From assembly GCF_900142715.1 (NCBI RefSeq), contig NZ_FRBX01000005.1, positions 62,001-126,000 of the forward strand: a DNA stretch of 64,000 nucleotides, read 5' to 3'. This document shows, piece after piece, positions 1-64,000 of the stretch (position 1 is the stretch's first letter; each line of letters begins with the position of its first letter). Source of the stretch: Flavobacterium pectinovorum (lineage in GTDB: Bacteria; Bacteroidota; Bacteroidia; Flavobacteriales; Flavobacteriaceae). A model generated the notes under the pieces. That model made no database searches, was not told the origin of the DNA, and saw only the letters and a list, made by a program, of their open reading frames with translations. A program made the translations under genes and the position numbers.

Positions 1-342
1 AATATCTTCTACTTCATTATCGTTTTTTCCGTTAAAAATATCAACAGGACTAACGTCTAATAATCTGTTTAAGTTTTCAATTGTTTCAATTGCACTTAAT
101 TTTTTAGTTTTGTCTAGCTGAACCAACATCTCATTAGCTTCTGCCTCTAATTTTACTTTTTGCTCTGTAGGAGTCAATTTAGAATAAGGCTGTTTGATAA
201 TGTTAGCAATTTGTTCTGCCAAAGTTTGCTCAGGTACAACAGGGTCAATTACAACAGGGTCAGTTTCCGGACTGTCATCACTAGAACATGAAATCATAAG
301 TTGAGAAGCAACTAATGATAATAAAAGGAATTTTTTAATCAT
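1..342 (-). CDS. Putative surface lipoprotein, 3' end cut off by window
   Basis: The reading frame is open from an ATG at 342 to the window edge (114 codons seen, no stop). It begins MIKKFLLLSLVASQLMISC, a lipoprotein signal peptide with the lipidated Cys at about residue 19, followed by SSDDSPETDP. An S/D-rich stretch after the Cys is common in Bacteroidota lipoproteins, where it can act as a surface-export signal. The rest (residues 35-114) is charged and probably helical with no motif I recognise. It is divergent from the hydrolase gene at 544. Function unknown; the missing C-terminal part is needed for any assignment. Confidence 0.75.
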   Translation of the reverse strand, partial: MIKKFLLLSLVASQLMISCSSDDSPETDPVVIDPVVPEQTLAEQIANIIKQPYSKLTPTEQKVKLEAEANEMLVQLDKTKKLSAIETIENLNRLLDVSPVDIFNGKNDNEVEDI

Positions 343-425
343 AGGAGTGGTATTTAATTAAATGATTTGAATCAAATTTTGGGTTGATTTCTGAGCGCGA
401 ATATACACTTTCAGATTGTTCTTTG

Positions 426-443
426 TTTACGGGAAACCGTAAA
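426..443. other. Perfect 7-bp hairpin with GAAA tetraloop
   Basis: TTTACGG (426-432), loop GAAA, CCGTAAA (437-443). The GAAA loop is of the GNRA type. It lies between two divergent genes, with a T-run about 10 nt further on. It could be part of a leader RNA or an operator; no role can be assigned. Confidence 0.4.
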
Positions 444-513
444 ACGATACGCTTTTTTTACAATAAAATGATTTCTTCAAAATTTTTCCACTTATATTGA
501 TAAATAAGTTTTT

Positions 514-521
514 TACATTTG
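514..521 (+). promoter_or_regulatory. Bacteroidota -7 promoter element
   Basis: TACATTTG matches the Bacteroidota -7 consensus TAnnTTTG and lies 22 nt before the ATG at 544. The nearest upstream TTG (497-499) is only 14 nt away, shorter than usual, so the -33 box is uncertain. Confidence 0.55.
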
Positions 522-543
522 TAATAAGCTTAAAAATATATAA

Positions 544-1308
544 ATGTTATACTCAAAAATAGAAGGCGAAGGGAAACCTTTCATCATCATGCACGGATTT
601 CTGGGAATGTCTGATAATTGGAAAACACTTGCCGGGCAATATGTAGAAGCCGGATTTCAGGTTCATATTTTAGATTTAAGAAACCACGGACGCAGTTTTC
701 ATTCAGATGAATGGAGTTACGAAGCTATGGTTCAGGATGTTTTCGAATATTGCCAGGCCAATCAATTAAGTAAGATAGATATTTTAGGACATTCGATGGG
801 AGGGAAAGTAGCGATGCTTTTTGCAACAACACATTCTGAAATTGTAGATAAATTGATTGTGGCAGATATTGGTCCGAAGTTTTATAAACAACATCATCAG
901 GATATTTTAGCAGGATTAAATGCAGTTGATTTTTCCGTAAAACCAAGTCGAAACGATGTTGAGGAAATTGTTGCGCAATATGTTTCTGATTTTGGAACAC
1001 GTCAGTTTTTATTGAAAAATTTATACTGGAAAGAACCTGGACAATTGGCGTTTAGATTCAATCTCGAAGTTTTCAATAATAATCTTGATGCCATCGGAAA
1101 AGCTTTGCCGGATGATTTGGTTTTCGAAAAGCCAACATTATTTATACGCGGAGGAAATTCCGGTTATGTTCAGGATGCCGATCTTGATCAGATTCGTACA
1201 CACTTCCCTGATTTAAAAGTAGAAACAATTCCAAATGCCGGCCATTGGCTTCATGCCGAAAACCCTAAAATGTTTTTTGAATTGACAACTGCCTTTTTAA
1301 AGGAATAG
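544..1308 (+). CDS. Alpha/beta fold hydrolase (YbfF-like esterase family)
   Basis: A 254-residue cytoplasmic protein with the full alpha/beta hydrolase layout: HGFLG near residue 17 (oxyanion-hole region), the nucleophile elbow GHSMGG with Ser84, a late acidic segment around D211-D215, and the catalytic His in NAGHW (H234). Length and motif spacing resemble the small esterase/thioesterase group that includes E. coli YbfF. No signal peptide. A short gap separates it from the small membrane protein gene at 1362, so the two may be co-transcribed. The substrate cannot be read from the sequence. Confidence 0.85.
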   Translation: MLYSKIEGEGKPFIIMHGFLGMSDNWKTLAGQYVEAGFQVHILDLRNHGRSFHSDEWSYEAMVQDVFEYCQANQLSKIDILGHSMGGKVAMLFATTHSEIVDKLIVADIGPKFYKQHHQDILAGLNAVDFSVKPSRNDVEEIVAQYVSDFGTRQFLLKNLYWKEPGQLAFRFNLEVFNNNLDAIGKALPDDLVFEKPTLFIRGGNSGYVQDADLDQIRTHFPDLKVETIPNAGHWLHAENPKMFFELTTAFLKE

Positions 1309-1361
1309 TCATTTTAGCAAATATTTTATTACTTTTATTAAAATTTTAAATTAAAATAAAT

Positions 1362-1709
1362 ATGAAATTATTACTTAGACTTCTAGTTACTGCAGCCTTG
1401 GTTTTATTACTTGCTAATCTTTTGACAGGCGTACATGTAGCAAGTTTTGGTACAGCTGTAATTGTTGCAGTGGTTTTAGGATTGCTAAATCTTTTTATAA
1501 AACCAATTTTAGTTATCCTGACTTTGCCGGTAACGGTGATTACTTTAGGTTTGTTTTTACTGGTTATAAATGCGATCATTATTTTATTGTGTACCAATAT
1601 AGTTGGAGGTTTTGCGGTAGATTCTTTTTGGACAGCATTAATCTTTAGTGTCATATTGTCTATTCTTCAGTCTATTACTTACAAAATTCTAGGAGACGAT
1701 AAAAAATAA
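1362..1709 (+). CDS. Phage holin family 4-like small membrane protein (YvlD type)
   Basis: 115 residues, nearly all hydrophobic, with about four predicted membrane segments (about residues 5-25, 30-52, 55-78, 88-108) and the pattern GLLNLFIKPIL..LTLPVTVITLGLFLLVINA that marks Pfam Phage_holin_4_2 (YvlD). Despite the name these are chromosomal inner-membrane proteins with no proven lytic role, and nothing phage-like lies nearby. The A-rich leader before the ATG is typical of Bacteroidota translation starts. Confidence 0.85.
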   Translation: MKLLLRLLVTAALVLLLANLLTGVHVASFGTAVIVAVVLGLLNLFIKPILVILTLPVTVITLGLFLLVINAIIILLCTNIVGGFAVDSFWTALIFSVILSILQSITYKILGDDKK

Positions 1710-1757
1710 AAATAGAAATGACGTTTAAAACGTCTTCAAATACAATAGATTAAAAAC

Positions 1758-1794
1758 TTGGCTGGGTTGCAAAAATTTTATAATTTTGCAACCC
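1758..1794 (+). promoter_or_regulatory. tig promoter embedded in an inverted repeat
   Basis: TTG at 1758-1760, a 20-nt spacer and TAATTTTG at 1781-1788 fit the Bacteroidota promoter. The -7 box overlaps the right arm of a perfect 11-bp inverted repeat, GGGTTGCAAAA (1764-1774) / TTTTGCAACCC (1784-1794), with a 9-nt loop. The repeat could be an operator, or a terminator for the upstream gene. The tig ATG is at 1823. Confidence 0.55.
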
Positions 1795-1822
1795 AATTTT
1801 ATTACGTAAATTAAAGAAGAAG

Positions 1823-3145
1823 ATGGATATTAAAAGAGTAGCAACAGACGCTGTGAATGAAACAATTGTAATGACAGTTGTTCACATGGATTACAAAGGT
1901 CAAGTAGCAAAAAGAATAAACGAAAAAATGCCTTTGGCTACCGTTAAAGGTTTTAGAAAAGGACAAGTTCCTAAAGACCTTGTTGAAAAACAATACGGAA
2001 AAGCAATTAAGCAGGAAGAAGTTAAAAAAGTAGTTGATTTGGCTTTAGAGCGTTTTGTTCAATCTGAAAGATTAAATCTTTTAGGAACTCCTCTTGCTAA
2101 AGAAAACGAAAACTTTGATTGGGATGCTGAAGAACTAACTTTCGAATACGAAATTGGTTTAGTACCAAACTTTGAAATTGACTTAGAAGCTAAAAACAAT
2201 ATCGTAAAATATATCGTTACAGCTGATGATAAATTAATCGACGGACAAGTTGAGCGTATCCAAAAACAATTCGGAAAAGCAATTCCACAAGATAAAGTTG
2301 ATGCTGATTCTGATTTGACAGGAACTTTCTCTAATGAAGAAAAAGGTATCGACAATACAACTACAATTTCAGTTTCTACATTCAACAAAAAAGCAGGTGA
2401 CAAATTCATCGGTAAAAAAGTTGGAGATGTTGTTACTGTAAGCACAAAAGGTTTATTTGAAGATGACCACCAATTAATGGATTACTTAAAAGTATCTCAT
2501 GATGATGTTCACGGTTTAGATGTTGAAGTAAACTTTACTATCGAAGCTATCAACGGAGCAGAATTGGCAGAATTAAACCAAGAGTTATTTGATAAACTTT
2601 TCGGTGAAGGAAAAGTAGCTTCTCTTGAAGATTTAAAAGCTAAAATTAAAGAAGATGCTGAAGCTCAATTCGCACAGCAGGCAGATCAAAAATTATTGTT
2701 AGACGTTCAGGATTTCCTGATCGAAAACACAAAATTTGATTTACCGGCTGAATTCCTTAAAAAATGGTTGCAAACTGTTGGAGAGAAAAAACTTTCTGCA
2801 GAAGAAGCTGAAGTTGAATACGCAAGATCTGAAAAAGGATTACGTTTTCAATTAATTGAAGGAAAAGCAATGGCACAAAGTAATATCCAAATTACATTTG
2901 AAGATTTGAAAGCTTTTACAACAAACGCTATCAGACAACAAATGGCTCAATTTGGACAAACAAACCCAACTGACGAAGAAGTACAAGGAATCGTGGCTAG
3001 AGTTTTATCTAACCAGGAAGAAGTGAAAAGACTTTCTGAGCAGGTTGTTGCTGAAAAATTGTTAGAAGTGTTTAAAGAAAAAGCAAATCCAACAACTAAA
3101 GAAGTAACTTATGAAGAATTTATTGCAGCTTCTTACGGCGAATAA
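1823..3145 (+). CDS. tig: Trigger factor (ribosome-associated chaperone)
   Basis: 440 residues, the usual trigger factor length. The N-terminal ribosome-binding loop GFRKGQVP is at residues 43-50. A degenerate FKBP-like middle domain (about 155-245, FIGKKVGDVV) is followed by the long helical chaperone arms. Divergent Bacteroidota trigger factors usually keep the ribosome loop but lose prolyl isomerase residues, and this one looks the same. It starts the conserved tig-clpP-clpX series, which couples nascent-chain folding to ATP-dependent proteolysis; here each gene has its own terminator and likely promoter. Confidence 0.93.
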   Translation: MDIKRVATDAVNETIVMTVVHMDYKGQVAKRINEKMPLATVKGFRKGQVPKDLVEKQYGKAIKQEEVKKVVDLALERFVQSERLNLLGTPLAKENENFDWDAEELTFEYEIGLVPNFEIDLEAKNNIVKYIVTADDKLIDGQVERIQKQFGKAIPQDKVDADSDLTGTFSNEEKGIDNTTTISVSTFNKKAGDKFIGKKVGDVVTVSTKGLFEDDHQLMDYLKVSHDDVHGLDVEVNFTIEAINGAELAELNQELFDKLFGEGKVASLEDLKAKIKEDAEAQFAQQADQKLLLDVQDFLIENTKFDLPAEFLKKWLQTVGEKKLSAEEAEVEYARSEKGLRFQLIEGKAMAQSNIQITFEDLKAFTTNAIRQQMAQFGQTNPTDEEVQGIVARVLSNQEEVKRLSEQVVAEKLLEVFKEKANPTTKEVTYEEFIAASYGE

Positions 3146-3165
3146 TTTCTAAGATAATAGTATTT

Positions 3166-3203
3166 GGAGCGTCAGGAAGTTTTTTCCTGACGCTCTTTTG
3201 TTT
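3166..3203 (+). terminator. Rho-independent terminator after tig
   Basis: Perfect stem GAGCGTCAGGA (3167-3177) / TCCTGACGCTC (3185-3195), a 7-nt loop, then a T-rich tail. Confidence 0.9.
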
Positions 3204-3230
3204 TAATTTATTTTTTGATTACTTTTCAGG

Positions 3231-3371
3231 AGCTAATCCAGCTATCCGTTACAAGTTTTTTCATGCCTCCCTTTTTTTGTAAGGTAAAAAAAGAGCTTCC
3301 GCTGGTCGCTTTTTTCTACCAACAAAAAATAGTTGTCATTTCAAAAAGCTTTTCACTGCTATCTGGGCTAG
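3231..3371. repeat. Long divergent copy of the CTATCCG-type structured element
   Basis: Conserved blocks CTATCCGTTACAAG (3242-3255) and TTTTCACTGCTAT (about 3350-3362) match the ends of the three 88-bp copies elsewhere in the window, but the interior is longer and has other internal repeats. The closing stem CCAG (3238-3241) / CTGG (3363-3366) lies exactly where the other copies have GGG/CCC. An outer CTA (3233-3235) / TAG (3369-3371) pairing is also possible. It occupies the tig-clpP gap; an open frame of 64 codons here is not a gene. Confidence 0.6.
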
Positions 3372-3383
3372 AAATAAGACATA

Positions 3384-3415
3384 TTGACATTCTTTATAAA
3401 AGGGTATGACCTTTG
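3384..3415 (+). promoter_or_regulatory. Probable clpP promoter
   Basis: TTG (3384-3386), a 21-nt spacer and GACCTTTG (3408-3415), one mismatch from TAnnTTTG. The clpP ATG follows about 50 nt downstream. Confidence 0.45.
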
Positions 3416-3467
3416 TGGGAAATAAAATATAATACCAAAAATTAAGTAAAACTTAGACACATAAAAT

Positions 3468-4142
3468 ATGAACTACGGTAAAGAATTTAAAAAATTTGCT
3501 ACAAAGCACCAGGGAGTAAACGCAATGTACTACGATAAAATCGTAGCGGCAATGAACCCAACAAACATGACTCCATACATTATCGAAGAGCGCCAGTTGA
3601 ACGTTTCTCAATTAGACGTGTTTTCAAGATTAATGATGGACAGAATTATCTTTTTAGGAACTGGTATCGACGATCAAATCGCAAATATCGTTCAGGCACA
3701 ATTATTATTCTTAGAAAGTGCTGATGCTTCAAAAGATATTCAAATTTATCTAAATTCTCCAGGAGGAAGCGTTTACGCAGGTTTGGGAATTTATGACACG
3801 ATGCAATACATCAAACCAGACGTAGCTACAATTTGTACCGGTATGGCAGCTTCAATGGGAGCCGTTTTATTATGCGCAGGAGCTGAAGGAAAACGTTCAG
3901 CTTTACCGCATTCAAGAGTTATGATTCACCAGCCATCTGGAGGAGCACAAGGTGTTGCAACAGACATGGAAATCAACTTACGCGAAATGTTGAAACTAAA
4001 AGATGAATTATATCATATTATCTCTCAACATTCAGGACAAACTTTTGATAAAGTGCACAAAGACAGTGAGCGCGATTACTGGATGAAAGCTGACGAAGCA
4101 AAAGAATACGGAATGATTGATGAAGTTTTAAGAAGAAGCTAA
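3468..4142 (+). CDS. clpP: ATP-dependent Clp protease proteolytic subunit
   Basis: 224 residues, slightly longer than E. coli ClpP because of a longer N-terminus. The serine protease triad is visible: Ser129 in GMAASMGA, His154 in MIHQPSGG and Asp199 in HKDSERDYW. NSPGGSV (96-102) is the substrate-binding strand. ClpP forms the 14-subunit cytoplasmic chamber fed by ClpX, encoded next door. A promoter-like sequence upstream and a very strong hairpin downstream suggest it is largely monocistronic. Confidence 0.96.
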   Translation: MNYGKEFKKFATKHQGVNAMYYDKIVAAMNPTNMTPYIIEERQLNVSQLDVFSRLMMDRIIFLGTGIDDQIANIVQAQLLFLESADASKDIQIYLNSPGGSVYAGLGIYDTMQYIKPDVATICTGMAASMGAVLLCAGAEGKRSALPHSRVMIHQPSGGAQGVATDMEINLREMLKLKDELYHIISQHSGQTFDKVHKDSERDYWMKADEAKEYGMIDEVLRRS

Positions 4143-4158
4143 AAATTAGTTTATTATG

Positions 4159-4221
4159 TTTCAAGTTTCAGGTTTCAAGTTAACAATAGCAACTTGAAAC
4201 CTGAAATTTGAAACCTTTTTA
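4159..4221 (+). terminator. Very long hairpin after clpP
   Basis: A 24-bp stem (4159-4182 with 4192-4215, one G-U position) with a 9-nt loop, followed by CTTTTTT. The arms are made of repeated GTTTCAAG-like units, so it may have come from a dispersed intergenic repeat, but the T-tail supports terminator function. Confidence 0.75.
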
Positions 4222-4273
4222 AGACTTGAAACAAAAATATAAGTTAATAAGTTACTAAGTTTTAAAGGTTTTA

Positions 4274-4303
4274 TTGAAAACTCTCAGAAACTTAGTAACT
4301 TTG
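4274..4303 (+). promoter_or_regulatory. clpX promoter
   Basis: TTG (4274-4276), a 19-nt spacer and a perfect -7 box TAACTTTG (4296-4303). It lies 22 nt before the ATG at 4325. This argues against the upstream in-frame TTG at 4274 as the start codon, because that codon is part of the promoter. Confidence 0.7.
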
Positions 4304-4324
4304 CAGCTTAGTAATAAAAAAAGA

Positions 4325-5557
4325 ATGGCTAAAGTAGTATTAGAATGTTCGTTTTGTGGAAGAAAAAAGCCAGAAACCAATTTATTGATTGCAGGTATTA
4401 ATGCACACATTTGTGATAAGTGTATTGAACAGGCACACGGAATTGTAATAGAAGAATTAAAATCAAGCGGAAGCGCTAAACTGGTTGGGGACTTAATTTT
4501 AAAGAAACCAAAAGAGATCAGAGCTTTCTTAGATCAATATGTTATTGGACAGGATCAGACTAAAAAAGTAATGTCGGTTGCGGTTTACAATCACTACAAA
4601 CGTTTAATGCAACAGCAATTAGACGACGAAGTAGAGATTGAAAAAAGTAACATCATTATGGTTGGTCAAACCGGAACAGGAAAAACATTGGTAGCAAAAA
4701 CTATCGCAAAAATGTTAGACGTTCCTTTGGCAATCGTAGATGCGACAGTGCTTACAGAAGCAGGTTATGTAGGTGAAGATGTTGAAAGTATTTTGACACG
4801 TTTATTACAAGCTGCTGATTATGATGTAACCAAAGCAGAAAGAGGAATCGTATTTATTGATGAAATAGATAAAATCGCCCGCAAAAGCGATAATCCATCT
4901 ATAACACGTGACGTTTCTGGAGAAGGAGTTCAACAGGCATTATTGAAATTATTAGAAGGAACAGTTGTAAACGTGCCACCAAAAGGAGGACGTAAACATC
5001 CGGACCAGAAATTTGTGGAGGTAAATACCCAAAACATCCTGTTTATTGCAGGTGGTGCTTTTGATGGAGTAGAACGTATTATTTCTAAACGTTTAAACCG
5101 TCAGGCAGTTGGATATTCTACTTCTAAAAATGTTGATAATATCGACAAAGACAATTTGTTGCAATATATCATTCCAAAAGATATTAAAGATTTTGGATTG
5201 ATTCCTGAAATTATTGGTCGTTTACCAGTTTTAACACACATGGATCCTTTAGATAGAGAAACATTGCGTGCCATTCTGACTCAGCCAAAAAATGCGTTAA
5301 TCAAACAATATCAAAAATTGTTTATGATGGACGAAGTAGAATTCAGTATTTCTGATGAAGCTTTAGATTTTATTGTTGATAAAGCTTTAGAATACAAATT
5401 AGGTGCTCGTGGATTGCGTTCGTTATGCGAAGCAATTCTAACAGATGCTATGTACGAATTACCAAGTTCAGACGATAAAGTTTTGACAATTGATAAAGAT
5501 TACGCAGAACATACTTTAAGTAAAAATTTATTGAAGAGAATGGAAATTGCTTCGTAA
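4325..5557 (+). CDS. clpX: Clp protease ATP-binding subunit ClpX
   Basis: 410 residues from the chosen ATG ([12 protein letters not shown]), the family's usual start and length. The N-terminal zinc domain has four Cys (C8, C11, C30, C33). Walker A GQTGTGKT is at 114-121 and Walker B IVFIDEID at 175-182; a Gly-rich pore-loop region and the C-terminal small AAA+ domain ([23 protein letters not shown]) follow. It unfolds tagged proteins and threads them into ClpP. A longer frame starting at a TTG (4274) adds 17 residues but would begin inside the promoter, so it is rejected. Confidence 0.95.
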
Positions 5558-5609
5558 ATTCTAAATACAGCTTTGTCAAGTTTTAAACTTTGACAAAGAT
5601 TTAATATCA

Positions 5610-5643
5610 AACCTGTTCATTTATTTGAGCAGGTTTTTTTTTT
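5610..5643 (+). terminator. Rho-independent terminator after clpX
   Basis: AACCTGTTCA (5610-5619) / TGAGCAGGTT (5626-5635), one wobble pair, then nine T. A second small inverted repeat (CTTTGTCAA / TTGACAAAG, about 5572-5599) precedes it. The rest of the gap to 5780 holds repeats of the TTCGTGAAATT type. Confidence 0.9.
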
Positions 5644-5780
5644 GAAAATTATAAAAACAACATGAATTTCACTAATTGTCACTAATTCGTTTGTGAAATT
5701 AATTTCACAAAGTTAATTAACGATTGAAATTTGTGCAAATTCGTGAAATTCGTGTTTAAAATTTCCTGCTTCTGAAAAAA

Positions 5781-6746
5781 TTACTGAACCCTAAACTTCT
5801 CTCGATATTCAATTGGTTTCATGCCCACCATTTTAAAAAACACTTTTCTAAAAGCTTTTGGATCATTATAGCCCGTTTTTTCGATTATCTCAGAAATTGA
5901 AAGCTGCGTTTGTTCCAAATATTTCTTAGAACTTTCTACACGTATATTTTGCAAATATTCAATTGGCGGAATTCCGGTTACTTGTTTAAATCGGCGTGTC
6001 ATGTTTCTGGCACTTGTGGGAATATCTTTTGTTATTTCTTCCAACTTTTCAATAGAATGATATTGGCTTTCTATTTTTTGCTGCAGCATGGCAACTAAAG
6101 AATCGTTGTGTAAATGATTGGGTCTGAAGGTGCTAAAATAGCTTTGTTTGTATCGGTTTAAATCAATAGAAAAGATCTTTGCGATTTGAACAGCAATTTC
6201 ATTTCCGCAATATTTCTGAACCAAAAGAATCAATAGATGGAAAGATGAAGTCGAACCTCCGCTTGTGTATAAACTTCCATCGGCCGTTAAGGTTTCTTCA
6301 GATTTTAATTTTACCAACGGAAATGCTTTCGTAAAAGCACTGCAGGCATCGACATGTGTTGTTGCCAGTTTTTCGTTAAGTAAACCCGAAGCTGCAAACA
6401 AAAAAGCACCCGTACAAAAACTGGCTAATTCGGCTCCGGCCTGATGCTGTTTTTGCAGCCACGGAATAAAATTTTTATTTTTTGCGATCATCTCACTCAT
6501 ATCATCCGTAGTAAAAGCCGGAATTAAAATGAGGTCTAAAAGTTTATCAGAATCTTCGATTGAATTTACTTCATAACCAAATAAAAATTTTTCTTTGATT
6601 TGTTCCGCCGATTGAAAAACCATAATTTCAAAAGGCTTTTCCGGACCATTACTTAATTTATTAGCAGTTTCAAAAACTTCTAAAATAGCTGCTATACTTA
6701 ATAATTTATAGTAGTGAGGTACAATTAAAGCTGTTTTCTTAGTCAT
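5781..6746 (-). CDS. GlxA-type transcriptional regulator (DJ-1/PfpI domain plus AraC HTH)
   Basis: 321 residues. The N-terminal half (about 5-175) is a DJ-1/PfpI-like fold with the nucleophile-elbow-like segment ASFCTGAFLFAASGLL. The C-terminal half (about 220-320) is an AraC/XylS double helix-turn-helix (NMTRRFKQVTGIPPIEYLQ...; ISEIIEKTGYNDPKAFRKVFFKMVGMKPIEYR). The elbow Cys is kept, but these sensor domains usually have no enzymatic role. It is divergent from the VOC/SRPBCC gene series that begins at 6877, so it is the obvious candidate regulator of those genes. Ligand unknown. Confidence 0.9.
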   Translation of the reverse strand: MTKKTALIVPHYYKLLSIAAILEVFETANKLSNGPEKPFEIMVFQSAEQIKEKFLFGYEVNSIEDSDKLLDLILIPAFTTDDMSEMIAKNKNFIPWLQKQHQAGAELASFCTGAFLFAASGLLNEKLATTHVDACSAFTKAFPLVKLKSEETLTADGSLYTSGGSTSSFHLLILLVQKYCGNEIAVQIAKIFSIDLNRYKQSYFSTFRPNHLHNDSLVAMLQQKIESQYHSIEKLEEITKDIPTSARNMTRRFKQVTGIPPIEYLQNIRVESSKKYLEQTQLSISEIIEKTGYNDPKAFRKVFFKMVGMKPIEYREKFRVQ

Positions 6747-6768
6747 GGTATTTCATTTATGGTTATTA

Positions 6769-6776
6769 CAAAAATA
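6769..6776 (-). promoter_or_regulatory. -7 promoter element for the GlxA-type regulator
   Basis: On the minus strand this reads TATTTTTG, a perfect TAnnTTTG, 23 nt upstream of the regulator's ATG. No clear -33 box. Confidence 0.5.
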
Positions 6777-6876
6777 GAAAAATTGTCTTAAATGCCCCTA
6801 AAGATGACTTTTTTTGTAATGCAAGCCTTGTTATTTAACTTTAAATTTGTTTTGATAATTTGTAATTTTATATATC

Positions 6877-7286
6877 ATGGCAACAAAAATTTTCATAAAT
6901 CTTCCGGTAAAAGATTTAAATCGATCCATTTCATTTTTTACTGAGTTGGGTTTTTCGTTCAATCCACAATTTACAAATAACAAAGGAACTTGTTTAATTA
7001 TTGGCGAAAATATAAATGCAATGCTTTTAGTTGAAGAGTTTTATGCAACATTTACCAACAAAGAAATTTGCAATGCAGAGACAACAAGCGAAGTTCTTAT
7101 TGCCTATCTTTTGAAACTCGTGAAAAAGTAGATGAAATAATGGAAAAAGCGATTCGATCAGGAGGAACAGAATATGTGGAAACGAAGGATTATGGGTGGA
7201 TGTACCAACGCACTTTCCTGGATATAGACGGACATCATTGGGAGATTTTCTATATGGATGAAAGTAAAATACCAAGCGAAGTATAA
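6877..7286 (+). pseudogene. VOC family (glyoxalase-fold) gene with a frameshift
   Basis: Two overlapping frames together make one VOC protein like the intact gene at 8291. Frame one (6877-7131) gives MATKIFINLPVKDLNRS... up to TTSEVLIA, then runs into stop TAG. The other frame resumes with LSFETREKVDEIMEKAIRSGGTEYV...DYGWMYQRTFLDIDGHHWEIFYMDESKIP and ends at 7286. The switch falls at about 7102-7105 (TTGCCTATC); one extra base, such as a third C, would restore a continuous frame of about 136 residues. Either a real inactivating 1-nt deletion or a sequencing error. First gene of the cluster divergent from the AraC-type regulator. Confidence 0.8.
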
Positions 7287-7301
7287 ATTAAAGCCTGTAA
7301 T

Positions 7302-7712
7302 ATGATACAAGTTCAAAATAAAATAAATGCCTCAATAGAAAAAGTTTGGGATCTGTGGACATTGCCAGAACATATTATGAATTGGAATAATGCTTCTGCA
7401 GACTGGCATACACCATATGTAGAAAATGATTTGAAAGCAGGCGGAAAATTCAAATTTACAATGGCTCTTAAAGATGGAAGCGATGGTTTTGATTTTGAAG
7501 GCATATATACTAAAATCGAAAAATTTTCATGGATAGAATATCAGCTTTTGGATAACAGAACGGCAAATGTTCGTTTTGAAAATAGTGGTGATCATGTAAA
7601 ACTTACCGAAACATTTGAGCCAACAACAAAAGATTCAGCAGATATGGAAGAACAATTTTGTACTGCAATTATTCAAAATTTTAAAAAGTACGTTGAAAAT
7701 TTTAAAGAGTAA
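7302..7712 (+). CDS. SRPBCC family protein (AHSA1-like), copy 1
   Basis: 136 residues. The N-terminus INASIEKVWDLWTLPEHIMNW is the first strand and helices of the START/Bet v1-like fold, and the C-terminal QNFKKYVE is the long closing helix: the activator-of-Hsp90 homologue 1-like (AHSA1) subfamily. It begins 15 nt after the frameshifted VOC gene and is about half identical to the next gene (7743), so the two look like a tandem duplication. Members bind hydrophobic ligands or act as stress proteins; the ligand here cannot be inferred. Confidence 0.88.
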   Translation: MIQVQNKINASIEKVWDLWTLPEHIMNWNNASADWHTPYVENDLKAGGKFKFTMALKDGSDGFDFEGIYTKIEKFSWIEYQLLDNRTANVRFENSGDHVKLTETFEPTTKDSADMEEQFCTAIIQNFKKYVENFKE

Positions 7713-7742
7713 ACCAATTAATAAATTATAAAATAATAAATA

Positions 7743-8147
7743 ATGATAACAGTAAAAAGTACAATAAATGCATCAATAGACAAAGTTTGGGAATTATGGA
7801 CATTACCTGAACACATTACAAAATGGAGTTTCGCCTCGCCGGATTGGCATACACCTTATGCAGAAAATGATTTGAAAGAGGGCGGAAAATTTAAATCGAC
7901 GATGGCCGCAAAAGATGGCAGTATGAGTTTTGATTTTGAAGGCGAATATACTTTGGTAGAAAAAAATAAAACCATTGAATATGTTATGGCTGACGGAAGA
8001 AAGGTTGAAATTAGTTTTGCAGCAACTTCAAATGGAGTAGAAGTAACGGAAAGTTTTGATCCTGAAACACAAAACCCCGAAGAAATGCAACGCGGCGGCT
8101 GGCAGGCAATTTTGGACAACTTTAAAAGTTATGTCGAAGTAAATTAA
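7743..8147 (+). CDS. SRPBCC family protein (AHSA1-like), copy 2
   Basis: 134 residues, closely related to the preceding gene (shared INASI.KVW.LWTLPEHI, DWHTPY.ENDLK.GGKFK and FDFEG.YT segments). Same Bet v1-like fold, no signal peptide. The 30-nt gap supports a shared transcript. It is followed by a palindromic intergenic repeat (8148-8217) that may end or trim that transcript. Confidence 0.88.
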   Translation: MITVKSTINASIDKVWELWTLPEHITKWSFASPDWHTPYAENDLKEGGKFKSTMAAKDGSMSFDFEGEYTLVEKNKTIEYVMADGRKVEISFAATSNGVEVTESFDPETQNPEEMQRGGWQAILDNFKSYVEVN

Positions 8148-8217
8148 TCGCGCAAAGTCGCGAAGGCGCAAAGTTTATGTTTTTAAATTTTCTTTGCGAC
8201 TCTGCGACTTTGCGCGA
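8148..8217. repeat. Intergenic imperfect palindrome (GCAAAGTCGC type)
   Basis: Arms 8148-8173 and 8192-8217 match at 23 of 26 positions (14 consecutive from the outer end, TCGCGCAAAGTCGC). Related CGCAAAG text appears at about 43868-43945. It separates the second SRPBCC gene from the second VOC gene. Confidence 0.65.
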
Positions 8218-8290
8218 GATGAAATTTAACAGGCAAAACTTAAATTATCTTATGTAACTTATATGGTTTATTAATTTAAAAGTAAAGAAA

Positions 8291-8701
8291 ATGACGAAAC
8301 AAATTTGGCTGAATTTGCCGGTAAAAGAGGTGGCAAAATCAAAAGCTTTTTTCTCAAAAATAGGTTTCTCTTTTAATGAAAAACACGACACGCCAAGTTC
8401 AACCTGTATGATTGTTGGCGAAGGGAAATTTGCAGTAATGCTTTTTGAAGAATCTTTGTTTGCCAGTTTTTCTCAAAATAAGTTGACAGATACAAAATCA
8501 AGTTCGGAAATATTGATTTCGATTGATGCTGAAAGCAAAGAAGAAGTTGATCAGTTCACAGAAAAAGTAAAAGAAGCCGGCGGAACCGTTTTTAGTAAAC
8601 CTGCAGAAAGCCAAGGCTGGATGTATGGCAGCGCTTTTGCAGATTTAGATGGTCATCGCTGGAATATCTTGTATATGGATTTTAGTAAAATGCCTAAATA
8701 A
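8291..8701 (+). CDS. VOC family (glyoxalase/bleomycin-resistance fold) protein
   Basis: 136 residues with the paired beta-alpha-beta-beta-beta modules of the VOC fold: LNLPVKEVAKSKAFFSKIGFSF at the N-terminus and SQGWMYGSAFADLDGHRWNILYMD at the C-terminus. It is an intact paralogue of the frameshifted gene at 6877. The metal-binding residues of true glyoxalase I are not fully evident, so an enzyme activity should not be assumed. Seven bases separate its stop from the next SRPBCC gene, indicating co-transcription. Confidence 0.88.
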   Translation: MTKQIWLNLPVKEVAKSKAFFSKIGFSFNEKHDTPSSTCMIVGEGKFAVMLFEESLFASFSQNKLTDTKSSSEILISIDAESKEEVDQFTEKVKEAGGTVFSKPAESQGWMYGSAFADLDGHRWNILYMDFSKMPK

Positions 8702-8708
8702 ATTAGAT

Positions 8709-9146
8709 ATGGAAACATTAGAATTTAAAATCAGAATTAAAGCTCCGGTAGAAACCGTTTGGGCTGTTTTATGGAATGAAGAAACCTATAAAAAATGGAC
8801 AGGAGCTTTTTGCGAAGGCTCGTATGCAGTAAGTGATTGGAACGAAGGTGATAAAATTCATTTTATGTCTCCAAACGGAGAAGGAATGAATAGTATTATC
8901 GAAAAGAAAATTCCAAATGAATATATGGCTTTCAAACATATAGGAGAAATAAAAGACTTTAAAGAACTGCCTATTGATGAAGAGACGAAAAAATGGAGCG
9001 GCGCAATGGAAACATATCGTTTAACGCAAGATGACGAGTTTACAGATTTGACAGCTCAAGTTGACGTAGTAGAGAAATATATCGATTATTTTAAAGAAGC
9101 GTTTCCGAAAGGATTAGAAACAGTAAAAGAACTTTCTGAAAAATAG
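8709..9146 (+). CDS. SRPBCC family protein, copy 3
   Basis: 145 residues from the ATG at 8709 (METLEFKIRIKAPVETVWAVLWNEETYKKW). A longer in-frame start at 8649 lies inside the VOC gene and adds 20 unrelated residues, so it is rejected. Bet v1/START fold with terminal helix YIDYFKEAFPKGLETVKELSEK. More distant from the two tandem SRPBCC genes upstream than those are from each other. The very short gap to the VOC gene repeats the VOC-then-SRPBCC order seen at 6877-7712. Confidence 0.85.
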   Translation: METLEFKIRIKAPVETVWAVLWNEETYKKWTGAFCEGSYAVSDWNEGDKIHFMSPNGEGMNSIIEKKIPNEYMAFKHIGEIKDFKELPIDEETKKWSGAMETYRLTQDDEFTDLTAQVDVVEKYIDYFKEAFPKGLETVKELSEK

Positions 9147-9217
9147 AGACAAGAAAATAGAAGAAAGAAATAGATTACAATAACAAACAAACAAACAAAA
9201 ATAAAAATAAAAATATC

Positions 9218-9664
9218 ATGGCAACATCAGTAAACCCTTATTTAATATTTAATGGAAATTGTGAAGAAGCATTTCTATTTTACAAATCAGTTTTTGGAGG
9301 TGAATTTCCGTATATAGGAAAATTTAAAGATATGCCGGCTGCCGAAGACGGAGGCTGTGCAGAATTTTCAGAAAAAGATGCTAACAGAATAATGCACGTT
9401 TCTTTGCCAATTGGAAACACCATTTTAATGGGAAGCGACAGTAACGAACAATCGGGAGATGTAACATTTGGCGGAAACTTTTCAGTTTCAATCAACGTAG
9501 AAAGCAAAGAAGAAGCAGACAGAATATTCAACGGACTTTCAGCAGGTGGAAACGTTTTTATGCCGATGGATAATACTTTCTGGGGCGCATATTTCGGAAT
9601 GTTCACAGATAAATTCGGCGTAGGCTGGATGGTCAATTTCGATGTAAACGAACCAAATAAATAA
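9218..9664 (+). CDS. VOC family protein, PhnB-like
   Basis: 148 residues: NPYLIFNGNCEEAFLFYKSVFGGEF at the N-terminus and NTFWGAYFGMFTDKFGVGWMVNF at the C-terminus are the hallmark segments of PhnB/YjdN-like VOC proteins (old name 3-demethylubiquinone methyltransferase-like domain; no methyltransferase activity implied). Different subgroup from the VOC genes at 6877 and 8291. A long A-rich leader (AACA repeats, 9180-9215) precedes the ATG. Last gene of the VOC/SRPBCC series. Confidence 0.88.
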   Translation: MATSVNPYLIFNGNCEEAFLFYKSVFGGEFPYIGKFKDMPAAEDGGCAEFSEKDANRIMHVSLPIGNTILMGSDSNEQSGDVTFGGNFSVSINVESKEEADRIFNGLSAGGNVFMPMDNTFWGAYFGMFTDKFGVGWMVNFDVNEPNK

Positions 9665-9672
9665 TTAGTTTA

Positions 9673-9739
9673 TCCGCCACGAGTTCACAAATTTTTATTC
9701 AAATAAAATTCTAAAAATGATTCCTGAATTCGTGGCGGA
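9673..9739. repeat. Intergenic palindrome, CCGCCACGAATTCA family
   Basis: Arms TCCGCCACGAGTTCA (9673-9687) and TGAATTCGTGGCGGA (9725-9739), 14 of 15 matching. The same family recurs at 34951-35015. The A-run after the right arm could serve as a minus-strand U-tail, but no minus-strand gene lies there. Confidence 0.65.
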
Positions 9740-9890
9740 AAAAACATTACAATTAACTTTTGTTAAATGTTAAATTACTTAAAACTTACATGTTGATTTG
9801 TGTTTTTTCTCTACAAAAAAACAAAGAATATACTTTTTTATCATAAATAGATTGCCGATTTTTGTCGCTTCGAAAATCAATAAGCATAAA

Positions 9891-11120
9891 ATGGCAACAG
9901 AAGACAAAGAAATTATTTTACTTAAAGTTTCAGGGCATGACAAACCGGGTGTAACAGCCGGATTAACATCGGTATTAGCTGCTTACGATGCTATTATCCT
10001 TGATATAGGCCAGGCGGATATTCACGATACATTGTCTTTAGGGATTTTGTTCGAAATAGAAGCAGGCTCAAGTTCTGGTCCAGTGCTTAAGGATTTGCTT
10101 TTTAAAGCTTACGAATTAGAAGTTAAAGTAAAATTCATTCCTATTTCTATAGATTATTACGAAACCTGGGTTAAATCTCAATCCAGACAACGCTATATTA
10201 TAAATGTTTTGGGCGAAAAACTAACTGCTGCACAGCTTGCTGCGGTAACCAAAATATTATCAGATCAAAATTTAAATATTGATTCCATTATAAGATTGAC
10301 CGGAAGAACTTCTGTTGTCGAAAAAGAAGAATATCCGCGTTCCTGCATACAATTATCTGTAACCGGCGAAATAGTAAATAAGATTGAAATGACTGCCAAT
10401 TTTATGGCAATTTCAAGAACTTTAAATGTCGATATTTCTTTTCAGGAAGACAATATTTACAGAAGAAACCGGCGTTTGGTTTGTTTCGATATGGATTCGA
10501 CTTTAATTCAGGCCGAAGTTATAGACGAATTAGCAGAACTAAACGGAGTGGGCGCACAAGTAAAAGCCATCACAGAATCTGCGATGAATGGAGAAATCGA
10601 TTTTAACGAAAGTTTTAAACAACGAATGGCTTTGTTAGAAGGTTTAAGCGAAGACGTTTTACAAAAAGTAGCCGAAAATCTACCTATAACAAAAGGAGCA
10701 CATCGTTTAATGAAAGCCTTAAAATATTACGGTTACAAAACCGCAATTTTATCCGGAGGATTCACTTATTTTGGAGAATACCTGCAAAAAGAATTAGGTA
10801 TAGATTACGTTCACGCCAATCAACTTGAAATAAAAGACGGAAAATTAACTGGTAAATATATAGGTGATATTGTAGATGGTTTAAAGAAAGCCGAATACCT
10901 TACAGCTATTGCAGCCAAAGAAGGAATTCACATCAACCAAACAATTGCAGTAGGTGACGGGGCTAATGATTTACCAATGATCAATTTAGCTGGTCTGGGA
11001 ATCGCTTTTCACGCCAAACCAAAAGTAAAAGAAAGCGCCTCAAATTCAATTTCAAGTTTAGGTCTTGACGGTGTTTTATACCTTTTAGGATATCACGACC
11101 GTTATATCGATATGATGTAG
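9891..11120 (+). CDS. serB: Phosphoserine phosphatase with N-terminal ACT-like domains
   Basis: 409 residues from the ATG at 9891 (MATEDKEIILLKVSGHDKPGV); a longer frame from 9798 adds 31 implausible residues. Residues 5-185 carry two ACT-like regulatory domains (HDKPGVTAGL...). The HAD phosphatase domain follows: motif I CFDMDSTLI (D200 nucleophile, D202 acid/base), a motif II Ser region LSGGFTYF, and motif III/IV GDGANDLPM. It catalyses the last step of serine synthesis, O-phosphoserine to serine, in the cytoplasm. Monocistronic, with a terminator at 11167. Confidence 0.95.
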   Translation: MATEDKEIILLKVSGHDKPGVTAGLTSVLAAYDAIILDIGQADIHDTLSLGILFEIEAGSSSGPVLKDLLFKAYELEVKVKFIPISIDYYETWVKSQSRQRYIINVLGEKLTAAQLAAVTKILSDQNLNIDSIIRLTGRTSVVEKEEYPRSCIQLSVTGEIVNKIEMTANFMAISRTLNVDISFQEDNIYRRNRRLVCFDMDSTLIQAEVIDELAELNGVGAQVKAITESAMNGEIDFNESFKQRMALLEGLSEDVLQKVAENLPITKGAHRLMKALKYYGYKTAILSGGFTYFGEYLQKELGIDYVHANQLEIKDGKLTGKYIGDIVDGLKKAEYLTAIAAKEGIHINQTIAVGDGANDLPMINLAGLGIAFHAKPKVKESASNSISSLGLDGVLYLLGYHDRYIDMM

Positions 11121-11166
11121 TTTTTTGTTATTTCGAAGGAGAAAACACAAATAGTACTTAAAAACA

Positions 11167-11200
11167 AAACCTTAGTTCAAATCAGAATTAAGGTTTTTTT
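11167..11200 (+). terminator. Rho-independent terminator after serB
   Basis: AAACCTTAGTTC (11167-11178) / GAATTAAGGTTT (11185-11196) with one G-U pair and a 7-T run. Confidence 0.9.
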
Positions 11201-11202
11201 AT

Positions 11203-11290
11203 GGGCATGTCCCTCCGGGTCGGGCTATCCGTTTCAATCTTTTTGTCCGCCGCGGCGGACAAAAAGGATTTCCACTTCTATCCCTCATGC
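11203..11290. repeat. 88-bp structured element, variant centre
   Basis: The first 29 and last 22 nt match the copies at 44130 and 48286, but the 37-nt centre is unrelated: it contains a loopless 28-bp perfect palindrome (11239-11266, core GTCCGCCGCGGCGGAC). Closing stem GCATG (11205-11209) / CATGC (11286-11290) replaces GCGTG/CACGC of the other copies. Inner stem GGG (11222-11224) / CCC (11282-11284). Confidence 0.75.
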
Positions 11291-11357
11291 AATTTAGTGG
11301 AATTAGCGTTTTTTAATTGCATTTTAGCAACAAATCAATTCGTGAAAATTCGTGAAA

Positions 11358-12881
11358 TTAGTGTTTAAGCACACACATTTCCTTCAACTCCTCCAAATAA
11401 TCTCTCTGATTCGAAAGTCTCGGGATTTTATGCTGACCGCCAAGTTTGTCTCTTTCTTTCAACCAATCGTAGAATAAGTTTTCACGCGCTACATTAATCA
11501 CCAAAGGATTTAGTGTCATATTATTATAACGTTTCGCTTCGTAATCAGAATTTAAAGTTTGTAAAGTTTCATCCAAAACTTTTTGGAAAAGACCAACATC
11601 AGCTGGTTTTTTCTTGAATTCGATCATCCATTCGTGTGCGCCTTTTTCTTTGTCCTGCATAAAAATAGGGGCAACCGTATAATCTATAACTTCAGTTTGG
11701 GTAATCTGACAAGCTTTGGCAATCGCCTGATCTGTATTTTCGACCATTAATTCTTCGCCAAAAACATTGATGTGATGTTTTGTTCTTCCTGTAACTCTAA
11801 TTCTGTACGGATTTAATGAAGTAAAACGAACTGTATCGCCAATTAAATAACGCCATAAGCCTGAATTGGTCGTAATAACGAGCGCGTAATTTTTATTCAG
11901 TTCTACATCGGCCAAACAAATAACTTTTTGGTTTGAAGTCCCAAAAGTATCCATCGGAATAAATTCGTAGAAAATGCCGTAATCCAGCATCAGCAATAAA
12001 TCGCTGGAATTATTTAAATCCTGAATTGCAAAAAAGCCTTCAGAAGCATTGTATATTTCGTAATATTTAAAATCTTTGCTAGGCAAGATTTTTTTGTATT
12101 GTTCTTTGTATGGAGAAAAACTCACGCCGCCATGAAAATAAACCTCAAGATTTGGCCAGATTTCCAATAGACTTTCCTTACCGGTATTCTCTAAAACTTT
12201 ATTCATTAAAACCAACATCCAGGACGGAACTCCGGCAAAACTGGTTACATTTTCGACTTTAGTTTCATTTATAATAGCAGCGATTTTAGATTCCCATTCG
12301 CTCATCAACGAAGTTTTATTACTTGGCGTACTACTAAATTCAGCCCAAATTGGCATGTTTTCAATCAATATAGCCGATAAATCTCCAAAATAAGTATTGT
12401 TGTTTTCGTAAATCTGAGAACTTCCGCCTAAGCGAAGACTTTTTCCCAAAAACAATTCAGAATCTTCATTATTATTCAAATACAAACAAAGCAAATCTTT
12501 ACTTCCTTTATAATGACAATCTTCGAGAGCTTCGTTACTAACCGGAATAAATTTGCTTTTAGCATTGGTTGTTCCGCTCGATTTTGCAAACCATTTGATA
12601 GGAGTTTCCCAAAAAACGCCTTGTTCGCCCTGACGTGTGCGTTCAATCAAAGGTTGTAATTCTTCATAGCTCGCAATCGGAACTCTTTCCGCAAAAGTCT
12701 GATAAGAGTTGATTGAAGCAAAATCATACTGTTTTCCTACAACAGTATTTTCAGATGCCATTAATAAATTGTGCAACAGTTCTTCCTGAACTTCATTAGG
12801 GTATTTCAGAAAGAGTTCTATTTGGTGAATTCTTTGTTTGAGAACCCAGGAGGCGAACGAGTTGATAATTGATAAGGGCAT
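11358..12881 (-). CDS. GH3 auxin-responsive promoter family protein (acyl-adenylate enzyme superfamily)
   Basis: 507 residues. GH3 proteins are acyl-adenylating enzymes that in plants couple amino acids to jasmonate or auxin; bacterial members have no agreed substrate. Visible features: the nucleotide-binding loop KSSGTTNAKSKFIPVS (about 106-121), YEIYNASEGFFAIQ (about 275-289), and TNSGLWRYLIGDTVRF...RIRVTGRTKHHINVFGEEL near residue 350-380, which matches the adenylate-forming hinge. No signal peptide. A single gene between serB and the divergent DUF2797 gene. Family call is firm, reaction unknown. Confidence 0.88.
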   Translation of the reverse strand: MPLSIINSFASWVLKQRIHQIELFLKYPNEVQEELLHNLLMASENTVVGKQYDFASINSYQTFAERVPIASYEELQPLIERTRQGEQGVFWETPIKWFAKSSGTTNAKSKFIPVSNEALEDCHYKGSKDLLCLYLNNNEDSELFLGKSLRLGGSSQIYENNNTYFGDLSAILIENMPIWAEFSSTPSNKTSLMSEWESKIAAIINETKVENVTSFAGVPSWMLVLMNKVLENTGKESLLEIWPNLEVYFHGGVSFSPYKEQYKKILPSKDFKYYEIYNASEGFFAIQDLNNSSDLLLMLDYGIFYEFIPMDTFGTSNQKVICLADVELNKNYALVITTNSGLWRYLIGDTVRFTSLNPYRIRVTGRTKHHINVFGEELMVENTDQAIAKACQITQTEVIDYTVAPIFMQDKEKGAHEWMIEFKKKPADVGLFQKVLDETLQTLNSDYEAKRYNNMTLNPLVINVARENLFYDWLKERDKLGGQHKIPRLSNQRDYLEELKEMCVLKH

Positions 12882-12888
12882 GAGAAAT

Positions 12889-12914
12889 TTTAGATTTTAG
12901 ATTTTAGATTTTAT
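12889..12914. repeat. 7-bp tandem repeat, (TTTTAGA)n
   Basis: About three and a half copies of TTTTAGA. The same 7-nt rhythm (ATCTAAA/ATCTACA) occurs at 13070-13100, 26620-26655, 33976-34059 and 36841-36908. Confidence 0.6.
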
Positions 12915-12942
12915 ACTTTTTGCAAAAAGTCAAAATATAAGA

Positions 12943-12974
12943 TTTGAAATATCACCAGACAAACATTAACTTTG
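12943..12974 (+). promoter_or_regulatory. Bacteroidota promoter, probably for the DUF2797 gene
   Basis: TTTG (12943-12946), a 20-nt spacer and perfect TAACTTTG (12967-12974). It would give a leader of roughly 125 nt before the ATG at 13104, which contains 7-bp repeats. Confidence 0.6.
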
Positions 12975-13103
12975 TCGTTGTATCAAAAATACTGTTTTTT
13001 TTGTAATAAAAACATTCTATTTTTTACTAAAAATGAATTTTAAAAATTAAAATTCTGCGCTAGAGAAGCAATCTAAAATCTAAAATCAACAATCTAAAAT
13101 ATA

Positions 13104-13898
13104 ATGACATATCAAGGCGTACTTACAAAAATGCAAACAGAAATCGGAAATCCAATTCAGTATTATTTGGTTTTTGAAGATAGCTTTCTCAGTATGAATC
13201 AATTATTAGATAAAGAAATTGAAATTAATTTTGCAGGTTTTCAATGTTTGAATTGCTGTAAAAAGAAAAAAATATTCAGACAAGGTTTTTGTTATGATTG
13301 TTTTTACTCAAGCCCTGCTGTAGGAGATTGGATTATGAGACCGGAATTGAGTACGGCGCATTTAGGAATCGCAGACCGTGATTTAGAATACGAACAAAAA
13401 GTACAATTGCAGCCTCATGTTGTGTATTTGGCTGTGGCAAGCGAAATAAAAGTGGGCGTAACCCGCAAAACACAAGTACCAACCAGATGGATTGATCAGG
13501 GAGCCAGCCAGGCAATTGCCGTAGTTGAGGTTCCTAACAGATATTTGGCCGGAATTACCGAAGTCGCTTTAAAAAGTCATTATACAGATAAAACCAATTG
13601 GAGAAAAATGCTTCAAAATCCAACTGCGGTTTTTGATTTGATTGCCGAAAAAGTAAAAATTGAAGAATTGATTCCCGCTGAAGCACGAGAATATTTTTAC
13701 GCTCAAAAGAATGATTTATTCGAATTAAATTATCCCGTTTTAAATTATCCTGCAAAAGTCGCAAGCTTAAATTTAGACAAAACACCTTCTTTTCAAGGAA
13801 AACTTATTGGGATAAAAGGGCAATATTTAATTTTTGAAGACGGTACTGTTTTTAACATCCGTGGTTCCGAAGGATACGTCGTGACAATCGACGTGTAG
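13104..13898 (+). CDS. DUF2797 domain protein
   Basis: 264 residues. An N-terminal beta-rich segment (GVLTKMQTEIGNPIQYYL) is followed by a zinc-ribbon-like set CLNCCKKKKIFRQGFCYDC at about residues 49-67. Next comes the signature DRDLEYEQKVQLQPHVVYLAVASEIKVGVTRKTQVPTRWIDQGASQAI, which resembles a GIY-YIG-like nuclease core (GVTR...PTRWIDQGA) in DUF2797 proteins. No experimental function is known to me. Single gene divergent from the GH3 gene. Confidence 0.85.
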   Translation: MTYQGVLTKMQTEIGNPIQYYLVFEDSFLSMNQLLDKEIEINFAGFQCLNCCKKKKIFRQGFCYDCFYSSPAVGDWIMRPELSTAHLGIADRDLEYEQKVQLQPHVVYLAVASEIKVGVTRKTQVPTRWIDQGASQAIAVVEVPNRYLAGITEVALKSHYTDKTNWRKMLQNPTAVFDLIAEKVKIEELIPAEAREYFYAQKNDLFELNYPVLNYPAKVASLNLDKTPSFQGKLIGIKGQYLIFEDGTVFNIRGSEGYVVTIDV

Positions 13899-13997
13899 GT
13901 CGATGGTTTTTAGCTATTCGTCTGATTCATTTGTCTTTACATAAAATTTTTGTAATTTTAAATTATATTTTAATAAGATACCATGTGTGAAAAATGA

Positions 13998-14005
13998 TAC
14001 ATTTG
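13998..14005 (+). promoter_or_regulatory. -7-like element upstream of the GT9 gene
   Basis: TACATTTG, a perfect TAnnTTTG, 136 nt before the ATG at 14142. The 13899-14141 gap is otherwise plain AT-rich sequence in which I see no other feature. Confidence 0.35.
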
Positions 14006-14141
14006 GTTACAATTTTGTAATAATTGCTTATTGAAAGAAATTACTTTTAGAAAAAAAAAGAAGCTAGATTTGAAGTAATTCAAGTTTACAGGTTCTTTTT
14101 AAAATTAAAGTAATTTTTATAATTTTTAAATTATTTAATAA

Positions 14142-15224
14142 ATGGGTGTTTTAAACAAAATTAATGTTTTCAGAAGAGGCTTAATGCGTAATCTGACAAA
14201 GAACATTGGAAAACCAAAAAGCGAATCAGGAATAATTTTAGTGGATAAAACTGAAATTAAAAGAGTCTTAATTTGTAGACCAAATGCAAGATTAGGAAAT
14301 CTTTTATTGATCTCACCACTCGTAAAAGAAGTTGCTGAAACATTTCCAAATTGTAAAATTGATTTATTTGTTAAAGGACCGCTTGCGCCCATTATTTTTG
14401 AAAATTATGATGTTGTTTACAAAACAATTCATTTACCCAAAAAACCTTTTAAAAACTTATTAGAATATATAAATGTTTGGATTTCGATAAGAAAACAGCC
14501 TTACGATATGGCAATAAATGTCGATCAAAATTCTTCATCAGGCCGTTTGGCTGTACGTTTTTCTAAAGCAAAATATAAATTCTATGGAGATTTAGAAAAT
14601 GACCGTCAACAAACTAAATCTGATTATGAGCATATTGCAAAATACCCTGTTTATAATTTCAGACACTATTTAACAAAATTAGGATTAAAGGAAAGCAATA
14701 AAATAGTGGAGCCTATAGATCTTAAATTAACTCCTTTTGAGTTGTCAGAAGGTAAAAAGATATTAAGCACATTAAATAGCAATAATTCTAAAAAAACGAT
14801 TTGCATATTTACATTTGCGACAGGAACAAAATGTTTGTCTGAAGATTGGTGGGAGAATTTTTATACTTCACTAAAAAATCAATATACAGATTACAATATT
14901 ATTGAAATATTACCTATAGAAAATGTATCTCAAATAGCTTTTAAAGCACCAACTTTTTATAGTAAGGATATTAGGGAAATTGGTTCGCTAATAGCCAATA
15001 CAGAAATTTTTATAGGAGCCGATAGCGGAATGATGCATTTGGCAAGTTCAGTTCAAACACCAACTGTAGGGTTATTTTCAGTTTCAAACCTTAAAAAATA
15101 TGAGCCTTACGATAATTGCAGCATTGGAGTTGAGGTTGAAAATTGTTCGAAAAATGATTATTTTAAAATAGTAAACGGTATCCTGAATAACGGAAGATTA
15201 AAAACATATTCAAGAGCTGTTTAA
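14142..15224 (+). CDS. Glycosyltransferase family 9 protein (LPS heptosyltransferase-like)
   Basis: 360 residues with the GT-B layout of family 9. The N-terminal domain starts RVLICRPNARLGNLLLISPLVKEVAETFPNCKIDLFVKG (about 45-85); the C-terminal domain holds IANTEIFIGADSGMMHLASSVQTPTVGLFS (about 283-312), the ADP-heptose:LPS transferase signature region. It probably adds a sugar to lipopolysaccharide or another surface glycan at the cytoplasmic face of the inner membrane. No other glycan genes are adjacent, so donor and acceptor cannot be named. Convergent with the AsmA gene across a shared terminator. Confidence 0.87.
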   Translation: MGVLNKINVFRRGLMRNLTKNIGKPKSESGIILVDKTEIKRVLICRPNARLGNLLLISPLVKEVAETFPNCKIDLFVKGPLAPIIFENYDVVYKTIHLPKKPFKNLLEYINVWISIRKQPYDMAINVDQNSSSGRLAVRFSKAKYKFYGDLENDRQQTKSDYEHIAKYPVYNFRHYLTKLGLKESNKIVEPIDLKLTPFELSEGKKILSTLNSNNSKKTICIFTFATGTKCLSEDWWENFYTSLKNQYTDYNIIEILPIENVSQIAFKAPTFYSKDIREIGSLIANTEIFIGADSGMMHLASSVQTPTVGLFSVSNLKKYEPYDNCSIGVEVENCSKNDYFKIVNGILNNGRLKTYSRAV

Positions 15225-15244
15225 ATTCTAAAATTTACAACATA

Positions 15245-15280
15245 AAAAAGGCCAATCGTAATGATTGGCCTTCTTATTTT
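15245..15280. terminator. Bidirectional terminator between convergent genes
   Basis: AAGGCCAATC (15248-15257), loop GTAAT, GATTGGCCTT (15263-15272), flanked by A-run and T-rich sequence, so it can end transcripts from both the GT9 gene and the AsmA gene. Confidence 0.85.
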
Positions 15281-15298
15281 AAGTCCTTTTTTAAGTCC

Positions 15299-17929
15299 TT
15301 ATTTTTTCTTTTTAAATAAACCATTTAGTAAGTCACTGGCTTTTTTAGTAGCTTCCTGAGTATTTTTTTCTTTCTCAGTTGCTGCGGCTTGCGTAGTGTC
15401 TTTTGCTTTTGTGTTTTTATTAATCAAATCAGAAAGTGCTGATGCTCCTTTTTGAGTTAATTTCTCTTTTTGCTGATTAGCAACCTGAGAAGCTAAACTG
15501 CTAACAGCGCTTTTCATATCTGTTGATACTTTTGGATTTGAGAAATTACCTGTAACCAATGCATTAATAGGAATGTTATCCAGTTTTGCAGCATCTGCTG
15601 GAGATAATTTAGCCAGGAATGCATTTGCTTCAGTTCCTAAATATTTAGCCGGAACATCTAATTTTAAGTTGTAACTCATCGTTTGGTCAAAACCGTGTGT
15701 TCCTCCAACTGTAACTTTAATATCCTGATATTTAATGTCAAATGGTTTTACGTTAACTTTTCCATCATCAAAAGTCAAAGCCATTTTTACATCATTTAGG
15801 TTTAATTTACTCATATCAAGAAACTTAATATTTGATGTCAATGAGTTTAAAACTGTTGAATTTTTTGCATTTACCGTAGTTGAAAGCAATTGACCTATTA
15901 AATCTCCCGAAAGCGATTTTAAATCCGGAGTCAATTCATTTGCATCAAGATTTCCGTTTAATTTGATAGTCGAATTCAATTTTCCATTGATGATTCCTGC
16001 CAAAGGAGCAATTTTTTTCATCATGTCTAATTGTGTAAAAGTCTGCGCAATATCAACCTGATTGAAACCTAAATTCATATCAAATGTTGGTACTTTTGCT
16101 TTTGTCGAAACAGCTCCGGTTAAACCAATTGTTCCGCCAAAAATTGAGGTTTTAAAGTTCTCTAAAAGCGCTTTTTCATCTTTGATAATCAACTTTCCTG
16201 AAACATCTTTTAATTTTAAATTGTCATACAAAACAGTATTTGCTTTTGCATTCAAAGTACAGTTTAAAAACGCAGGAATCTTCATTGCTTCAGCAGGTTT
16301 TGCCGATGTAGCTTTTGTTTCGGTTTCTGCTCCGCCTGTAGTGGCAGGTTTAGCAGGTTCTCCGGAAGTCATAAAATCATCAACAGCTAATTGATTTGAG
16401 CTCATGTTGAAATTTCCTTTTAGCTCTTGTTTTTTAAACATAAAACCATAGAAATTTTCTAAAACTCCATTAATGCTAATATCACTTTTTCCTGTAGTAG
16501 CATCAAATTTTTTCAGATTGATTGTACTCGTATTGAATTCAACCAAAGCCGTACTGATATTCATAGATTTATTGTTTTCATCAGTATATTTAAATCCTGA
16601 CAAACTCATAGTTCCGGCATTTTTGATGTTTTGATATTGACTTTTTTCTACAGAAGCCATATCAAATTCTGTTGTAACATCAGCTTTTAAAATACCAGCC
16701 AAAGGTTTATCCAATTTTACAGGATATGCTTTTGAAAGATTGGCTAAATTAACAGTTCCTTTTAATGCCGCTTTTACCAACGGATTAATAGTTATGTTTC
16801 TCACATTCGCTTTAGCGCTAAAAATATCCTGATCAATTCTAAACGAAAGTTTATCCAGATTAACGTAAGTATCATTCAAAATACCCGTTTCGTTGATAAT
16901 TTTAGTATCAATTACAATATTCTGAACTGATTTTGGCAGATTCGGATATTGAAAAGAAGAATTGTTTGAAGCAATAGCAATATTGAATTTTGGTACAGTT
17001 GTATCTGTTAATTCTCCTTTTGCAAAACCAACAACAGTAAAGTCACCGGTTGTTTTAACGCCTTCTAAACTTGAAGAATAAGCGGAAGGAATTAAGCCCA
17101 GGAAGTTAGTAAACGACGAAGTTGGCGTTTTAAATTTCAAGTCATAAATCTGACCTTTTTCTACCATTTGGATAAATCCGTCAAATTCTAAAGGCAATTG
17201 ATTGATTAAAGCTTTGTTTTCTTTAAATGTATATTTGCTTTTTTCCAGATCGATCCCTAAAACAGCATCTAAAGTCAGTTTTACATTTTTCATGTAATTC
17301 ATCTTATCCATATCCAAAGAAACATTGGCTGTAGATTTTGTTGTTAAATCAAGCTTAGAATTGGTAAAGTCTCCCGTTCCTTCGTGATTTAAACTGTCAA
17401 TTACCATTTTTATTTTAGAACCCTGATCAATATATCTAAAAGTAAAATTCTCGATTTTGTAGTTCTGGATCTTTAAAGAAAGCGGTTTGCTTGCTTCGTC
17501 TGTTTTTGTTTCGTCTTTTTTATCTTTTAAAGCGATATCGAAGTTTCCAACACCATCTTTATTAAAAATGATATTGATTAAACCATTTGTAGAACTGATT
17601 CCCTCAATGCTCATAGGTTCATCTTTTCCTTTAAAAAGTTCTTTAATACTCATCTTTAAGTTCAATTCTCCTAACGAAACTAAAGTATCGCCTTCAAAAG
17701 GAGCTTTGTTGATGATGACCAATTTCTCGATTCCAACAGTAGCATTTGGGAAGTTTTTAAACAAACTTAAATCAGCGTCAGCAAAACTCACTTTTGCATC
17801 TACACTTTCATTAATTGCATCTGTAATTTTTGCTTTGATCTGATCTTTAAAAAGATAAGGAATGGCAAATAGTGCGGCAATGATGACCACAAAAACAATC
17901 GCGGTGATTTTTAAAATTTTCTTTAACAT
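15299..17929 (-). CDS. AsmA family protein
   Basis: 876 residues. One N-terminal membrane helix (ITAIVFVVIIAALFAIPYLF, about 7-26) is followed by the AsmA N-terminal motif (KAKITDAINESVDAKVSFADADLSLFKNFPNATVGIEKL) and a long periplasmic beta-rich region, ending with the AsmA C-terminal domain (about 590-800) and a low-complexity tail rich in Lys, Ala and Thr with a final KKKK. AsmA-type proteins are elongated lipid-transfer bridges between inner and outer membranes, and length and layout fit. A possible minus-strand promoter lies at 17984-18018. Likely monocistronic. Confidence 0.88.
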   Translation of the reverse strand: MLKKILKITAIVFVVIIAALFAIPYLFKDQIKAKITDAINESVDAKVSFADADLSLFKNFPNATVGIEKLVIINKAPFEGDTLVSLGELNLKMSIKELFKGKDEPMSIEGISSTNGLINIIFNKDGVGNFDIALKDKKDETKTDEASKPLSLKIQNYKIENFTFRYIDQGSKIKMVIDSLNHEGTGDFTNSKLDLTTKSTANVSLDMDKMNYMKNVKLTLDAVLGIDLEKSKYTFKENKALINQLPLEFDGFIQMVEKGQIYDLKFKTPTSSFTNFLGLIPSAYSSSLEGVKTTGDFTVVGFAKGELTDTTVPKFNIAIASNNSSFQYPNLPKSVQNIVIDTKIINETGILNDTYVNLDKLSFRIDQDIFSAKANVRNITINPLVKAALKGTVNLANLSKAYPVKLDKPLAGILKADVTTEFDMASVEKSQYQNIKNAGTMSLSGFKYTDENNKSMNISTALVEFNTSTINLKKFDATTGKSDISINGVLENFYGFMFKKQELKGNFNMSSNQLAVDDFMTSGEPAKPATTGGAETETKATSAKPAEAMKIPAFLNCTLNAKANTVLYDNLKLKDVSGKLIIKDEKALLENFKTSIFGGTIGLTGAVSTKAKVPTFDMNLGFNQVDIAQTFTQLDMMKKIAPLAGIINGKLNSTIKLNGNLDANELTPDLKSLSGDLIGQLLSTTVNAKNSTVLNSLTSNIKFLDMSKLNLNDVKMALTFDDGKVNVKPFDIKYQDIKVTVGGTHGFDQTMSYNLKLDVPAKYLGTEANAFLAKLSPADAAKLDNIPINALVTGNFSNPKVSTDMKSAVSSLASQVANQQKEKLTQKGASALSDLINKNTKAKDTTQAAATEKEKNTQEATKKASDLLNGLFKKKK

Positions 17930-17983
17930 AATTAATTATAGATTTGAGGTTTTAGGGTTCTTAATTTATACATATTATTCTTG

Positions 17984-18018
17984 CAAAAATAAACTTTTAA
18001 TGTAAAATATATTTCAAA
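17984..18018 (-). promoter_or_regulatory. Probable promoter of the AsmA gene
   Basis: Minus strand: TTTG (18018-18015), a 23-nt spacer, TATTTTTG (17991-17984). The -7 box is perfect; the spacer is at the long end. The 17930-18314 gap also holds an inverted repeat (18034-18075) and the terminator of the next gene; nothing else is evident. Confidence 0.5.
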
Positions 18019-18033
18019 TTTATCATAAAAAAC

Positions 18034-18075
18034 AATAGCCTGCCGTAATCGAATTTCGATTATGGGCAAGCTATC
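18034..18075. repeat. Imperfect inverted repeat upstream of the AsmA gene
   Basis: ATAGCCTGCCGTAATCGAA and TTTCGATTATGGGCAAGCTAT are near-complementary over about 20 nt with almost no loop. No T-run in a useful place for either neighbour, so it is more likely an intergenic repeat than a terminator. Confidence 0.5.
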
Positions 18076-18263
18076 AAAAAAAAATAAATTATTCTTAAAT
18101 ATTTTTAAAACTTTATGATATGTATTCTGATTTATCTGATCCTGTAATTTTTTGCTAAAATAATCGGTACAGCCCGCAAAAGCTGTTAAGTAGAAATTAA
18201 CTTTGAGTTAATTAAAACAGAATTTAGTGTTATGTATGCTAAGAAATTGTTTTGATAAAAAGA

Positions 18264-18297
18264 AAAAATCCGTTTGAAGTTATTCAAACGGATTTTT
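18264..18297 (-). terminator. Rho-independent terminator after the secreted hydrolase gene
   Basis: Perfect 15-bp stem AAAAATCCGTTTGAA (18264-18278), loop GTTA, complement 18283-18297. Confidence 0.92.
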
Positions 18298-18314
18298 GTA
18301 TCCAGATCGTTGAT

Positions 18315-19262
18315 TTATTTTTGAATAAAAGAAACAATTTTATTCACCATTTCTTCTGAAATTGGCAAGGTTTCGTTGCTGTAGCTTGCAAAATTTTCCT
18401 GTTGGTCACCTTCGATAATTTTCATGATATGATTCATTTTGTCAATTATCAAAAGTTCTGAATTTTTGCTGGCCTGCGATAAATTTTCGGCATCTTTTAC
18501 TGTTACTTGTAAATCCTTATTTCCCTGCAGAATTAAAATAGGAACATTTAATTTTTTAATTTCTACCGAAGGATCATATTTAAACCACGAAATTATATAA
18601 GGCTGAATGCTTGGTCTGAAAAGTGAATTTAGCATTGGATCAACCTTTTTTACTTTATTTCCGTTTTTCAGACTATCAATAATTGGAAAGGTCATTTCTT
18701 CAATTTGCTTATTTGATTTAGATGCAATTTGCGTTTTGATAAGTTTGTCTGCAGATTCTCCAGAGCCTGCAATAGAAATGAATTTATCAGCTTTTGTACC
18801 CGCAATCATTCCAATTAACGAGCCTTCACTATGCCCAATGACAGTTAATTTTGAGAAACGTTTGTCTTGTTTTAATAAATTAATCCAGCTTTTTGCATCT
18901 TCGATATAATGTTCAAATACCAAACTTGATTCAGGACCGGCAGCTGCTTTGCTTTCGCCAATTCCGCGTTTATCAAATCGTAATGATGCAATTCCGTTTT
19001 TTGCCAGCGCTTCTGCCAGCATTTTTAAGGAATTGTTTTTCATCATCGGATTATTTCCGTTTCTGTCCGTTGGTCCCGAACCTGAAATAATTAAGGCAAC
19101 AGGGTATTTTTTAGTTAAATCCGGCGTGGTTAAAGTTCCGTAAATCTCATCTTTATTGATTTTTAAAACAAGATTGCTTTCCGTAAATTTTGTTTCACTT
19201 TTGCTTTGGGCATTTATGAAATTTACAAAAACAACAAATAAAACGGCGACTATTTTTTTCAT
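18315..19262 (-). CDS. Secreted alpha/beta hydrolase
   Basis: 315 residues with an N-terminal signal peptide (MKKIVAVLFVVFVNFINA, cleavage before QSKSE). The fold shows LIISGSGPTDRNGNNP (oxyanion region, about 53-68), nucleophile elbow GHSEGS (about 144-149), acid region LQGNKDLQV and catalytic His in DKMNHIMK. It resembles the periplasmic/secreted hydrolase group near family S9 peptidases and acyl esterases. Only 7 nt separate it from sppA upstream, so the two are co-transcribed. Substrate unknown. Confidence 0.85.
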   Translation of the reverse strand: MKKIVAVLFVVFVNFINAQSKSETKFTESNLVLKINKDEIYGTLTTPDLTKKYPVALIISGSGPTDRNGNNPMMKNNSLKMLAEALAKNGIASLRFDKRGIGESKAAAGPESSLVFEHYIEDAKSWINLLKQDKRFSKLTVIGHSEGSLIGMIAGTKADKFISIAGSGESADKLIKTQIASKSNKQIEEMTFPIIDSLKNGNKVKKVDPMLNSLFRPSIQPYIISWFKYDPSVEIKKLNVPILILQGNKDLQVTVKDAENLSQASKNSELLIIDKMNHIMKIIEGDQQENFASYSNETLPISEEMVNKIVSFIQK

Positions 19263-19269
19263 TGTTGAA

Positions 19270-21027
19270 TTATTTAATATTTAATCCAAAAGGCATCATT
19301 GCCTGAACCCCTTTTTGTTTTTGAAGTCTTTTTACCTGTTCGATCAGCATATAGTTTTCGGCACCAATTTCTTCTTTTATAAAAGCTTCTTTAGATTTTG
19401 CAAAAGGCAAACCAGATAATACATCGTTGAATGTTTTTTCGTATTCAGGATAGTTTTGTGTACTGTATGATTTTGTTTTGGAAATTCTTGCAGCTTCGGC
19501 GATAGCGTCATCCAAACCACCGATTTTATCTACTAAACCAATTTTTATTGCCTGAGATCCAGACCATACTCTTCCTTGTGCAATAGAATCTACCTGTGCA
19601 AAAGTCATTTTTCGGCCTTGCGCCACATGAGTTACAAAAGTGTTGTAAATTTTTTCTACTCCTTCTAATGTAAAAGCTTTAAATTTTTCATCAACAGGAA
19701 CAAATGGGCTGTAATTTGCTGAGTTTTCGTGTGTTTTTACTTGCTCAGTATTAATTCCGAGTTTATTGGCTAGCGGACTAAAGTTTGGCAGAATTCCGAA
19801 AACTCCAATAGAACCGGTAATCGTATTTTTTTCTGCAAAAATTTTATTGGCATTACAAGCAATGTAATAACCACCGGAAGCCGCATAATTACCCATAGAA
19901 ACAACAACGGGTTTTACTTTTTTGGTAATTTCAATTTCTCTCCAAATCAAATCAGAAGTCAAAGCGCTTCCGCCCGGACTGTCAATTCGAAGCACGATTG
20001 CTTTTACATCTTCATCTTTGCGCGCTTCCTGCAAAGAACGACGCATTGCGCCTTCGCCAATTACGGTTACATCGCCTTCACCACTTTCGATTTCTCCCTG
20101 AGCATAAATAATGGCAATTTGATCACTTGATGTATTGGTTAAAGCAGTTGTGATATTATTTTGTGTATAATCTAAAATCGAAATTTTGTTATAATCGTCA
20201 TCTCCGGTTACTTTCAATTGTTTTTTAATGGCATTATGATAAACATCTTCATAAGCTACAATATCTACTAGATTTTCTCTTTTTGCCATTTCAGGTGTTC
20301 TGGCCAATAAACCGTTTGCAATTTCATTTAATTTGGCAACGGGAATATTTCTACTTTTCGAAATATCTTCAGATACATTTGTCCAGATAGAATTTAAAAG
20401 CGCAGTTATTTGTTCTCTGTTGGCGTCGCTCATTTTGTTCTCTAAAAACGGCTCAACGGCACTTTTGTATTTCCCGTGACGAATTACTTCCATATGAATG
20501 CCCGATTTGTCCTGAAAATCCTTAAAAAACATCACTTCAGATGAAAGCCCTTTAAAATCAAGATCTCCTGCAGGATTCAAATAAATAGTATTGGCAACAG
20601 AATTTAAATAATACTCTTTTTGAGAAAATGAATTGGCGTAAGCCCAAACAAATTTTCCTGATTTTTTAAAGCTTTCCAATGCATTTCGTAAATCTTTATA
20701 TTGCGCCAATCCTAACGAAGATTCATCATTTAAAATAGAAATTCCTTTAATGTTGTCGTCTGTTTTTGCAGCCTCAATAGCATTGATTACATCGCTTAAA
20801 CCAACTTCCTTTTTATCAGAGAAAACCGTTACCCAGGGATCTTTATATTTTCCGGCATAATCATTATTGATTTTTTTCAAATCTAATTCTATAACAGAAT
20901 CAGCTTTGACTGAAACGGTATCTTCTCCTCCAAAAATAGCACCAATAAGAATTACCCCAAAAAAGAATAACATGATAAAAACAAAAATACCAATAACATT
21001 GGCAATTACATTTCCTAGAAATTTCAT
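19270..21027 (-). CDS. sppA: Signal peptide peptidase SppA, 67K type
   Basis: 585 residues in two SppA repeats as in E. coli. An N-terminal membrane anchor (about 8-32) is followed by the first domain with general-base Lys188 in RHGKYKSAVEPF and the second with nucleophile Ser384 in NYAASGGYYIA. SPGGSALTSDL (350-360) is the oxyanion strand. It degrades signal peptides left in the inner membrane after secretion. Operon with the secreted hydrolase downstream; divergent from folK-dNK across a 137-nt gap. Confidence 0.95.
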   Translation of the reverse strand: MKFLGNVIANVIGIFVFIMLFFFGVILIGAIFGGEDTVSVKADSVIELDLKKINNDYAGKYKDPWVTVFSDKKEVGLSDVINAIEAAKTDDNIKGISILNDESSLGLAQYKDLRNALESFKKSGKFVWAYANSFSQKEYYLNSVANTIYLNPAGDLDFKGLSSEVMFFKDFQDKSGIHMEVIRHGKYKSAVEPFLENKMSDANREQITALLNSIWTNVSEDISKSRNIPVAKLNEIANGLLARTPEMAKRENLVDIVAYEDVYHNAIKKQLKVTGDDDYNKISILDYTQNNITTALTNTSSDQIAIIYAQGEIESGEGDVTVIGEGAMRRSLQEARKDEDVKAIVLRIDSPGGSALTSDLIWREIEITKKVKPVVVSMGNYAASGGYYIACNANKIFAEKNTITGSIGVFGILPNFSPLANKLGINTEQVKTHENSANYSPFVPVDEKFKAFTLEGVEKIYNTFVTHVAQGRKMTFAQVDSIAQGRVWSGSQAIKIGLVDKIGGLDDAIAEAARISKTKSYSTQNYPEYEKTFNDVLSGLPFAKSKEAFIKEEIGAENYMLIEQVKRLQKQKGVQAMMPFGLNIK

Positions 21028-21164
21028 AAAATATATTTTTTAATATGTAGCAAAAAAGAGTAAGAAGTTACAAATTTTAATGCACAAATTCATAATTAAA
21101 TTCAGAACTCGTTTCACAAATATATTGTTAATTCTAAAATAGATTTAGTTAATTTGCATTAATT

Positions 21165-22298
21165 ATGAAATCACAGCATCAGGTCGTTTTATCTATAGGC
21201 AGTAATCAGGGAAACCGGTTGGCAAACATCGAAAGTTGTATTGCGTTAATACATCAGGAAGTGGGAACCGTAATCGAGGTTTCAAAACTATATGAAACAC
21301 CCGCCTGGGGATTTGAAAGTGATGCTTTTTACAATTGTGCCTTGCTTTTACACAGTAACTTATCGGCACAAAAAATATTAAATCAGGTTTTAAAAGTCGA
21401 AAAACAATTAGGCAGAATCCGTTTAAATCAAGAAGGATATCAGTCAAGAATTATTGATATTGATTTGATTGTTTTTGATAATGAAATTATCGAATCTGAA
21501 AAACTTACCATTCCGCATCCTTTAATGCAAAACCGAAATTTTGTATTACTGCCCATGCGCGATTTAAAATTAGACTGGAAACATCCCGTTTTACATAAAA
21601 CTATAAATGAATTAATTGCCAGTACTCCGGATGACAGCTCTTGTACTGTGGTTCAGGATTTGAAAAGTCCTTTACGGGAAATACCCTTAGAGAACTATAA
21701 TTATATTGCTTTTGAAGGAAATATCGGAGCGGGAAAAACAACTTTGGTACACAAAATTGCAGAAGATTTTAATGCTAAAACCGTTTTAGAGCGTTTTGCA
21801 GATAATCCGTTTTTGCCTAAATTTTATAAAGATCAAAACAGGTACGCTTTTCCGCTCGAAATGTCTTTTTTAGCCGACAGATATCAGCAATTATCAGACG
21901 ATTTGGCTCAATTTGATTTATTCAAAGATTTTATCGTAGCCGATTATCATATTTTTAAATCATTGATTTTTGCTAAAATTACTTTGCAGGAAGATGAATA
22001 TCGTTTGTACCGAAATTTATTCGACATTATTTATAAGGAAATGCCAAAGCCGGATTTGTATATTTATTTGTACCAAAACACTGGACGTTTATTGGAAAAC
22101 ATCAAAAAACGCGGACGTGCTTACGAACAAAATATAGAAGGAGATTATCTGGATAAAATCAATAACGGATATCTGGAATACATCAAATCTCAAACTGATT
22201 TGAATGTTTTAATTATCGATGTCTCTAATCGTGATTTTGTAAAAAACCACGAAGATTACCTTTTTATTTTAAACGAAATTCAGAAGAAATTGAATTAA
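21165..22298 (+). CDS. folK: Fusion: HPPK (FolK) plus deoxynucleoside kinase
   Basis: 377 residues, two enzymes in one chain. Residues about 5-155 are 6-hydroxymethyl-7,8-dihydropterin pyrophosphokinase (LSIGSNQGNR; metal-binding RIIDIDLIVFD at 95-105), a folate-synthesis step. Residues about 177-377 are a deoxyadenosine/deoxyguanosine-type kinase: P-loop GNIGAGKT (185-192), LERFADNPFLPKFYKD, DYHIFKSLIFA and the lid-like KKRGRAYEQNIEGDYL. The linker is short (about 155-176). The fusion occurs in other Bacteroidota. It joins folate and deoxynucleotide salvage in one protein; whether the halves communicate is unknown. Confidence 0.92.
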   Translation: MKSQHQVVLSIGSNQGNRLANIESCIALIHQEVGTVIEVSKLYETPAWGFESDAFYNCALLLHSNLSAQKILNQVLKVEKQLGRIRLNQEGYQSRIIDIDLIVFDNEIIESEKLTIPHPLMQNRNFVLLPMRDLKLDWKHPVLHKTINELIASTPDDSSCTVVQDLKSPLREIPLENYNYIAFEGNIGAGKTTLVHKIAEDFNAKTVLERFADNPFLPKFYKDQNRYAFPLEMSFLADRYQQLSDDLAQFDLFKDFIVADYHIFKSLIFAKITLQEDEYRLYRNLFDIIYKEMPKPDLYIYLYQNTGRLLENIKKRGRAYEQNIEGDYLDKINNGYLEYIKSQTDLNVLIIDVSNRDFVKNHEDYLFILNEIQKKLN

Positions 22299-22328
22299 TG
22301 TGGTAATGTGCCAATTTGGGAATTAGAT

Positions 22329-22391
22329 AATTAGATAATGAAGGTCTTATGCATAAATTATCTAATTGACACATTTTCTCATTATCTAATT
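22329..22391. terminator. Inverted repeat between convergent folK-dNK and trmH-like genes
   Basis: AATTAGATAATGA (22329-22341) pairs with TCATTATCTAATT (22379-22391). The right arm overlaps the stop codon of the minus-strand gene. AT-only stem, so termination is possible but weakly supported. Confidence 0.45.
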
Positions 22392-22920
22392 AAAAATTTA
22401 ATTTTTGAAACAAATCCCAAACAACAATTCCGGCACTTACAGAAATATTTAAGGAATGTTTGGTGCCTAATTGCGGAATTTCAATACAGCCATCACAAAT
22501 AGCAACTGCTTCCTGAGAAACCCCATAAACTTCATTACCAAAAACTAGAGCATATTTTTGATTTTTTTCGACTTTAAAATCCTGAAGAAAAATGGCGCTT
22601 TCAACTTGTTCGATAGCAAGAGTAAGAACATTTTCTTTTTTTAGATTTTCAATTACTTCCAAAACATTTTCATGATGTTCCCAGGCAACGGTTTCGGTAG
22701 CACCAAGAGCGGTTTTATGAATTTCTTTATTTGGAGGAGTTGCTGTAATACCGCACAAAATTATTTTTTCGATCAAAAAAGCATCGGCGGTTCTAAATAC
22801 AGAACCAATATTGTGTAAGCTGCGAATATCATCCAAAACCAAAATTAAAGGGGTTTTGTCTGATTTTTTAAAATCTTCGATAGATTTACGGTCTAGCTCA
22901 CTATTTTCAAGTTTTCTCAT
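22390..22920 (-). CDS. RNA 2'-O-methyltransferase, TrmH/SpoU family
   Basis: 176 residues, the short single-domain form of SpoU methyltransferases. Motif I LVLDDIRSLHNIGSVFRTADAF (about 26-47), motif II ALVFGNEVYGVS (about 126-137) and motif III IEIPQLGTKHSLNISVSAGIVVWDLF (about 145-171) form the trefoil-knot SAM site. It methylates a ribose in tRNA or rRNA in the cytoplasm; length and lack of an extra N-terminal domain argue against RlmB. The exact target cannot be named. Confidence 0.9.
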   Translation of the reverse strand: MRKLENSELDRKSIEDFKKSDKTPLILVLDDIRSLHNIGSVFRTADAFLIEKIILCGITATPPNKEIHKTALGATETVAWEHHENVLEVIENLKKENVLTLAIEQVESAIFLQDFKVEKNQKYALVFGNEVYGVSQEAVAICDGCIEIPQLGTKHSLNISVSAGIVVWDLFQKLNF

Positions 22921-22941
22921 TGTATTGAATTCTGGTCATAA

Positions 22942-22971
22942 AAAAAGCTTCCAAAGATAAGGAAGCTTTTT
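22942..22971 (-). terminator. Terminator after the DUF1573 gene
   Basis: AAAAAGCTTCC (22942-22952) / GGAAGCTTTTT (22961-22971), giving a U-tail on the minus strand. Confidence 0.85.
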
Positions 22972-22996
22972 CGATTTATTTTATTTGTTTTTCAGA

Positions 22997-23428
22997 TTAG
23001 CTTTTTACTGGATCTGGTAAAACAGTACCTTTAATAGTAAGCACTTTTGTTGGTTGTCCTTCTGCATTTGAAGTAACAGTTACAGTTTTTGTAAAAGCAC
23101 CAACTCTGTCAGTAGCATATTTTACACCAATAATACCTTTAGCGCCCGGAGCAATTGGCTCTTTTGGTGTAGTTGGTACAGTACAACCACAAGATCCTTG
23201 TGTATTTGTAATGATTAATGGTTTAGTTCCGTTGTTTACGAAAACAAACTCACGTTTTCCATCAGCATTGTGAGCGATAGTTCCGTAATCAATAGTTTCA
23301 GTTTCAAAAGCCATTCCGGCTCCTTCAATTTTAGCAACTTTTGCAGCTTTAGCTTTCTTAGTACTTTGAGCGTTAGAAGCAGTAATTCCAACTACAGCCA
23401 ACATAGCGAATAAAATTATTTTTTTCAT
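22997..23428 (-). CDS. DUF1573 domain protein, exported
   Basis: 143 residues. Signal peptide MKKIILFAMLAVVGITASNAQ. The DUF1573 (immunoglobulin-like) domain covers about residues 40-140: FETETIDYGTIAHNADGKREFVFVNNGTKPLIITNTQGSCGCTVPTTPKEPIAPGAKGIIGVKY. The CGC motif (about 92-94) is invariant in the family. Periplasmic or surface protein, role unknown but very common in Bacteroidota. Own promoter and terminator, so monocistronic; divergent from mutS. Confidence 0.9.
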   Translation of the reverse strand: MKKIILFAMLAVVGITASNAQSTKKAKAAKVAKIEGAGMAFETETIDYGTIAHNADGKREFVFVNNGTKPLIITNTQGSCGCTVPTTPKEPIAPGAKGIIGVKYATDRVGAFTKTVTVTSNAEGQPTKVLTIKGTVLPDPVKS

Positions 23429-23453
23429 CTTTTAAGAGTCTTTTTAATTATGA

Positions 23454-23461
23454 CAAATCTA
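23454..23461 (-). promoter_or_regulatory. -7 promoter element of the DUF1573 gene
   Basis: Minus strand TAGATTTG, a perfect TAnnTTTG, about 26 nt before the start codon. No clear -33 box. Confidence 0.55.
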
Positions 23462-23583
23462 TATAAAATTCTTATATCTGAACTTAAAATATTCTTAAAA
23501 TATTTTAATTTTTATAGCACTTCGATATTCCTTCAAAATATTATAAATTCGCTGTCTTAATTTTCATTTAAAAAAACAATAAT

Positions 23584-26190
23584 TTGGCAACGAAAGAGAA
23601 AGTGGTGAAAGAAACACCTTTGATGAAACAGTACAACGAAATCAAGAGAAAATATCCTGATGCATGTCTGCTTTTCAGAGTAGGAGATTTTTATGAAACC
23701 TTTGGAGAAGACGCCATCAGAGCTTCTAAAATTCTTGGAATTACATTGACCAAAAGAGGGGCGGGATCTGAAACTGAAACAGCTTTGGCCGGTTTTCCGC
23801 ATCATTCTATAAATACCTACTTGCCAAAATTGGTAAAAGCCGGGCTTCGTGTCGCAATCTGCGATCAGCTTGAAGATCCTAAAATGACGAAAACTATTGT
23901 GAAGCGTGGCGTTACAGAACTTGTAACTCCGGGAGTTTCCTTAAATGATGAAGTTTTACAGTCTAAATCAAATAACTTTTTAGCGTCTGTTTATTTTGCT
24001 AATAAAAGTATCGGAATTTCTTTTCTGGATGTTTCGACCGGAGAGTTTTTAACTGCTCAGGGAAATGCCGAATATATAGATAAATTATTGCAGAATTTTA
24101 ACCCAAGTGAGGTTTTGGTTCCAAAGAATAATAAAGGTAATTTTAAAGATGCTTTTGGAGAAGATTTCCATAGTTTTTATCTGGAAGACTGGATCTATAA
24201 AGAAGATTATGCTTTAGAAACCCTTACAAAACATTTTCAAACCGTTTCTTTAAAGGGTTTTGGAATTGAAGAATTAACAGAAGGAATTATTGCTTCAGGA
24301 GCAATTTTATATTATTTGTCTGAAACACAGCATAATCGTGTGCAGCACATTACGGCAATTCAGCGTATCGCAGAAGATGCTTATGTCTGGATGGATCGTT
24401 TTACCATTAGAAATTTAGAATTATATCACAGTTATAATCCAAATGCAGTAACGCTTTTAGATGTAATTGACAGAACGCTTTCGCCAATGGGAGGACGCTT
24501 GTTAAAACGTTGGCTGGCTCTTCCGTTAAAAGACAGTAATAAAATAAAAGGGCGTCATGATGTGGTTTCGTATCTGAAATCAAACAATGAAGTTTTACAT
24601 AATATTCAATACCAAATCAAGCAAATTTCAGATTTAGAACGTTTGATTTCTAAAATTGCTGCGGGAAAAGTTTCTCCGCGTGAAATTGTTTATTTAAAAG
24701 AATCTCTCGATGCTATTATTCCAATAAAAACATTGGCACTTCAAAGTCCACAGGAAGCAGTAAAAGTTATTGGAGACAGTTTACATGCCTGTGATTTATT
24801 AAGAGAAAAAATAAAAATAACCTTAAATCAGGATGCGCCGGTTGCGATTGCAAAGGGAAATGCAATTGCAAAAGGAATTAGCGAAGAACTGGATGATTTA
24901 CGCGCCATTTCAACTTCTGGAAAAGAATATCTGGAAGGAATTGAAAAAAGAGAATCAGAAAGAACCGGAATCTCCTCTTTGAAAATATCATTCAATAATG
25001 TTTTTGGTTATTATATAGAAGTTAGAAATACGCATAAAGATAAAGTTCCGGAAGAATGGATTCGTAAACAAACTTTGGTAAATGCCGAGCGTTATATTAC
25101 CGAAGAATTAAAAGAATATGAAACCAAGATTTTAGGTGCTGAAGAAAAAATCTATAAGATAGAATCTGATCTTTTCGAACAATTAGTGGTCTGGATCGCA
25201 ACGTATATCAAACCGGTTCAAATGAATGCCAATTTAGTGGCACAATTAGACTGTTTATGTTCGTTTACACAGTTAGCCGTCGAAAACCAATATGTGTGTC
25301 CGGAAATTGATGAAACTTTCGAGCTTGAAATTAAAAACGGAAGACATCCTGTTATCGAAAAACAATTGCCTGTTGGAACTCCATATATTGCTAATGATGT
25401 TTATTTAGATAGAGAAACCCAGCAGATTATTATGATTACGGGTCCGAATATGTCTGGTAAATCGGCTATTTTGAGACAAACGGCATTAATTGTATTGTTG
25501 GCTCAAATGGGAAGTTTTGTTCCTGCGGATAGTGTAAGAATGGGAATTGTAGATAAAATATTTACCAGAGTAGGAGCGTCGGATAATATTTCGATGGGAG
25601 AATCTACTTTTATGGTCGAGATGAATGAAACAGCTTCGATTTTGAATAATATCTCAGACCGTAGTTTGGTTTTATTAGATGAAATTGGAAGAGGTACCAG
25701 TACTTATGACGGAATTTCGATTGCCTGGGCTATTGCCGAATTTCTGCACGAACATCCATCAAAAGCAAAAACTTTATTTGCAACGCATTATCATGAATTA
25801 AATGAAATGACAGAATCGTTGCCAAGAATCCAGAATTATAATGTTGCGGTAAAAGAGTTAAAAGATACAGTTCTGTTTATTCGTAAATTAGTAAAAGGAG
25901 GAAGTGCACATAGTTTTGGAATTCATGTTGCAAAGATGGCCGGAATGCCTCAACTTGTAATTTTGAAAGCTCAGAAGCTATTAAAAAAGTTAGAAAAAAA
26001 TCATTCCAGCGATGCTTTAAACGGAATCAAATCTGCGAATGATGAAATGCAAATGAGTTTCTTTAATTTGGATGATCCTTTGCTGGAAGAGATAAAACAA
26101 GAGATCATGAGTCTTGATATAAATGCAATCACACCTGTTGAAGCATTAATGAAGCTTAATGAAATTAAAAGAATGCTGGTTGGAAAATAA
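23584..26190 (+). CDS. mutS: DNA mismatch repair protein MutS
   Basis: 868 residues, full length. The mismatch-recognition F-x-E motif is [17 protein letters not shown] (about 30-46). The connector, lever and clamp domains follow, then the ABC-type ATPase: Walker A GPNMSGKS (about 620), Walker [18 protein letters not shown] and the conserved THYHEL. The start codon appears to be TTG at 23584 (translated [18 protein letters not shown]); no in-frame ATG lies upstream, and starting at the next ATG (MKQYN) would still keep the mismatch motif. Recognises mispairs at replication. Confidence 0.95.
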
Positions 26191-26255
26191 TTCAGATTTA
26201 AAGTTTAGGTTATCAGAAAGTTATAAAATAAGTGTAATTTTTTTTCAAAAAACGC

Positions 26256-26285
26256 TTGTGTAATTGAATAAATGTCCTAAATTTG
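26256..26285 (+). promoter_or_regulatory. Promoter of the tRNA operon
   Basis: TTG (26256-26258), a 19-nt spacer and perfect TAAATTTG (26278-26285), 53 nt before the first tRNA. Confidence 0.75.
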
Positions 26286-26338
26286 CACTCGCAATACGAA
26301 ACAAGTTGAGTATTGTAGTTCTTATAAAAATTTGAAAC

Positions 26339-26411
26339 GCGAAAATAGCTCAGTTGGTAGAGCGCGACCTTGCCAAGGTCGAGGTCGCGGGTTCGAGCCC
26401 CGTTTTTCGCT
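26339..26411 (+). tRNA. tRNA-Gly (GCC anticodon)
   Basis: Full cloverleaf: acceptor GCGAAAA / TTTTCGC, D-arm AGCTCAGTTGGTAGAGC, anticodon loop CTTGCCAAG reading GCC, T-arm GCGGG-TTCGAGC-CCCGT, discriminator T. CCA is not encoded. Confidence 0.96.
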
Positions 26412-26425
26412 CAAAACCATATAAT

Positions 26426-26511
26426 GCTCGGATGGTGAAATTGGTAGACACGCTGGACTTAAAATCCAGTGAACAGCAATGTTCGTGCGGGTTCAAGTCC
26501 CGCTCTGAGTA
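26426..26511 (+). tRNA. tRNA-Leu (TAA anticodon)
   Basis: Class II tRNA of 86 nt with a long variable arm (GAACAGCAATGTTC). The anticodon loop ACTTAAAAT gives TAA; T-arm GCGGGTTCAAGTCCCGC. Acceptor GCTCGGA / TCTGAGT with two G-U pairs. It follows tRNA-Gly by 14 nt, same transcript. CCA not encoded. Confidence 0.95.
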
Positions 26512-26513
26512 CT

Positions 26514-26545
26514 AAAGCCTCTTCTTTTTGAAGAGGCTTTTTTTA
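26514..26545 (+). terminator. Terminator of the tRNA operon
   Basis: AAAGCCTCTTC (26514-26524), loop TTTTT, GAAGAGGCTTT (26530-26540) and a continuing T-run. Confidence 0.92.
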
Positions 26546-26662
26546 TTGTGTAAAGTCAAAGTTTAAAATGATAAATTTACGCAGTAAGCTTATCAGGATT
26601 CTGGAGTTATTAGTCTAAGATCCAAATCATCAATCTAAATCAGTAAAATCTAAAATTTCTAA

Positions 26663-27040
26663 ATGGGTGCATTCGTAATTAGTAGAAGATTTAACGATGA
26701 ATATAAATTTGTATTTACTTCCCGAAAAGGGAAAGTAATATTTACAAGTTTAAGTTATGAGTTGAAATTTGAATGTGAAGAAGATATTGAAAAATTTAAA
26801 CTAAATGTAGATCAGGCTAGATTTTTAAAATTTAAAGGTTCTGGAGGAAAGTATTTTTTTAAATTAATGTTGGGTGAGGTTCATTTTGCAACAAGCCGAA
26901 AATACACTACAGAATTGCTTTTGCAGAAAGGAATAAAAGAAATCGTTACTTATTCTTCAAAATCGGAAATTTTAGATTTCTCGTCGAATGAGTCGATTTT
27001 TGAAGATGAGGAAGTTGTCGAGGAAGAGGAAGTGGAATAA
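26663..27040 (+). CDS. DUF1508 (YegP-like) domain protein with acidic tail
   Basis: 125 residues. Two short alpha-beta repeats can be seen: GAFVISRRFNDEYKFVFTSRKGKVIFTS (about 2-30) and FLKFKGSGGKYFFKLMLGEVHFATSRKYTT (about 53-83), the pattern of DUF1508/YegP modules. The C-terminal 15 residues are almost all Glu, Asp and Val. No export signal. Function not established. 7-bp ATCTAAA-type repeats lie just before the ATG. Monocistronic, ended by the strong hairpin at 27117. Confidence 0.75.
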   Translation: MGAFVISRRFNDEYKFVFTSRKGKVIFTSLSYELKFECEEDIEKFKLNVDQARFLKFKGSGGKYFFKLMLGEVHFATSRKYTTELLLQKGIKEIVTYSSKSEILDFSSNESIFEDEEVVEEEEVE

Positions 27041-27116
27041 TGAGTAAAATTTCAATATTTTAAAAATTCCAAATTCTAATTGCTAGTATTTGGTTTGCAA
27101 ATAAGTGTAATAATAT

Positions 27117-27165
27117 AAAAATCCCAAATTTCATAAACAGAGTGTTTTGAAATTTGGGATTTTTT
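27117..27165 (+). terminator. Terminator after the YegP-like gene
   Basis: AAATCCCAAATTTCA (27119-27133) pairs with TGAAATTTGGGATTT, followed by T-run. Confidence 0.88.
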
Positions 27166-27202
27166 GATATTGGTATTTTGTGCTAAATTTTTAGCATAAA
27201 AA

Positions 27203-27226
27203 AAAACCATCACATTGGATGGTTTT
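27203..27226 (-). terminator. Terminator after the small lipoprotein gene
   Basis: AAAACCATC (27203-27211) / GATGGTTTT (27218-27226); the preceding A-run gives a minus-strand U-tail. Confidence 0.85.
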
Positions 27227-27251
27227 AAAATCTTTAGAACTTAGGTTCTAA

Positions 27252-27476
27252 TTATTTTTTTACTTCTTCAGCAGCTTTAGTAGCTTCAGTAGCAGCAGAG
27301 TCAACTTTTGCAGCAGCAGAATCAACAGTTGCAGCAGCAGAATCAACTACAGCAGCAGCAGAATCAACAGCAACAGCAGTAGAGTCAACAGACTCAGTTG
27401 CAGCAGCATCAGCTTTTTTACAAGAAACAACAGTTAAAACAGCAACAACAGCTAAACTTAAAAATACTTTTTTCAT
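27252..27476 (-). CDS. Small lipoprotein made of VDSAAAx heptad repeats
   Basis: 74 residues. Lipoprotein signal MKKVFLSLAVVAVLTVVSC with Cys19, then KKADAAATES and about five copies of a 7-residue unit (VDSTAVA, VDSAAAV, VDSAAAT, VDSAAAK, VDSAATE), ending TKAAEEVKK. The 7-residue period with V at one position predicts an amphipathic helix or coiled coil lying on or extending from a membrane, by analogy with Lpp or LEA-like helices; this is inference. At DNA level the repeat is a 21-bp tandem (about 27285-27400), so copy number could change by slippage. Own promoter and terminator. Confidence 0.8.
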   Translation of the reverse strand: MKKVFLSLAVVAVLTVVSCKKADAAATESVDSTAVAVDSAAAVVDSAAATVDSAAAKVDSAATEATKAAEEVKK

Positions 27477-27513
27477 CTTACTTTATTATAAAAGGTTAAT
27501 TATTAATTCGTGG

Positions 27514-27521
27514 CAAAGATA
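27514..27521 (-). promoter_or_regulatory. -7 promoter element of the small lipoprotein gene
   Basis: Minus strand TATCTTTG, a perfect TAnnTTTG, 38 nt before the start codon. Upstream (27522-27825) is very AT-rich with long T-runs; I see nothing else in that stretch. Confidence 0.6.
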
Positions 27522-27825
27522 TAAATTTTTTAATATGTAAAATATTTTTTTATTTTTTTTTTTTAAATATTTTCATTGCTCACGATTATCTTATTTATCA
27601 AAGATAGTGCCAAATTAGCGAAAATTTATTATATTATTGTATTTTTTGTATAAATTATTTTTCATTAAATATTCAATAATAGAATTGGCTATTTTGATTC
27701 ACTTCATTGCAGTTTATTTTGCTTTTGACTAATTATTCTGCAAGCTGTAAAAGCTAAAAAGAACGCTTTTAAGCCTTCTTTTTCATGACAATGATACAAA
27801 ACCAGCTTTAACTGTGTTAAAATGC

Positions 27826-29055
27826 TTAAGAAACGATTTTCATAATGCTGTTTGTTGCTCCTGTATTATCCTGAATATAAGACTTGCAAATTTGCCCTTT
27901 TTCTTTTAGAAAATTTTCATCATTAATCAATTGATCAAAACTGTTTTTTAATTCATCGCTATTCGATATTACAGTGCATCCTTTAAGTTTAACCAGTTCT
28001 ACGGCTTCGGCAAAATTGGAGAAATTGGGTCCAATTATAATCGGAATTCCAAACGTTGCCGGTTCCAGAATATTGTGAATGCCCGGATTTCCGAAACCTC
28101 CGCCCACATAAGCGATTGTTCCGTAGCTATAGATTTTAGTTAATAAGCCAATTGTGTCAATTATAAAAACGGAATAATTTGATAAATCAAGATTGTTCTT
28201 CTCTGAAAATAAAACACTTGATTTTGTTATCTGCGATTTAAGATTTGAAATTTGTTCTGTCTTAATATTGTGCGGGGCAATAATAAATTTCACATCATCC
28301 GGAGCCTGATTTATATATTCAGCTATCAGAGCTTCGTCCTTTGGCCACGAACTTCCAATAACAATTGTGGTTTGGTTGTTTTTGAATTTTTCGATATAAT
28401 CAAGCGAATTGTCTCTTTCTAAAATAGCATTTACACGATCAAAACGAGTATCGCCCGAAACAATTACATTGTTAAATCCAATGGCTTCAATTTTTTGTTT
28501 CGAACTTTCATTCTGAACAAAAAAATAAGTAAAGGCTTTTAATGCTTTTCTGTAAAAACCGCCATACCATTTAAAAAACATTTGGCTGTCTCTAAAAATT
28601 CCCGAAATCAAATAGGTTGGGGTTTTGCTTGTTTCTAATTCTTTTAAATAGTTTAGCCAAAATTCATATTTGATAAAAAAAGCTTTTTCAGGATGTACTA
28701 GTTTTAAAAAACGTTTTGCATTTTTTTTGGTATCCAATGGTAGGTATATAGTAACATCTGCAACTGTGTTATTTTTACGCACTTCGTATCCGGAAGGGGA
28801 AAAAAAAGTAACAACAATTTTATGTAAAGGATATTTTTCTTTTATTTTTTCGATTACAGGTAAGCCTTGTTCGTACTCGCCAAGTGAGGCCGAATGAAAC
28901 CAGATAGTTTTGTCTGTGGCTTTTATTTTTTCTTCTAAAATGGAAAAAACGTTTTTCCTACCGTCAATAAAAAGTTTGATTTTAGGACTAAAAAGCGCCA
29001 CAATTTTAAGAAAAAAACCGGCAATGGAAATAACTAAATTGTAAAGAAAAAGCAT
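27826..29055 (-). CDS. waaA: 3-deoxy-D-manno-octulosonic acid (Kdo) transferase
   Basis: 409 residues, GT-B fold family 30. N-terminal membrane-associated helix (MLFLYNLVISIAGFFLKIVALF), then the acceptor domain with WFHSASLGEYEQGLPVI (catalytic Glu in GEYEQ, about 58-62) and the CMP-Kdo site VGSSWPKDEALI...APHNIK and GTIAYVGGGFGNPGIHNILEPATFGIPIIIGP. It adds Kdo to lipid A precursor, an essential early LPS step on the inner face of the inner membrane. Divergent from the DegT aminotransferase gene; galE follows, giving a small envelope-sugar neighbourhood. Confidence 0.94.
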   Translation of the reverse strand: MLFLYNLVISIAGFFLKIVALFSPKIKLFIDGRKNVFSILEEKIKATDKTIWFHSASLGEYEQGLPVIEKIKEKYPLHKIVVTFFSPSGYEVRKNNTVADVTIYLPLDTKKNAKRFLKLVHPEKAFFIKYEFWLNYLKELETSKTPTYLISGIFRDSQMFFKWYGGFYRKALKAFTYFFVQNESSKQKIEAIGFNNVIVSGDTRFDRVNAILERDNSLDYIEKFKNNQTTIVIGSSWPKDEALIAEYINQAPDDVKFIIAPHNIKTEQISNLKSQITKSSVLFSEKNNLDLSNYSVFIIDTIGLLTKIYSYGTIAYVGGGFGNPGIHNILEPATFGIPIIIGPNFSNFAEAVELVKLKGCTVISNSDELKNSFDQLINDENFLKEKGQICKSYIQDNTGATNSIMKIVS

Positions 29056-29100
29056 AGATATAATTTTGGCGCTAAATTACGCTTCTTTCGATTATTTTCA

Positions 29101-29130
29101 TTGTTCAAAGGTATTAAATAACTATTTTTG
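29101..29130 (+). promoter_or_regulatory. Promoter of the DegT-family gene
   Basis: TTG (29101-29103), 19-nt spacer, TATTTTTG (29123-29130). A minus-strand -7 box, TACCTTTG (29113-29106), for waaA overlaps it, so the two divergent promoters may compete. Confidence 0.65.
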
Positions 29131-29192
29131 TGCTTCGTTTAGAGATTTGGTTTCAAAATCAAATCTTAAGTTTTAAATAAATAAAAAGATAA

Positions 29193-30323
29193 ATGAAAAA
29201 AATTCAAATGGTTGACTTAAAGAGTCAATATGAAAAAATAAAAGCCACTGTTGATGCTTCAATTCAAGAAGTTTTAGATACAAATACTTATATAAACGGA
29301 CCATTGGTTCATCAATTTCAAAAAAATCTTGAAGACTATCTAGGGGCAAAACACGTAATACCATGTGCAAATGGTACAGATGCTTTGCAAATTGCCATGA
29401 TGGGATTGGATTTAAAACCTGGTGATGAGGTAATTACTGCCGATTTTACTTTTGCAGCTACTGTTGAGGTTATCGCTTTATTGCAGTTAACTCCGGTTTT
29501 GGTTGATGTTGATATCACAAATATGAATATTGATATCGATGCCATTAAAAAAGCAATTACTCCAAAAACAAAAGCAATTGTTCCGGTACATTTATTTGGC
29601 CGCGCTGCAAATATGGATGCTATTATGGAAATCGCTGCCGAACATAATTTATATGTAATAGAAGATAATGCACAAGCTATTGGAGCTGATTATGTTTCTA
29701 AATCTGGTGAAAAAACTAAGGTTGGTGTAATTGGTCATGTTGCTGCAACATCATTTTTTCCATCAAAAAACTTAGGCTGTTATGGAGACGGTGGAGCAAT
29801 TTTTACAAATGATGATAAACTGGCGCATATTATTAGAGGAATCGTAAATCACGGAATGTATGAGCGTTATCATCATGATGTTGTAGGGGTTAATTCTCGT
29901 TTAGATAGTATTCAGGCAGGGGTTTTAAATGCAAAATTACCTTTGTTAGATGAATATAATAAGGCGCGCCGTCGTGCAGCGACAAAATATAATGCAGCTT
30001 TTGCGGGTCATAAAAATATTGTCACGCCTGAGTTTGACGCAAACGAAAATGATCACGTTTTTCATCAATATGTATTGAGAATTATCGATGCCGACCGTAA
30101 TGCCTTAATGCAACATTTATTAGACAAAGGAATTCCGTGTGCAATTTATTATCCAATTCCTTTGCATTCTCAAAAAGCTTATGTTGATGTTCGTTATAAA
30201 GAAGAGCAATTTCCGGTTACCAATCAATTAGTAAAAGAAGTGATTGCTTTGCCAATGCATACAGAATTAGATGATGAGCAGATTAAATTTATTACTGATA
30301 GCGTAATTGAATTTTTGAAATAA
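29193..30323 (+). CDS. DegT/DnrJ/EryC1/StrS family PLP-dependent sugar aminotransferase
   Basis: 376 residues. Fold type I aminotransferase: ANGTDALQIAM (about 58-68, phosphate binding), IEDNAQAIGADY (about 155-166), and the PLP lysine in FFPSKNLGCYGDGG (about 188-201). These enzymes aminate keto-sugars on nucleotide carriers for O-antigen or glycoprotein glycans, for example 3-amino or 4-amino sugars. The exact sugar is not evident. galE follows 115 nt downstream across a purine-rich repeated spacer (30324-30438). Confidence 0.92.
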   Translation: MKKIQMVDLKSQYEKIKATVDASIQEVLDTNTYINGPLVHQFQKNLEDYLGAKHVIPCANGTDALQIAMMGLDLKPGDEVITADFTFAATVEVIALLQLTPVLVDVDITNMNIDIDAIKKAITPKTKAIVPVHLFGRAANMDAIMEIAAEHNLYVIEDNAQAIGADYVSKSGEKTKVGVIGHVAATSFFPSKNLGCYGDGGAIFTNDDKLAHIIRGIVNHGMYERYHHDVVGVNSRLDSIQAGVLNAKLPLLDEYNKARRRAATKYNAAFAGHKNIVTPEFDANENDHVFHQYVLRIIDADRNALMQHLLDKGIPCAIYYPIPLHSQKAYVDVRYKEEQFPVTNQLVKEVIALPMHTELDDEQIKFITDSVIEFLK

Positions 30324-30438
30324 GAAAGAATATAGAGTAAAGAGAATAGAAAAAGAACATAAGAGACAATAGAAAAAGAGAATAGAAAAACTTATATAAT
30401 CTATCTTCTTTATTCTATTTTCTGTAATCTAAAAAAAA
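30324..30438. repeat. Purine-rich spacer with GAATAGAAAAA repeats
   Basis: About 70 nt nearly all A/G (AGAGAATAGAAAAA units, 30340-30390) followed by a pyrimidine-rich TTCTTTATTCTATTTTCT segment, so the two halves can pair imperfectly. Confidence 0.5.
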
Positions 30439-31455
30439 ATGAAAATATTAGTAACCGGAGGATTAGGATTTATAGGTTCGCATACCGTAGTCGAATTGCA
30501 AAATGAAGGCTTTGAAGTTGTTATAATTGATGATCTTTCTAATGCTTCAGAAGATGTTATACAAGGAATTGTAAATATTACGGGGAAAAAACCTCTGTTT
30601 GAAAAAATAGATTTAAGAGAAAAAGCCGCAGTAAAGGATTTCTTTAAAAAATATAATGACGTTGCGGGCGTAATTCATTTTGCAGCTTCAAAAGCAGTTG
30701 GTGAAAGCGTTGAAAATCCGTTATTATACTACGAGAACAATATTAGTAGTTTAGTTTATTTGTTGCAGGAATTAAAAGAAAAACCTGAGGCAAGTTTTAT
30801 TTTTAGTTCGTCTTGTACGGTTTACGGTCAAGCCGAAAAAATGCCAATTACAGAAGATGCGCCTGTTCAGGCAGCAATGTCTCCTTATGGGAATACCAAA
30901 CAAATAGGAGAAGAAATCATCAATGATACTGCAAAAGTTACTAATATAAGTGCTATTTTGTTGCGTTATTTTAACCCGGTTGGAGCGCATCCAAGTGCAG
31001 AAATTGGAGAATTACCTTTAGGGGTTCCTCAAAATCTGGTTCCATTTATTACACAAACCGGAATGGGATTGCGTCAGGAATTATCTGTTTTTGGTAATGA
31101 TTACCCAACGCCAGACGGTACGGCTGTTCGTGATTACATTCACGTTGTAGATTTAGCAAAGGCACACGTAATTGCATTACAGCGTTTATTGAATAAAAAG
31201 AATGTACAAAAAGTAGAAACTTTTAATTTAGGAACAGGAACAGGAAGTTCTGTTCTTGAAGTCATTCATAGTTTTGAAAAAGTAAGCGATAAAAAACTGC
31301 CATACATAATTAAGCCGCGCCGTGAGGGTGATATTACTGAAGCCTATGCAAATACAGATAAAGCAAACAATGTTTTAGGATGGAAAGCTCAACTAACATT
31401 AGATGAGGCAATGTCAAGTGCTTGGGAATGGGAACAAAAAGTAAGGAATAAATAA
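30439..31455 (+). CDS. galE: UDP-glucose 4-epimerase
   Basis: 338 residues, the standard GalE length. Extended short-chain dehydrogenase: NAD-binding TGGLGFIGSH (about 6-15), Ser-Tyr-Lys catalytic set with SSSCTVYG and SPYGNTKQIGEEI (YxxxK), and the substrate region LRYFNPVGAHPSAEIGE. It interconverts UDP-glucose and UDP-galactose for galactose use and surface polysaccharides. Follows the DegT gene in the same direction. Confidence 0.95.
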   Translation: MKILVTGGLGFIGSHTVVELQNEGFEVVIIDDLSNASEDVIQGIVNITGKKPLFEKIDLREKAAVKDFFKKYNDVAGVIHFAASKAVGESVENPLLYYENNISSLVYLLQELKEKPEASFIFSSSCTVYGQAEKMPITEDAPVQAAMSPYGNTKQIGEEIINDTAKVTNISAILLRYFNPVGAHPSAEIGELPLGVPQNLVPFITQTGMGLRQELSVFGNDYPTPDGTAVRDYIHVVDLAKAHVIALQRLLNKKNVQKVETFNLGTGTGSSVLEVIHSFEKVSDKKLPYIIKPRREGDITEAYANTDKANNVLGWKAQLTLDEAMSSAWEWEQKVRNK

Positions 31456-31474
31456 TTTCTTAAATTAAAATTAT

Positions 31475-31513
31475 AAAATCCCAAATTATACAATTATAAT
31501 TTGGGATTTTTTT
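31475..31513 (+). terminator. Terminator after galE
   Basis: Perfect 16-bp stem AAAATCCCAAATTATA (31475-31490), loop CAAT, complement 31495-31510, then T-run. Confidence 0.92.
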
Positions 31514-31535
31514 ATTCAAAGGCATCTTAAATATT

Positions 31536-32438
31536 ATGAGACAAAGTTTAAATTACAAATTACTATTTGCCTTAACTGCCGTAGGGATTATTTGGGGAAC
31601 TACTTTTTTAGGAATTCGCGTTGCTGTAGAAACAATTCCGCCATGGTTTGTAACATCAATTCGTCAGGGATTAGCCGGTTTGATCGTTATGATCATTTTG
31701 CTGTTTAAAAAAGAATTGACATGGATTGGCTGGAAAAATTTAAAACATCAGTTGGTCCCGTCGGTATTAATGATTGTTATTGCGAATGGTTTTACCACAA
31801 TTGCAGAACAAACTCTCCCTAGCGGACTGGCATCTGTAATGAGTGCTTTGTCGCCAGTGCTTATTTTTATTGGAGGTATTTTGTTTGGATTGCAAAAAGC
31901 AAGCTTAAGAGGATTTATAGGGGTTATAATCGGATTTTCAGGCGTTGTTTTTATTTTCAAAGACGGACTCGGATCGTTCTTGGATGATAATTATAAACAC
32001 GGACTTATGTTTATAAGTTTGGCAATTTTGGCATGGGCAGCAGGCACAATTTATATTAAAATGCAAGCTCATAAACCGAATAATATTGCGTTAAATTTAT
32101 TTTATCAGTTTTCGATGGCTTCGTGTATTCAGCTTGTTTTGGCTTTTATTTTTTCACCAAATCCTGATTTAAGCTCATGGAGTTCAAGAAGTGTTTTTGC
32201 TGCTTTGTATTTGTCTGTATTTGGGTCAGTTATTGCTTTTTTCTGTTATAATTATGCTCTAAAACATGTAACGGCTGTACAGGTTTCTATTTTATCTTAC
32301 GTGAATACAATTATTGCAGTTTTTTTAGGCTGGTTAATTTTAAATGAAAGAATTACAGTAGATTTTATTATAGCAACGATACTTATTATTTTGGGAGTTT
32401 TTATTATTAATTATAAAAAGAAAGAGAAGAGTGTTTAA
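31536..32438 (+). CDS. EamA/DMT family transporter
   Basis: 300 residues with about ten membrane helices in two EamA repeats (about 10-140 and 155-290). Typical signatures: VGIIWGTTFLGIRVAVETIPPWFVTSIRQ near the N-terminus, ALSPVLIFIGGILFG at the end of repeat 1, and AVQVSILSYVNTIIAVFLGWLILNERIT at the end of repeat 2. Inner-membrane exporter of small metabolites (amino acids, nucleobases) by family; substrate unknown. Confidence 0.92.
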   Translation: MRQSLNYKLLFALTAVGIIWGTTFLGIRVAVETIPPWFVTSIRQGLAGLIVMIILLFKKELTWIGWKNLKHQLVPSVLMIVIANGFTTIAEQTLPSGLASVMSALSPVLIFIGGILFGLQKASLRGFIGVIIGFSGVVFIFKDGLGSFLDDNYKHGLMFISLAILAWAAGTIYIKMQAHKPNNIALNLFYQFSMASCIQLVLAFIFSPNPDLSSWSSRSVFAALYLSVFGSVIAFFCYNYALKHVTAVQVSILSYVNTIIAVFLGWLILNERITVDFIIATILIILGVFIINYKKKEKSV

Positions 32439-32487
32439 AGCATAAAATCTAAATCGTTGAAGTGTATTCTTCTAAATAAGTAAAAGC

Positions 32488-32523
32488 AAAATCCTCATAA
32501 CATTTCGTTATGAGGATTTTTTA
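32488..32523. terminator. Bidirectional terminator between the transporter gene and fabD
   Basis: AAAATCCTCATAAC (32488-32501), loop ATTTC, GTTATGAGGATTTT (32507-32520). Confidence 0.92.
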
Positions 32524-32554
32524 TAGGTATAGTTTTTAACTTAAAACTATTAAA

Positions 32555-33430
32555 TTAAGCATTCGCCGTAACCGCTTCTTTATCAATTTTATTGATCAAA
32601 CCTGCTAATACTTTTCCTGGGCCAACTTCTGTAAACAAAGTAGCGCCGTCAGCGATCATTTGCTGTACAGATTGTGTCCATTTTACAGGAGCAGTCAATT
32701 GTATAATTAAATTCTTTTTGATTTCGTTTGCATCAGAAACTGCATTTGCCGTTACGTTTTGGTAAACCGGACAAATAGGAGTTGAGAAAGTCGTTGCTTC
32801 AATTGCAGCAGCTAATTCTTCTCTTGCAGGTTCCATCATTGGTGAGTGAAATGCTCCTCCAACAGGTAAAATTAAGGCACGTTTTGCTCCGGCAGCTTTC
32901 ATGGCTTCACAAGCTTTTTCAACAGCAGAAGTTTCTCCTGAAATTACCAATTGTCCCGGGCAGTTGTAGTTTGCAGCAACCACAATTCCGTCGATAGAAG
33001 CGCAAACTTCTTCAACAATATTATCAGCAAGACCTAAAACTGCAGCCATTGTAGATGGTGTGATTTCGCAAGCTTTTTGCATTGCTAAAGCACGTTGAGA
33101 AACTAATTTCAAACCGTCTTCAAAAGATAAAGTTCCGTTGGCAACCAATGCTGAAAATTCTCCTAAAGAATGTCCTGCAACCATTTCAGGCTTAAAATCT
33201 TCGCCTAAAGTTTTGGCTAAAATAACCGAGTGTAAAAATACGGCCGGCTGTGTAACTTTAGTTTCTTTTAGTTCTTCGGCAGTACCTTCAAACATAATAT
33301 CTGTAATTCTAAAACCTAAAATTTCATTAGCTTTTTCGAATAATTCTTTGGCTAAAGCCGATGATTCATATAAGTCTTTGCCCATTCCTGTAAACTGTGC
33401 GCCCTGACCTGGAAATACGTATGCTTTCAT
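32555..33430 (-). CDS. fabD: Malonyl-CoA:ACP transacylase
   Basis: 291 residues. FPGQGAQ (6-12), nucleophile Ser88 in AGHSLGEFSAL, and the His region GGAFHSPMMEPA. It loads malonyl groups from CoA to acyl carrier protein, the committed donor step of type II fatty acid synthesis. No other fab gene is adjacent. A -7 box at 33488-33495 and a leader palindrome (33461-33481) suggest it is transcribed alone and may be regulated. Confidence 0.95.
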   Translation of the reverse strand: MKAYVFPGQGAQFTGMGKDLYESSALAKELFEKANEILGFRITDIMFEGTAEELKETKVTQPAVFLHSVILAKTLGEDFKPEMVAGHSLGEFSALVANGTLSFEDGLKLVSQRALAMQKACEITPSTMAAVLGLADNIVEEVCASIDGIVVAANYNCPGQLVISGETSAVEKACEAMKAAGAKRALILPVGGAFHSPMMEPAREELAAAIEATTFSTPICPVYQNVTANAVSDANEIKKNLIIQLTAPVKWTQSVQQMIADGATLFTEVGPGKVLAGLINKIDKEAVTANA

Positions 33431-33460
33431 TTGTCTAATTTAATTTTTATTTTTTTTTAG

Positions 33461-33495
33461 AATTGAAAATTAGTTTCAATTGAAAGGCAAAAGTA
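33461..33495 (-). promoter_or_regulatory. fabD -7 box and leader palindrome
   Basis: Minus strand TACTTTTG at 33495-33488 (perfect TAnnTTTG). Just downstream, between -7 and the start codon, lies a perfect palindrome AATTGAAA-ATTAG-TTTCAATT (33461-33481), well placed for a repressor. Confidence 0.5.
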
Positions 33496-33503
33496 GTATT
33501 TTT

Positions 33504-33866
33504 TTAGCTCGTATAATCCTTAAACATATAAATCCACGCTAATCTTGAAAATCGAAGATTGAAAGAAGTGAGTAAAGTAATTACAACAGCAATGATGGGA
33601 ATGATTCTTAAATCAAACGTTTGATCGAAGAAAAACTGTGCAATACAATAAGTAGCAATGCCTTGCGCAACAGTTAATCCGTAATTTACATACATTGCGC
33701 CAAAAAAATAACCAGGCTCTTTTTGAAATTTATAATTACAATGACTGCAATATTCGTTCATTTTTGGAAGACCAAAAGTCAAAAAAATACTTTTATCTTT
33801 AAATACTTTTCCTTTATGACAAACAGGACATTCGTTACTTAAAATATGAGTTAATGCATGTGACAT
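33504..33866 (-). CDS. DUF983 small zinc-ribbon membrane protein
   Basis: 120 residues. Two CxxC pairs near the N-terminus (NECPVCHKG, about 12-20; YCSHCNYKF, about 39-47) form a zinc ribbon, followed by two membrane segments (about 55-78 and 85-108). Pfam DUF983 fits. Such genes occur near cytochrome oxidase assembly genes in alphaproteobacteria, but here the neighbour is fabD. Function unknown. A minus-strand -7 box TACCTTTG lies at 33897-33890. Confidence 0.85.
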   Translation of the reverse strand: MSHALTHILSNECPVCHKGKVFKDKSIFLTFGLPKMNEYCSHCNYKFQKEPGYFFGAMYVNYGLTVAQGIATYCIAQFFFDQTFDLRIIPIIAVVITLLTSFNLRFSRLAWIYMFKDYTS

Positions 33867-33975
33867 GATCTTGATGTTTTTTATTTATACAAAGGTAATT
33901 CAGAGTAGGATAAAAGTCTTTTTTATATCTTCGCTACTTATAGCACAATAAAGACATTTTGTTCTGGAAATTTTA

Positions 33976-34059
33976 AATTCCAAATTCCAAAATCTATAAT
34001 CCAAAATCTGGAATCTAAAATCTGGAATCTAAAATCTACAATCTAAAATCTACAATCTA
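33976..34059. repeat. 7-bp tandem repeat (ATCTAAA/ATCTACA/ATCTGGA)
   Basis: About eleven successive 7-nt units in phase, ending 7 nt before the ATG of the AraC-type gene. Same unit family as 36841-36908. Confidence 0.7.
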
Positions 34060-34066
34060 ATCACGT

Positions 34067-34942
34067 ATGAAAAAGTATCCTATTTATAGTGTTCAGAATT
34101 TTAGCTGTAATGATGTTCATCGCGATTTTTACGTCAATACTTTTGCAGAACATTTAAAAAGCCACAGTTTTGTCGAAGAACCACATCGACACGATTCGTA
34201 TTTAATGGTTTTTTTTACAAATGGTTCCGGATTGCACGAGGTTGATTTTGATCAATTTGAAATAAAAAGAGGAAGTTTATTCGTTCTCCAGCCCGGTCAA
34301 ATGCATCATTGGAGTTTATCCGAAGATATTCAAGGCTTTGTGGTTATTTTTTCGCAGGAACTTTATAATTTATATTTCGGTCAAAAAAAGATAAAGGATT
34401 ATAATTTTTATCATTCCATTCACAATCGGCCGGAAATGGTTTTTGAAGAAACAGAAATGCTTAAAATACAGCTTTATTTTGATTTATTAATTCAGGAAAA
34501 CAATCAAGAAAACAATCAGGAAAACAAATTGCAATTAGATAAATTGCTGAATTTATTAGATTGCATTCATATTGAAATTTCCAGAAAATATAGTGAAACT
34601 TATTCACATCAGGCACATTCATATAATATTAAAATTAATATGTTTGAAAGGCTTTTGGAACAATATTTCAGACAAGAAAAGCTGCCTTCTTTTTATGCAG
34701 AAAAATTAAATATCACCCTAAAACATTTAAACAGAATCTGTAATGAAATCCTTCAGAAAACAGCAACCGAAGTAATTACAGATCGCGTTATTCTCGAAAT
34801 CAAACGAATGTTAATCGATAAACAATTGTCTATAAACGAAATTGCATTTGCTGTTGGCTACGAAGATTACTCGTATTTCTCGAGATTTTTCAAAAAACAA
34901 ACAGGAATGTCTCCAACTGAATTTAGAAATACAGTGCGATAA
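34067..34942 (+). CDS. AraC family transcriptional regulator
   Basis: 291 residues. A cupin-like sensor domain (about 10-170; EEPHRHDSYLMVFFTNGSG, RGSLFVLQPGQMHHW) is followed by the AraC double HTH (about 190-290; LPSFYAEKLNITLKHLNRICNEILQKTATEVI and SINEIAFAVGYEDYSYFSRFFKKQTGMSPTEFR). Start codon abuts the 7-bp repeats. It lies next to YceI and pirin genes read in the opposite direction, and is a candidate regulator of those, although the shared palindrome before them looks more like a Crp/Fnr-type site. Confidence 0.92.
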   Translation: MKKYPIYSVQNFSCNDVHRDFYVNTFAEHLKSHSFVEEPHRHDSYLMVFFTNGSGLHEVDFDQFEIKRGSLFVLQPGQMHHWSLSEDIQGFVVIFSQELYNLYFGQKKIKDYNFYHSIHNRPEMVFEETEMLKIQLYFDLLIQENNQENNQENKLQLDKLLNLLDCIHIEISRKYSETYSHQAHSYNIKINMFERLLEQYFRQEKLPSFYAEKLNITLKHLNRICNEILQKTATEVITDRVILEIKRMLIDKQLSINEIAFAVGYEDYSYFSRFFKKQTGMSPTEFRNTVR

Positions 34943-34950
34943 TTTTTTTC

Positions 34951-35015
34951 CGCCACGAATTCACGAATTTTTATAGCGCAAAGTTTGGAAAAATATAATT
35001 CGTGAATTCGTGGCG
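34951..35015. repeat. Intergenic palindrome, perfect 19-bp arms
   Basis: CGCCACGAATTCACGAATT (34951-34969) with its exact complement at 34997-35015, loop 27 nt. Second member of the family seen at 9673-9739. Confidence 0.75.
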
Positions 35016-35040
35016 ATTTTTCCTTTATTTCAAAAAGAAA

Positions 35041-35072
35041 AAACCCTGCACTTTCTAAAAAGTACAGGGTTT
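35041..35072 (-). terminator. Terminator after the YceI gene
   Basis: AAACCCTGCACTTT (35041-35054) / AAAGTACAGGGTTT (35059-35072), one mismatch; A-run upstream supplies the minus-strand U-tail. Confidence 0.85.
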
Positions 35073-35107
35073 TTAACCAACCAAATTAAAACCTATTTAT
35101 TACAAGA

Positions 35108-35641
35108 TTAAGCTTGTTTTACAAATTGTAATTCAATGTTTAAACGAACTTCTTCTCCAACCAAAACTCCCCCGGTTTCTAGAGCAGAGTTCCAGTTTAA
35201 ACCCCAATCTTTACGATTAATTTTTCCTTCAATGCTTAAACCTACTTTTGTATTTCCCCAAGGATCAGTCATGATTCCGCTAAAATCTACAGGAAAAGTC
35301 ACTGATTTAGAAATACCTTTGATGTTTAGGTCTCCAGTAATTTCATAATCTCCATCATCAATTTTTTTGAATGAAGAAGCTTTGAAAGTTAATTTTGGAT
35401 TGTTTTCAGCATCAAAGAAATCAGCGCTTCTTAAGTGACCGTCTCTGTCTGCATTTGCAGTATCGATAGAAGCAATATCGCCTGAAAATTCGATTGCTGC
35501 ATTTTCAAAATCATTTCCTTCTGTAGTGATTGAAGCATCGTAAGTTCCAAATTTTCCTGAAACATTTGTAAACATCATGTGTTTAACTTTAAAACCAATT
35601 TCTGAGTGAGTTGGGTCAATTGACCATTTTGTAGTTGCCAT
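35108..35641 (-). CDS. YceI family protein (polyisoprenoid-binding lipocalin-like)
   Basis: 177 residues from the ATG giving MATTKWSIDPTHSEIGFKVKHMMFTNVSGKFG; an in-frame ATG 10 codons upstream (35671) is less likely because the extension is only Lys/Ile. The YceI beta-barrel signature DPTHSEIGFKVKH and LRSADFFDAENNPKLTFKA are present. The start shows no export signal, unlike E. coli YceI, so a cytoplasmic place is likely. Shares a promoter-proximal 16-bp palindrome with the pirin gene 120 nt upstream, so the two are probably co-regulated. Confidence 0.9.
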   Translation of the reverse strand: MATTKWSIDPTHSEIGFKVKHMMFTNVSGKFGTYDASITTEGNDFENAAIEFSGDIASIDTANADRDGHLRSADFFDAENNPKLTFKASSFKKIDDGDYEITGDLNIKGISKSVTFPVDFSGIMTDPWGNTKVGLSIEGKINRKDWGLNWNSALETGGVLVGEEVRLNIELQFVKQA

Positions 35642-35681
35642 AATTTTTATTTTTTTAAATATTAATTTCATTTTGATAGGA

Positions 35682-35727
35682 CAAAGTTACTTCGGGTGTC
35701 TTCATTAAGCACTTAACCTAGATTAAG
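35682..35727 (-). promoter_or_regulatory. YceI promoter with 16-bp palindromic activator-type site
   Basis: Minus strand -7 box TAACTTTG (35689-35682). Palindrome CTTAACCTAGATTAAG at 35712-35727 begins 22 nt beyond it and covers the place of a -33 box, which is absent. The same palindrome at exactly the same distance occurs before pirin (36537-36582). Confidence 0.65.
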
Positions 35728-35791
35728 AAATAAATAACGAAGTGTTTTTGAATCCAATTTGTTTTGTTTATTGTTTGAAAGAAGTCCTGAA

Positions 35792-36508
35792 TTAATAGTT
35801 CATCGGAATATCCATTAATAAAAATTCAGCATCAGTGTTTGCTTTTATATTCAAAACATCAGTTCCTGAAATACCAATGGCATCACGAGTGTTTAATTCC
35901 TGACCGTTAATAGTTACATTTCCTTTTAAGATGAAAGCGTAAACTCCGTTTCCTTCTTTTTTGATTGTGTATTCAGTAGATACACCTGAGTCAAAATTAC
36001 CCATATTAAACCAGGCATCCTGGTGAATCCATACTCCTTCATCATCTGCATTTGGAGATAAAATCTGAGATAATTTATTGTGTCTGTCAGCAACATCCAA
36101 AGTTATTTGTTGGTAACGTGGTGTTACATTTCTTTTATTTGGGAACAACCAGATTTGCAACAATTTAGTTTGCTGATCTTCATTTGGGTTAAACTCACTG
36201 TGCTGCACACCAGTTCCCGCACTCATAACCTGAATATCGCCGTTTTTGATGATTTCAGTATTTCCCATACTGTCTTTGTGTGCTAAATCACCTTCAAGCG
36301 GTATTGTAATAATTTCCATATTATCGTGAGGATGCGTACCAAAACCCATTCCGCCCGCAATTGTATCATCGTTCAAAACACGAAGTGCACCAAACTGAAT
36401 TCTATCTGGATTGTACCAGCTTGCGAAACTAAAACTGTGATAAGCGTTTAACCATCCGTGATTTGCATTTCCTCTTGTTTCTGCTTTATGTAATACTATA
36501 TTTTCCAT
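35792..36508 (-). CDS. Pirin family protein
   Basis: 238 residues, bicupin. N-terminal pirin cupin with metal ligands HPHDNMEIITIPLEGDLAHKDSMGN (about 58-82) and a further His in GTGVQHSEFNP (about 97-107), so the Fe-site His/His/His/Glu set appears intact. The C-terminal cupin is degenerate. Some bacterial pirins are quercetinases, others bind metabolic enzymes; no choice is possible here. Upstream of YceI, same strand, with its own promoter and a shared putative operator. Confidence 0.93.
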   Translation of the reverse strand: MENIVLHKAETRGNANHGWLNAYHSFSFASWYNPDRIQFGALRVLNDDTIAGGMGFGTHPHDNMEIITIPLEGDLAHKDSMGNTEIIKNGDIQVMSAGTGVQHSEFNPNEDQQTKLLQIWLFPNKRNVTPRYQQITLDVADRHNKLSQILSPNADDEGVWIHQDAWFNMGNFDSGVSTEYTIKKEGNGVYAFILKGNVTINGQELNTRDAIGISGTDVLNIKANTDAEFLLMDIPMNY

Positions 36509-36536
36509 GATGTGTATGTTTTGTATTTTTATAGTA

Positions 36537-36582
36537 CAAAGATACTATCAAGGTCAATGAAGAGCACTTAATGTAGATTAAG
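36537..36582 (-). promoter_or_regulatory. Pirin promoter with 16-bp palindromic activator-type site
   Basis: Minus strand -7 box TATCTTTG (36544-36537); palindrome CTTAATGTAGATTAAG (36567-36582), flanked GCA on the left and AAA on the right exactly as at the YceI promoter, same 22-nt gap. Confidence 0.65.
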
Positions 36583-36660
36583 AAAGTTTTTTGAAGGTTC
36601 TGAGTTTCTAAGGCACTAAGATTCTAAGGTTTTTTATCTTGATCGAAAATATGATAGAAA

Positions 36661-36830
36661 CAAGAGAAGTCCCAGAGGGACAGAATATTTATAGGAATTA
36701 TTGAAATACATCACCAAAGCTCCAGCGGAGCGATATATTTTATTTAGCACTAATATTTCGCTCCGCTGGAGCTTTGGTATTGGATTGTATATTTAGCTAT
36801 AAATATGATGCTCCGAAGGAGCTTTAGCGA
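36661..36830. repeat. Cluster of GTCCC/GGGAC and GCTCC/GGAGC palindromes
   Basis: Three small palindromes in a row: GTCCCAGAGGGAC (36669-36681); a 20-bp perfect inverted repeat 36714-36733 / 36758-36777 (arms contain CTCCAGCGGAG); and GCTCCGAAGGAGC (36810-36822). Each is near TATTTATAG-like text. They look like related dispersed elements. The whole 36583-36840 gap has no coding potential. Confidence 0.65.
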
Positions 36831-36840
36831 TGTTGCGTAA

Positions 36841-36908
36841 AAATCTAAAATCTAAAATCTACAATCTACAATCTACAATCTACAATCTACAATCTACAAT
36901 CTACAATC
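36841..36908. repeat. 7-bp tandem repeat (ATCTACA)n
   Basis: Two or three ATCTAAA units followed by about seven ATCTACA units. It abuts the 3' end of the RamB-like gene. No spacers, so not a CRISPR. Confidence 0.8.
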
Positions 36909-36912
36909 ATAA

Positions 36913-38394
36913 TTAGCTATACTGAGAAATAAACTGCTGAACAACCAAATCCGTATTTTCATGACGCTTTTTCTTCTCCAATGCAATTGGCGGCGCGACG
37001 CGTTCAAGACAGTTTTTTACATCGCAGGTTTCGCAGGTTACGCCTACAATTCTTTTTACAAGTGGTTTTCCTTCAATGAACTTGAATTTCTTTTTCATTG
37101 TCGGATTGATTAAAATTCCAACAGAAATACTGCGAATATTATCTTTTATAAAAGGATCTTTTGTGGCCGATGAAAAAACCAGATATTCATTTCCGCTATG
37201 TACATAACTCGAAATTTGAGCGTCAAAAAAATGAGGTTTGTTTTGTTTGATCGCCTCGTCTATGGTTTTTACCGAAACCCATCTTCTGCAATAATGCTCG
37301 TTGGTTTCATTGGCGTGCGGTTCCTGCTGATTCGTTATGTGTAATTCTTTTTTGATTTGATAAAAATCAGAACCAATTTTATGCGACATTCTTAAAAAGA
37401 ATAAGTTCTTCAGATGAAAATCTTTCGGCAATAAATTGGTTAATCTTTGATAAAAAGACTCGGGAGAAACTTCAAAACTTTCGATCAAAGCAACGAATTC
37501 TTCCGGATTTGGTTTTTCGTTTAAAAGAAAATCATTGATTGTATTAACTACCAATTGTCTTGGTAATAATAAAGCTCCGGCAAAATAAGAAGCATAAAAA
37601 TTATGCAAAACCTGATCAAAATTATCAAATTTAATCCAGCTGAAAGTCAGTAGTCTATCTGATATTTTTAGGTAATTATAGGCTATTTCTTTGGCTAAAA
37701 TAAAGGCTTTCTGTGGATGATCAATTTCTGTTGAAAGCAATAACGTTTTGCTTTTTGGAACATAAATAGAACGTAAATCCTCTAAAGCTTCCTGATCTGT
37801 AAAAGCAATTTCTTCTATAGTATATTCGTATTCTTCTTTAAGAATCGCTTCTAATTCTTCAATCGTAATTTTCGAATCTAGGTTAATTTGAAAGGATTTC
37901 GAAAAAGCAATTACCTTTTCCTCTAAATCTTCAAAATAATTGCTGTGCGCTTCCTGATATGAACGTAACGCAGCCAGGAAAAAACTTTCTCTGCTTAAAT
38001 TATAATGCTGTGCAATTTCGATAATTGTACTAATAAAAGCATTGACTTTGGCCGGAGCATTGGCGATAATATCAATTAAATCAGCTTCCTGAATGCCAAA
38101 AAGTTCTAGTGGAATCTCTTTTAAAATTCCGGATTTTAAGATCTCGCCAATAGGAGCGAGGTTGTTATCGAGTTTTAAGGATATCATTTGATCGTATGAA
38201 ACGTCAAGATGTTTACAAAGCAGTAAGATTTTATCTGTTTTTGGATATTTTTTTCCCTTTTCAATTTCGTTTAAATACGATTTTGAAAGATTTGTCAATT
38301 TGGCTAAGCCAAAAAGGGAAAGATTTTTTTGAGTTCGAACCTGTTTCAGTTTGAGCCCAAATATCAGCTTTATATAGTCTTTTTCGATATCCAT
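36913..38394 (-). CDS. XRE-type regulator of the RamB/PrpC (ScfR) family
   Basis: 493 residues. N-terminal helix-turn-helix (about 10-65; RTQKNLSLFGLAKLTNLSKSYLNEIEKGKKYPKTDKI). The middle resembles an IrrE/ImmA-like domain, but its HExxH is replaced (AKEIAYNYLKI), so no protease is expected. The C-terminal DUF2083 region ends with the Cys cluster GVTCETCDVKNCLERVAPP typical of short-chain fatty acyl-CoA regulators. RamB controls aceA/aceB in corynebacteria, and here the gene is divergent from aceB-aceA, so a role in acetate/glyoxylate control is a good inference. Confidence 0.88.
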   Translation of the reverse strand: MDIEKDYIKLIFGLKLKQVRTQKNLSLFGLAKLTNLSKSYLNEIEKGKKYPKTDKILLLCKHLDVSYDQMISLKLDNNLAPIGEILKSGILKEIPLELFGIQEADLIDIIANAPAKVNAFISTIIEIAQHYNLSRESFFLAALRSYQEAHSNYFEDLEEKVIAFSKSFQINLDSKITIEELEAILKEEYEYTIEEIAFTDQEALEDLRSIYVPKSKTLLLSTEIDHPQKAFILAKEIAYNYLKISDRLLTFSWIKFDNFDQVLHNFYASYFAGALLLPRQLVVNTINDFLLNEKPNPEEFVALIESFEVSPESFYQRLTNLLPKDFHLKNLFFLRMSHKIGSDFYQIKKELHITNQQEPHANETNEHYCRRWVSVKTIDEAIKQNKPHFFDAQISSYVHSGNEYLVFSSATKDPFIKDNIRSISVGILINPTMKKKFKFIEGKPLVKRIVGVTCETCDVKNCLERVAPPIALEKKKRHENTDLVVQQFISQYS

Positions 38395-38428
38395 GATTCA
38401 AATATAGCTATTTAAAAAATAATCGCCA

Positions 38429-38492
38429 AAATATTATTTTTAATATTTAGCGAACGTTCGCTTGTTTTGTAAAAAACTTTTTTATAATATTG
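38429..38492 (+). promoter_or_regulatory. aceB control region: two abutting palindromes and promoter
   Basis: AAATATTA-TTTT-TAATATTT (38429-38448) is followed directly by the perfect palindrome AGCGAACGTTCGCT (38449-38462). Next come TTG (38462-38464), a 20-nt spacer and TAATATTG (38485-38492), one mismatch from TAnnTTTG. The GC-rich palindrome touches the -33 box and is the best candidate operator for the divergent RamB-like regulator. Confidence 0.55.
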
Positions 38493-38600
38493 TGGTGTAG
38501 AAATTATTAGATATCAGATTGTTATAATTAAAATGTTTTTACAAGAGATACAAATTGAGTAACAATTTTGATTTTACTAATAAAAATAAAATCCACAGCT

Positions 38601-40202
38601 ATGAAAAACCAATTAGAAATTACCGAAACGGCAATGGAATTTTTAGCCGAAAAAAAGTTTTCTTATCCAACAATTTGGACAGAAGAAGCAATTGTTTTTA
38701 TAACAGAATTGCATCGAAAATTTGAAGCGCAACGCAAATTATTGTTATTACAACGTGACCAAAAACAAGTCGCTTTAAATCTGGGTATTATGCCTTCTTT
38801 TCCTTCAGATACCAAAACCGTCAGAGAAAGTAATTGGGTGGCTGGAGAAATTCCGAAGGATTTGTTGGACAGAAGAGTAGAAATTACCGGTCCGGTTGAT
38901 CGTAAAATGATTATCAACGCGCTGAATTCGGGAGCAAAGACTTTTATGGCTGATTTTGAAGATAGTACTTCGCCAACCTGGCAAAATTTGATGGAAGGTC
39001 AAATGAATTTAATTGATGCTGTCAATAAAACGATTTCTTATACAGATTCGGTTAAAAATAAATCTTATCAGTTAAATGAAAAAATCGCAACGCTGATCGT
39101 TCGTCCAAGAGGATTGCATTTGCCTGAAAAGCATCTTTTAATTGATGGAAAAGAAGTTTCGGGTTCTTTGGTAGATTTTGGGCTTTATGTTTTTCATAAT
39201 CATAAAAAATTATTGGAGAACAATTCCGGACCGTATTTCTATATTCCAAAATTGGAACATTATCTGGAAGCACGCTGGTGGAATAACGTAATTGATTTTA
39301 CCGAAAATCATTTAAGACTGAAAAGAGGAACTATAAAAGTGACGGTTTTAATTGAAACGATAACAGCCAGTTTTCAATTAGATGAAATTATCTACGAATT
39401 GAAAGAACATATTGTTGGCTTGAATTGCGGTCGTTGGGATTATATTTTCTCTTACATAAAGAAATTCGGTAAGAACCCAAAATTCATTGTTCCGGATCGC
39501 GATCAGGTAAACATGACTTCGCCTTTTATGAATGCGTATTCAAATCTGGTAATCCAGAGATGTCACAAACGTGGAATTCACGCAATTGGCGGAATGGCAG
39601 CTCAAATTCCGATTAAAAATGATGAAGAAGCGAATGCCATCGCTTTCGCAAAAGTAAAAACAGATAAAGAACGCGAGGTAAAAAATGGTCACGACGGAAC
39701 CTGGGTGGCGCATCCGGATTTAGTTTCTTTAGCAAAATCAGTTTTTGATGCCGGAATGCCAACTCCGAATCAAATTCATATTAAAAGAGAATATCGAAAA
39801 ATTACGGAAGAAGATTTGCTGGAACCGCCAATCGGGATCATTACAGAAAACGGTGTTCGAAAAAATATCAATGTAGGTGTTTTGTATTTGGCTTCATGGC
39901 TGAGCGGTCAAGGTGCAGCGGCTTTGCATAACTTGATGGAAGACGCAGCAACTGCAGAAATTTCGAGATCGCAATTATGGCAATGGCTTCAGAATAAAGT
40001 GACTTTAGATAATGGCAAAATTTTAAATCTTGCTTATTATCACGAATTGGCTTTAGATGAATATCAGAAAATTAAATCGGAACTGGGAGAAGAAAATTAC
40101 GAAAAACGTCAATTTCCTTTAGCCGAAAAAGTATTGGAAAGATTAGTTGTAAATACTGATTTTGTTGACTTTTTGACGATTCCGTGTTACAAATACCTTT
40201 AG
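38601..40202 (+). CDS. aceB: Malate synthase A
   Basis: 533 residues from the ATG at 38601, the same length as E. coli malate synthase A; an upstream TTG-initiated frame (38568) adds 11 residues and is rejected. The signature DFEDSTSPTW (about 118-127), glyoxylate/Mg site LIETITASFQLDEIIYEL (about 250-267), GLNCGRWDYIFSYIK and the catalytic Asp region near LMEDAATAEISRSQLWQWL are present. Condenses glyoxylate with acetyl-CoA, second step of the glyoxylate shunt. Followed by aceA. Confidence 0.96.
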   Translation: MKNQLEITETAMEFLAEKKFSYPTIWTEEAIVFITELHRKFEAQRKLLLLQRDQKQVALNLGIMPSFPSDTKTVRESNWVAGEIPKDLLDRRVEITGPVDRKMIINALNSGAKTFMADFEDSTSPTWQNLMEGQMNLIDAVNKTISYTDSVKNKSYQLNEKIATLIVRPRGLHLPEKHLLIDGKEVSGSLVDFGLYVFHNHKKLLENNSGPYFYIPKLEHYLEARWWNNVIDFTENHLRLKRGTIKVTVLIETITASFQLDEIIYELKEHIVGLNCGRWDYIFSYIKKFGKNPKFIVPDRDQVNMTSPFMNAYSNLVIQRCHKRGIHAIGGMAAQIPIKNDEEANAIAFAKVKTDKEREVKNGHDGTWVAHPDLVSLAKSVFDAGMPTPNQIHIKREYRKITEEDLLEPPIGIITENGVRKNINVGVLYLASWLSGQGAAALHNLMEDAATAEISRSQLWQWLQNKVTLDNGKILNLAYYHELALDEYQKIKSELGEENYEKRQFPLAEKVLERLVVNTDFVDFLTIPCYKYL

Positions 40203-40205
40203 ATA

Positions 40206-40298
40206 ATTAAAAATTTGGAATTAAAAATTAAAAATCTGTACTATCTGCTAAATCTGCGTAAAAAAAATATTTTTAATTTTTAATTCTCAATTTTTAAT
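40206..40298. repeat. Inverted repeat between aceB and aceA
   Basis: Arms of about 30 nt (40206-40235 and 40269-40298), AT-only and imperfect (ATTAAAAATT..GAATTAAAAATT type), with a central loop holding ATCTGCTAAATCTGCGTA. It may reduce read-through between the two genes. Confidence 0.55.
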
Positions 40299-40339
40299 TT
40301 GAATGAAATGCTTTACTAACCAACTTAACTATATTATTT

Positions 40340-41620
40340 ATGAAAACAACAGAAGACAGAATTCAGGAATTGATTAACGATTGGATTACGAACCCGAGAT
40401 GGAAAGGCGTTGAGCGTCCTTATACCGCTACAGAAGTAGTGACGCTTCAGGGTTCTTATCAAATTGAGCATTCTATTGCCAAAATGGGAGCGCAAAAATT
40501 ATGGAAAAAGTTAAAAAGTCAGGATTATGTAGCTGGGTTGGGCGCATTGACAGGAAATCAGGCGATTCAGGAAGTCGATGCAGGCTTGGAAGCCATTTAT
40601 TTAAGTGGCTGGCAAGTGGCTGCCGATGCGAATTTGGCGGGAGAAATGTATCCGGATCAATCGCTTTATCCGGTAAATAGTGTGCCGATTGTAGTGAAAA
40701 AAATAAACAATGCCTTATTGAGAGCTGATCAGATTCAGGTTGTAAATGAGGTTAAAGATAAAAAAGATTACCTGGTTCCAATTGTGGCCGACGCCGAAGC
40801 TGGTTTTGGCGGAAATCTGAATGCTTTCGAATTGATGAAATCAATGATTGAAGCCGGAGCATCTGGAGTTCATTTTGAAGATCAATTAAGTTCTGCTAAA
40901 AAATGCGGGCATTTAGGAGGGAAAGTTTTAGTTCCGACGCAGGAAGCCATTAATAAACTGATTGCGGCACGTTTAGCTTCGGATGTTATGGGAGTTTCTA
41001 CGCTTATTGTAGCGCGAACAGACGCTGATGCGGCTAATTTATTAACCAGCGATGCCGACCCAAGAGATGCTAAATTTATTACGGGTGAAAAAACAAACGA
41101 AGGTTTCTTTTATGTAAAAAACGGAATAGATCAGGGAATTGCAAGAGGCTTAAGCTACGCTCCTTATGCCGATTTGATTTGGATGGAAACCAGTAATCCA
41201 GATTTGGTTTATGCTAAAAAGTTTGCCGATGCAATGCGAAAAGAATTTCCAGATAAAATGTTGGCATATAATTGTTCGCCTTCATTTAATTGGGCTGCAA
41301 AATTATCAGTTGCAGAAATGGAAACTTTTAGAGAAGATTTGGCTGCAATGGGATATAAATTCCAGTTCATTACTTTGGCGGGATTTCATGCTTTAAACAC
41401 GAGTATGTTCGAATTGTCTAAAGCGTACAAAGAGCGCGGAATGGCAGGATATTCTGAATTGCAGGAACGCGAATTTGCTTTGCAGAAAAACGGATTCAGA
41501 GCTGTAAAACACCAGGCTTTTGTGGGAACTTCTTATTTTGATGCGGTTCAAAACACCGTAACAATTGGAAAATCAACAACAACAGCAATGAAGCATTCTA
41601 CGGAGGTTGAGCAATTTTAA
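40340..41620 (+). CDS. aceA: Isocitrate lyase
   Basis: 426 residues. The active-site hexapeptide KKCGHL places catalytic Cys189 (187-192). [19 protein letters not shown] (149-167) is the Mg-isocitrate region and [12 protein letters not shown] (about 317-328) the second substrate loop. Splits isocitrate into succinate and glyoxylate, the first shunt step, allowing growth on acetate and fatty acids. Same strand as aceB, 137 nt downstream. Terminator at 41627. Confidence 0.97.
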
Positions 41621-41626
41621 TTCAAT

Positions 41627-41660
41627 AAAAACCAGTTCATTTGAACTGGTTTTTATTTTT
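41627..41660 (+). terminator. Terminator after aceA
   Basis: AAAACCAGTTCA (41628-41639) / TGAACTGGTTTT (41642-41653), T-run follows. Confidence 0.9.
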
Positions 41661-41663
41661 TTT

Positions 41664-41751
41664 ACCATTAAGATATTAAGAAAATTAAGTTTTAGGTTTA
41701 ATTAAGAATATTAAGCTTTTCTCTTAATGAAACTTAATATATCTTAATGGT
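41664..41751. repeat. Inverted repeat of TTAAGATATTAAG type
   Basis: ACCATTAAGATATTAAG at the left end and CTTAATATATCTTAATGGT at the right are near-complementary, with TTAAG/CTTAA motifs in between. Dispersed intergenic repeat between convergent genes. Confidence 0.55.
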
Positions 41752-41761
41752 GAAATTATTT

Positions 41762-42337
41762 TTATTTTTTCAAAAGCCTGGCTTTCATTTTGCTGAAAAA
41801 TTCGGGAGTTACACCAATGAAAGAAGCAATTTGTTTTTGGGGAACTTTGTGAACCAATGTTCCGTATTTGGTACAAAACTTTTCAAACCTTTCTTCGGCT
41901 GGTAAACTTAAGTTGTCCATTAATCTTTGCTGATTGGCAACTAATGAGTTTTCAATTAAAATCCTGAAAAAACGTTCCAGTTTTGGAATCTCCAGATACA
42001 ATTGTTCCTGATTTTCCTTGGATAAAGAAACTACTTCAGCTTCTTCTAAAACTTCAATAAATAGCTGTCCTGGTTTTTGCGAAAAAAAGCTGTACATATC
42101 GCTCATCCACCAGCCTTCGCAGGCAAATGATAAAACATGTTCAACAATATTGTCATTAATATTGAAACTTCTTAAAATCCCTGAATTTACAAAATACGAA
42201 TGTTTGCAGATTTCGCCGGCATTCAATAAGATAGTTTTAGGTTTGTAAATGTTTGTTTCTAATTTGGATAAAAAAAGTGCTTGTTCCTCTGCTGTTAGAG
42301 AAACATGCTTGGCAATGTTTTCAAGAATCAACTCCAT
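41762..42337 (-). CDS. Crp/Fnr family transcriptional regulator
   Basis: 191 residues. Cyclic-nucleotide-binding-like beta-roll at residues about 15-115 (KTILLNAGEICKHSYFVNSGILRSF), then a short C-terminal helix-turn-helix (VPQKQIASFIGVTPEFFSKMKARLLKK, about 164-190). The Arg of true cAMP sites is not evident and there is no Cys cluster for an iron-sulfur centre, so the signal is unknown. Last gene of purT-DUF6370-crp; its ATG overlaps the DUF6370 stop by one base. A possible binder of the 16-bp palindromes at 35.7 and 36.6 kb, but unproven. Confidence 0.9.
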   Translation of the reverse strand: MELILENIAKHVSLTAEEQALFLSKLETNIYKPKTILLNAGEICKHSYFVNSGILRSFNINDNIVEHVLSFACEGWWMSDMYSFFSQKPGQLFIEVLEEAEVVSLSKENQEQLYLEIPKLERFFRILIENSLVANQQRLMDNLSLPAEERFEKFCTKYGTLVHKVPQKQIASFIGVTPEFFSKMKARLLKK

Positions 42338-42654
42338 TATTTTTCTTTTATCAAAGTGAATGAAGTTGCTTTAAAACGGTTTTTTTCGATTGTTCCCGTT
42401 ACAGAAGCTTTTCTAATAGCATTACAAAATCCGTCTTCAGCATGTGCGTCGCCGTGATCGTGAATTGTTGTTCCGTCAACAAAATATGTTTTTCCGTCAA
42501 TTCGTACGGCTAAATCACAACTTTTGCCTTTCATTCCAAATTGGCATTCACCACAAGAGGCTTCAACAATTTGAGGTTTATCAATTACTTTTTTATTCTG
42601 TGCCTGAATTGAAATTCCGATAAACAGGAAAATCATGAATAGTATTTTTTTCAT
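42337..42654 (-). CDS. DUF6370-like small secreted protein
   Basis: 105 residues. Signal peptide MKKILFMIFLFIGISIQA, mature start QNKKVIDKP. Four Cys stand out: EASCGECQFGMKGKSCDLAVRIDGKTYFVDG and DGFCNAIRKASVTG, together with a His-rich GTTIHDHGDAHAEDG. This suggests metal binding or disulfides in the periplasm. Sits between purT (3-nt gap) and the Crp/Fnr gene (1-nt overlap), so all three are one operon. Family name from memory; function unknown. Confidence 0.75.
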   Translation of the reverse strand: MKKILFMIFLFIGISIQAQNKKVIDKPQIVEASCGECQFGMKGKSCDLAVRIDGKTYFVDGTTIHDHGDAHAEDGFCNAIRKASVTGTIEKNRFKATSFTLIKEK

Positions 42655-42657
42655 TTT

Positions 42658-43818
42658 TTAAGAATTTACAGTGATTAATGTTGCTGTTTTTTTGGCTCTT
42701 TCTATGATTTCTTCGATTGGAGTTGCTAATGAATCGTTGCTTAAAACAACTCCCATTCTTCGGTACGGTCTTGAAGTTGGTTTACCAAAAATCCTGAAAT
42801 CAGTTTTAGGCAATGCCGCTACTTTTTCAATTCCGGTAAAAGTTGGATTTGCAGAATCTTCTGAAGCTAAAATTACAGCGCTTGCTCCGGCTTTTTCTAA
42901 TGTAATTTCGAAAATAGGCAAACTTAAAATTGCACGTAAATGCAATTCAAATTCATTGAAGTTTTGAGTTCCCGCCAAAGTTACCATTCCCGTATCGTGT
43001 GGACGAGGGGAAAGTTCTGAGAAATAAACGCCTTCATTGGTTAAGAAAAATTCAACGCCAAAAAGCCCTGCTCCACCAAGTGCTTCGGTAATTTTTTCAG
43101 CCATATCCTGCGCTTCGTACAGGTCTTTTTCTGAAACTAAAGCAGGCTGCCAGCTTTCCTGATAATCGCCGCGTTCTTGTCGGTGACCAATTGGAGCACA
43201 AAACAAAGTTGGATTATTATTTTGCGTAATTGTTAAAAGCGTGATTTCAGAATGAAAATTAACAAAAGCTTCTACAATGACTTCAATAACATCTCCACGT
43301 GAACCTGCAACGGCATATTGCCATGCTTTTTCGATATCACTTTCGGTTTTAATTGTCGATTGTCCTTTTCCTGAAGAAGACATTAGGGGTTTTACCACAC
43401 ACGGTATCCCAACTTCCTGAACGGCTTTTTGTAATTCTTTTGCCGAAGCTGCGTATTGATATTTGGCTGTTTTTAGACCTAATTCTTTTGCTGCCAAATC
43501 ACGAATGGCTTTACGATTCATGGTAAAGTTGGCCGCTTTCGCTGAAGGAACAACAGTAATACCTTGTTTTTCGTAATCGTAAAAACGTTCTGTGCGAATG
43601 GCTTCTATCTCTGGAACTATAAAATCTGGTTTGTGTTTGGCTACAATTCGGTCAAGAGCTTCGCCGTCTAGCATGTTGATGACTTCGAAACCGTGTGCAA
43701 CCTGCATTGCAGGAGCATTTTCGTAACTATCAACTGCAATTATGGTTTGACCGATTCGTTGTGCGGCAATGACAAATTCTTTGCCTAATTCACCTGAACC
43801 GAGGAGTAGTATTTTCAT
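42658..43818 (-). CDS. purT: Formate-dependent phosphoribosylglycinamide formyltransferase
   Basis: 386 residues, ATP-grasp enzyme of purine synthesis. N-terminal [21 protein letters not shown] (about 3-23), ATP-grasp lid [18 protein letters not shown] (about 136-153), Mg site [27 protein letters not shown] (about 252-278). Uses formate plus ATP instead of formyl-folate to formylate GAR. Leads an operon with DUF6370 and Crp/Fnr genes, an unusual partner set. Confidence 0.95.
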
Positions 43819-43867
43819 AGGGGGAAGGTTTGAATTTTGGAGTAGTAAAAGTAGGGAAAAATGTTTT

Positions 43868-44125
43868 TAACCGCAAAGTTCGCAAAGGATTACGCAGAGA
43901 ACGCGAAGTTTTTGTTTTTAAGATAAAAAAGTTCGCAAAGGATTTCTCACGCAGATTTTGCAGATCTGGCGGATTTAGTTTTTTGAAAATAAGTAGTTTG
44001 AATTGCCTCCAGCTTTAGCTGGAGGAATAATGTTGAATAGTCAGGGCTTTAGCCAAATACTCGGTTTTGGTTAAAGCCAACCTGGAGCTTCATTTTTTTT
44101 TGAAATGAATTTTCTTTTTTTTACG
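43868..44125. repeat. Mosaic of dispersed intergenic repeats
   Basis: From left: GCAAAGTTCGCAAAGGATT text twice (43868-43885 and about 43930-43945); ACGCAGATTTTGCAGAT text (about 43950-43966), which recurs near 48218; palindrome CCTCCAGC-TTTA-GCTGGAGG (44006-44025); GGCTTTAGCC (44045-44054) / GGTTAAAGCC (44069-44078). The 88-bp element follows at 44130. No coding potential in 43819-44258. Confidence 0.65.
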
Positions 44126-44129
44126 ATTT

Positions 44130-44217
44130 GCGTGAGGGATAGAAGTGGAAAGCCCACAGCCTGACGAAGGAAGTGCGAGGACTTGCAGCGGATAGCCCGA
44201 CCCGGAGGGACACGCCC
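44130..44217. repeat. 88-bp structured element, standard form, copy A
   Basis: Read on the minus strand. Closing stem GCGTG (44130-44134) / CACGC (44211-44215); small hairpin CCC-GGA-GGG (44201-44209); inner stem GGG (44136-44138) / CCC (44196-44198) flanking the conserved CTATCCG and CTAT blocks. Differs from the copy at 48286 at only four positions. Confidence 0.8.
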
Positions 44218-44225
44218 AAAATAAA

Positions 44226-44253
44226 AAACCGATACTTAATTAAGTATCGGTTT
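44226..44253 (-). terminator. Terminator after the U32 family gene
   Basis: 28-bp perfect palindrome AAACCGATACTTAA / TTAAGTATCGGTTT, A-run on the left gives the minus-strand U-tail. Confidence 0.85.
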
Positions 44254-44258
44254 GTATT

Positions 44259-46133
44259 TTAATGAAAATGATCTTCTTCGATTTCAAATTCGGCGTCTTT
44301 TTCCCAGATTTCCATTTCACAAGGTTTGCAGTTGAATTTTAGTTTGTATTCAAGCTCGCCTTGTTTTAAAACTAATGGTTCTTTTACTTTAACACCCATG
44401 ATGTCTTTTTGGTGTATTGGGCATTTTTTTAATTCGTATTTAATGCAATATTTAGTTGTCATAACACGAGATTTTCCCGGATCCCATTGTAATTCGAATG
44501 CTTTTTCGATTTCGGTTACGCCGTGACGTTCGTAGAATTTACGAGCCGTTTTGTTCGAAACGTTGTACATGAAATCCAATTTGGTTTCAGGATAAGGATG
44601 CGACGTTTTTACCAATTGGTGTTCTTCGCGTTTGTAGTTCTTTAAACGAATTTCGGTTAACTGATCGTAAACAGTTCTTCTCATTTCGTTGATTTTTGAA
44701 ATAGGAAGGAACCAGTTTTGAGAAAACATTACATTAATTTCATTAGCTGTATAAGGTGTAAAACCTGTTTTTGCCAATTGCGTTTTGATGTTTTCTTCGA
44801 TTGATTCGCCCGTTTTAGTCTGCTCTTTTGAATGTTCTAAATTTACGGTGCTTACGTTTCCGTCTTCGTCGGTTGCGATTAATTCGAAGCCGGTTTCATT
44901 TTCTGTAAGCAATAAAGTTGTGCTGATTTTTCGAACAGCACTATCTTCTCTTTCTACAATTTTGATGAAAGCAGCATCGTTATTTCGGTAAATAAAAGTT
45001 CCGTCTTTTATTTCTTTTAAAACGTTTGGATATATTTTTCCGTTTTCGGCTTTGTTGACATAAATTCCGTCGGCTTCGTTATTTTCGTTGATGAAACAAA
45101 GTCCGTCACCGTTGTTTAAAAATTCACCGTTTTCGATTTCGTAAGCGTTTCCAATAGTTCGGATTAATTTTCCAATATATTGTCCTTTTGATTTTGGGCT
45201 TTCCCAAGATCCGATACTATGATTTCTATCGTTTACAAAATAGTCAGTATAACCGCGGTTGAAAGTTCTGCTTAGAGAAGAATCGAAAGTATAGGTACAG
45301 GTTCCTGATGAAGCTTTCATGTATTTATCGCTTCCTTCGCCTTCTAAGAAACTGTCTAGTTTTTGACGTAAAAACGATACATTGTTTTTTACATAAACAA
45401 CATCTTTTAATCTTCCTTCGATTTTAAAAGAAACGATTCCGGCTTCGATCAAATTCGGAATCTGATCTGAAATGTCTAAATCTTTTATCGAAAGTAAGTG
45501 ACTGTTTTTGATTAAAGTTTCTCCATTTCCATCTATTAAGTTATAAGGCAAACGACAGTTTTGAGCGCAAGAACCACGGTTGGCGCTGCGTTCTCCGTTC
45601 GCCACACTCATATAGCAGTTTCCACTAAACGAAACACATAAAGCTCCGGTTACGAAAAACTCTAGTTCAACATCTGCCTCGTCGTATATTGTTTTAATTT
45701 GATGCAGATTTAATTCGCGGGCCAAAACCACACGTTTGATTCCCGCATCTTTAAGGAATTTAATTTTATCTGCGTCACGATTGTTGGCTTGTGTACTGGC
45801 ATGAAGTACGATAGGAGGTAACTCCATTTCCATAATCGCCATGTCCTGAATAATCAGGGCATCAACACCAATTTCGTATAATTCCCAGATCATTTGGCGA
45901 CATGTTTCTAGTTCGTTGTCGTACAAAATGGTATTCATTACCACAAAAACCTGAGCGTTAAATAAGTGTGCATATTGTACCAATGCGGCAATATCTTCGA
46001 TAGAATTGTTGGCATTTGAGCGCGCGCCAAATTGCGGTGCACCAATATAAACTGCATCGGCGCCACTATTGATGGCGGCCATTCCTCCAATTAAATCTTT
46101 AGCAGGAGCTAATATTTCAATTTTCTTCTTCAT
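44259..46133 (-). CDS. Peptidase U32 family protein, RlhA-like (23S rRNA cytidine hydroxylation)
   Basis: 624 residues. The N-terminal TIM-barrel-like domain (EILAPAKDLIGGMAAINSGADAVYIGAPQFGAR) holds the U32 signature ELEFFVTGALCVSFSGNCYMS (about 157-177) with Cys residues that can bind an iron-sulfur cluster together with RGSCAQNCRLPY. A long C-terminal part (about 330-624, including a Cys set KYELKKCPIH and FNCKPCEMEIW) matches the larger U32 proteins. RlhA makes 5-hydroxycytidine in 23S rRNA using prephenate; length and layout favour it over TrhP, but target identity is inferred. Confidence 0.85.
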   Translation of the reverse strand: MKKKIEILAPAKDLIGGMAAINSGADAVYIGAPQFGARSNANNSIEDIAALVQYAHLFNAQVFVVMNTILYDNELETCRQMIWELYEIGVDALIIQDMAIMEMELPPIVLHASTQANNRDADKIKFLKDAGIKRVVLARELNLHQIKTIYDEADVELEFFVTGALCVSFSGNCYMSVANGERSANRGSCAQNCRLPYNLIDGNGETLIKNSHLLSIKDLDISDQIPNLIEAGIVSFKIEGRLKDVVYVKNNVSFLRQKLDSFLEGEGSDKYMKASSGTCTYTFDSSLSRTFNRGYTDYFVNDRNHSIGSWESPKSKGQYIGKLIRTIGNAYEIENGEFLNNGDGLCFINENNEADGIYVNKAENGKIYPNVLKEIKDGTFIYRNNDAAFIKIVEREDSAVRKISTTLLLTENETGFELIATDEDGNVSTVNLEHSKEQTKTGESIEENIKTQLAKTGFTPYTANEINVMFSQNWFLPISKINEMRRTVYDQLTEIRLKNYKREEHQLVKTSHPYPETKLDFMYNVSNKTARKFYERHGVTEIEKAFELQWDPGKSRVMTTKYCIKYELKKCPIHQKDIMGVKVKEPLVLKQGELEYKLKFNCKPCEMEIWEKDAEFEIEEDHFH

Positions 46134-46285
46134 TTTTAGAACTTTAGGCTTTTGTGGTATTCACGGAAAAAAGTTTGCAAAGTTCTTATAAATATTCCAA
46201 GTTTACTAATGCTGAAAGGACTTTTTTTGAAATAGTTAGGTAATATGGAATGATTGTATTTTGATTTAGTAAAAAAGGTAATTGA

Positions 46286-46996
46286 TTATTTTAAAGTAGT
46301 AGAAAAATAATTTAATACAGAATCAATTTTATTTAAAATTAATTTGAAACGTTCTTCTGCTGATTCATAGAATAAATTACCTAAAAAGGCTTCTTGAAAT
46401 TTTGAATTTTCTTTTATCAATTTTAGATTTTTAATAATATAGCTTTTAACTTCTTCGTCCTTTTCGTTTATTAATAAATTTTCCCAATCTTTTCTATTGT
46501 CCAAAATATAAGTAATGTCTTCTATATCGTGACTAAATCGGGGATCATTACCACCTCGATCTTCGTATGCAGTAAATTTACTTGCTAAAAAATAATTGAA
46601 GGGCATAATTTGAATTGTGTTTTGTTCAATTTTAATTCCCTCCATATTTTCAAATCCTTTTATAAACCATTTATTTGCTGGTGCCCATGAAATTGGGTTT
46701 GTATTCATAACATCGACTAATATGTCTTCAAATTTAAATCTGCAAATTACATCTAATTCTGCGGATTGTAAAAATCCTTTAGAAGCCAATCTTTCTCTTA
46801 TATCTTCAAGCTCATTAATGGTTGCTACACTTACACTGATGTCTATATCTTTAGTTGGTCTTACATCTTCGGCAGCTTCATCATTAATGTATAAACTTAC
46901 AGTTGCTCCTCCTACAAAAATGACTTCATTGTTTAATTCACCTAAAGCGTTAGAAATCTTATTGATAATTTGTTTATTTATAATTGTATTTTTCAT
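46286..46996 (-). CDS. Nucleotidyltransferase, putative toxin of a two-gene system
   Basis: 236 residues. Polymerase-beta-like nucleotidyltransferase core: EVIFVGGATVSLYI (about 24-37, GG motif) and RPTKDIDISVSV (about 46-57, DxD metal ligands), with a third acidic strand ILVDVMNTNPIS. The helical C-terminal half (SHDIEDITYILDNRKDWENLL) resembles AbiEii and DUF6036-type proteins. Its start codon overlaps the stop of the HTH gene upstream (46996). The pair resembles AbiE/MNT-type toxin-antitoxin systems; a tRNA or protein target is not known. Confidence 0.72.
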   Translation of the reverse strand: MKNTIINKQIINKISNALGELNNEVIFVGGATVSLYINDEAAEDVRPTKDIDISVSVATINELEDIRERLASKGFLQSAELDVICRFKFEDILVDVMNTNPISWAPANKWFIKGFENMEGIKIEQNTIQIMPFNYFLASKFTAYEDRGGNDPRFSHDIEDITYILDNRKDWENLLINEKDEEVKSYIIKNLKLIKENSKFQEAFLGNLFYESAEERFKLILNKIDSVLNYFSTTLK

Positions 46997-47514
46997 TACG
47001 AAATTCTTTGTTTTAATTCTTCCACCGCAATATTAAATTCTCTTTTATTGCCTAACCTTATTGCATCAACCAATGATAATAATTCATGTAGATTAGGATC
47101 TTTAATGCAGGCTTTAGGAACATTAGGATGTAAAGGTTCTATAGAAAAACCTCTGCTGTTTCCTTCCGAATAAGGCCAAACATAAATTTCTTCGCTTAAA
47201 ATTATATTTGATAATGGTAATGAACTATGTGAGGTTTTAATGCCTCTGACCAAGGGACCTGGCTTTTGAGGAAAAACATATTTTAATCCAAAAACAAGAA
47301 AATCCAATAAGGAAGATTTCATAATTCTCTTTTTATTGCTCGAAATTAAGCCACTAAGCACACTTCTATTTAGTGATTCGCTAATTTCACTTAAGCTAAT
47401 ATACAGATCATAACCTAAATCTTTCATCAGCCAATTTTCGTGACCATAGCTAATTATTTTTAATAATATAACTATATCATGAGGTCGCATTCCATTATGT
47501 TTTTTCATAATCAT
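46996..47514 (-). CDS. HTH protein, putative antitoxin/autorepressor partner
   Basis: 172 residues; ATG at 47514 or two codons later (MKKHN). The N-terminal half looks like a winged helix (RPHDIVILLKIISYGHENWLMKDLGYDLYISLSEISESLNRSVLSGLISSNKKRIMK), in which ISLSEISESLNRS is a plausible recognition HTH. The C-terminal half (LVFGLKYVFPQKPGPLVRGIKTSHSS...LLSLVDAIRLGNKREFNIAVEELKQRI) has no motif I know. Translationally coupled to the nucleotidyltransferase. Three TTCGCGA-like repeats between its -7 box and start codon suit autoregulation. Confidence 0.7.
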   Translation of the reverse strand: MIMKKHNGMRPHDIVILLKIISYGHENWLMKDLGYDLYISLSEISESLNRSVLSGLISSNKKRIMKSSLLDFLVFGLKYVFPQKPGPLVRGIKTSHSSLPLSNIILSEEIYVWPYSEGNSRGFSIEPLHPNVPKACIKDPNLHELLSLVDAIRLGNKREFNIAVEELKQRIS

Positions 47515-47522
47515 ATTTTTAA

Positions 47523-47573
47523 TTCGCGATTCGCGATTCGCAAATTTAATTAAAAATATCTATTGAAAACAAA
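47523..47573 (-). promoter_or_regulatory. Promoter and tandem operator repeats of the HTH/nucleotidyltransferase operon
   Basis: Minus strand: TTTG (47573-47570), 21-nt spacer, perfect TAAATTTG (47548-47541). Three head-to-tail 7-bp units TTCGCGA, TTCGCGA, TTCGCAA (47523-47543, + strand) overlap the end of the -7 box and the expected transcription start, a classic repressor position. TCGCGA is itself palindromic. Confidence 0.65.
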
Positions 47574-47574
47574 A

Positions 47575-47609
47575 AAAACCTTCTCAATTTACCAAACTGA
47601 GAAGGTTTT
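47575..47609 (-). terminator. Terminator after the PA2169 family gene
   Basis: AAAACCTTCTCA (47575-47586) / TGAGAAGGTTTT (47598-47609). Its minus-strand U-tail runs into the -33 box of the next operon. Confidence 0.87.
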
Positions 47610-47635
47610 CTTTGAAAGAACAAATATCTTAGATA

Positions 47636-48091
47636 TTAATTCGATTTCATTTTAATTCTATCCAATGTGCTTTGAATACTGTTTAATTGTTTTGAAAGAA
47701 TTGCGATTTGACTTCCGTCTAATTCGTTTTTCTCTAAAGCCATTTTGTATTTTTCAACAGCAGCTTCTTCTCCTGTTACGCAGGCATTTACGATAGCTTC
47801 TGTATCACCGCTTGTAAAGGATGATTTAATGTCGATCCAGGCGCGGTGTAAAACTCCTAATGGTCCGCCTCCCGAAGTATCTGTTGATTTTCCTAATTTG
47901 TTAATTTCATCTTGTAATTCAACAATAAATAAAGCTCTTTCACGGGCATAATCCAAAAATTCGGCTTTGATTGCGTGATTTTCTACATGTTCTGCGGCGT
48001 TTGTATAACCCAGTTTTCCATCTTCCAAAATAGAAATTAATCCATTTAAGATACTTACCGCTTCTGTCGTTGTTTCATCTGTATGTGTCAT
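47636..48091 (-). CDS. PA2169 family four-helix-bundle protein (DUF2383)
   Basis: 151 residues, all helical, ferritin-like: TEAVSILNGLISILEDGKLGYTNAAEHVENHAIKAEFLDYARERALFIVELQDEINKLG (about 8-66) and TEAIVNACVTGEEAAVEKYKMALEK (about 95-119). Glu and His placement (AAEHVEN, ARERA, EEAAVEKY) hints at a metal site, though none is proven in the family. DUF2383 proteins are often stress-induced. No export signal. Single gene. Confidence 0.87.
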   Translation of the reverse strand: MTHTDETTTEAVSILNGLISILEDGKLGYTNAAEHVENHAIKAEFLDYARERALFIVELQDEINKLGKSTDTSGGGPLGVLHRAWIDIKSSFTSGDTEAIVNACVTGEEAAVEKYKMALEKNELDGSQIAILSKQLNSIQSTLDRIKMKSN

Positions 48092-48285
48092 GACTTTAAT
48101 TTTTAAATTAATGTATAATACAAAGTTGAGATTTTATAACGCCTTAATTCTTATAGAATTACAATGGGTTTTTATAGGATTGTGGAATGGGAATTTTGAA
48201 AGGAAAATTTATTTCTCACGCAGATTTAGCAGATTAGGCAGATTTAATTTGATTTTTTAAAACGAAAAATTGGTTGTTACTGTTT

Positions 48286-48373
48286 GCGTGAGGGATAGCA
48301 GCGGAAAGCCCACAGCCTGACGAAGGAAGTGCGAGGACTTGTAGCGAATAGCCCGACCCGGAGGGACACGCCC
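48286..48373. repeat. 88-bp structured element, standard form, copy B
   Basis: Same length and orientation as the copy at 44130, four substitutions. Closing stem GCGTG (48286-48290) / CACGC (48367-48371). Preceded by ACGCAGATTTAGCAGAT text (about 48218-48234), as is copy A. An open frame crossing it on the minus strand (48257-48442) is not a gene. The remainder of 48092-48457 shows no other feature. Confidence 0.8.
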
Positions 48374-48457
48374 AAAATATTTGAGTGCTATTTGTTTTTG
48401 TAACCAAGCTAATGATGATGTCGTCAAAAGTAGATCAATCATTAATTAATAGTAAAA

Positions 48458-49516
48458 ATGAAATCAATTTTTAAAGTGTACATGGTGTTTTTTCTAATAT
48501 TTTATTCGGCTGCTTTTAGTCAAAATTTAGAATCTAAAATAGATAAGCTGGTAAACGAGAAATTTAAGGCAGACGGTCCGGGAGCTGTTTTTTCAGTGTC
48601 TAAGAAAGGAAAAGTGGTTTACAGGAAAGCCGTTGGAAAGGCGAATTTGGAATTGAATGTAAAAATGCAGCCTGAGTTTGTTTTTGAAATTGGATCTATG
48701 ACCAAACAATTCACGGCTGTTTCTGTCTTAATGCTGGTAGAACAAGGCAAGATTAAGCTGGATGATGATATCACGAAATTTATTTCGGATTATCCAACCA
48801 ACGGAAATGTTATTACGATACATCATTTATTGACACACACTTCTGGAATTAAAGATTTTACGAGCATGAAAGCTATAAAAAATATTGCCAGAGAGGATTT
48901 GTCTCCAAAAGAATTGGTTGATTTTTTTAAAAATGAGCCTATTGATTTTAAACCCGGAGAACAGTTTAAGTATTGTAATTCAGGATATGTTGTTTTAGGA
49001 TATATTATTGAAATTGTATCTGGTCAAACTTATGAAGATTTTATACAGAATCATATTTTCGAAAAAATAGGGATGAAGAACAGTTATTATGCAAGTCATG
49101 ATAAAATAATAAAAAACAGGGTTTCTGGTTATCGTAACAAGGACGGAGTTGTGAATGCAAATTATATTAGTTTTTCGATACCATATGCTTCTGGTTCAAT
49201 TATGTCTAATGTAGATGATATGCTAAAGTGGCAAAATGCAATTGATTCTAATAAATTAATTAGCTCAAAAATTGCCGACAAAGCGTTTACGAATTATACT
49301 TTAAAGGATGGCAGTAAAATTGATTATGGATATGGCTGGCATATAAAAGATTTAAACGGAAAATTGGTACGTGAGCACGGAGGTAGTATTTTCGGTTTTA
49401 AATCAATGGGAGTTTATGAACCTGGTGAACAGGTTTATGTAATAGGATTGAGTAATTGTGATTGTAATTCGCCAACCGCGCTTACGAGAGATATTACTGC
49501 TTTAGTATTGCAATAA
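48458..49516 (+). CDS. Secreted serine hydrolase (class C beta-lactamase-like)
   Basis: 352 residues. Signal peptide MKSIFKVYMVFFLIFYSAAF, mature start near SQNLES. Penicillin-binding fold: SxxK in IGSMTKQF (Ser80, Lys83), YxN motif as YCNSGY (about 172-177), and a KTG-like box replaced by HGGSIFG (about 310-316). With HGG rather than KTG it fits the esterase/D-aminopeptidase-like branch rather than a true AmpC. Periplasmic or surface; substrate unknown. Own terminator. Confidence 0.88.
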   Translation: MKSIFKVYMVFFLIFYSAAFSQNLESKIDKLVNEKFKADGPGAVFSVSKKGKVVYRKAVGKANLELNVKMQPEFVFEIGSMTKQFTAVSVLMLVEQGKIKLDDDITKFISDYPTNGNVITIHHLLTHTSGIKDFTSMKAIKNIAREDLSPKELVDFFKNEPIDFKPGEQFKYCNSGYVVLGYIIEIVSGQTYEDFIQNHIFEKIGMKNSYYASHDKIIKNRVSGYRNKDGVVNANYISFSIPYASGSIMSNVDDMLKWQNAIDSNKLISSKIADKAFTNYTLKDGSKIDYGYGWHIKDLNGKLVREHGGSIFGFKSMGVYEPGEQVYVIGLSNCDCNSPTALTRDITALVLQ

Positions 49517-49525
49517 CGAGTAATA

Positions 49526-49553
49526 AAAAAGGGTGCTGTGAAGCACCCTTTTT
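49526..49553. terminator. Bidirectional terminator
   Basis: AAAAAGGGTGCT (49526-49537), loop GTGA, AGCACCCTTTTT (49542-49553); serves the serine hydrolase gene and the convergent aminotransferase gene. Confidence 0.92.
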
Positions 49554-49570
49554 GTATAATTAATATAAGA

Positions 49571-50761
49571 TTACACAGCCAAAGCTTCTTTGATTCTGCG
49601 TAAAGCTTCTTTTAATATGTCGTTACTTGTTGCGTAAGAGAAACGGATACAGTTTGGATTTCCAAAAGCGTCTCCTGTTACGGTTGCTACGTTTGCTTCA
49701 CCTAAAAGATACATTGATAAATCGTTTGCATCTTTAATTTCTGTTCCTTTTAATGTTTTTCCGAAGAAAGAAGAAACGTCTGGGAAAACATAAAATGCTC
49801 CTTCAGGAACGTTGATTTTTACTCCCGGAATTTCTTTTAATAAACCAACAACCAAATCTCTGCGTTCGTGAAAAGCCTTAACCATGTGGTTTAATACGCT
49901 AGGATCTGCATCAACAGCAGTAATTGTAGCACGTTGCGCCACAGAGTTTGCTCCTGAAGTTACTTGTCCCTGAATTTTTGTACACGCTTTTGCAATGAAT
50001 TCCGGCGCACCGATGTAACCAATTCTGTATCCTGTCATAGCAAATGCTTTTGCCACTCCGTTTACAGTAATTGTTCTTTCAAACATTCCCGGAATTGAAC
50101 CGATACTGCAGAAAGTTCCTGAGAAATTAATGTGCTCATAAATTTCATCAGCAACCACATATATATTTGGGTGTTTTTCTAAAACTTTTGCAAGAGCTGT
50201 TAACTCTTCTCTGCTGTACACAGATCCAGATGGGTTACAAGGAGAACTGAACCACATCATTTTTGTTTTTGGTGTAATGGCAGCTTCTAATTGTGCTGGT
50301 GTAATTTTAAAATCAGTATCTACAGACGTTGGAACCTCAACAGGAACTCCGCCAGACAATTTTACAATTTCGAAATAAGAAACCCAGTAAGGTGCTGGTA
50401 AAATAACCTCGTCACCATCATTTAACATTACTTGTGCAATATTATATAAAGATTGTTTTGCTCCTGTAGAAACTACAATTTGAGTTGGTTTGTACTCTAA
50501 ATTATTATCTCTTTTGAATTTTCTGCAAATAGCTTCTCTCAATTCTAAATAACCTTCTACCGGAGAATAGGTGCTGTAATTTTCGTCAACTGCTTTTTTA
50601 ACAGCTTCTTTAATAAAATCTGGTGTATTAAAGTCTGGCTCACCTAAACTTAAACTGATAATGTCTTTTCCCTGCGATTTTAATTCACGTGCTAAAGCAG
50701 CCATTGCTAAGGTTTGTGATGTCGCTAAGTTGTTAATTCTGTCTGAAAGAATATGATTCAT
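49571..50761 (-). CDS. Class I pyridoxal-phosphate aminotransferase (aspartate aminotransferase type)
   Basis: 396 residues from the ATG giving MNHILSDRINNLATSQT; an ATG 10 codons upstream (50791) is in frame but less typical. SLSLGEPDFNTPDFIKEAV (about 35-53), VSTGAKQSLYN, FSSPCNPSGSVYS (about 171-183, N that binds PLP), VADEIYEHINF and the PLP lysine in TVNGVAKAFAMTGYRIGYIG (about 232-251). Subgroup I-gamma aspartate aminotransferase by similarity of these blocks; other amino acid substrates are possible. Confidence 0.93.
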   Translation of the reverse strand: MNHILSDRINNLATSQTLAMAALARELKSQGKDIISLSLGEPDFNTPDFIKEAVKKAVDENYSTYSPVEGYLELREAICRKFKRDNNLEYKPTQIVVSTGAKQSLYNIAQVMLNDGDEVILPAPYWVSYFEIVKLSGGVPVEVPTSVDTDFKITPAQLEAAITPKTKMMWFSSPCNPSGSVYSREELTALAKVLEKHPNIYVVADEIYEHINFSGTFCSIGSIPGMFERTITVNGVAKAFAMTGYRIGYIGAPEFIAKACTKIQGQVTSGANSVAQRATITAVDADPSVLNHMVKAFHERRDLVVGLLKEIPGVKINVPEGAFYVFPDVSSFFGKTLKGTEIKDANDLSMYLLGEANVATVTGDAFGNPNCIRFSYATSNDILKEALRRIKEALAV

Positions 50762-50831
50762 TATAAAAATTTTGAATGTCCTTAATTTCAACTTAATTAA
50801 GGAAGGTTAATTATTAATAGATTTTTGATTT

Positions 50832-51926
50832 TTATGCTAGTTCCGGTTTCATTCCAAGATCTTTTAAGTGCTTGTAATGTGCTATAACAGCTCCTCTCAT
50901 GGTTCTGAATTCATGATAAGGCAAGTTGCATTCTTTTGCAGTTTGTTTTACAATTTCAGCAATTTTTCCGTAGTGAATGTGACTGATATTTGGAAAAATA
51001 TGATGCTCTATCTGGTGATTTAAACCACCGGTAAACCAGTTGATTATTTTGTTTTTTGGAGCAAAATTAGCCGTTGTATATAATTGGTGAATGGCCCATG
51101 TATTTTCCATTTCGCCGTTTTCATTTGGAACCGGATTTGAAGTTTCCTCAATTACGTGTGCTAATTGAAAAACGACACTTAAAATTAATCCCGCAACATA
51201 ATGCATTACGAAAAAGCCAATAACAACTTTCCACCATGTTACACCTAAAACCATTGGTAAAACCATCCAGATTAAAACATAAATTATTTTAGTGATCACT
51301 AAAACGGTCCATAATTTAGCCGGACTTTGTGGTGTTCCGTATGATAATTTTCTCTTCAGATAGTTTTTCATTTGTTTAAAATCAGTCGTTAAAGCCCAAT
51401 TAAAAGTCAAAAGTCCGTATAAGAAAAAAGAATAATAATGTTGAAATTTATGAAATTTGTGCCATTCAGCATTTTTTGTAAAACGAATAATTCTTCCGGC
51501 ATCAAGATCTTCATCATGACCGTGAATATTAGTATACGTATGATGAAGTACATTGTGTTGTACTTGCCAATTGTGTACATTTCCGGCCAAAACATAAATG
51601 CTTCCGCCCATAATTTTATTGATCCAGGATTTAGAAGAGTAAGACCCATGATTTCCATCGTGCATTACGTTCATACCTATTCCAGCCATTCCAACTCCCA
51701 TAAGAATGTTTAATAACAATTGTGCCCAAAAAGGCATGTCAAGAGTTAATATCAAAAAGTATGGCGTTAAAAAAACGGCAAACAGAATAATGGCTTTTAA
51801 GTGCAGCTTCCAGTTTCCGGTTTTCTGAATGTTGTTCTCTTTGAAGTAATTGTTTACTCGTGAGTTAAGTGTTCTGAAGAACTTCAGATTGTCTTGCTTA
51901 GCAAATGTAGGCGCAGTGTTATTCAT
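50832..51926 (-). CDS. Membrane fatty acid desaturase (acyl-lipid/acyl-CoA type)
   Basis: 364 residues. Three di-iron histidine boxes: HDGNH (89-93), HNVLHH (124-129) and HQIEHH (near 308-313). The HQxxHH third box marks front-end or omega-type desaturases of the FADS family. Four membrane helices (about 42-62, 68-88, two near 195-245). Introduces a double bond in membrane lipid acyl chains, which would help at low temperature. Divergent from rsmG; promoter with a good -7 box at 51946. Confidence 0.93.
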   Translation of the reverse strand: MNNTAPTFAKQDNLKFFRTLNSRVNNYFKENNIQKTGNWKLHLKAIILFAVFLTPYFLILTLDMPFWAQLLLNILMGVGMAGIGMNVMHDGNHGSYSSKSWINKIMGGSIYVLAGNVHNWQVQHNVLHHTYTNIHGHDEDLDAGRIIRFTKNAEWHKFHKFQHYYSFFLYGLLTFNWALTTDFKQMKNYLKRKLSYGTPQSPAKLWTVLVITKIIYVLIWMVLPMVLGVTWWKVVIGFFVMHYVAGLILSVVFQLAHVIEETSNPVPNENGEMENTWAIHQLYTTANFAPKNKIINWFTGGLNHQIEHHIFPNISHIHYGKIAEIVKQTAKECNLPYHEFRTMRGAVIAHYKHLKDLGMKPELA

Positions 51927-51945
51927 AATTAATTTAAATAGTTTT

Positions 51946-51979
51946 CAAAGGTAATTATTATAAATTTTCAATTTGCAAA
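51946..51979 (-). promoter_or_regulatory. Desaturase promoter
   Basis: Minus strand TTTG (51979-51976), 22-nt spacer, TACCTTTG (51953-51946), 20 nt before the start codon. Confidence 0.65.
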
Positions 51980-52009
51980 ATTGAGTTAAATATTTCAATC
52001 GTAAAGTAG

Positions 52010-52017
52010 TACTTTTG
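52010..52017 (+). promoter_or_regulatory. rsmG -7 promoter element
   Basis: TACTTTTG, perfect TAnnTTTG, 16 nt before the ATG at 52034. The nearest TTG (51981-51983) is 26 nt upstream, longer than usual. Confidence 0.5.
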
Positions 52018-52033
52018 TTAAAAAATTAGAGCA

Positions 52034-52663
52034 ATGGATGAGATATTGAAATATTTTCCTGATTTGACCGACATTCAAATCGAACAATTTCAAAAATTAG
52101 ACTTTTTATATCACGATTGGAATGAAAAAATCAATGTTATTTCGCGAAAAGACATTGATGCCTTATATACAAAACACATTTTGCACTCACTTGGAATTGC
52201 AAAAATAATGAAGTTTGAACCTGGAGCAACTGTTCTTGATGTTGGAACCGGTGGAGGATTTCCAGGGATTCCGTTAGCGATTCTTTTTCCTGAAACCCGT
52301 TTTTATTTAATCGATGTTATAGCCAAGAAAATAAAAGTCGTTCAGGGCGTTGTTGATGCTTTAGAATTGAAAAATGTAAAAGCGGAACAAAAGCGTGCCG
52401 AATTGGTAAAAGGAGATTTTGATTTTATTGTAAGTCGTGCCGTTACCAATATGCCGGATTTTGTTTCGTGGATTAAGGATAAAATCAAAAAGCAACATAA
52501 GCATACATTAAAAAACGGGATTTTATATCTTAAAGGCGGTGATTTGGCAGAAGAATTAAAAGATTTCCCAAAAGCAACATTATATGATTTGTCGACTATT
52601 TTTGAGGATGAGTTTTTTGAGACTAAAAAAGTCGTGCATTTACCATTGAAGTTTCAACCTTAA
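52034..52663 (+). CDS. rsmG: 16S rRNA (guanine-527-N7)-methyltransferase
   Basis: 209 residues. Rossmann methyltransferase with SAM loop VLDVGTGGGFPGIPLAILFPETRFYLID (about 66-93), VISRKDIDALYTKHILHSL before it, and FIVSRAVTNMPDFVSWI (about 131-147). Modifies G527 in the 16S 530 loop; loss gives low-level streptomycin resistance in other bacteria. Single gene with a terminator at 52709. Confidence 0.95.
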   Translation: MDEILKYFPDLTDIQIEQFQKLDFLYHDWNEKINVISRKDIDALYTKHILHSLGIAKIMKFEPGATVLDVGTGGGFPGIPLAILFPETRFYLIDVIAKKIKVVQGVVDALELKNVKAEQKRAELVKGDFDFIVSRAVTNMPDFVSWIKDKIKKQHKHTLKNGILYLKGGDLAEELKDFPKATLYDLSTIFEDEFFETKKVVHLPLKFQP

Positions 52664-52708
52664 AATTTTGTTTCAAAAGTTTCAGGTCTGAAAACCTTTG
52701 AATAATAA

Positions 52709-52743
52709 AAAACCGAATCTAAAATTTAGACTCGGTTTTTTTT
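52709..52743. terminator. Terminator between convergent rsmG and the unknown gene
   Basis: AAAACCGAATCTAAA (52709-52723) / TTTAGACTCGGTTTT (52725-52739), one mismatch, flanked by A and T runs. Confidence 0.88.
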
Positions 52744-52756
52744 GAAATTATTTGAA

Positions 52757-53488
52757 CTAATAAGCCATTTCTTGTATTTGTAAAAATGAATTTCTTTTTT
52801 GATCTAAATGATCTATAAACTCATTAAGAGATTGTGTTGCTGCTTCAGGAGAATATTTGAATTTAGGATCGAAGAAAAACTCTCTGCAAATTACAGGTTC
52901 ATTTGATGAATCATAAATTGCTTCGTCTGTTTCGTCAAGATTCTCATCACTATATTGGCAAGGAAACAAACGGGCTAATTCTATTATTCTACTACTAAAC
53001 CATTTATCAAATACTTTCTTTTTTGGAGAAATATGACGTGCAAGTAAAACTAAACCAACAAGTTCGTTTTGAAGATAGTATGATCCTTTTCTATATCTTA
53101 CATCTACCATTTTCACATTCATAAGAGCAACCCAAATTGGTCCGTTTACAGAATTTGTTGCAGGAATGTTTAAATCTGTATCAAAATCAAGAGGACTTGA
53201 ATATTCAGGATTAACAATTGAAGCCCAAAGTGCGTCGATACGTCTGTCGATATCATTTGCTGCTTTTGTATATCCTGTAAAGCGCCAATTTACCCATTCT
53301 AAAAGAGCTGCTGTTAAACCTATAGCAGCTTTATGGTTAATTTGGGTTAATGCAATTTCTAGTTCTTCATTTCCTTCCAAAGGATCTAAAATCGCATCTA
53401 TTTTCTTTTTTGTCCATTTAAAATTAATTGGGTGACCAATACATTTTGATTTTACAATGATTTCAGGAACATTTTTTAAATTTTTCAT
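52757..53488 (-). CDS. Conserved-looking protein of unknown function
   Basis: 243 residues, no signal peptide or membrane segment. I do not recognise the family. The sequence is rich in Trp, Asp and Asn with clear secondary-structure rhythm: an N-terminal basic start (NFKWTKKKIDAILDPLEGN), a helical middle (AAIGLTAALLEWVNWRFTGYTKAANDIDRRIDALWASIVNPEY), a segment VRYRKGSYYLQNELVGLVLLARHISPKKKVFDKWFSSRIIELARLFP, and an acidic C-terminal part. Codon use resembles neighbours, so recent transfer is not indicated. It may belong to a Bacteroidota-specific family. It has a 294-nt upstream gap. Confidence 0.7.
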   Translation of the reverse strand: MKNLKNVPEIIVKSKCIGHPINFKWTKKKIDAILDPLEGNEELEIALTQINHKAAIGLTAALLEWVNWRFTGYTKAANDIDRRIDALWASIVNPEYSSPLDFDTDLNIPATNSVNGPIWVALMNVKMVDVRYRKGSYYLQNELVGLVLLARHISPKKKVFDKWFSSRIIELARLFPCQYSDENLDETDEAIYDSSNEPVICREFFFDPKFKYSPEAATQSLNEFIDHLDQKRNSFLQIQEMAY

Positions 53489-53726
53489 AAGCTTTTTAAT
53501 TTAGAATTAGTGTCATGTTTTATATCAGTAAAACTGTTTCTTCTATTTGTTTCTTTGTGATTTAAAACTTTGACAAAATTATATGTTAGCTTATTTTTAA
53601 CCTGATACTATAAGTTTTTTGAATGATAAATTAGGATTTTTTAGAAGGTAAGTGACTGATTTCTAACAACATAAGAAAAGTACTACAAATTTTACAATTG
53701 TTTAAAAGTGAGTTGTTTAAAAAAGA

Positions 53727-53758
53727 AACCCACAATTATCAAAAGACAACTGTGGGTT
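53727..53758 (-). terminator. Strand-biased terminator after pruA
   Basis: AACCCACAATTATC (53727-53740), loop AAAA, GACAACTGTGGGTT (53745-53758). The two imperfect positions are G-U in the minus-strand RNA but A-C in the plus-strand RNA, so the hairpin is stable only for pruA transcripts. Confidence 0.82.
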
Positions 53759-53782
53759 ATATAAATTAGATGATCTAATGTA

Positions 53783-55408
53783 TTATCCTAAAAATGGGTA
53801 TCTGTAATCTTCAGGAGTTACAAAAGTTTCTTTAATAGTTCTAGGAGAAGCCCAACGTAATAAGTTCAATGCAGAACCAGCTTTATCGTTAGTTCCGGAA
53901 GCTCTTGCTCCACCAAAAGGCTGCATTCCTACAACTGCTCCGGTTGGTTTATCATTAATGTAGAAGTTACCTGCAGCATTTTGCAATTTCGTAGTTGCTA
54001 CTTCAATAGCATAACGATCCTGGCTAAATACAGCTCCTGTTAAAGCATATTCAGAAGTAGTATCAACTAATTCTAAAGTTTCTTCCCATTTTGCATCTTC
54101 GTAAACATATATAGTAATAACTGGTCCGAATAATTCGGTTTCCATTGTAGTATATTTTGGATTTGTAGTTACAATAACGGTTGGCTCAATAAAGTATCCT
54201 ACAGATTTATCGTAGTTTCCTCCAATGATGATTTCAGCATCAGCATCTTTTTTAGCCTGATCGATATAACTCGCCAATTTATCAAAAGAACCTTCGTGAA
54301 TAACTGCTGTAATAAAGTTTCCGAAATCTTCCGGAGAACCCATTTTCATAGATTTGGCATCAGCAATTAATTGTTCTTTTACAGCTGGCCATAAACTTTG
54401 CGGAATATAAGCTCTTGAAGCTGCAGAACATTTTTGACCCTGAAATTCAAATGCTCCACGAGTAATTCCAGTTGCAACTTGTTTTACGTTAGCACTTGGG
54501 TGCGCAATGATAAAATCTTTACCACCAGTTTCACCAACGATTCTTGGATATGTTTTATAGTTGTTAATATTGGCACCAATTTTTGCCCAGATATCTTTAA
54601 ATACATGAGTAGATCCTGTAAAGTGAACTCCGGCGAAATCACGGCTAGCCAAAACAGTATCAGTAATCATTAAGGCATCTCCAAAAACAACGTTGATAAC
54701 GCCATCAGGAACACCAGCTTCTTTGAAAACATCAATAATAACTTTTGCAGAAAATACCTGGCTGTCACTTGGTTTCCAAATAACAACGTTACCCATCATA
54801 GCAGCACTTGCAGGAAGATTTGCAGCAATAGCAGTAAAGTTGAATGGAGTAATCGCGTAAACAAAACCTTCAAGAGGTCTGTATTCTAAACGGTTCCAAA
54901 CTGTAGAATCAGATTTTGGCTGATCGTTGTATATTTGAGTCATAAATTCTACGTTGTAACGTAAAAAGTCGATCAATTCGCAAGAAGCATCAATTTCTGC
55001 CTGATGAATGTTTTTAGATTGTCCAATCATAGTAGCAGCGTTAATACGAGCTCTGTATGGACCTGCAATAAGTTCAGCAGCTTTTAAGAAAATAGCAGCA
55101 CGTTGTTCCCATGCCATATTTGCCCATGCTTTTCTTGATTCAAGCGCATTAGCAATTGCTTTTTCGATATGTTGTTTTTCAGCTAAATGATACGTTCCTA
55201 CGATATGTTTGTGATCGTGAGGTGCTGAAATGGTTTTTGTATTTCCGGTTTTGATTTCTTCACTACCAATGTATAATGGAACATCGATTTTAGAGTTCCA
55301 CATTGAAGTGTATGCTGCCTGAACAGCTGCTTTTTCTGGTGAGTTCGGTGCGTAACCTTTTACCGGTTCGTTTACCGCTTTTGGTACATGAAAGAATCCT
55401 TTTAACAT
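53783..55408 (-). CDS. pruA: L-glutamate gamma-semialdehyde (P5C) dehydrogenase
   Basis: 541 residues, the length of the animal-type single-function enzyme rather than the large PutA fusion. NAD site ITPFNFTAIAANLP (about 186-199) and GSTHVFKDIW; catalytic Glu293 in VGETGGKDF and Cys327 in QGQKCSAASR. Oxidises P5C to glutamate, second step of proline catabolism. No proline dehydrogenase gene is adjacent. Minus-strand -7 box TACTTTTG at 55457-55450. Confidence 0.96.
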   Translation of the reverse strand: MLKGFFHVPKAVNEPVKGYAPNSPEKAAVQAAYTSMWNSKIDVPLYIGSEEIKTGNTKTISAPHDHKHIVGTYHLAEKQHIEKAIANALESRKAWANMAWEQRAAIFLKAAELIAGPYRARINAATMIGQSKNIHQAEIDASCELIDFLRYNVEFMTQIYNDQPKSDSTVWNRLEYRPLEGFVYAITPFNFTAIAANLPASAAMMGNVVIWKPSDSQVFSAKVIIDVFKEAGVPDGVINVVFGDALMITDTVLASRDFAGVHFTGSTHVFKDIWAKIGANINNYKTYPRIVGETGGKDFIIAHPSANVKQVATGITRGAFEFQGQKCSAASRAYIPQSLWPAVKEQLIADAKSMKMGSPEDFGNFITAVIHEGSFDKLASYIDQAKKDADAEIIIGGNYDKSVGYFIEPTVIVTTNPKYTTMETELFGPVITIYVYEDAKWEETLELVDTTSEYALTGAVFSQDRYAIEVATTKLQNAAGNFYINDKPTGAVVGMQPFGGARASGTNDKAGSALNLLRWASPRTIKETFVTPEDYRYPFLG

Positions 55409-55554
55409 GGGTTGTAAGTATTTAAAATTACGAATTATTTAAATTTTCACAAAAGTACAAAGGATATTTTGATTATATCATAACACAATATTAAAAGTTG
55501 TAATTAAATAAACAAATCGGGCTAAATTGTAAAGAGCATCAGCAGTTTAATAAT

Positions 55555-55562
55555 TAAATTTG
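55555..55562 (+). promoter_or_regulatory. -7 promoter element of the repair operon
   Basis: TAAATTTG, perfect TAnnTTTG, 46 nt before the ATG at 55609. Confidence 0.5.
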
Positions 55563-55608
55563 ATACAAATACGCCAAATATTTTTTCAAATATTTAAATA
55601 GTAACGAA

Positions 55609-56640
55609 ATGAAAATTCCCCTTTTAGCTTTTAATGATAATGGAATTTATTGCCAGCAGGCCGATGTTTATCTCGACCCGTGGCGACCGGTGAAAAACGC
55701 CATTATTACACACGGACATTCTGATCATGCGCGCTGGGGGCATCAAAATTATATTACACATCACACTAATATTCCTATAATTCGCCATCGTTTGGGCGAA
55801 ATAAATGTTACAGGAAAAGATTGGAATGAAACTTTTGTAATCAACAATGTGAAATTTTCTTTTCATCCCGCCGGACATATTATTGGGAGCGCTCAAATTA
55901 GAGTAGAATATAAAGGCGAAGTTTGGGTTTTTACAGGCGATTACAAAGTTGAAGACGACGGGATCTCGGTTCCGTATGAAGTGGTGAAATGCCACACTTT
56001 TATAACCGAATGTACTTTTGGATTACCCGCTTTTAACTGGACACCGCAAGCCGAAGTGATTACAGAAATCAATAATTGGTGGGCAGAAAATAAAGCAGAA
56101 GGAAAAACTTCGATTTTGTTCGGATATTCTTTAGGAAAAGCACAACGACTTTTAAAATACTTAGATACAGATCTCGGAACAATTTACACACATGGCGCCA
56201 TTGAAAATATGACCAATGTGGTACGCCCTTTAATTGATCTTCCACCAACAAAACTGGTGACTTATGAAACTAAGAAAGAAGATTTATTAGGAAACATTGT
56301 CCTTGCACCTCCAAGCGCACACGGAAGTACGTGGATCAGGAAAATGACACCATTCGTTACAGGTTCTGCAAGTGGCTGGATGGCTTTTCGCGGAGCCAGA
56401 CGTCGACGCGCGATTGATAAAGGTTTTGTTTTAAGTGATCACTGCGATTGGTATTCTCTTTTGGATAGCATAAAAGCAACAGGGGCAGAAAAGGTAATCT
56501 GTACACACGGTTATACCGATATTTTCTCCAAATATTTACGAGAACTGGGTTACGATGCCAGAACCGAGAAAACGCAATACGAAGGTGAAACGGCAGAAAT
56601 GGAAAAAGAAATTGAAACCGAAAAAGAAATTCGAGAATGA
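55609..56640 (+). CDS. Ligase-associated DNA exonuclease (metallo-beta-lactamase fold)
   Basis: 343 residues. Metallo-beta-lactamase/beta-CASP type nuclease: HGHSDH (35-40) zinc motif, HPAGHIIGSAQI (about 86-97), FTGDYKVEDDGI and the C-terminal His motif in DHCDWYSL and VICTHGYTDIF. It fits the SNM1/Artemis-like exonuclease that occurs with an ATP-dependent DNA ligase, an Lhr-type helicase and a PdeM phosphoesterase. Stop overlaps the ligase start by 4 nt (ATGA), so the two are translationally coupled. Tail is Glu/Lys-rich. Confidence 0.92.
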   Translation: MKIPLLAFNDNGIYCQQADVYLDPWRPVKNAIITHGHSDHARWGHQNYITHHTNIPIIRHRLGEINVTGKDWNETFVINNVKFSFHPAGHIIGSAQIRVEYKGEVWVFTGDYKVEDDGISVPYEVVKCHTFITECTFGLPAFNWTPQAEVITEINNWWAENKAEGKTSILFGYSLGKAQRLLKYLDTDLGTIYTHGAIENMTNVVRPLIDLPPTKLVTYETKKEDLLGNIVLAPPSAHGSTWIRKMTPFVTGSASGWMAFRGARRRRAIDKGFVLSDHCDWYSLLDSIKATGAEKVICTHGYTDIFSKYLRELGYDARTEKTQYEGETAEMEKEIETEKEIRE

Positions 56641-58238
56641 AAAATTTCGCTCAACTCATAAAAGTCCTTGACAGTTCGAACAAAACGAATGTAAAAGTCG
56701 ATGCCCTGACAATGTATTTTAAAAATGCATCGCCGGAAGATAAAGTGTGGACGATTGCGATTCTTTCACACCGTCGTCCGCCGAGACCTGTCAATACCAC
56801 TTTATTGCGAAATTGGGCAAATGAACTGGCCAATATCCCGTTATGGCTTTTTGAAGAAAGTTACCATATTGTGGGAGATTTGGCCGAAACGATTGCTTTG
56901 ATTATTCCCACTACAAAAGAACATTCTGATAAAAGTTTAACTGAATATCTTCAGGAAATCATCGCTTTAAAAAAGAAAACAGATCCGGAGAAAAAAGAAT
57001 ATTTACAGCAAAACTGGCTTGCGCTGAATTATTACGAACGCTTTGTTTTTACCAAATTAATTACCGGAAGTTTTAGAATCGGCGTAAGCCAAAAATTGAT
57101 GACAAGGGCACTTTCTAAAGCAGAAGATGTTGATGAAGATGCTTTGGCGTATAAATTAATGGGAAATTGGGATCCGAATACAATTACTTTTCAGGAATTG
57201 ATTTTGGACGAACAAAACAGCGATTATTTATCAAAACCCTATCCGTTTTATCTAGCATATCCGATTGAAGGCGAAGTTGAGAATTTGGGAAATCCCGAAG
57301 ATTGGTCTATAGAGCATAAATGGGACGGAATCAGGTCTCAAACCATCATCCGCGAAGGCGAAATTTATGTTTGGTCAAGAGGCGAGGAGCTAGTTACGGA
57401 TAAATACCCTGAGTTTAAATCTTTCGTTGGTATAATTCCGGATGGAACCGTAATTGATGCCGAAATTTTAGCTTTCCCAGAAGGCGAAATCGGAACTTTT
57501 AATGATTTGCAAACCCGAATAGGACGTAAAACCATTTCAGCAAGTTTACTCGAAAAAGTCCCCGTAATTTTAAAAGCCTATGACATTCTGGAATGGGAAG
57601 GTAAGGATATTCGGAATTTGCCTTATGCCGAAAGAAGATTATTATTAGAGCAATTATATAATTCGATTAAAGATAAAACAACTTCTTTTCAATTGTCAGA
57701 ACGGGTTTTGTTCCATTCCTGGGAAGATGTGACAAATGAAAGAATGCGTGCCCGCGAAATGAAGAGCGAAGGTTTGATGATAAAACGCAACGATTCAACT
57801 TATCAGGTTGGAAGAAAAAAAGGCGATTGGTGGAAATGGAAAATTGAGCCTTTGGTAATCGATGCCGTTTTAACCTACGCCATGCGAGGTCACGGTCGAC
57901 GTTCGAATCTTTTTACTGATTATACTTTTGCGCTCTGGCAAACCAATGATAAAGGCGAAAAAGAACTGGTAACATTTGCAAAAGCCTATTCCGGTTTAAC
58001 CGATGCTGAATTTAGAAAAGTAGACGATTTTATAAAGAAAAATACCTTAGAACGTTTTGGTCCGGTTCGAAGCGTTACGCCACAATTGGTTTTTGAAATT
58101 GGTTTTGAAGGAATTGCACTTTCAAAAAGACATAAAAGCGGTGTTGCAACCCGATTTCCAAGAATTCTGAGATGGCGACACGATAAAAAAATTGACGAAG
58201 CAAATTCGATTGAAGATCTAAAAAGTATGATTTCGTAA
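56637..58238 (+). CDS. ATP-dependent DNA ligase (repair-associated)
   Basis: 533 residues. N-terminal DNA-binding domain (about 1-200) then the adenylation domain with nucleotidyl-accepting Lys228 in EHKWDGIRSQ, motif III-like DGTVIDAEIL, motif IV SEGLMIKRNDSTYQVGRKKGDWWKWK and the C-terminal OB-fold (about 405-530). Eukaryote-like type I ligase, separate from the NAD-dependent replicative LigA. Works with the neighbouring nuclease, helicase and PdeM in a conserved but poorly understood DNA damage response set. Confidence 0.94.
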   Translation: MKNFAQLIKVLDSSNKTNVKVDALTMYFKNASPEDKVWTIAILSHRRPPRPVNTTLLRNWANELANIPLWLFEESYHIVGDLAETIALIIPTTKEHSDKSLTEYLQEIIALKKKTDPEKKEYLQQNWLALNYYERFVFTKLITGSFRIGVSQKLMTRALSKAEDVDEDALAYKLMGNWDPNTITFQELILDEQNSDYLSKPYPFYLAYPIEGEVENLGNPEDWSIEHKWDGIRSQTIIREGEIYVWSRGEELVTDKYPEFKSFVGIIPDGTVIDAEILAFPEGEIGTFNDLQTRIGRKTISASLLEKVPVILKAYDILEWEGKDIRNLPYAERRLLLEQLYNSIKDKTTSFQLSERVLFHSWEDVTNERMRAREMKSEGLMIKRNDSTYQVGRKKGDWWKWKIEPLVIDAVLTYAMRGHGRRSNLFTDYTFALWQTNDKGEKELVTFAKAYSGLTDAEFRKVDDFIKKNTLERFGPVRSVTPQLVFEIGFEGIALSKRHKSGVATRFPRILRWRHDKKIDEANSIEDLKSMIS

Positions 58239-58240
58239 AA

Positions 58241-58287
58241 GGTTCAAAGGGAAACTATGTCCCTCTGAGCCTTTGCAACTTTGAACC
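58241..58287. other. Inverted repeat between ligase and helicase genes
   Basis: GGTTCAAAG (58241-58249) / CTTTGAACC (58279-58287). No T-run after it; could attenuate or process the operon mRNA. Confidence 0.4.
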
Positions 58288-58299
58288 GTATAAAAAAAA

Positions 58300-60759
58300 A
58301 TGAACAGAGAAGAACTATATGCAATTGCAGAAAAATGGTTTCAGGATCAGGGTTGGAAAGCTTTTCCGTTTCAAACTCAAACCTGGACGGCTTTTTTACA
58401 AGGCAAAAACGGTTTATTAAACGCACCAACCGGAAGCGGAAAAACCTATGCTTTATGGTTTCCGATAGTTCTTGATTATATGAAGAAAAACCCAAATTAT
58501 AAAACAAAACATAAACCGGGATTAAAAGCTATTTGGATTACACCTTTGCGGGCACTTTCGGTAGAAATAAAACAAGCAGCAGAACGAATTGTCGAAGATT
58601 TAGAGTTGCCCTTAACGGTTGGAATTCGTTCCGGCGATACTTCTCAAAGCGAAAGAGCAAAACAAAGTAAAAAAATGCCGGATTTGCTGATAACAACGCC
58701 TGAAAGTTTACAATTGCTTCTTGCATCAAAAGAATTTGCGAAAACTTTTGCCAATTGTTCCGCTATTGTTGTAGATGAATGGCATGAATTATTAGGCACG
58801 AAACGCGGTGTTCAAATGGAATTGGCTTTGTCAAGATTAAAAATAGTGGCGCCCAAAATGCGAATCTGGGGAATCTCAGCCACAATTGGAAATCTTGAAT
58901 TAGCACAGCAAGTTTTATTAGGAGTAAATTCTGAAGCCTATCAAAATTCAGTTTTGATAAAGGCCAATATCAACAAGAAAATAAAAGTGCTTTCGATTCT
59001 GCCTGAAAAAATGGACAGTTACCCGTGGCGCGGTCATATGGGTTTGCATTTGATTGATGAGGTGGCCAAAATAATCAGGAGAAGCAAAACCACTTTGATT
59101 TTTACTAATGTACGTTCTGCCTGCGAAATGTGGTTTCAGGCGATATTAGAAAAATATCCTGAATTCGCCGGAGATATGGCTATGCACCACGGAAGCATAA
59201 GTAGAGAAACAAGATTGTGGGTTGAAAATGCGATTCGAAATGAAGACTTAAAAGTAGTAGTTTGTACATCAAGTCTGGATTTGGGTGTTGATTTTGCACC
59301 TGTTGAAACCATTATTCAGGTTGGCGGGCCAAAAGGAGTCGCGCGTTTTCTGCAGCGAGCCGGACGAAGCGGACATCAGCCTGGAAAAGAAAGCGTGATT
59401 TATTTTCTTGCTACGCACGCCATAGAATTAATTGAAGCATCGGCATTAAAAAAAGCAGCTGCGAGAACAATCGTCGAAGATCGGATTCCATACTTGAACA
59501 GTTGGGATGTTTTGGTGCAATACTTAAATTCGCTGGCAGTTTCTGATGGATTTTATCCCGATGAAATTTTTGAAGAAGTCAAAAATACCTTTTGTTATCA
59601 AAACATGACAAAAGAAAACTGGAATTGGATTCTGAATTTTATCACCAACGGAAGCCAGAGTTTACAAGCGTATGACGAATTCAAAAAAGTTGAAATCGAA
59701 GAAGACGGACGCTTTAAAATCCACAGCCGAATGATTGCCATGCATCACAGAATGCAGATTGGAACTATTGTAGGCGATGCATCGCTGAATGTTAAGTTTT
59801 TAAGCGGTGGTTATATAGGTTCTATCGAGGAATGGTTTGCATCAAAACTACAGCCTGGAGATGTGTTTACGTTTGCTGGAAAAAGGCTTGAATTATTCCG
59901 CGTAAAAAATATGCAGGTTTTGGTTCGAAAAGCAGATCCTAAAAAAGCTTCAAGAGTAGTAAGCTGGATGGGCGGCCGTATGGCTTTATCGGTACAAATG
60001 AGTGAATTATTGAGAGAAGAATTATATGCAGCAAATACTGATAAGTTGACGCCGGAACTAATTGCGTTGCAGCCTCTTTTTGCAAGACAAAGAAAAGAAA
60101 GCATCGTTCCGGATACTAATGAGTTTTTAATAGAAACGTTTAAAACCCGTGAAGGATTTCATGCCGTTTTTTATCCTTTTGAAGGCCGATTTGTACACGA
60201 AGCCTTGGCCAGTATTATTTCGTATCGAATTAGTCTACTCTCTCCAATTACTTTTTCGTTAGCTTATAATGATTATGGATTTGAATTACTTTCTGATCAG
60301 GAAATTGATATGGAAAGTGTTTTTGATAATAATTTATTTTCAACAGAATACGTACATCACGATTTGCAAAAAAGTTTGAATTCGACAGAAATGGCGCGAC
60401 GAAAATTTAGGGATATTTCTGTAATTGCCGGTTTGGTATTTACCGGAATGCCCGGAAAACCAGTTAAAACCAAACATTTGCAAAGTGGTTCGCAATTGCT
60501 TTTTGAAGTTTTCAGAGATTATGAACCCGACAATTTATTGCTTCAGCAAGCGTATATTGAAACATTCGAACATCAATTGGAAGAAGGACGTTTGATTCAG
60601 GCTTTAGAACGAATTAACAGGCAAACCATTGTCTGGAAACAATGTAAAAAGCCAACACCTTTTAGTTTTCCAATTATTACAGATCGACTTCGGGAAAAAT
60701 TATCAAGTGAAACATTGGCAGAAAGAATTAAAAAAATGACAGCCAGTTACATGAAATAA
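58300..60759 (+). CDS. Ligase-associated DEXH-box helicase (Lhr-like)
   Basis: 819 residues. Superfamily 2: Walker A NAPTGSGKT (41-49, K48), PESLQLLLA (motif Ib region), DEWH box in VVDEWHELLG, motif III ISATIG, motif V CTSSLDLGVDF, motif VI QRAGRSGHQ. The C-terminal third is the Lhr-type winged helix and accessory domain. It is the short Lhr-C form of the ligase-associated cluster, a 3'-5' helicase by family. Third gene of the operon. Confidence 0.94.
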   Translation: MNREELYAIAEKWFQDQGWKAFPFQTQTWTAFLQGKNGLLNAPTGSGKTYALWFPIVLDYMKKNPNYKTKHKPGLKAIWITPLRALSVEIKQAAERIVEDLELPLTVGIRSGDTSQSERAKQSKKMPDLLITTPESLQLLLASKEFAKTFANCSAIVVDEWHELLGTKRGVQMELALSRLKIVAPKMRIWGISATIGNLELAQQVLLGVNSEAYQNSVLIKANINKKIKVLSILPEKMDSYPWRGHMGLHLIDEVAKIIRRSKTTLIFTNVRSACEMWFQAILEKYPEFAGDMAMHHGSISRETRLWVENAIRNEDLKVVVCTSSLDLGVDFAPVETIIQVGGPKGVARFLQRAGRSGHQPGKESVIYFLATHAIELIEASALKKAAARTIVEDRIPYLNSWDVLVQYLNSLAVSDGFYPDEIFEEVKNTFCYQNMTKENWNWILNFITNGSQSLQAYDEFKKVEIEEDGRFKIHSRMIAMHHRMQIGTIVGDASLNVKFLSGGYIGSIEEWFASKLQPGDVFTFAGKRLELFRVKNMQVLVRKADPKKASRVVSWMGGRMALSVQMSELLREELYAANTDKLTPELIALQPLFARQRKESIVPDTNEFLIETFKTREGFHAVFYPFEGRFVHEALASIISYRISLLSPITFSLAYNDYGFELLSDQEIDMESVFDNNLFSTEYVHHDLQKSLNSTEMARRKFRDISVIAGLVFTGMPGKPVKTKHLQSGSQLLFEVFRDYEPDNLLLQQAYIETFEHQLEEGRLIQALERINRQTIVWKQCKKPTPFSFPIITDRLREKLSSETLAERIKKMTASYMK

Positions 60760-60923
60760 TTTTGGACTGATTTTTGGATAAAACCTCTTGAATCACACTT
60801 TTTGGGCTGATTCAAAAATCTATTTAACACATTGAAATATAGATTCTACTTAACTAAGAAATATTATTTAAGAAAACTCGTTTTTCAAATAGCTATGTGT
60901 TAAAAATAATTACAACAACGTGC

Positions 60924-61559
60924 ATGAACATAATAATAAACAATCAGGATTTTATTCTGCATCAATCTGGTGCTGTTTTTTGGGAAAAAGAAAAAATACT
61001 TTTAATCTCAGATGTGCATTTAGGAAAAGTGGCGCATTTTAGAAAACACGGAATTGGAATTCCAAATAATGCCATTTTTGAAAATTTTGCCCGATTAAAA
61101 ACGGTTTTAGAATTATTTAATCCCACAACAATCGTTTTTTTGGGCGATTTGTTTCATAGTAAAATCAATAATGAATGGAATCTTTTTGTGCAATGGACCA
61201 AAGAACATTCGCAGAAAATAATTTTGGTGGAAGGAAATCACGATATCATTTCTAAACAAAACTATTCAGATCTAAATATTGAAATTTTTAATGAATTAGA
61301 AATAGGAAATTTTCTATTAACCCATCATCCAACAGAAAAAGAAGATTTTTTTAATTTTTGCGGACACATTCATCCCGGAATACAATTACGAGGATTAGGA
61401 CGACAATTTTTAAGTTTATCTTGCTTTTTTCACAAACCAAATCAGTTGATTTTTCCGGCTTTTGGAGAATTTACAGGAAATTCATATCTAATTCCAACAG
61501 AAAAAGACAAAGTTTATGCGATTACAAAAGAAGGGATAATAGAAGTCGCAATAAATTAA
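60924..61559 (+). CDS. pdeM: Ligase-associated metallophosphoesterase PdeM
   Basis: 211 residues from the ATG at 60924 (MNIIINNQDFILHQSG); a GTG 27 nt upstream is in frame but gives an odd extension. Calcineurin-like motifs: SDVHLGK, FLGDLFHSK, VEGNHD, LTHHP and CGHIHPG supply the two-metal site. Its partners are the ligase, exonuclease and helicase upstream; the 164-nt gap to the helicase holds no clear promoter or terminator. Its stop overlaps the apaG stop by 4 nt, tail to tail. Confidence 0.92.
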   Translation: MNIIINNQDFILHQSGAVFWEKEKILLISDVHLGKVAHFRKHGIGIPNNAIFENFARLKTVLELFNPTTIVFLGDLFHSKINNEWNLFVQWTKEHSQKIILVEGNHDIISKQNYSDLNIEIFNELEIGNFLLTHHPTEKEDFFNFCGHIHPGIQLRGLGRQFLSLSCFFHKPNQLIFPAFGEFTGNSYLIPTEKDKVYAITKEGIIEVAIN

Positions 61560-61942
61560 TTTAATGCAAAAGGAGCGCACATTCTAAAAGTAGGAACAAT
61601 TACTTTGAATGTTTTTGTTGTGGTAAAATTGATCATATTAAAGTGACCTTTCATGGCTCCGTATGGAGATGAAAGCAAACAACCAGAGCTGTAAGTGTGA
61701 TTTTCACCAGGTTTTAAAACTGGTTTTTTTCCGATAACACCTTCACCATCAACAACTTCTAGATCGTTAAGAGAGTCAAAAATTTCCCAGTGACGAGAAG
61801 TTAACTGAACCGAATCTTTACTATGATTTTCGATTGTAATTACATAACTAAAGGCAAAATGAATCTTGTAGTTCTTGAAGTAAGTACCTTCAAAACTAGT
61901 TAAAACAGATATTTTTATGCCTCTTGTAATCTGAGAAACCAT
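61556..61942 (-). CDS. apaG: ApaG domain protein
   Basis: 128 residues, the usual ApaG length. Fibronectin III-like beta sandwich: ITRGIKISVLTSF, FAFSYVITIENHSKDSVQLTSRHWEIFDS, VDGEGVIGKKPVLKPGENHTYSSGCLLSSPYGAMKGHFNMI. In E. coli linked to cobalt resistance and Ap4A levels, but with no settled biochemical role. Convergent with pdeM, sharing TTAA as overlapping stop codons, so there is no room for a terminator between them. Confidence 0.93.
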   Translation of the reverse strand: MVSQITRGIKISVLTSFEGTYFKNYKIHFAFSYVITIENHSKDSVQLTSRHWEIFDSLNDLEVVDGEGVIGKKPVLKPGENHTYSSGCLLSSPYGAMKGHFNMINFTTTKTFKVIVPTFRMCAPFALN

Positions 61943-62022
61943 ACTAACGTCGTATATATGTGAGTGTTATAGTGGCAAACTTACGAAAAAAATTCGTTTA
62001 CCCGAAATCCTTTAACAATGTT

Positions 62023-63285
62023 TTAATTGGTGATATTGATAGAGTTAGCATTCCCCTTTCCGATAACTCTTTCATATCGATCAGAACTTTGCTTATAATA
62101 TACCAATATTGTGTATTCATTTTCGGTTTGATAGAAGTTGCCATCAATAGCATTTTCGTAATCAACAATGCCTTTTTTATCGGCGATTTTATATTGAAAA
62201 TTGGTAAAACCCTGTTTGATCATAATTGCTTTTTCAAAAACACCCTTATCCTGGTTGTAATCCATTTTATTTTCTGCCGATAAGCTGTAATTATTAAACA
62301 TTCCGGTAACATAAATGTCCTTATTATTTGATCTGAATGTTGGTGCAGAAAGTGTAAAATAAACCCAGGCATAATCGGCTTCAATTTCGTTGTTAGAACC
62401 GTTTATATTCTTAACAACAAAATTACCGTTTACATCTTCATAATTAGTATAAATTTGGTTACCCCTTGCTGCATTGGTATATAAATAAGAGTTATAAATA
62501 TCATTATTAGATCCTACTTTCCCTACATTATTATTAGCGGCCCGAATGTCTTTATTTTCAAAATATAAAAATTCATTTCCGCCCCAAAACAAAGTTTCCT
62601 GTCCATATTTATAAACCAATTGATTACCAATTGTATATTGAGGAGGAATGTTTTTAATTGCTGTGTTAAAATCCCCATTTTGCAGCAAAACCACTCTCAC
62701 ATTTTGCAAAGGCGTTTGAAAAGCAATATCATTAGAAAGTATCGTAAATTCAAGATTTTGCATATAGTTTATATTGCTGAGGTTTCGGCTTCTTTTTACC
62801 TGTGCAGCAACGGTCGAATGCTCTTCATATAAAATAAATTTTCTCGAGAAAACCACTTCCTTATCTTCGTTCAGAATTTTTAAGATATAATTCCCTGAAA
62901 GTCGTAATTGGGTTGTAAACTGATTGGGAAAAGCAAGCCGGTAATGTGAATAAACCTGAAGCGTGTTAAAAGAATTTACATAATCTGTAATTCTTTGATT
63001 ATCAAAACCACGAATAAAATCTGTTTTAGGAATATCGGTTGGTTTCCAGTTGTAATCGCAATGCGTAATATCAAAATAATAATTGGCTTCGTTGCCAAAT
63101 AAATCATCAAATTGCAATTCAAACGTGGAGCCTAATTCAAATATTGGCACAACATTATTTCCGTTTTGAACAAACGAAACTGTTTTTATATTATAAGGAG
63201 GAATTACTTCTGTTTGTACTTCCTGCGCTGTCGCGAAAGTAAAAATGAAAAACAAAAGAAAGTTCTGAAACAAAAATTTTGACAT
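62023..63285 (-). CDS. Type IX secretion system plug protein (DUF5103)
   Basis: 420 residues. Signal peptide MSKFLFQNFLLFFIFTFATA, mature start QEVQTEV. Beta-rich throughout: NIKTVSFVQNGNNVVPIFELGSTFELQFDDL, FDITHCDYNWKPTDIPKTDFIRGFDNQRITDYVNSFNTLQVYSHYRLAFPN, LRLSGNYILKIL and the YVTGMFNNY segment identify DUF5103. In Flavobacterium johnsoniae this protein plugs the periplasmic side of the SprA outer-membrane translocon of the T9SS. Implies gliding or protein export through the T9SS. Upstream of apaG on the same strand. Confidence 0.9.
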   Translation of the reverse strand: MSKFLFQNFLLFFIFTFATAQEVQTEVIPPYNIKTVSFVQNGNNVVPIFELGSTFELQFDDLFGNEANYYFDITHCDYNWKPTDIPKTDFIRGFDNQRITDYVNSFNTLQVYSHYRLAFPNQFTTQLRLSGNYILKILNEDKEVVFSRKFILYEEHSTVAAQVKRSRNLSNINYMQNLEFTILSNDIAFQTPLQNVRVVLLQNGDFNTAIKNIPPQYTIGNQLVYKYGQETLFWGGNEFLYFENKDIRAANNNVGKVGSNNDIYNSYLYTNAARGNQIYTNYEDVNGNFVVKNINGSNNEIEADYAWVYFTLSAPTFRSNNKDIYVTGMFNNYSLSAENKMDYNQDKGVFEKAIMIKQGFTNFQYKIADKKGIVDYENAIDGNFYQTENEYTILVYYKQSSDRYERVIGKGNANSINITN

Positions 63286-63365
63286 CTTATTGCGTTGTAA
63301 GATTGTAAATATAACAATTTATATAACGAAAAATAGTACGTTTTATTGGTTTTAAAAACAATTTA

Positions 63366-64000
63366 TTAAGAACCCAAAATGTAATCCAGATTAACTTCGA
63401 TTTCATCGTTAACAAAACTTTCTTCTAAAAGGGAATCCGATAACAGCTTTTTGTTTTCCTGCAATTTGATTATTTTTTCTTCTACCGTATTTTTTGAAAT
63501 GAAGCGAATAACATTCACCTTATTTAATTGTCCAATTCGGTGTGCCCGCCCAACTCCTTGTTTTTCAGCAAAAGGATTCCACCACGGATCAAGAAATAAA
63601 ACATAAGAAGCTTTGGTAATATTTAAACCAACGCCGCCCGCTTTAAGCGAAATAAAAAACAATAGAGGTTCGTCTTTTTCCTGAAAAAGTTTTACTTGCT
63701 GTTCTCTTTTACTTGCCGGAGTTTCACCTGTAATTTCACAGAATGTTATTTTATTTTCTTTACACCAAGTCGTGTAAAAATTCAAATTAGTAACAAACGA
63801 ACTAAAAATGATCGTTTTTTGTTTCTCTTTTACTAAAGTTTCGAGATAATTAGTAACCGCAATATATTTTCCGGAATCAATTTCAGATTCCTGATCAACC
63901 ATTTTGGGATGATTACTCAACTGTCTTAACTTCATTAACGTATTGATAATGCTAATTTTGTCTGGACTTGATCCGTCTGTTTTTAATAAAAAATTACGGG
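63366..64000 (-). CDS. SNF2-family helicase, C-terminal part (5' end beyond window)
   Basis: Open to the window edge (211 codons and two bases seen); an internal ATG at 63935 should not be taken as the start, because RNFLLKTDGSSPDKISIINTLMKLRQLSNHP continues upstream in frame. Helicase domain 2: TIIFSSFVTNL (motif IV), ITGETPASKREQQ, SLKAGGVGLNITKASYVLFLDPWWNPF (motif V) and GVGRAHRIGQ (motif VI with Arg fingers). Bacterial SNF2 proteins remodel protein-DNA or RNA polymerase complexes; RapA-type or other subtype cannot be decided. Confidence 0.9.
   Translation of the reverse strand, partial: RNFLLKTDGSSPDKISIINTLMKLRQLSNHPKMVDQESEIDSGKYIAVTNYLETLVKEKQKTIIFSSFVTNLNFYTTWCKENKITFCEITGETPASKREQQVKLFQEKDEPLLFFISLKAGGVGLNITKASYVLFLDPWWNPFAEKQGVGRAHRIGQLNKVNVIRFISKNTVEEKIIKLQENKKLLSDSLLEESFVNDEIEVNLDYILGS

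Follow-up and report, generated by a model that had tools for sequence, protein, structure and literature searches.

A long form of the dispersed, folded Flavo-1 element between tig and clpP in Flavobacterium pectinovorum

The element between tig and clpP in Flavobacterium pectinovorum belongs to an already catalogued family, Flavo-1 RNA (RF01705), of which it is a long-form copy. The explanation that we favour, at somewhat better than even confidence, is that Flavo-1 is a dispersed, non-coding and non-autonomous element, here in its long form, and that its minus strand folds into a long bulged hairpin. New here are the recognition of the long form as a discrete subfamily, the rule for its G.A loops, the strand assignment and the site-by-site comparison of presence and absence.

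Results

Family membership of the tig-clpP element

We analysed a stretch of 64,000 nucleotides (the window; contig NZ_FRBX01000005.1, positions 62,001 to 126,000). An Rfam search of the window matched Flavo-1 to positions 3231-3373 on the minus strand, between tig and clpP (53.1 bits, E 1.2e-8 for the window), and to a short-form copy with GGGCGTG/CACGC-type ends at 11214-11295, also on the minus strand (65.1 bits). Both matches lie above the family's gathering cut-off of 42 bits, show the outer helix and internal loops of the Flavo-1 consensus on the same strand, and come, like the family, from Bacteroidota. Two diverged short-form copies on the plus strand, 93% identical to each other, score below the cut-off: 44118-44223 (32.2 bits, as C11:106125-106206) and 48274-48379 (34.3 bits, as C11:110281-110362). 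A model trained on long copies (R1) gives 148.5 bits at 3230-3370, the window copy being part of its training set.

The original prediction had described the element as a longer relative of the short copies, and both do fall in RF01705. It missed that the family had been described before, that the long form is discrete and genus-wide, and that the fold spans the whole element, with near-invariant G.A mismatches. The length of the tig-clpP copy is no oddity; it is canonical for the long form, a discrete class. Rfam's model covers 76 positions and leaves the long interior as an unshown stretch of 82 nt; beyond this match, the long form has a conserved apical hairpin, paired GNA/GNA loops and alternative termini.

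Fold and covariation

The letters on which the prediction was built are in place, with CCAG at 3238-3241, CTATCCGTTACAA at 3242-3254, TTTTCACTGCTAT at 3350-3362 and CTGG at 3363-3366, as is the T-run/A-run hairpin that it placed in the interior (~3283-3320). It had taken CCAG/CTGG as a compensated change from GGG/CCC. The letters are right, but the GGG/CCC copies (11214-11295, 44118-44223 and 48274-48379) end in GGGCGTG...CACGC, so that the comparison contrasts two terminal types and not sister copies. The covariation nevertheless stands within the long form alone, without these copies. The prediction also proposed that other long copies be sought, and many were found, with the conserved apical hairpin inside.

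On the minus strand, the 3' side of outer helix 1 (3231-3233) pairs with 3367-3369; 99% of the alignment cells are paired, with double changes. It is followed by a bulge at 3234-3237, whose plus-strand sequence in the alignments is TAAT or TATTT; in the fold of the 11205-11295 copy, a small hairpin replaces it. Helix 2 is formed by CCAG (3' side, 3238-3241) and CTGG (5' side, 3363-3366). Across 35 long copies these segments read CCAG/CTGG in 22, CCTG/CAGG in 6, CCCG/CGGG in 2, CCGG/CCGG in 2, CCTG/CGGG with one G.U in 2, and CCAG/CTGT with one break in 1. The prediction was to stand or fall with the complementarity of these positions in other long copies, and 34 of the 35 are complementary. 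The third pair is unbroken and appears in all four Watson-Crick types (AU 23, UA 6, CG 2, GC 2, with UG in 2).

Further in, two 3x3 internal loops have GNA facing GNA when read on the Rfam strand, and their middle position is free. In the first, 3357-3359 faces 3245-3247, with G.A in 33 and A.G in all 35 copies; in the second, 3352-3354 faces 3250-3252, with both mismatches in 35 of 35. A 1x1 A.G mismatch is invariant in the same copies. The apical hairpin (3283-3320, minus strand) carries a bulged base and a 2x2 GA/AA loop (34 of 35), is conserved and marks the long form. RNA folding yields the same structure as the consensus.

The long alignment has 39 pairs, of which 24 changed on both sides, and 94.2% of its cells are standard pairs. 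Double-changed cells number 202; shuffling leaves 61.5 ± 7.0, and sliding the partner along gives 34-69. Of the two controls the second carries more weight, because shuffles ignore relatedness. At the tig-clpP site alone, in twelve species, 92.7% of the cells are paired and 65 are double-changed (22.6 ± 3.6 shuffled, at most 21 slid), a covariation that could partly stem from repeated insertion at that site. The structural constraint that had been proposed for the stem is thus upheld with far more long copies than the prediction had, and the alignments point to a folded shape that is strongly conserved across the whole element and not in the inner stem alone.

Paired changes could also arise with no selection if the hairpin itself templates mutations (quasi-palindrome correction). 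Adjacent double changes that occur together in close relatives (ATTTG/CAAAT vs ATCCG/CGGAT, L061/L080) would fit such a process. Such correction would, however, wipe out features that 33-35 of 35 copies retain (particular mismatches, the bulge, the apical loop), and we regard this explanation as improbable.

The strand that folds

Our data suggest that the element probably folds on the Rfam (minus) strand. The consensus energy is -24.7 on the Rfam strand and -15.3 on the opposite strand. For pairs predicted from both strands, G.U pairs number 30 on the Rfam strand and 8 on the other (p 5e-4), and for a strand-neutral set chosen without wobble they number 46 and 25 (p 0.017), copies and pairs being counted as independent in this test. 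The wobble pairs therefore favour the Rfam strand as the likely folding one. In addition, the G.A mismatches in its internal loops are C.T mismatches on the opposite strand. G.A motifs of this sort occur in RNA and DNA alike and therefore cannot tell which molecule folds; a literature search on them returned nothing usable.

Since 2010 Flavo-1 has been regarded as a probable RNA, and Rfam types it as RNA. Read as a transcribed non-coding RNA, either a small RNA or a UTR element, the family would have the long form as its larger version. The strand-specific fold, the tolerance of G.U pairs, the G.A loops on the Rfam strand and the agreement of RNA folding with the consensus all speak for this, as does the grading of the discovery paper, which judged the family probably RNA (PMC2864571). 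Yet a search for Bacteroidetes-type promoters running into the element gave no excess on either strand (a weak test), the orientation of copies to genes is not fixed, and site occupancy differs between species. In F. psychrophilum, the matches lie sense and antisense in transcribed regions, with many outside them (PMC9723704). We consider a transcribed RNA possible, at about one chance in five.

Two discrete forms

The family occurs in two size classes, a long form of ~142 nt and a short form of ~80 nt. In the 1.4 Mb of sequence examined, the separation of the left and right cores is bimodal, at ~40 and ~100 nt, with very few values between. When the tig-clpP region was used as a DNA query, a roughly 150-nt form turned up at many other sites in relatives, and forty such loci were collected and read alongside the orthologous tig-clpP regions. 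Flavo-1 matches occur in 58 of 61 Flavobacterium genomes. The long-form model R1, built from the 35 long copies, matches 52 of the 61 and, in an even draw across the phylum, 8 of 139 genera, Flavobacterium included; it also picks up some short copies, so that these counts are not purely long-form. The long form is thus a discrete, genus-wide subfamily. In F. pectinovorum itself, 49 matches exceed the cut-off and 64 have E values below 0.001.

Copies are intergenic, their orientation to genes is not fixed, and few of them lie between divergent genes (10 of about 75). Such placement would suit a bidirectional transcription terminator or an insulator between genes, and A and T runs flank the long apical hairpin, which could pass as a GC-rich stem followed by a T-run. 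In the short form, however, the stem has its T-run ahead of it and its A-run behind it on both strands, which is the wrong order, and tig is already followed by a terminator-like hairpin of its own. A terminator or insulator is the explanation that we find hardest to credit.

In the 1.4 Mb examined, we saw no autonomous copy with a gene between its halves. Wide core separations had been candidates for autonomous elements, and four of 16 that were opened proved to be chance matches to the left core. We also considered whether a small ORF (ATGAAAACG...) runs along the short copies and rejected it, since by eye single-base changes in interior length break the frame.

Presence and absence at orthologous sites

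The joined flanks of six short copies of F. pectinovorum were searched in eight relatives. At the L012 copy, five relatives run straight through the junction and three carry the element at the same position: the site reads GATTTTAAGA then CCCAAAAC if empty, and GATTTTAAGA then AGCTAATCC...GGGCTAAAAA if filled. No target duplication is visible at this site, the one clean empty one, where the flanks have diverged. At L001, L003 and L029 the element is likewise missing in some relatives, with less clean junctions. The cleanest empty site is thus that of a short copy and not of a long one.

Between tig and clpP, the long copy is present in 13 compared species and missing in many, and where present it keeps the same position and orientation. 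A separate terminator-like hairpin follows tig upstream of the element (3167-3199, plus strand) and is conserved in relatives whether or not they carry the element. The element lies downstream of this hairpin and upstream of clpP in some species only; clpP therefore probably does not rely on it for regulation. Insertion is inferred from site occupancy; loss of an ancestral copy gives the same pattern, at the cost of many independent losses.

Termini and wider distribution

By eye, three types of end surround one core. The first reads TTTAGGAGC...GGGCTA and has a weak tail, frequently with TTTTCATAAGA in it; the second, GGGCGTG...CTCACGC; and the third, AGGAGCAGAA...TTTTTATAAGA. In the fold of the GGGCGTG type, a small side hairpin takes the place of the bulge of the first type. 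Among the matches listed, the apical hairpin of the long form occurs with a GGGCGTG-type end in Bacteroidales and unclassified Bacteroidetes records, while records from Chitinophaga, Lentimicrobium and Profundicola have it with ends of other types; several of these non-Flavobacterium records are bins from metagenomes and may be mislabelled.

At the long copies L134, L137, L139, L144, L149 and L150, the automatic ORF call places the stop of the upstream ORF 0 nt from the element, and by eye some of them seem to take the TAG at its left end as their stop. A small palindrome similar to CCCGATAGCTATCGGGA, possibly another repeat that inserted there, lies in or beside copies L140, L017 and L072.

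Discussion

Known mobile systems resemble Flavo-1 in part. REP/REPIN sequences linked to RAYT proteins likewise form many intergenic, palindromic, non-autonomous copies without clear target duplication. Unlike these, Flavo-1 is a single imperfect hairpin of 80-145 nt, as compared with REPs of 20-40 nt, and we found no cognate RAYT transposase gene flanked by the repeat. MITEs of DDE transposons are also short, non-coding, imperfectly palindromic and dispersed, but Flavo-1 differs from them in its strand-asymmetric conserved mismatches, and no target duplication was visible at the L012 site with its diverged flanks.

A REP/REPIN-like or IS200/IS605-like hairpin, moved as single-stranded DNA by a Y1 (HUH) transposase, would account for the strand-specific hairpin with its conserved mismatches and bulge. 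The lack of visible target duplication agrees with this, and 41 of the 61 genomes contain Y1 genes. Against it, the 20 genomes with no Y1_Tnp match include copy-rich ones with at least 64 copies (values at 64 mean at least 64), and their comparison with the other genomes is not significant (p 0.11). The RAYT-like gene of F. pectinovorum is flanked by an unrelated CCTGCAAGG repeat, and five closed genomes, with the origin assumed or scanned, show no replichore orientation bias. The copy-rich genomes without Y1_Tnp and the other repeat at the RAYT-like gene do not support Y1/RAYT as the obvious mobiliser, and movement by such an enzyme seems unlikely, with perhaps one chance in eight. Neither the Y1 survey nor the search of 1.4 Mb for copies with a gene inside yielded a mobiliser of Flavo-1.

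We return to a dispersed element with a conserved fold, for which the following mechanism is the most likely. The element would spread both inside a genome and from one genome to another, and its folded single strand, either as RNA or as exposed single-stranded DNA, would be recognised by a protein of the host or one acting in trans. This protein may read the two GNA/GNA loops and also, in long copies, the apical hairpin. In the open literature searched, we found no description of Flavo-1 as a repeat or mobile element; the papers found to name it are the discovery paper (PMC2864571) and the F. psychrophilum transcriptome (PMC9723704). More tentatively, Flavo-1 might be less an RNA gene than a class of mobile elements across Bacteroidota that are recognised by their structure, of which a single folded strand is read. 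The rule would then be two GNA/GNA loops two base pairs apart, together with the apical GA/AA hairpin in the long form, and the reader would be an enzyme other than a known Y1 transposase.

The two size classes, the alternative termini, the near-invariant G.A loops and the assigned strand give Flavo-1 a sharper definition, and its occupancy of a site is seen to vary between species. An orphan motif is thereby turned into a testable question, namely what reads the fold, on RNA or on single-stranded DNA.

Other repeats in the genome

The RAYT-like Y1 gene lies at L033:1420-2028 (C5 ~134 kb; Y1_Tnp E 2.6e-4) with CCTGCAAGGTTTTCAAAACCTTGTAGG palindromes on both sides, which form a separate REP-like family, distinct from Flavo-1. 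Intergenic tandem arrays of the AATCTAAAATCTACAATC type, in a 14-base register, occur in the window at 33975-34057, 36840-36908 and 13070-13115, and an imperfect palindrome with arms of 55 nt and a spacing of 12 nt lies at 36685-36806. Two adjoining 240-nt stretches of the window, 7302-7541 and 7743-7982, are 75% identical and begin at the ORFs 7302-7712 and 7743-8147; this pair is likely a gene duplication.
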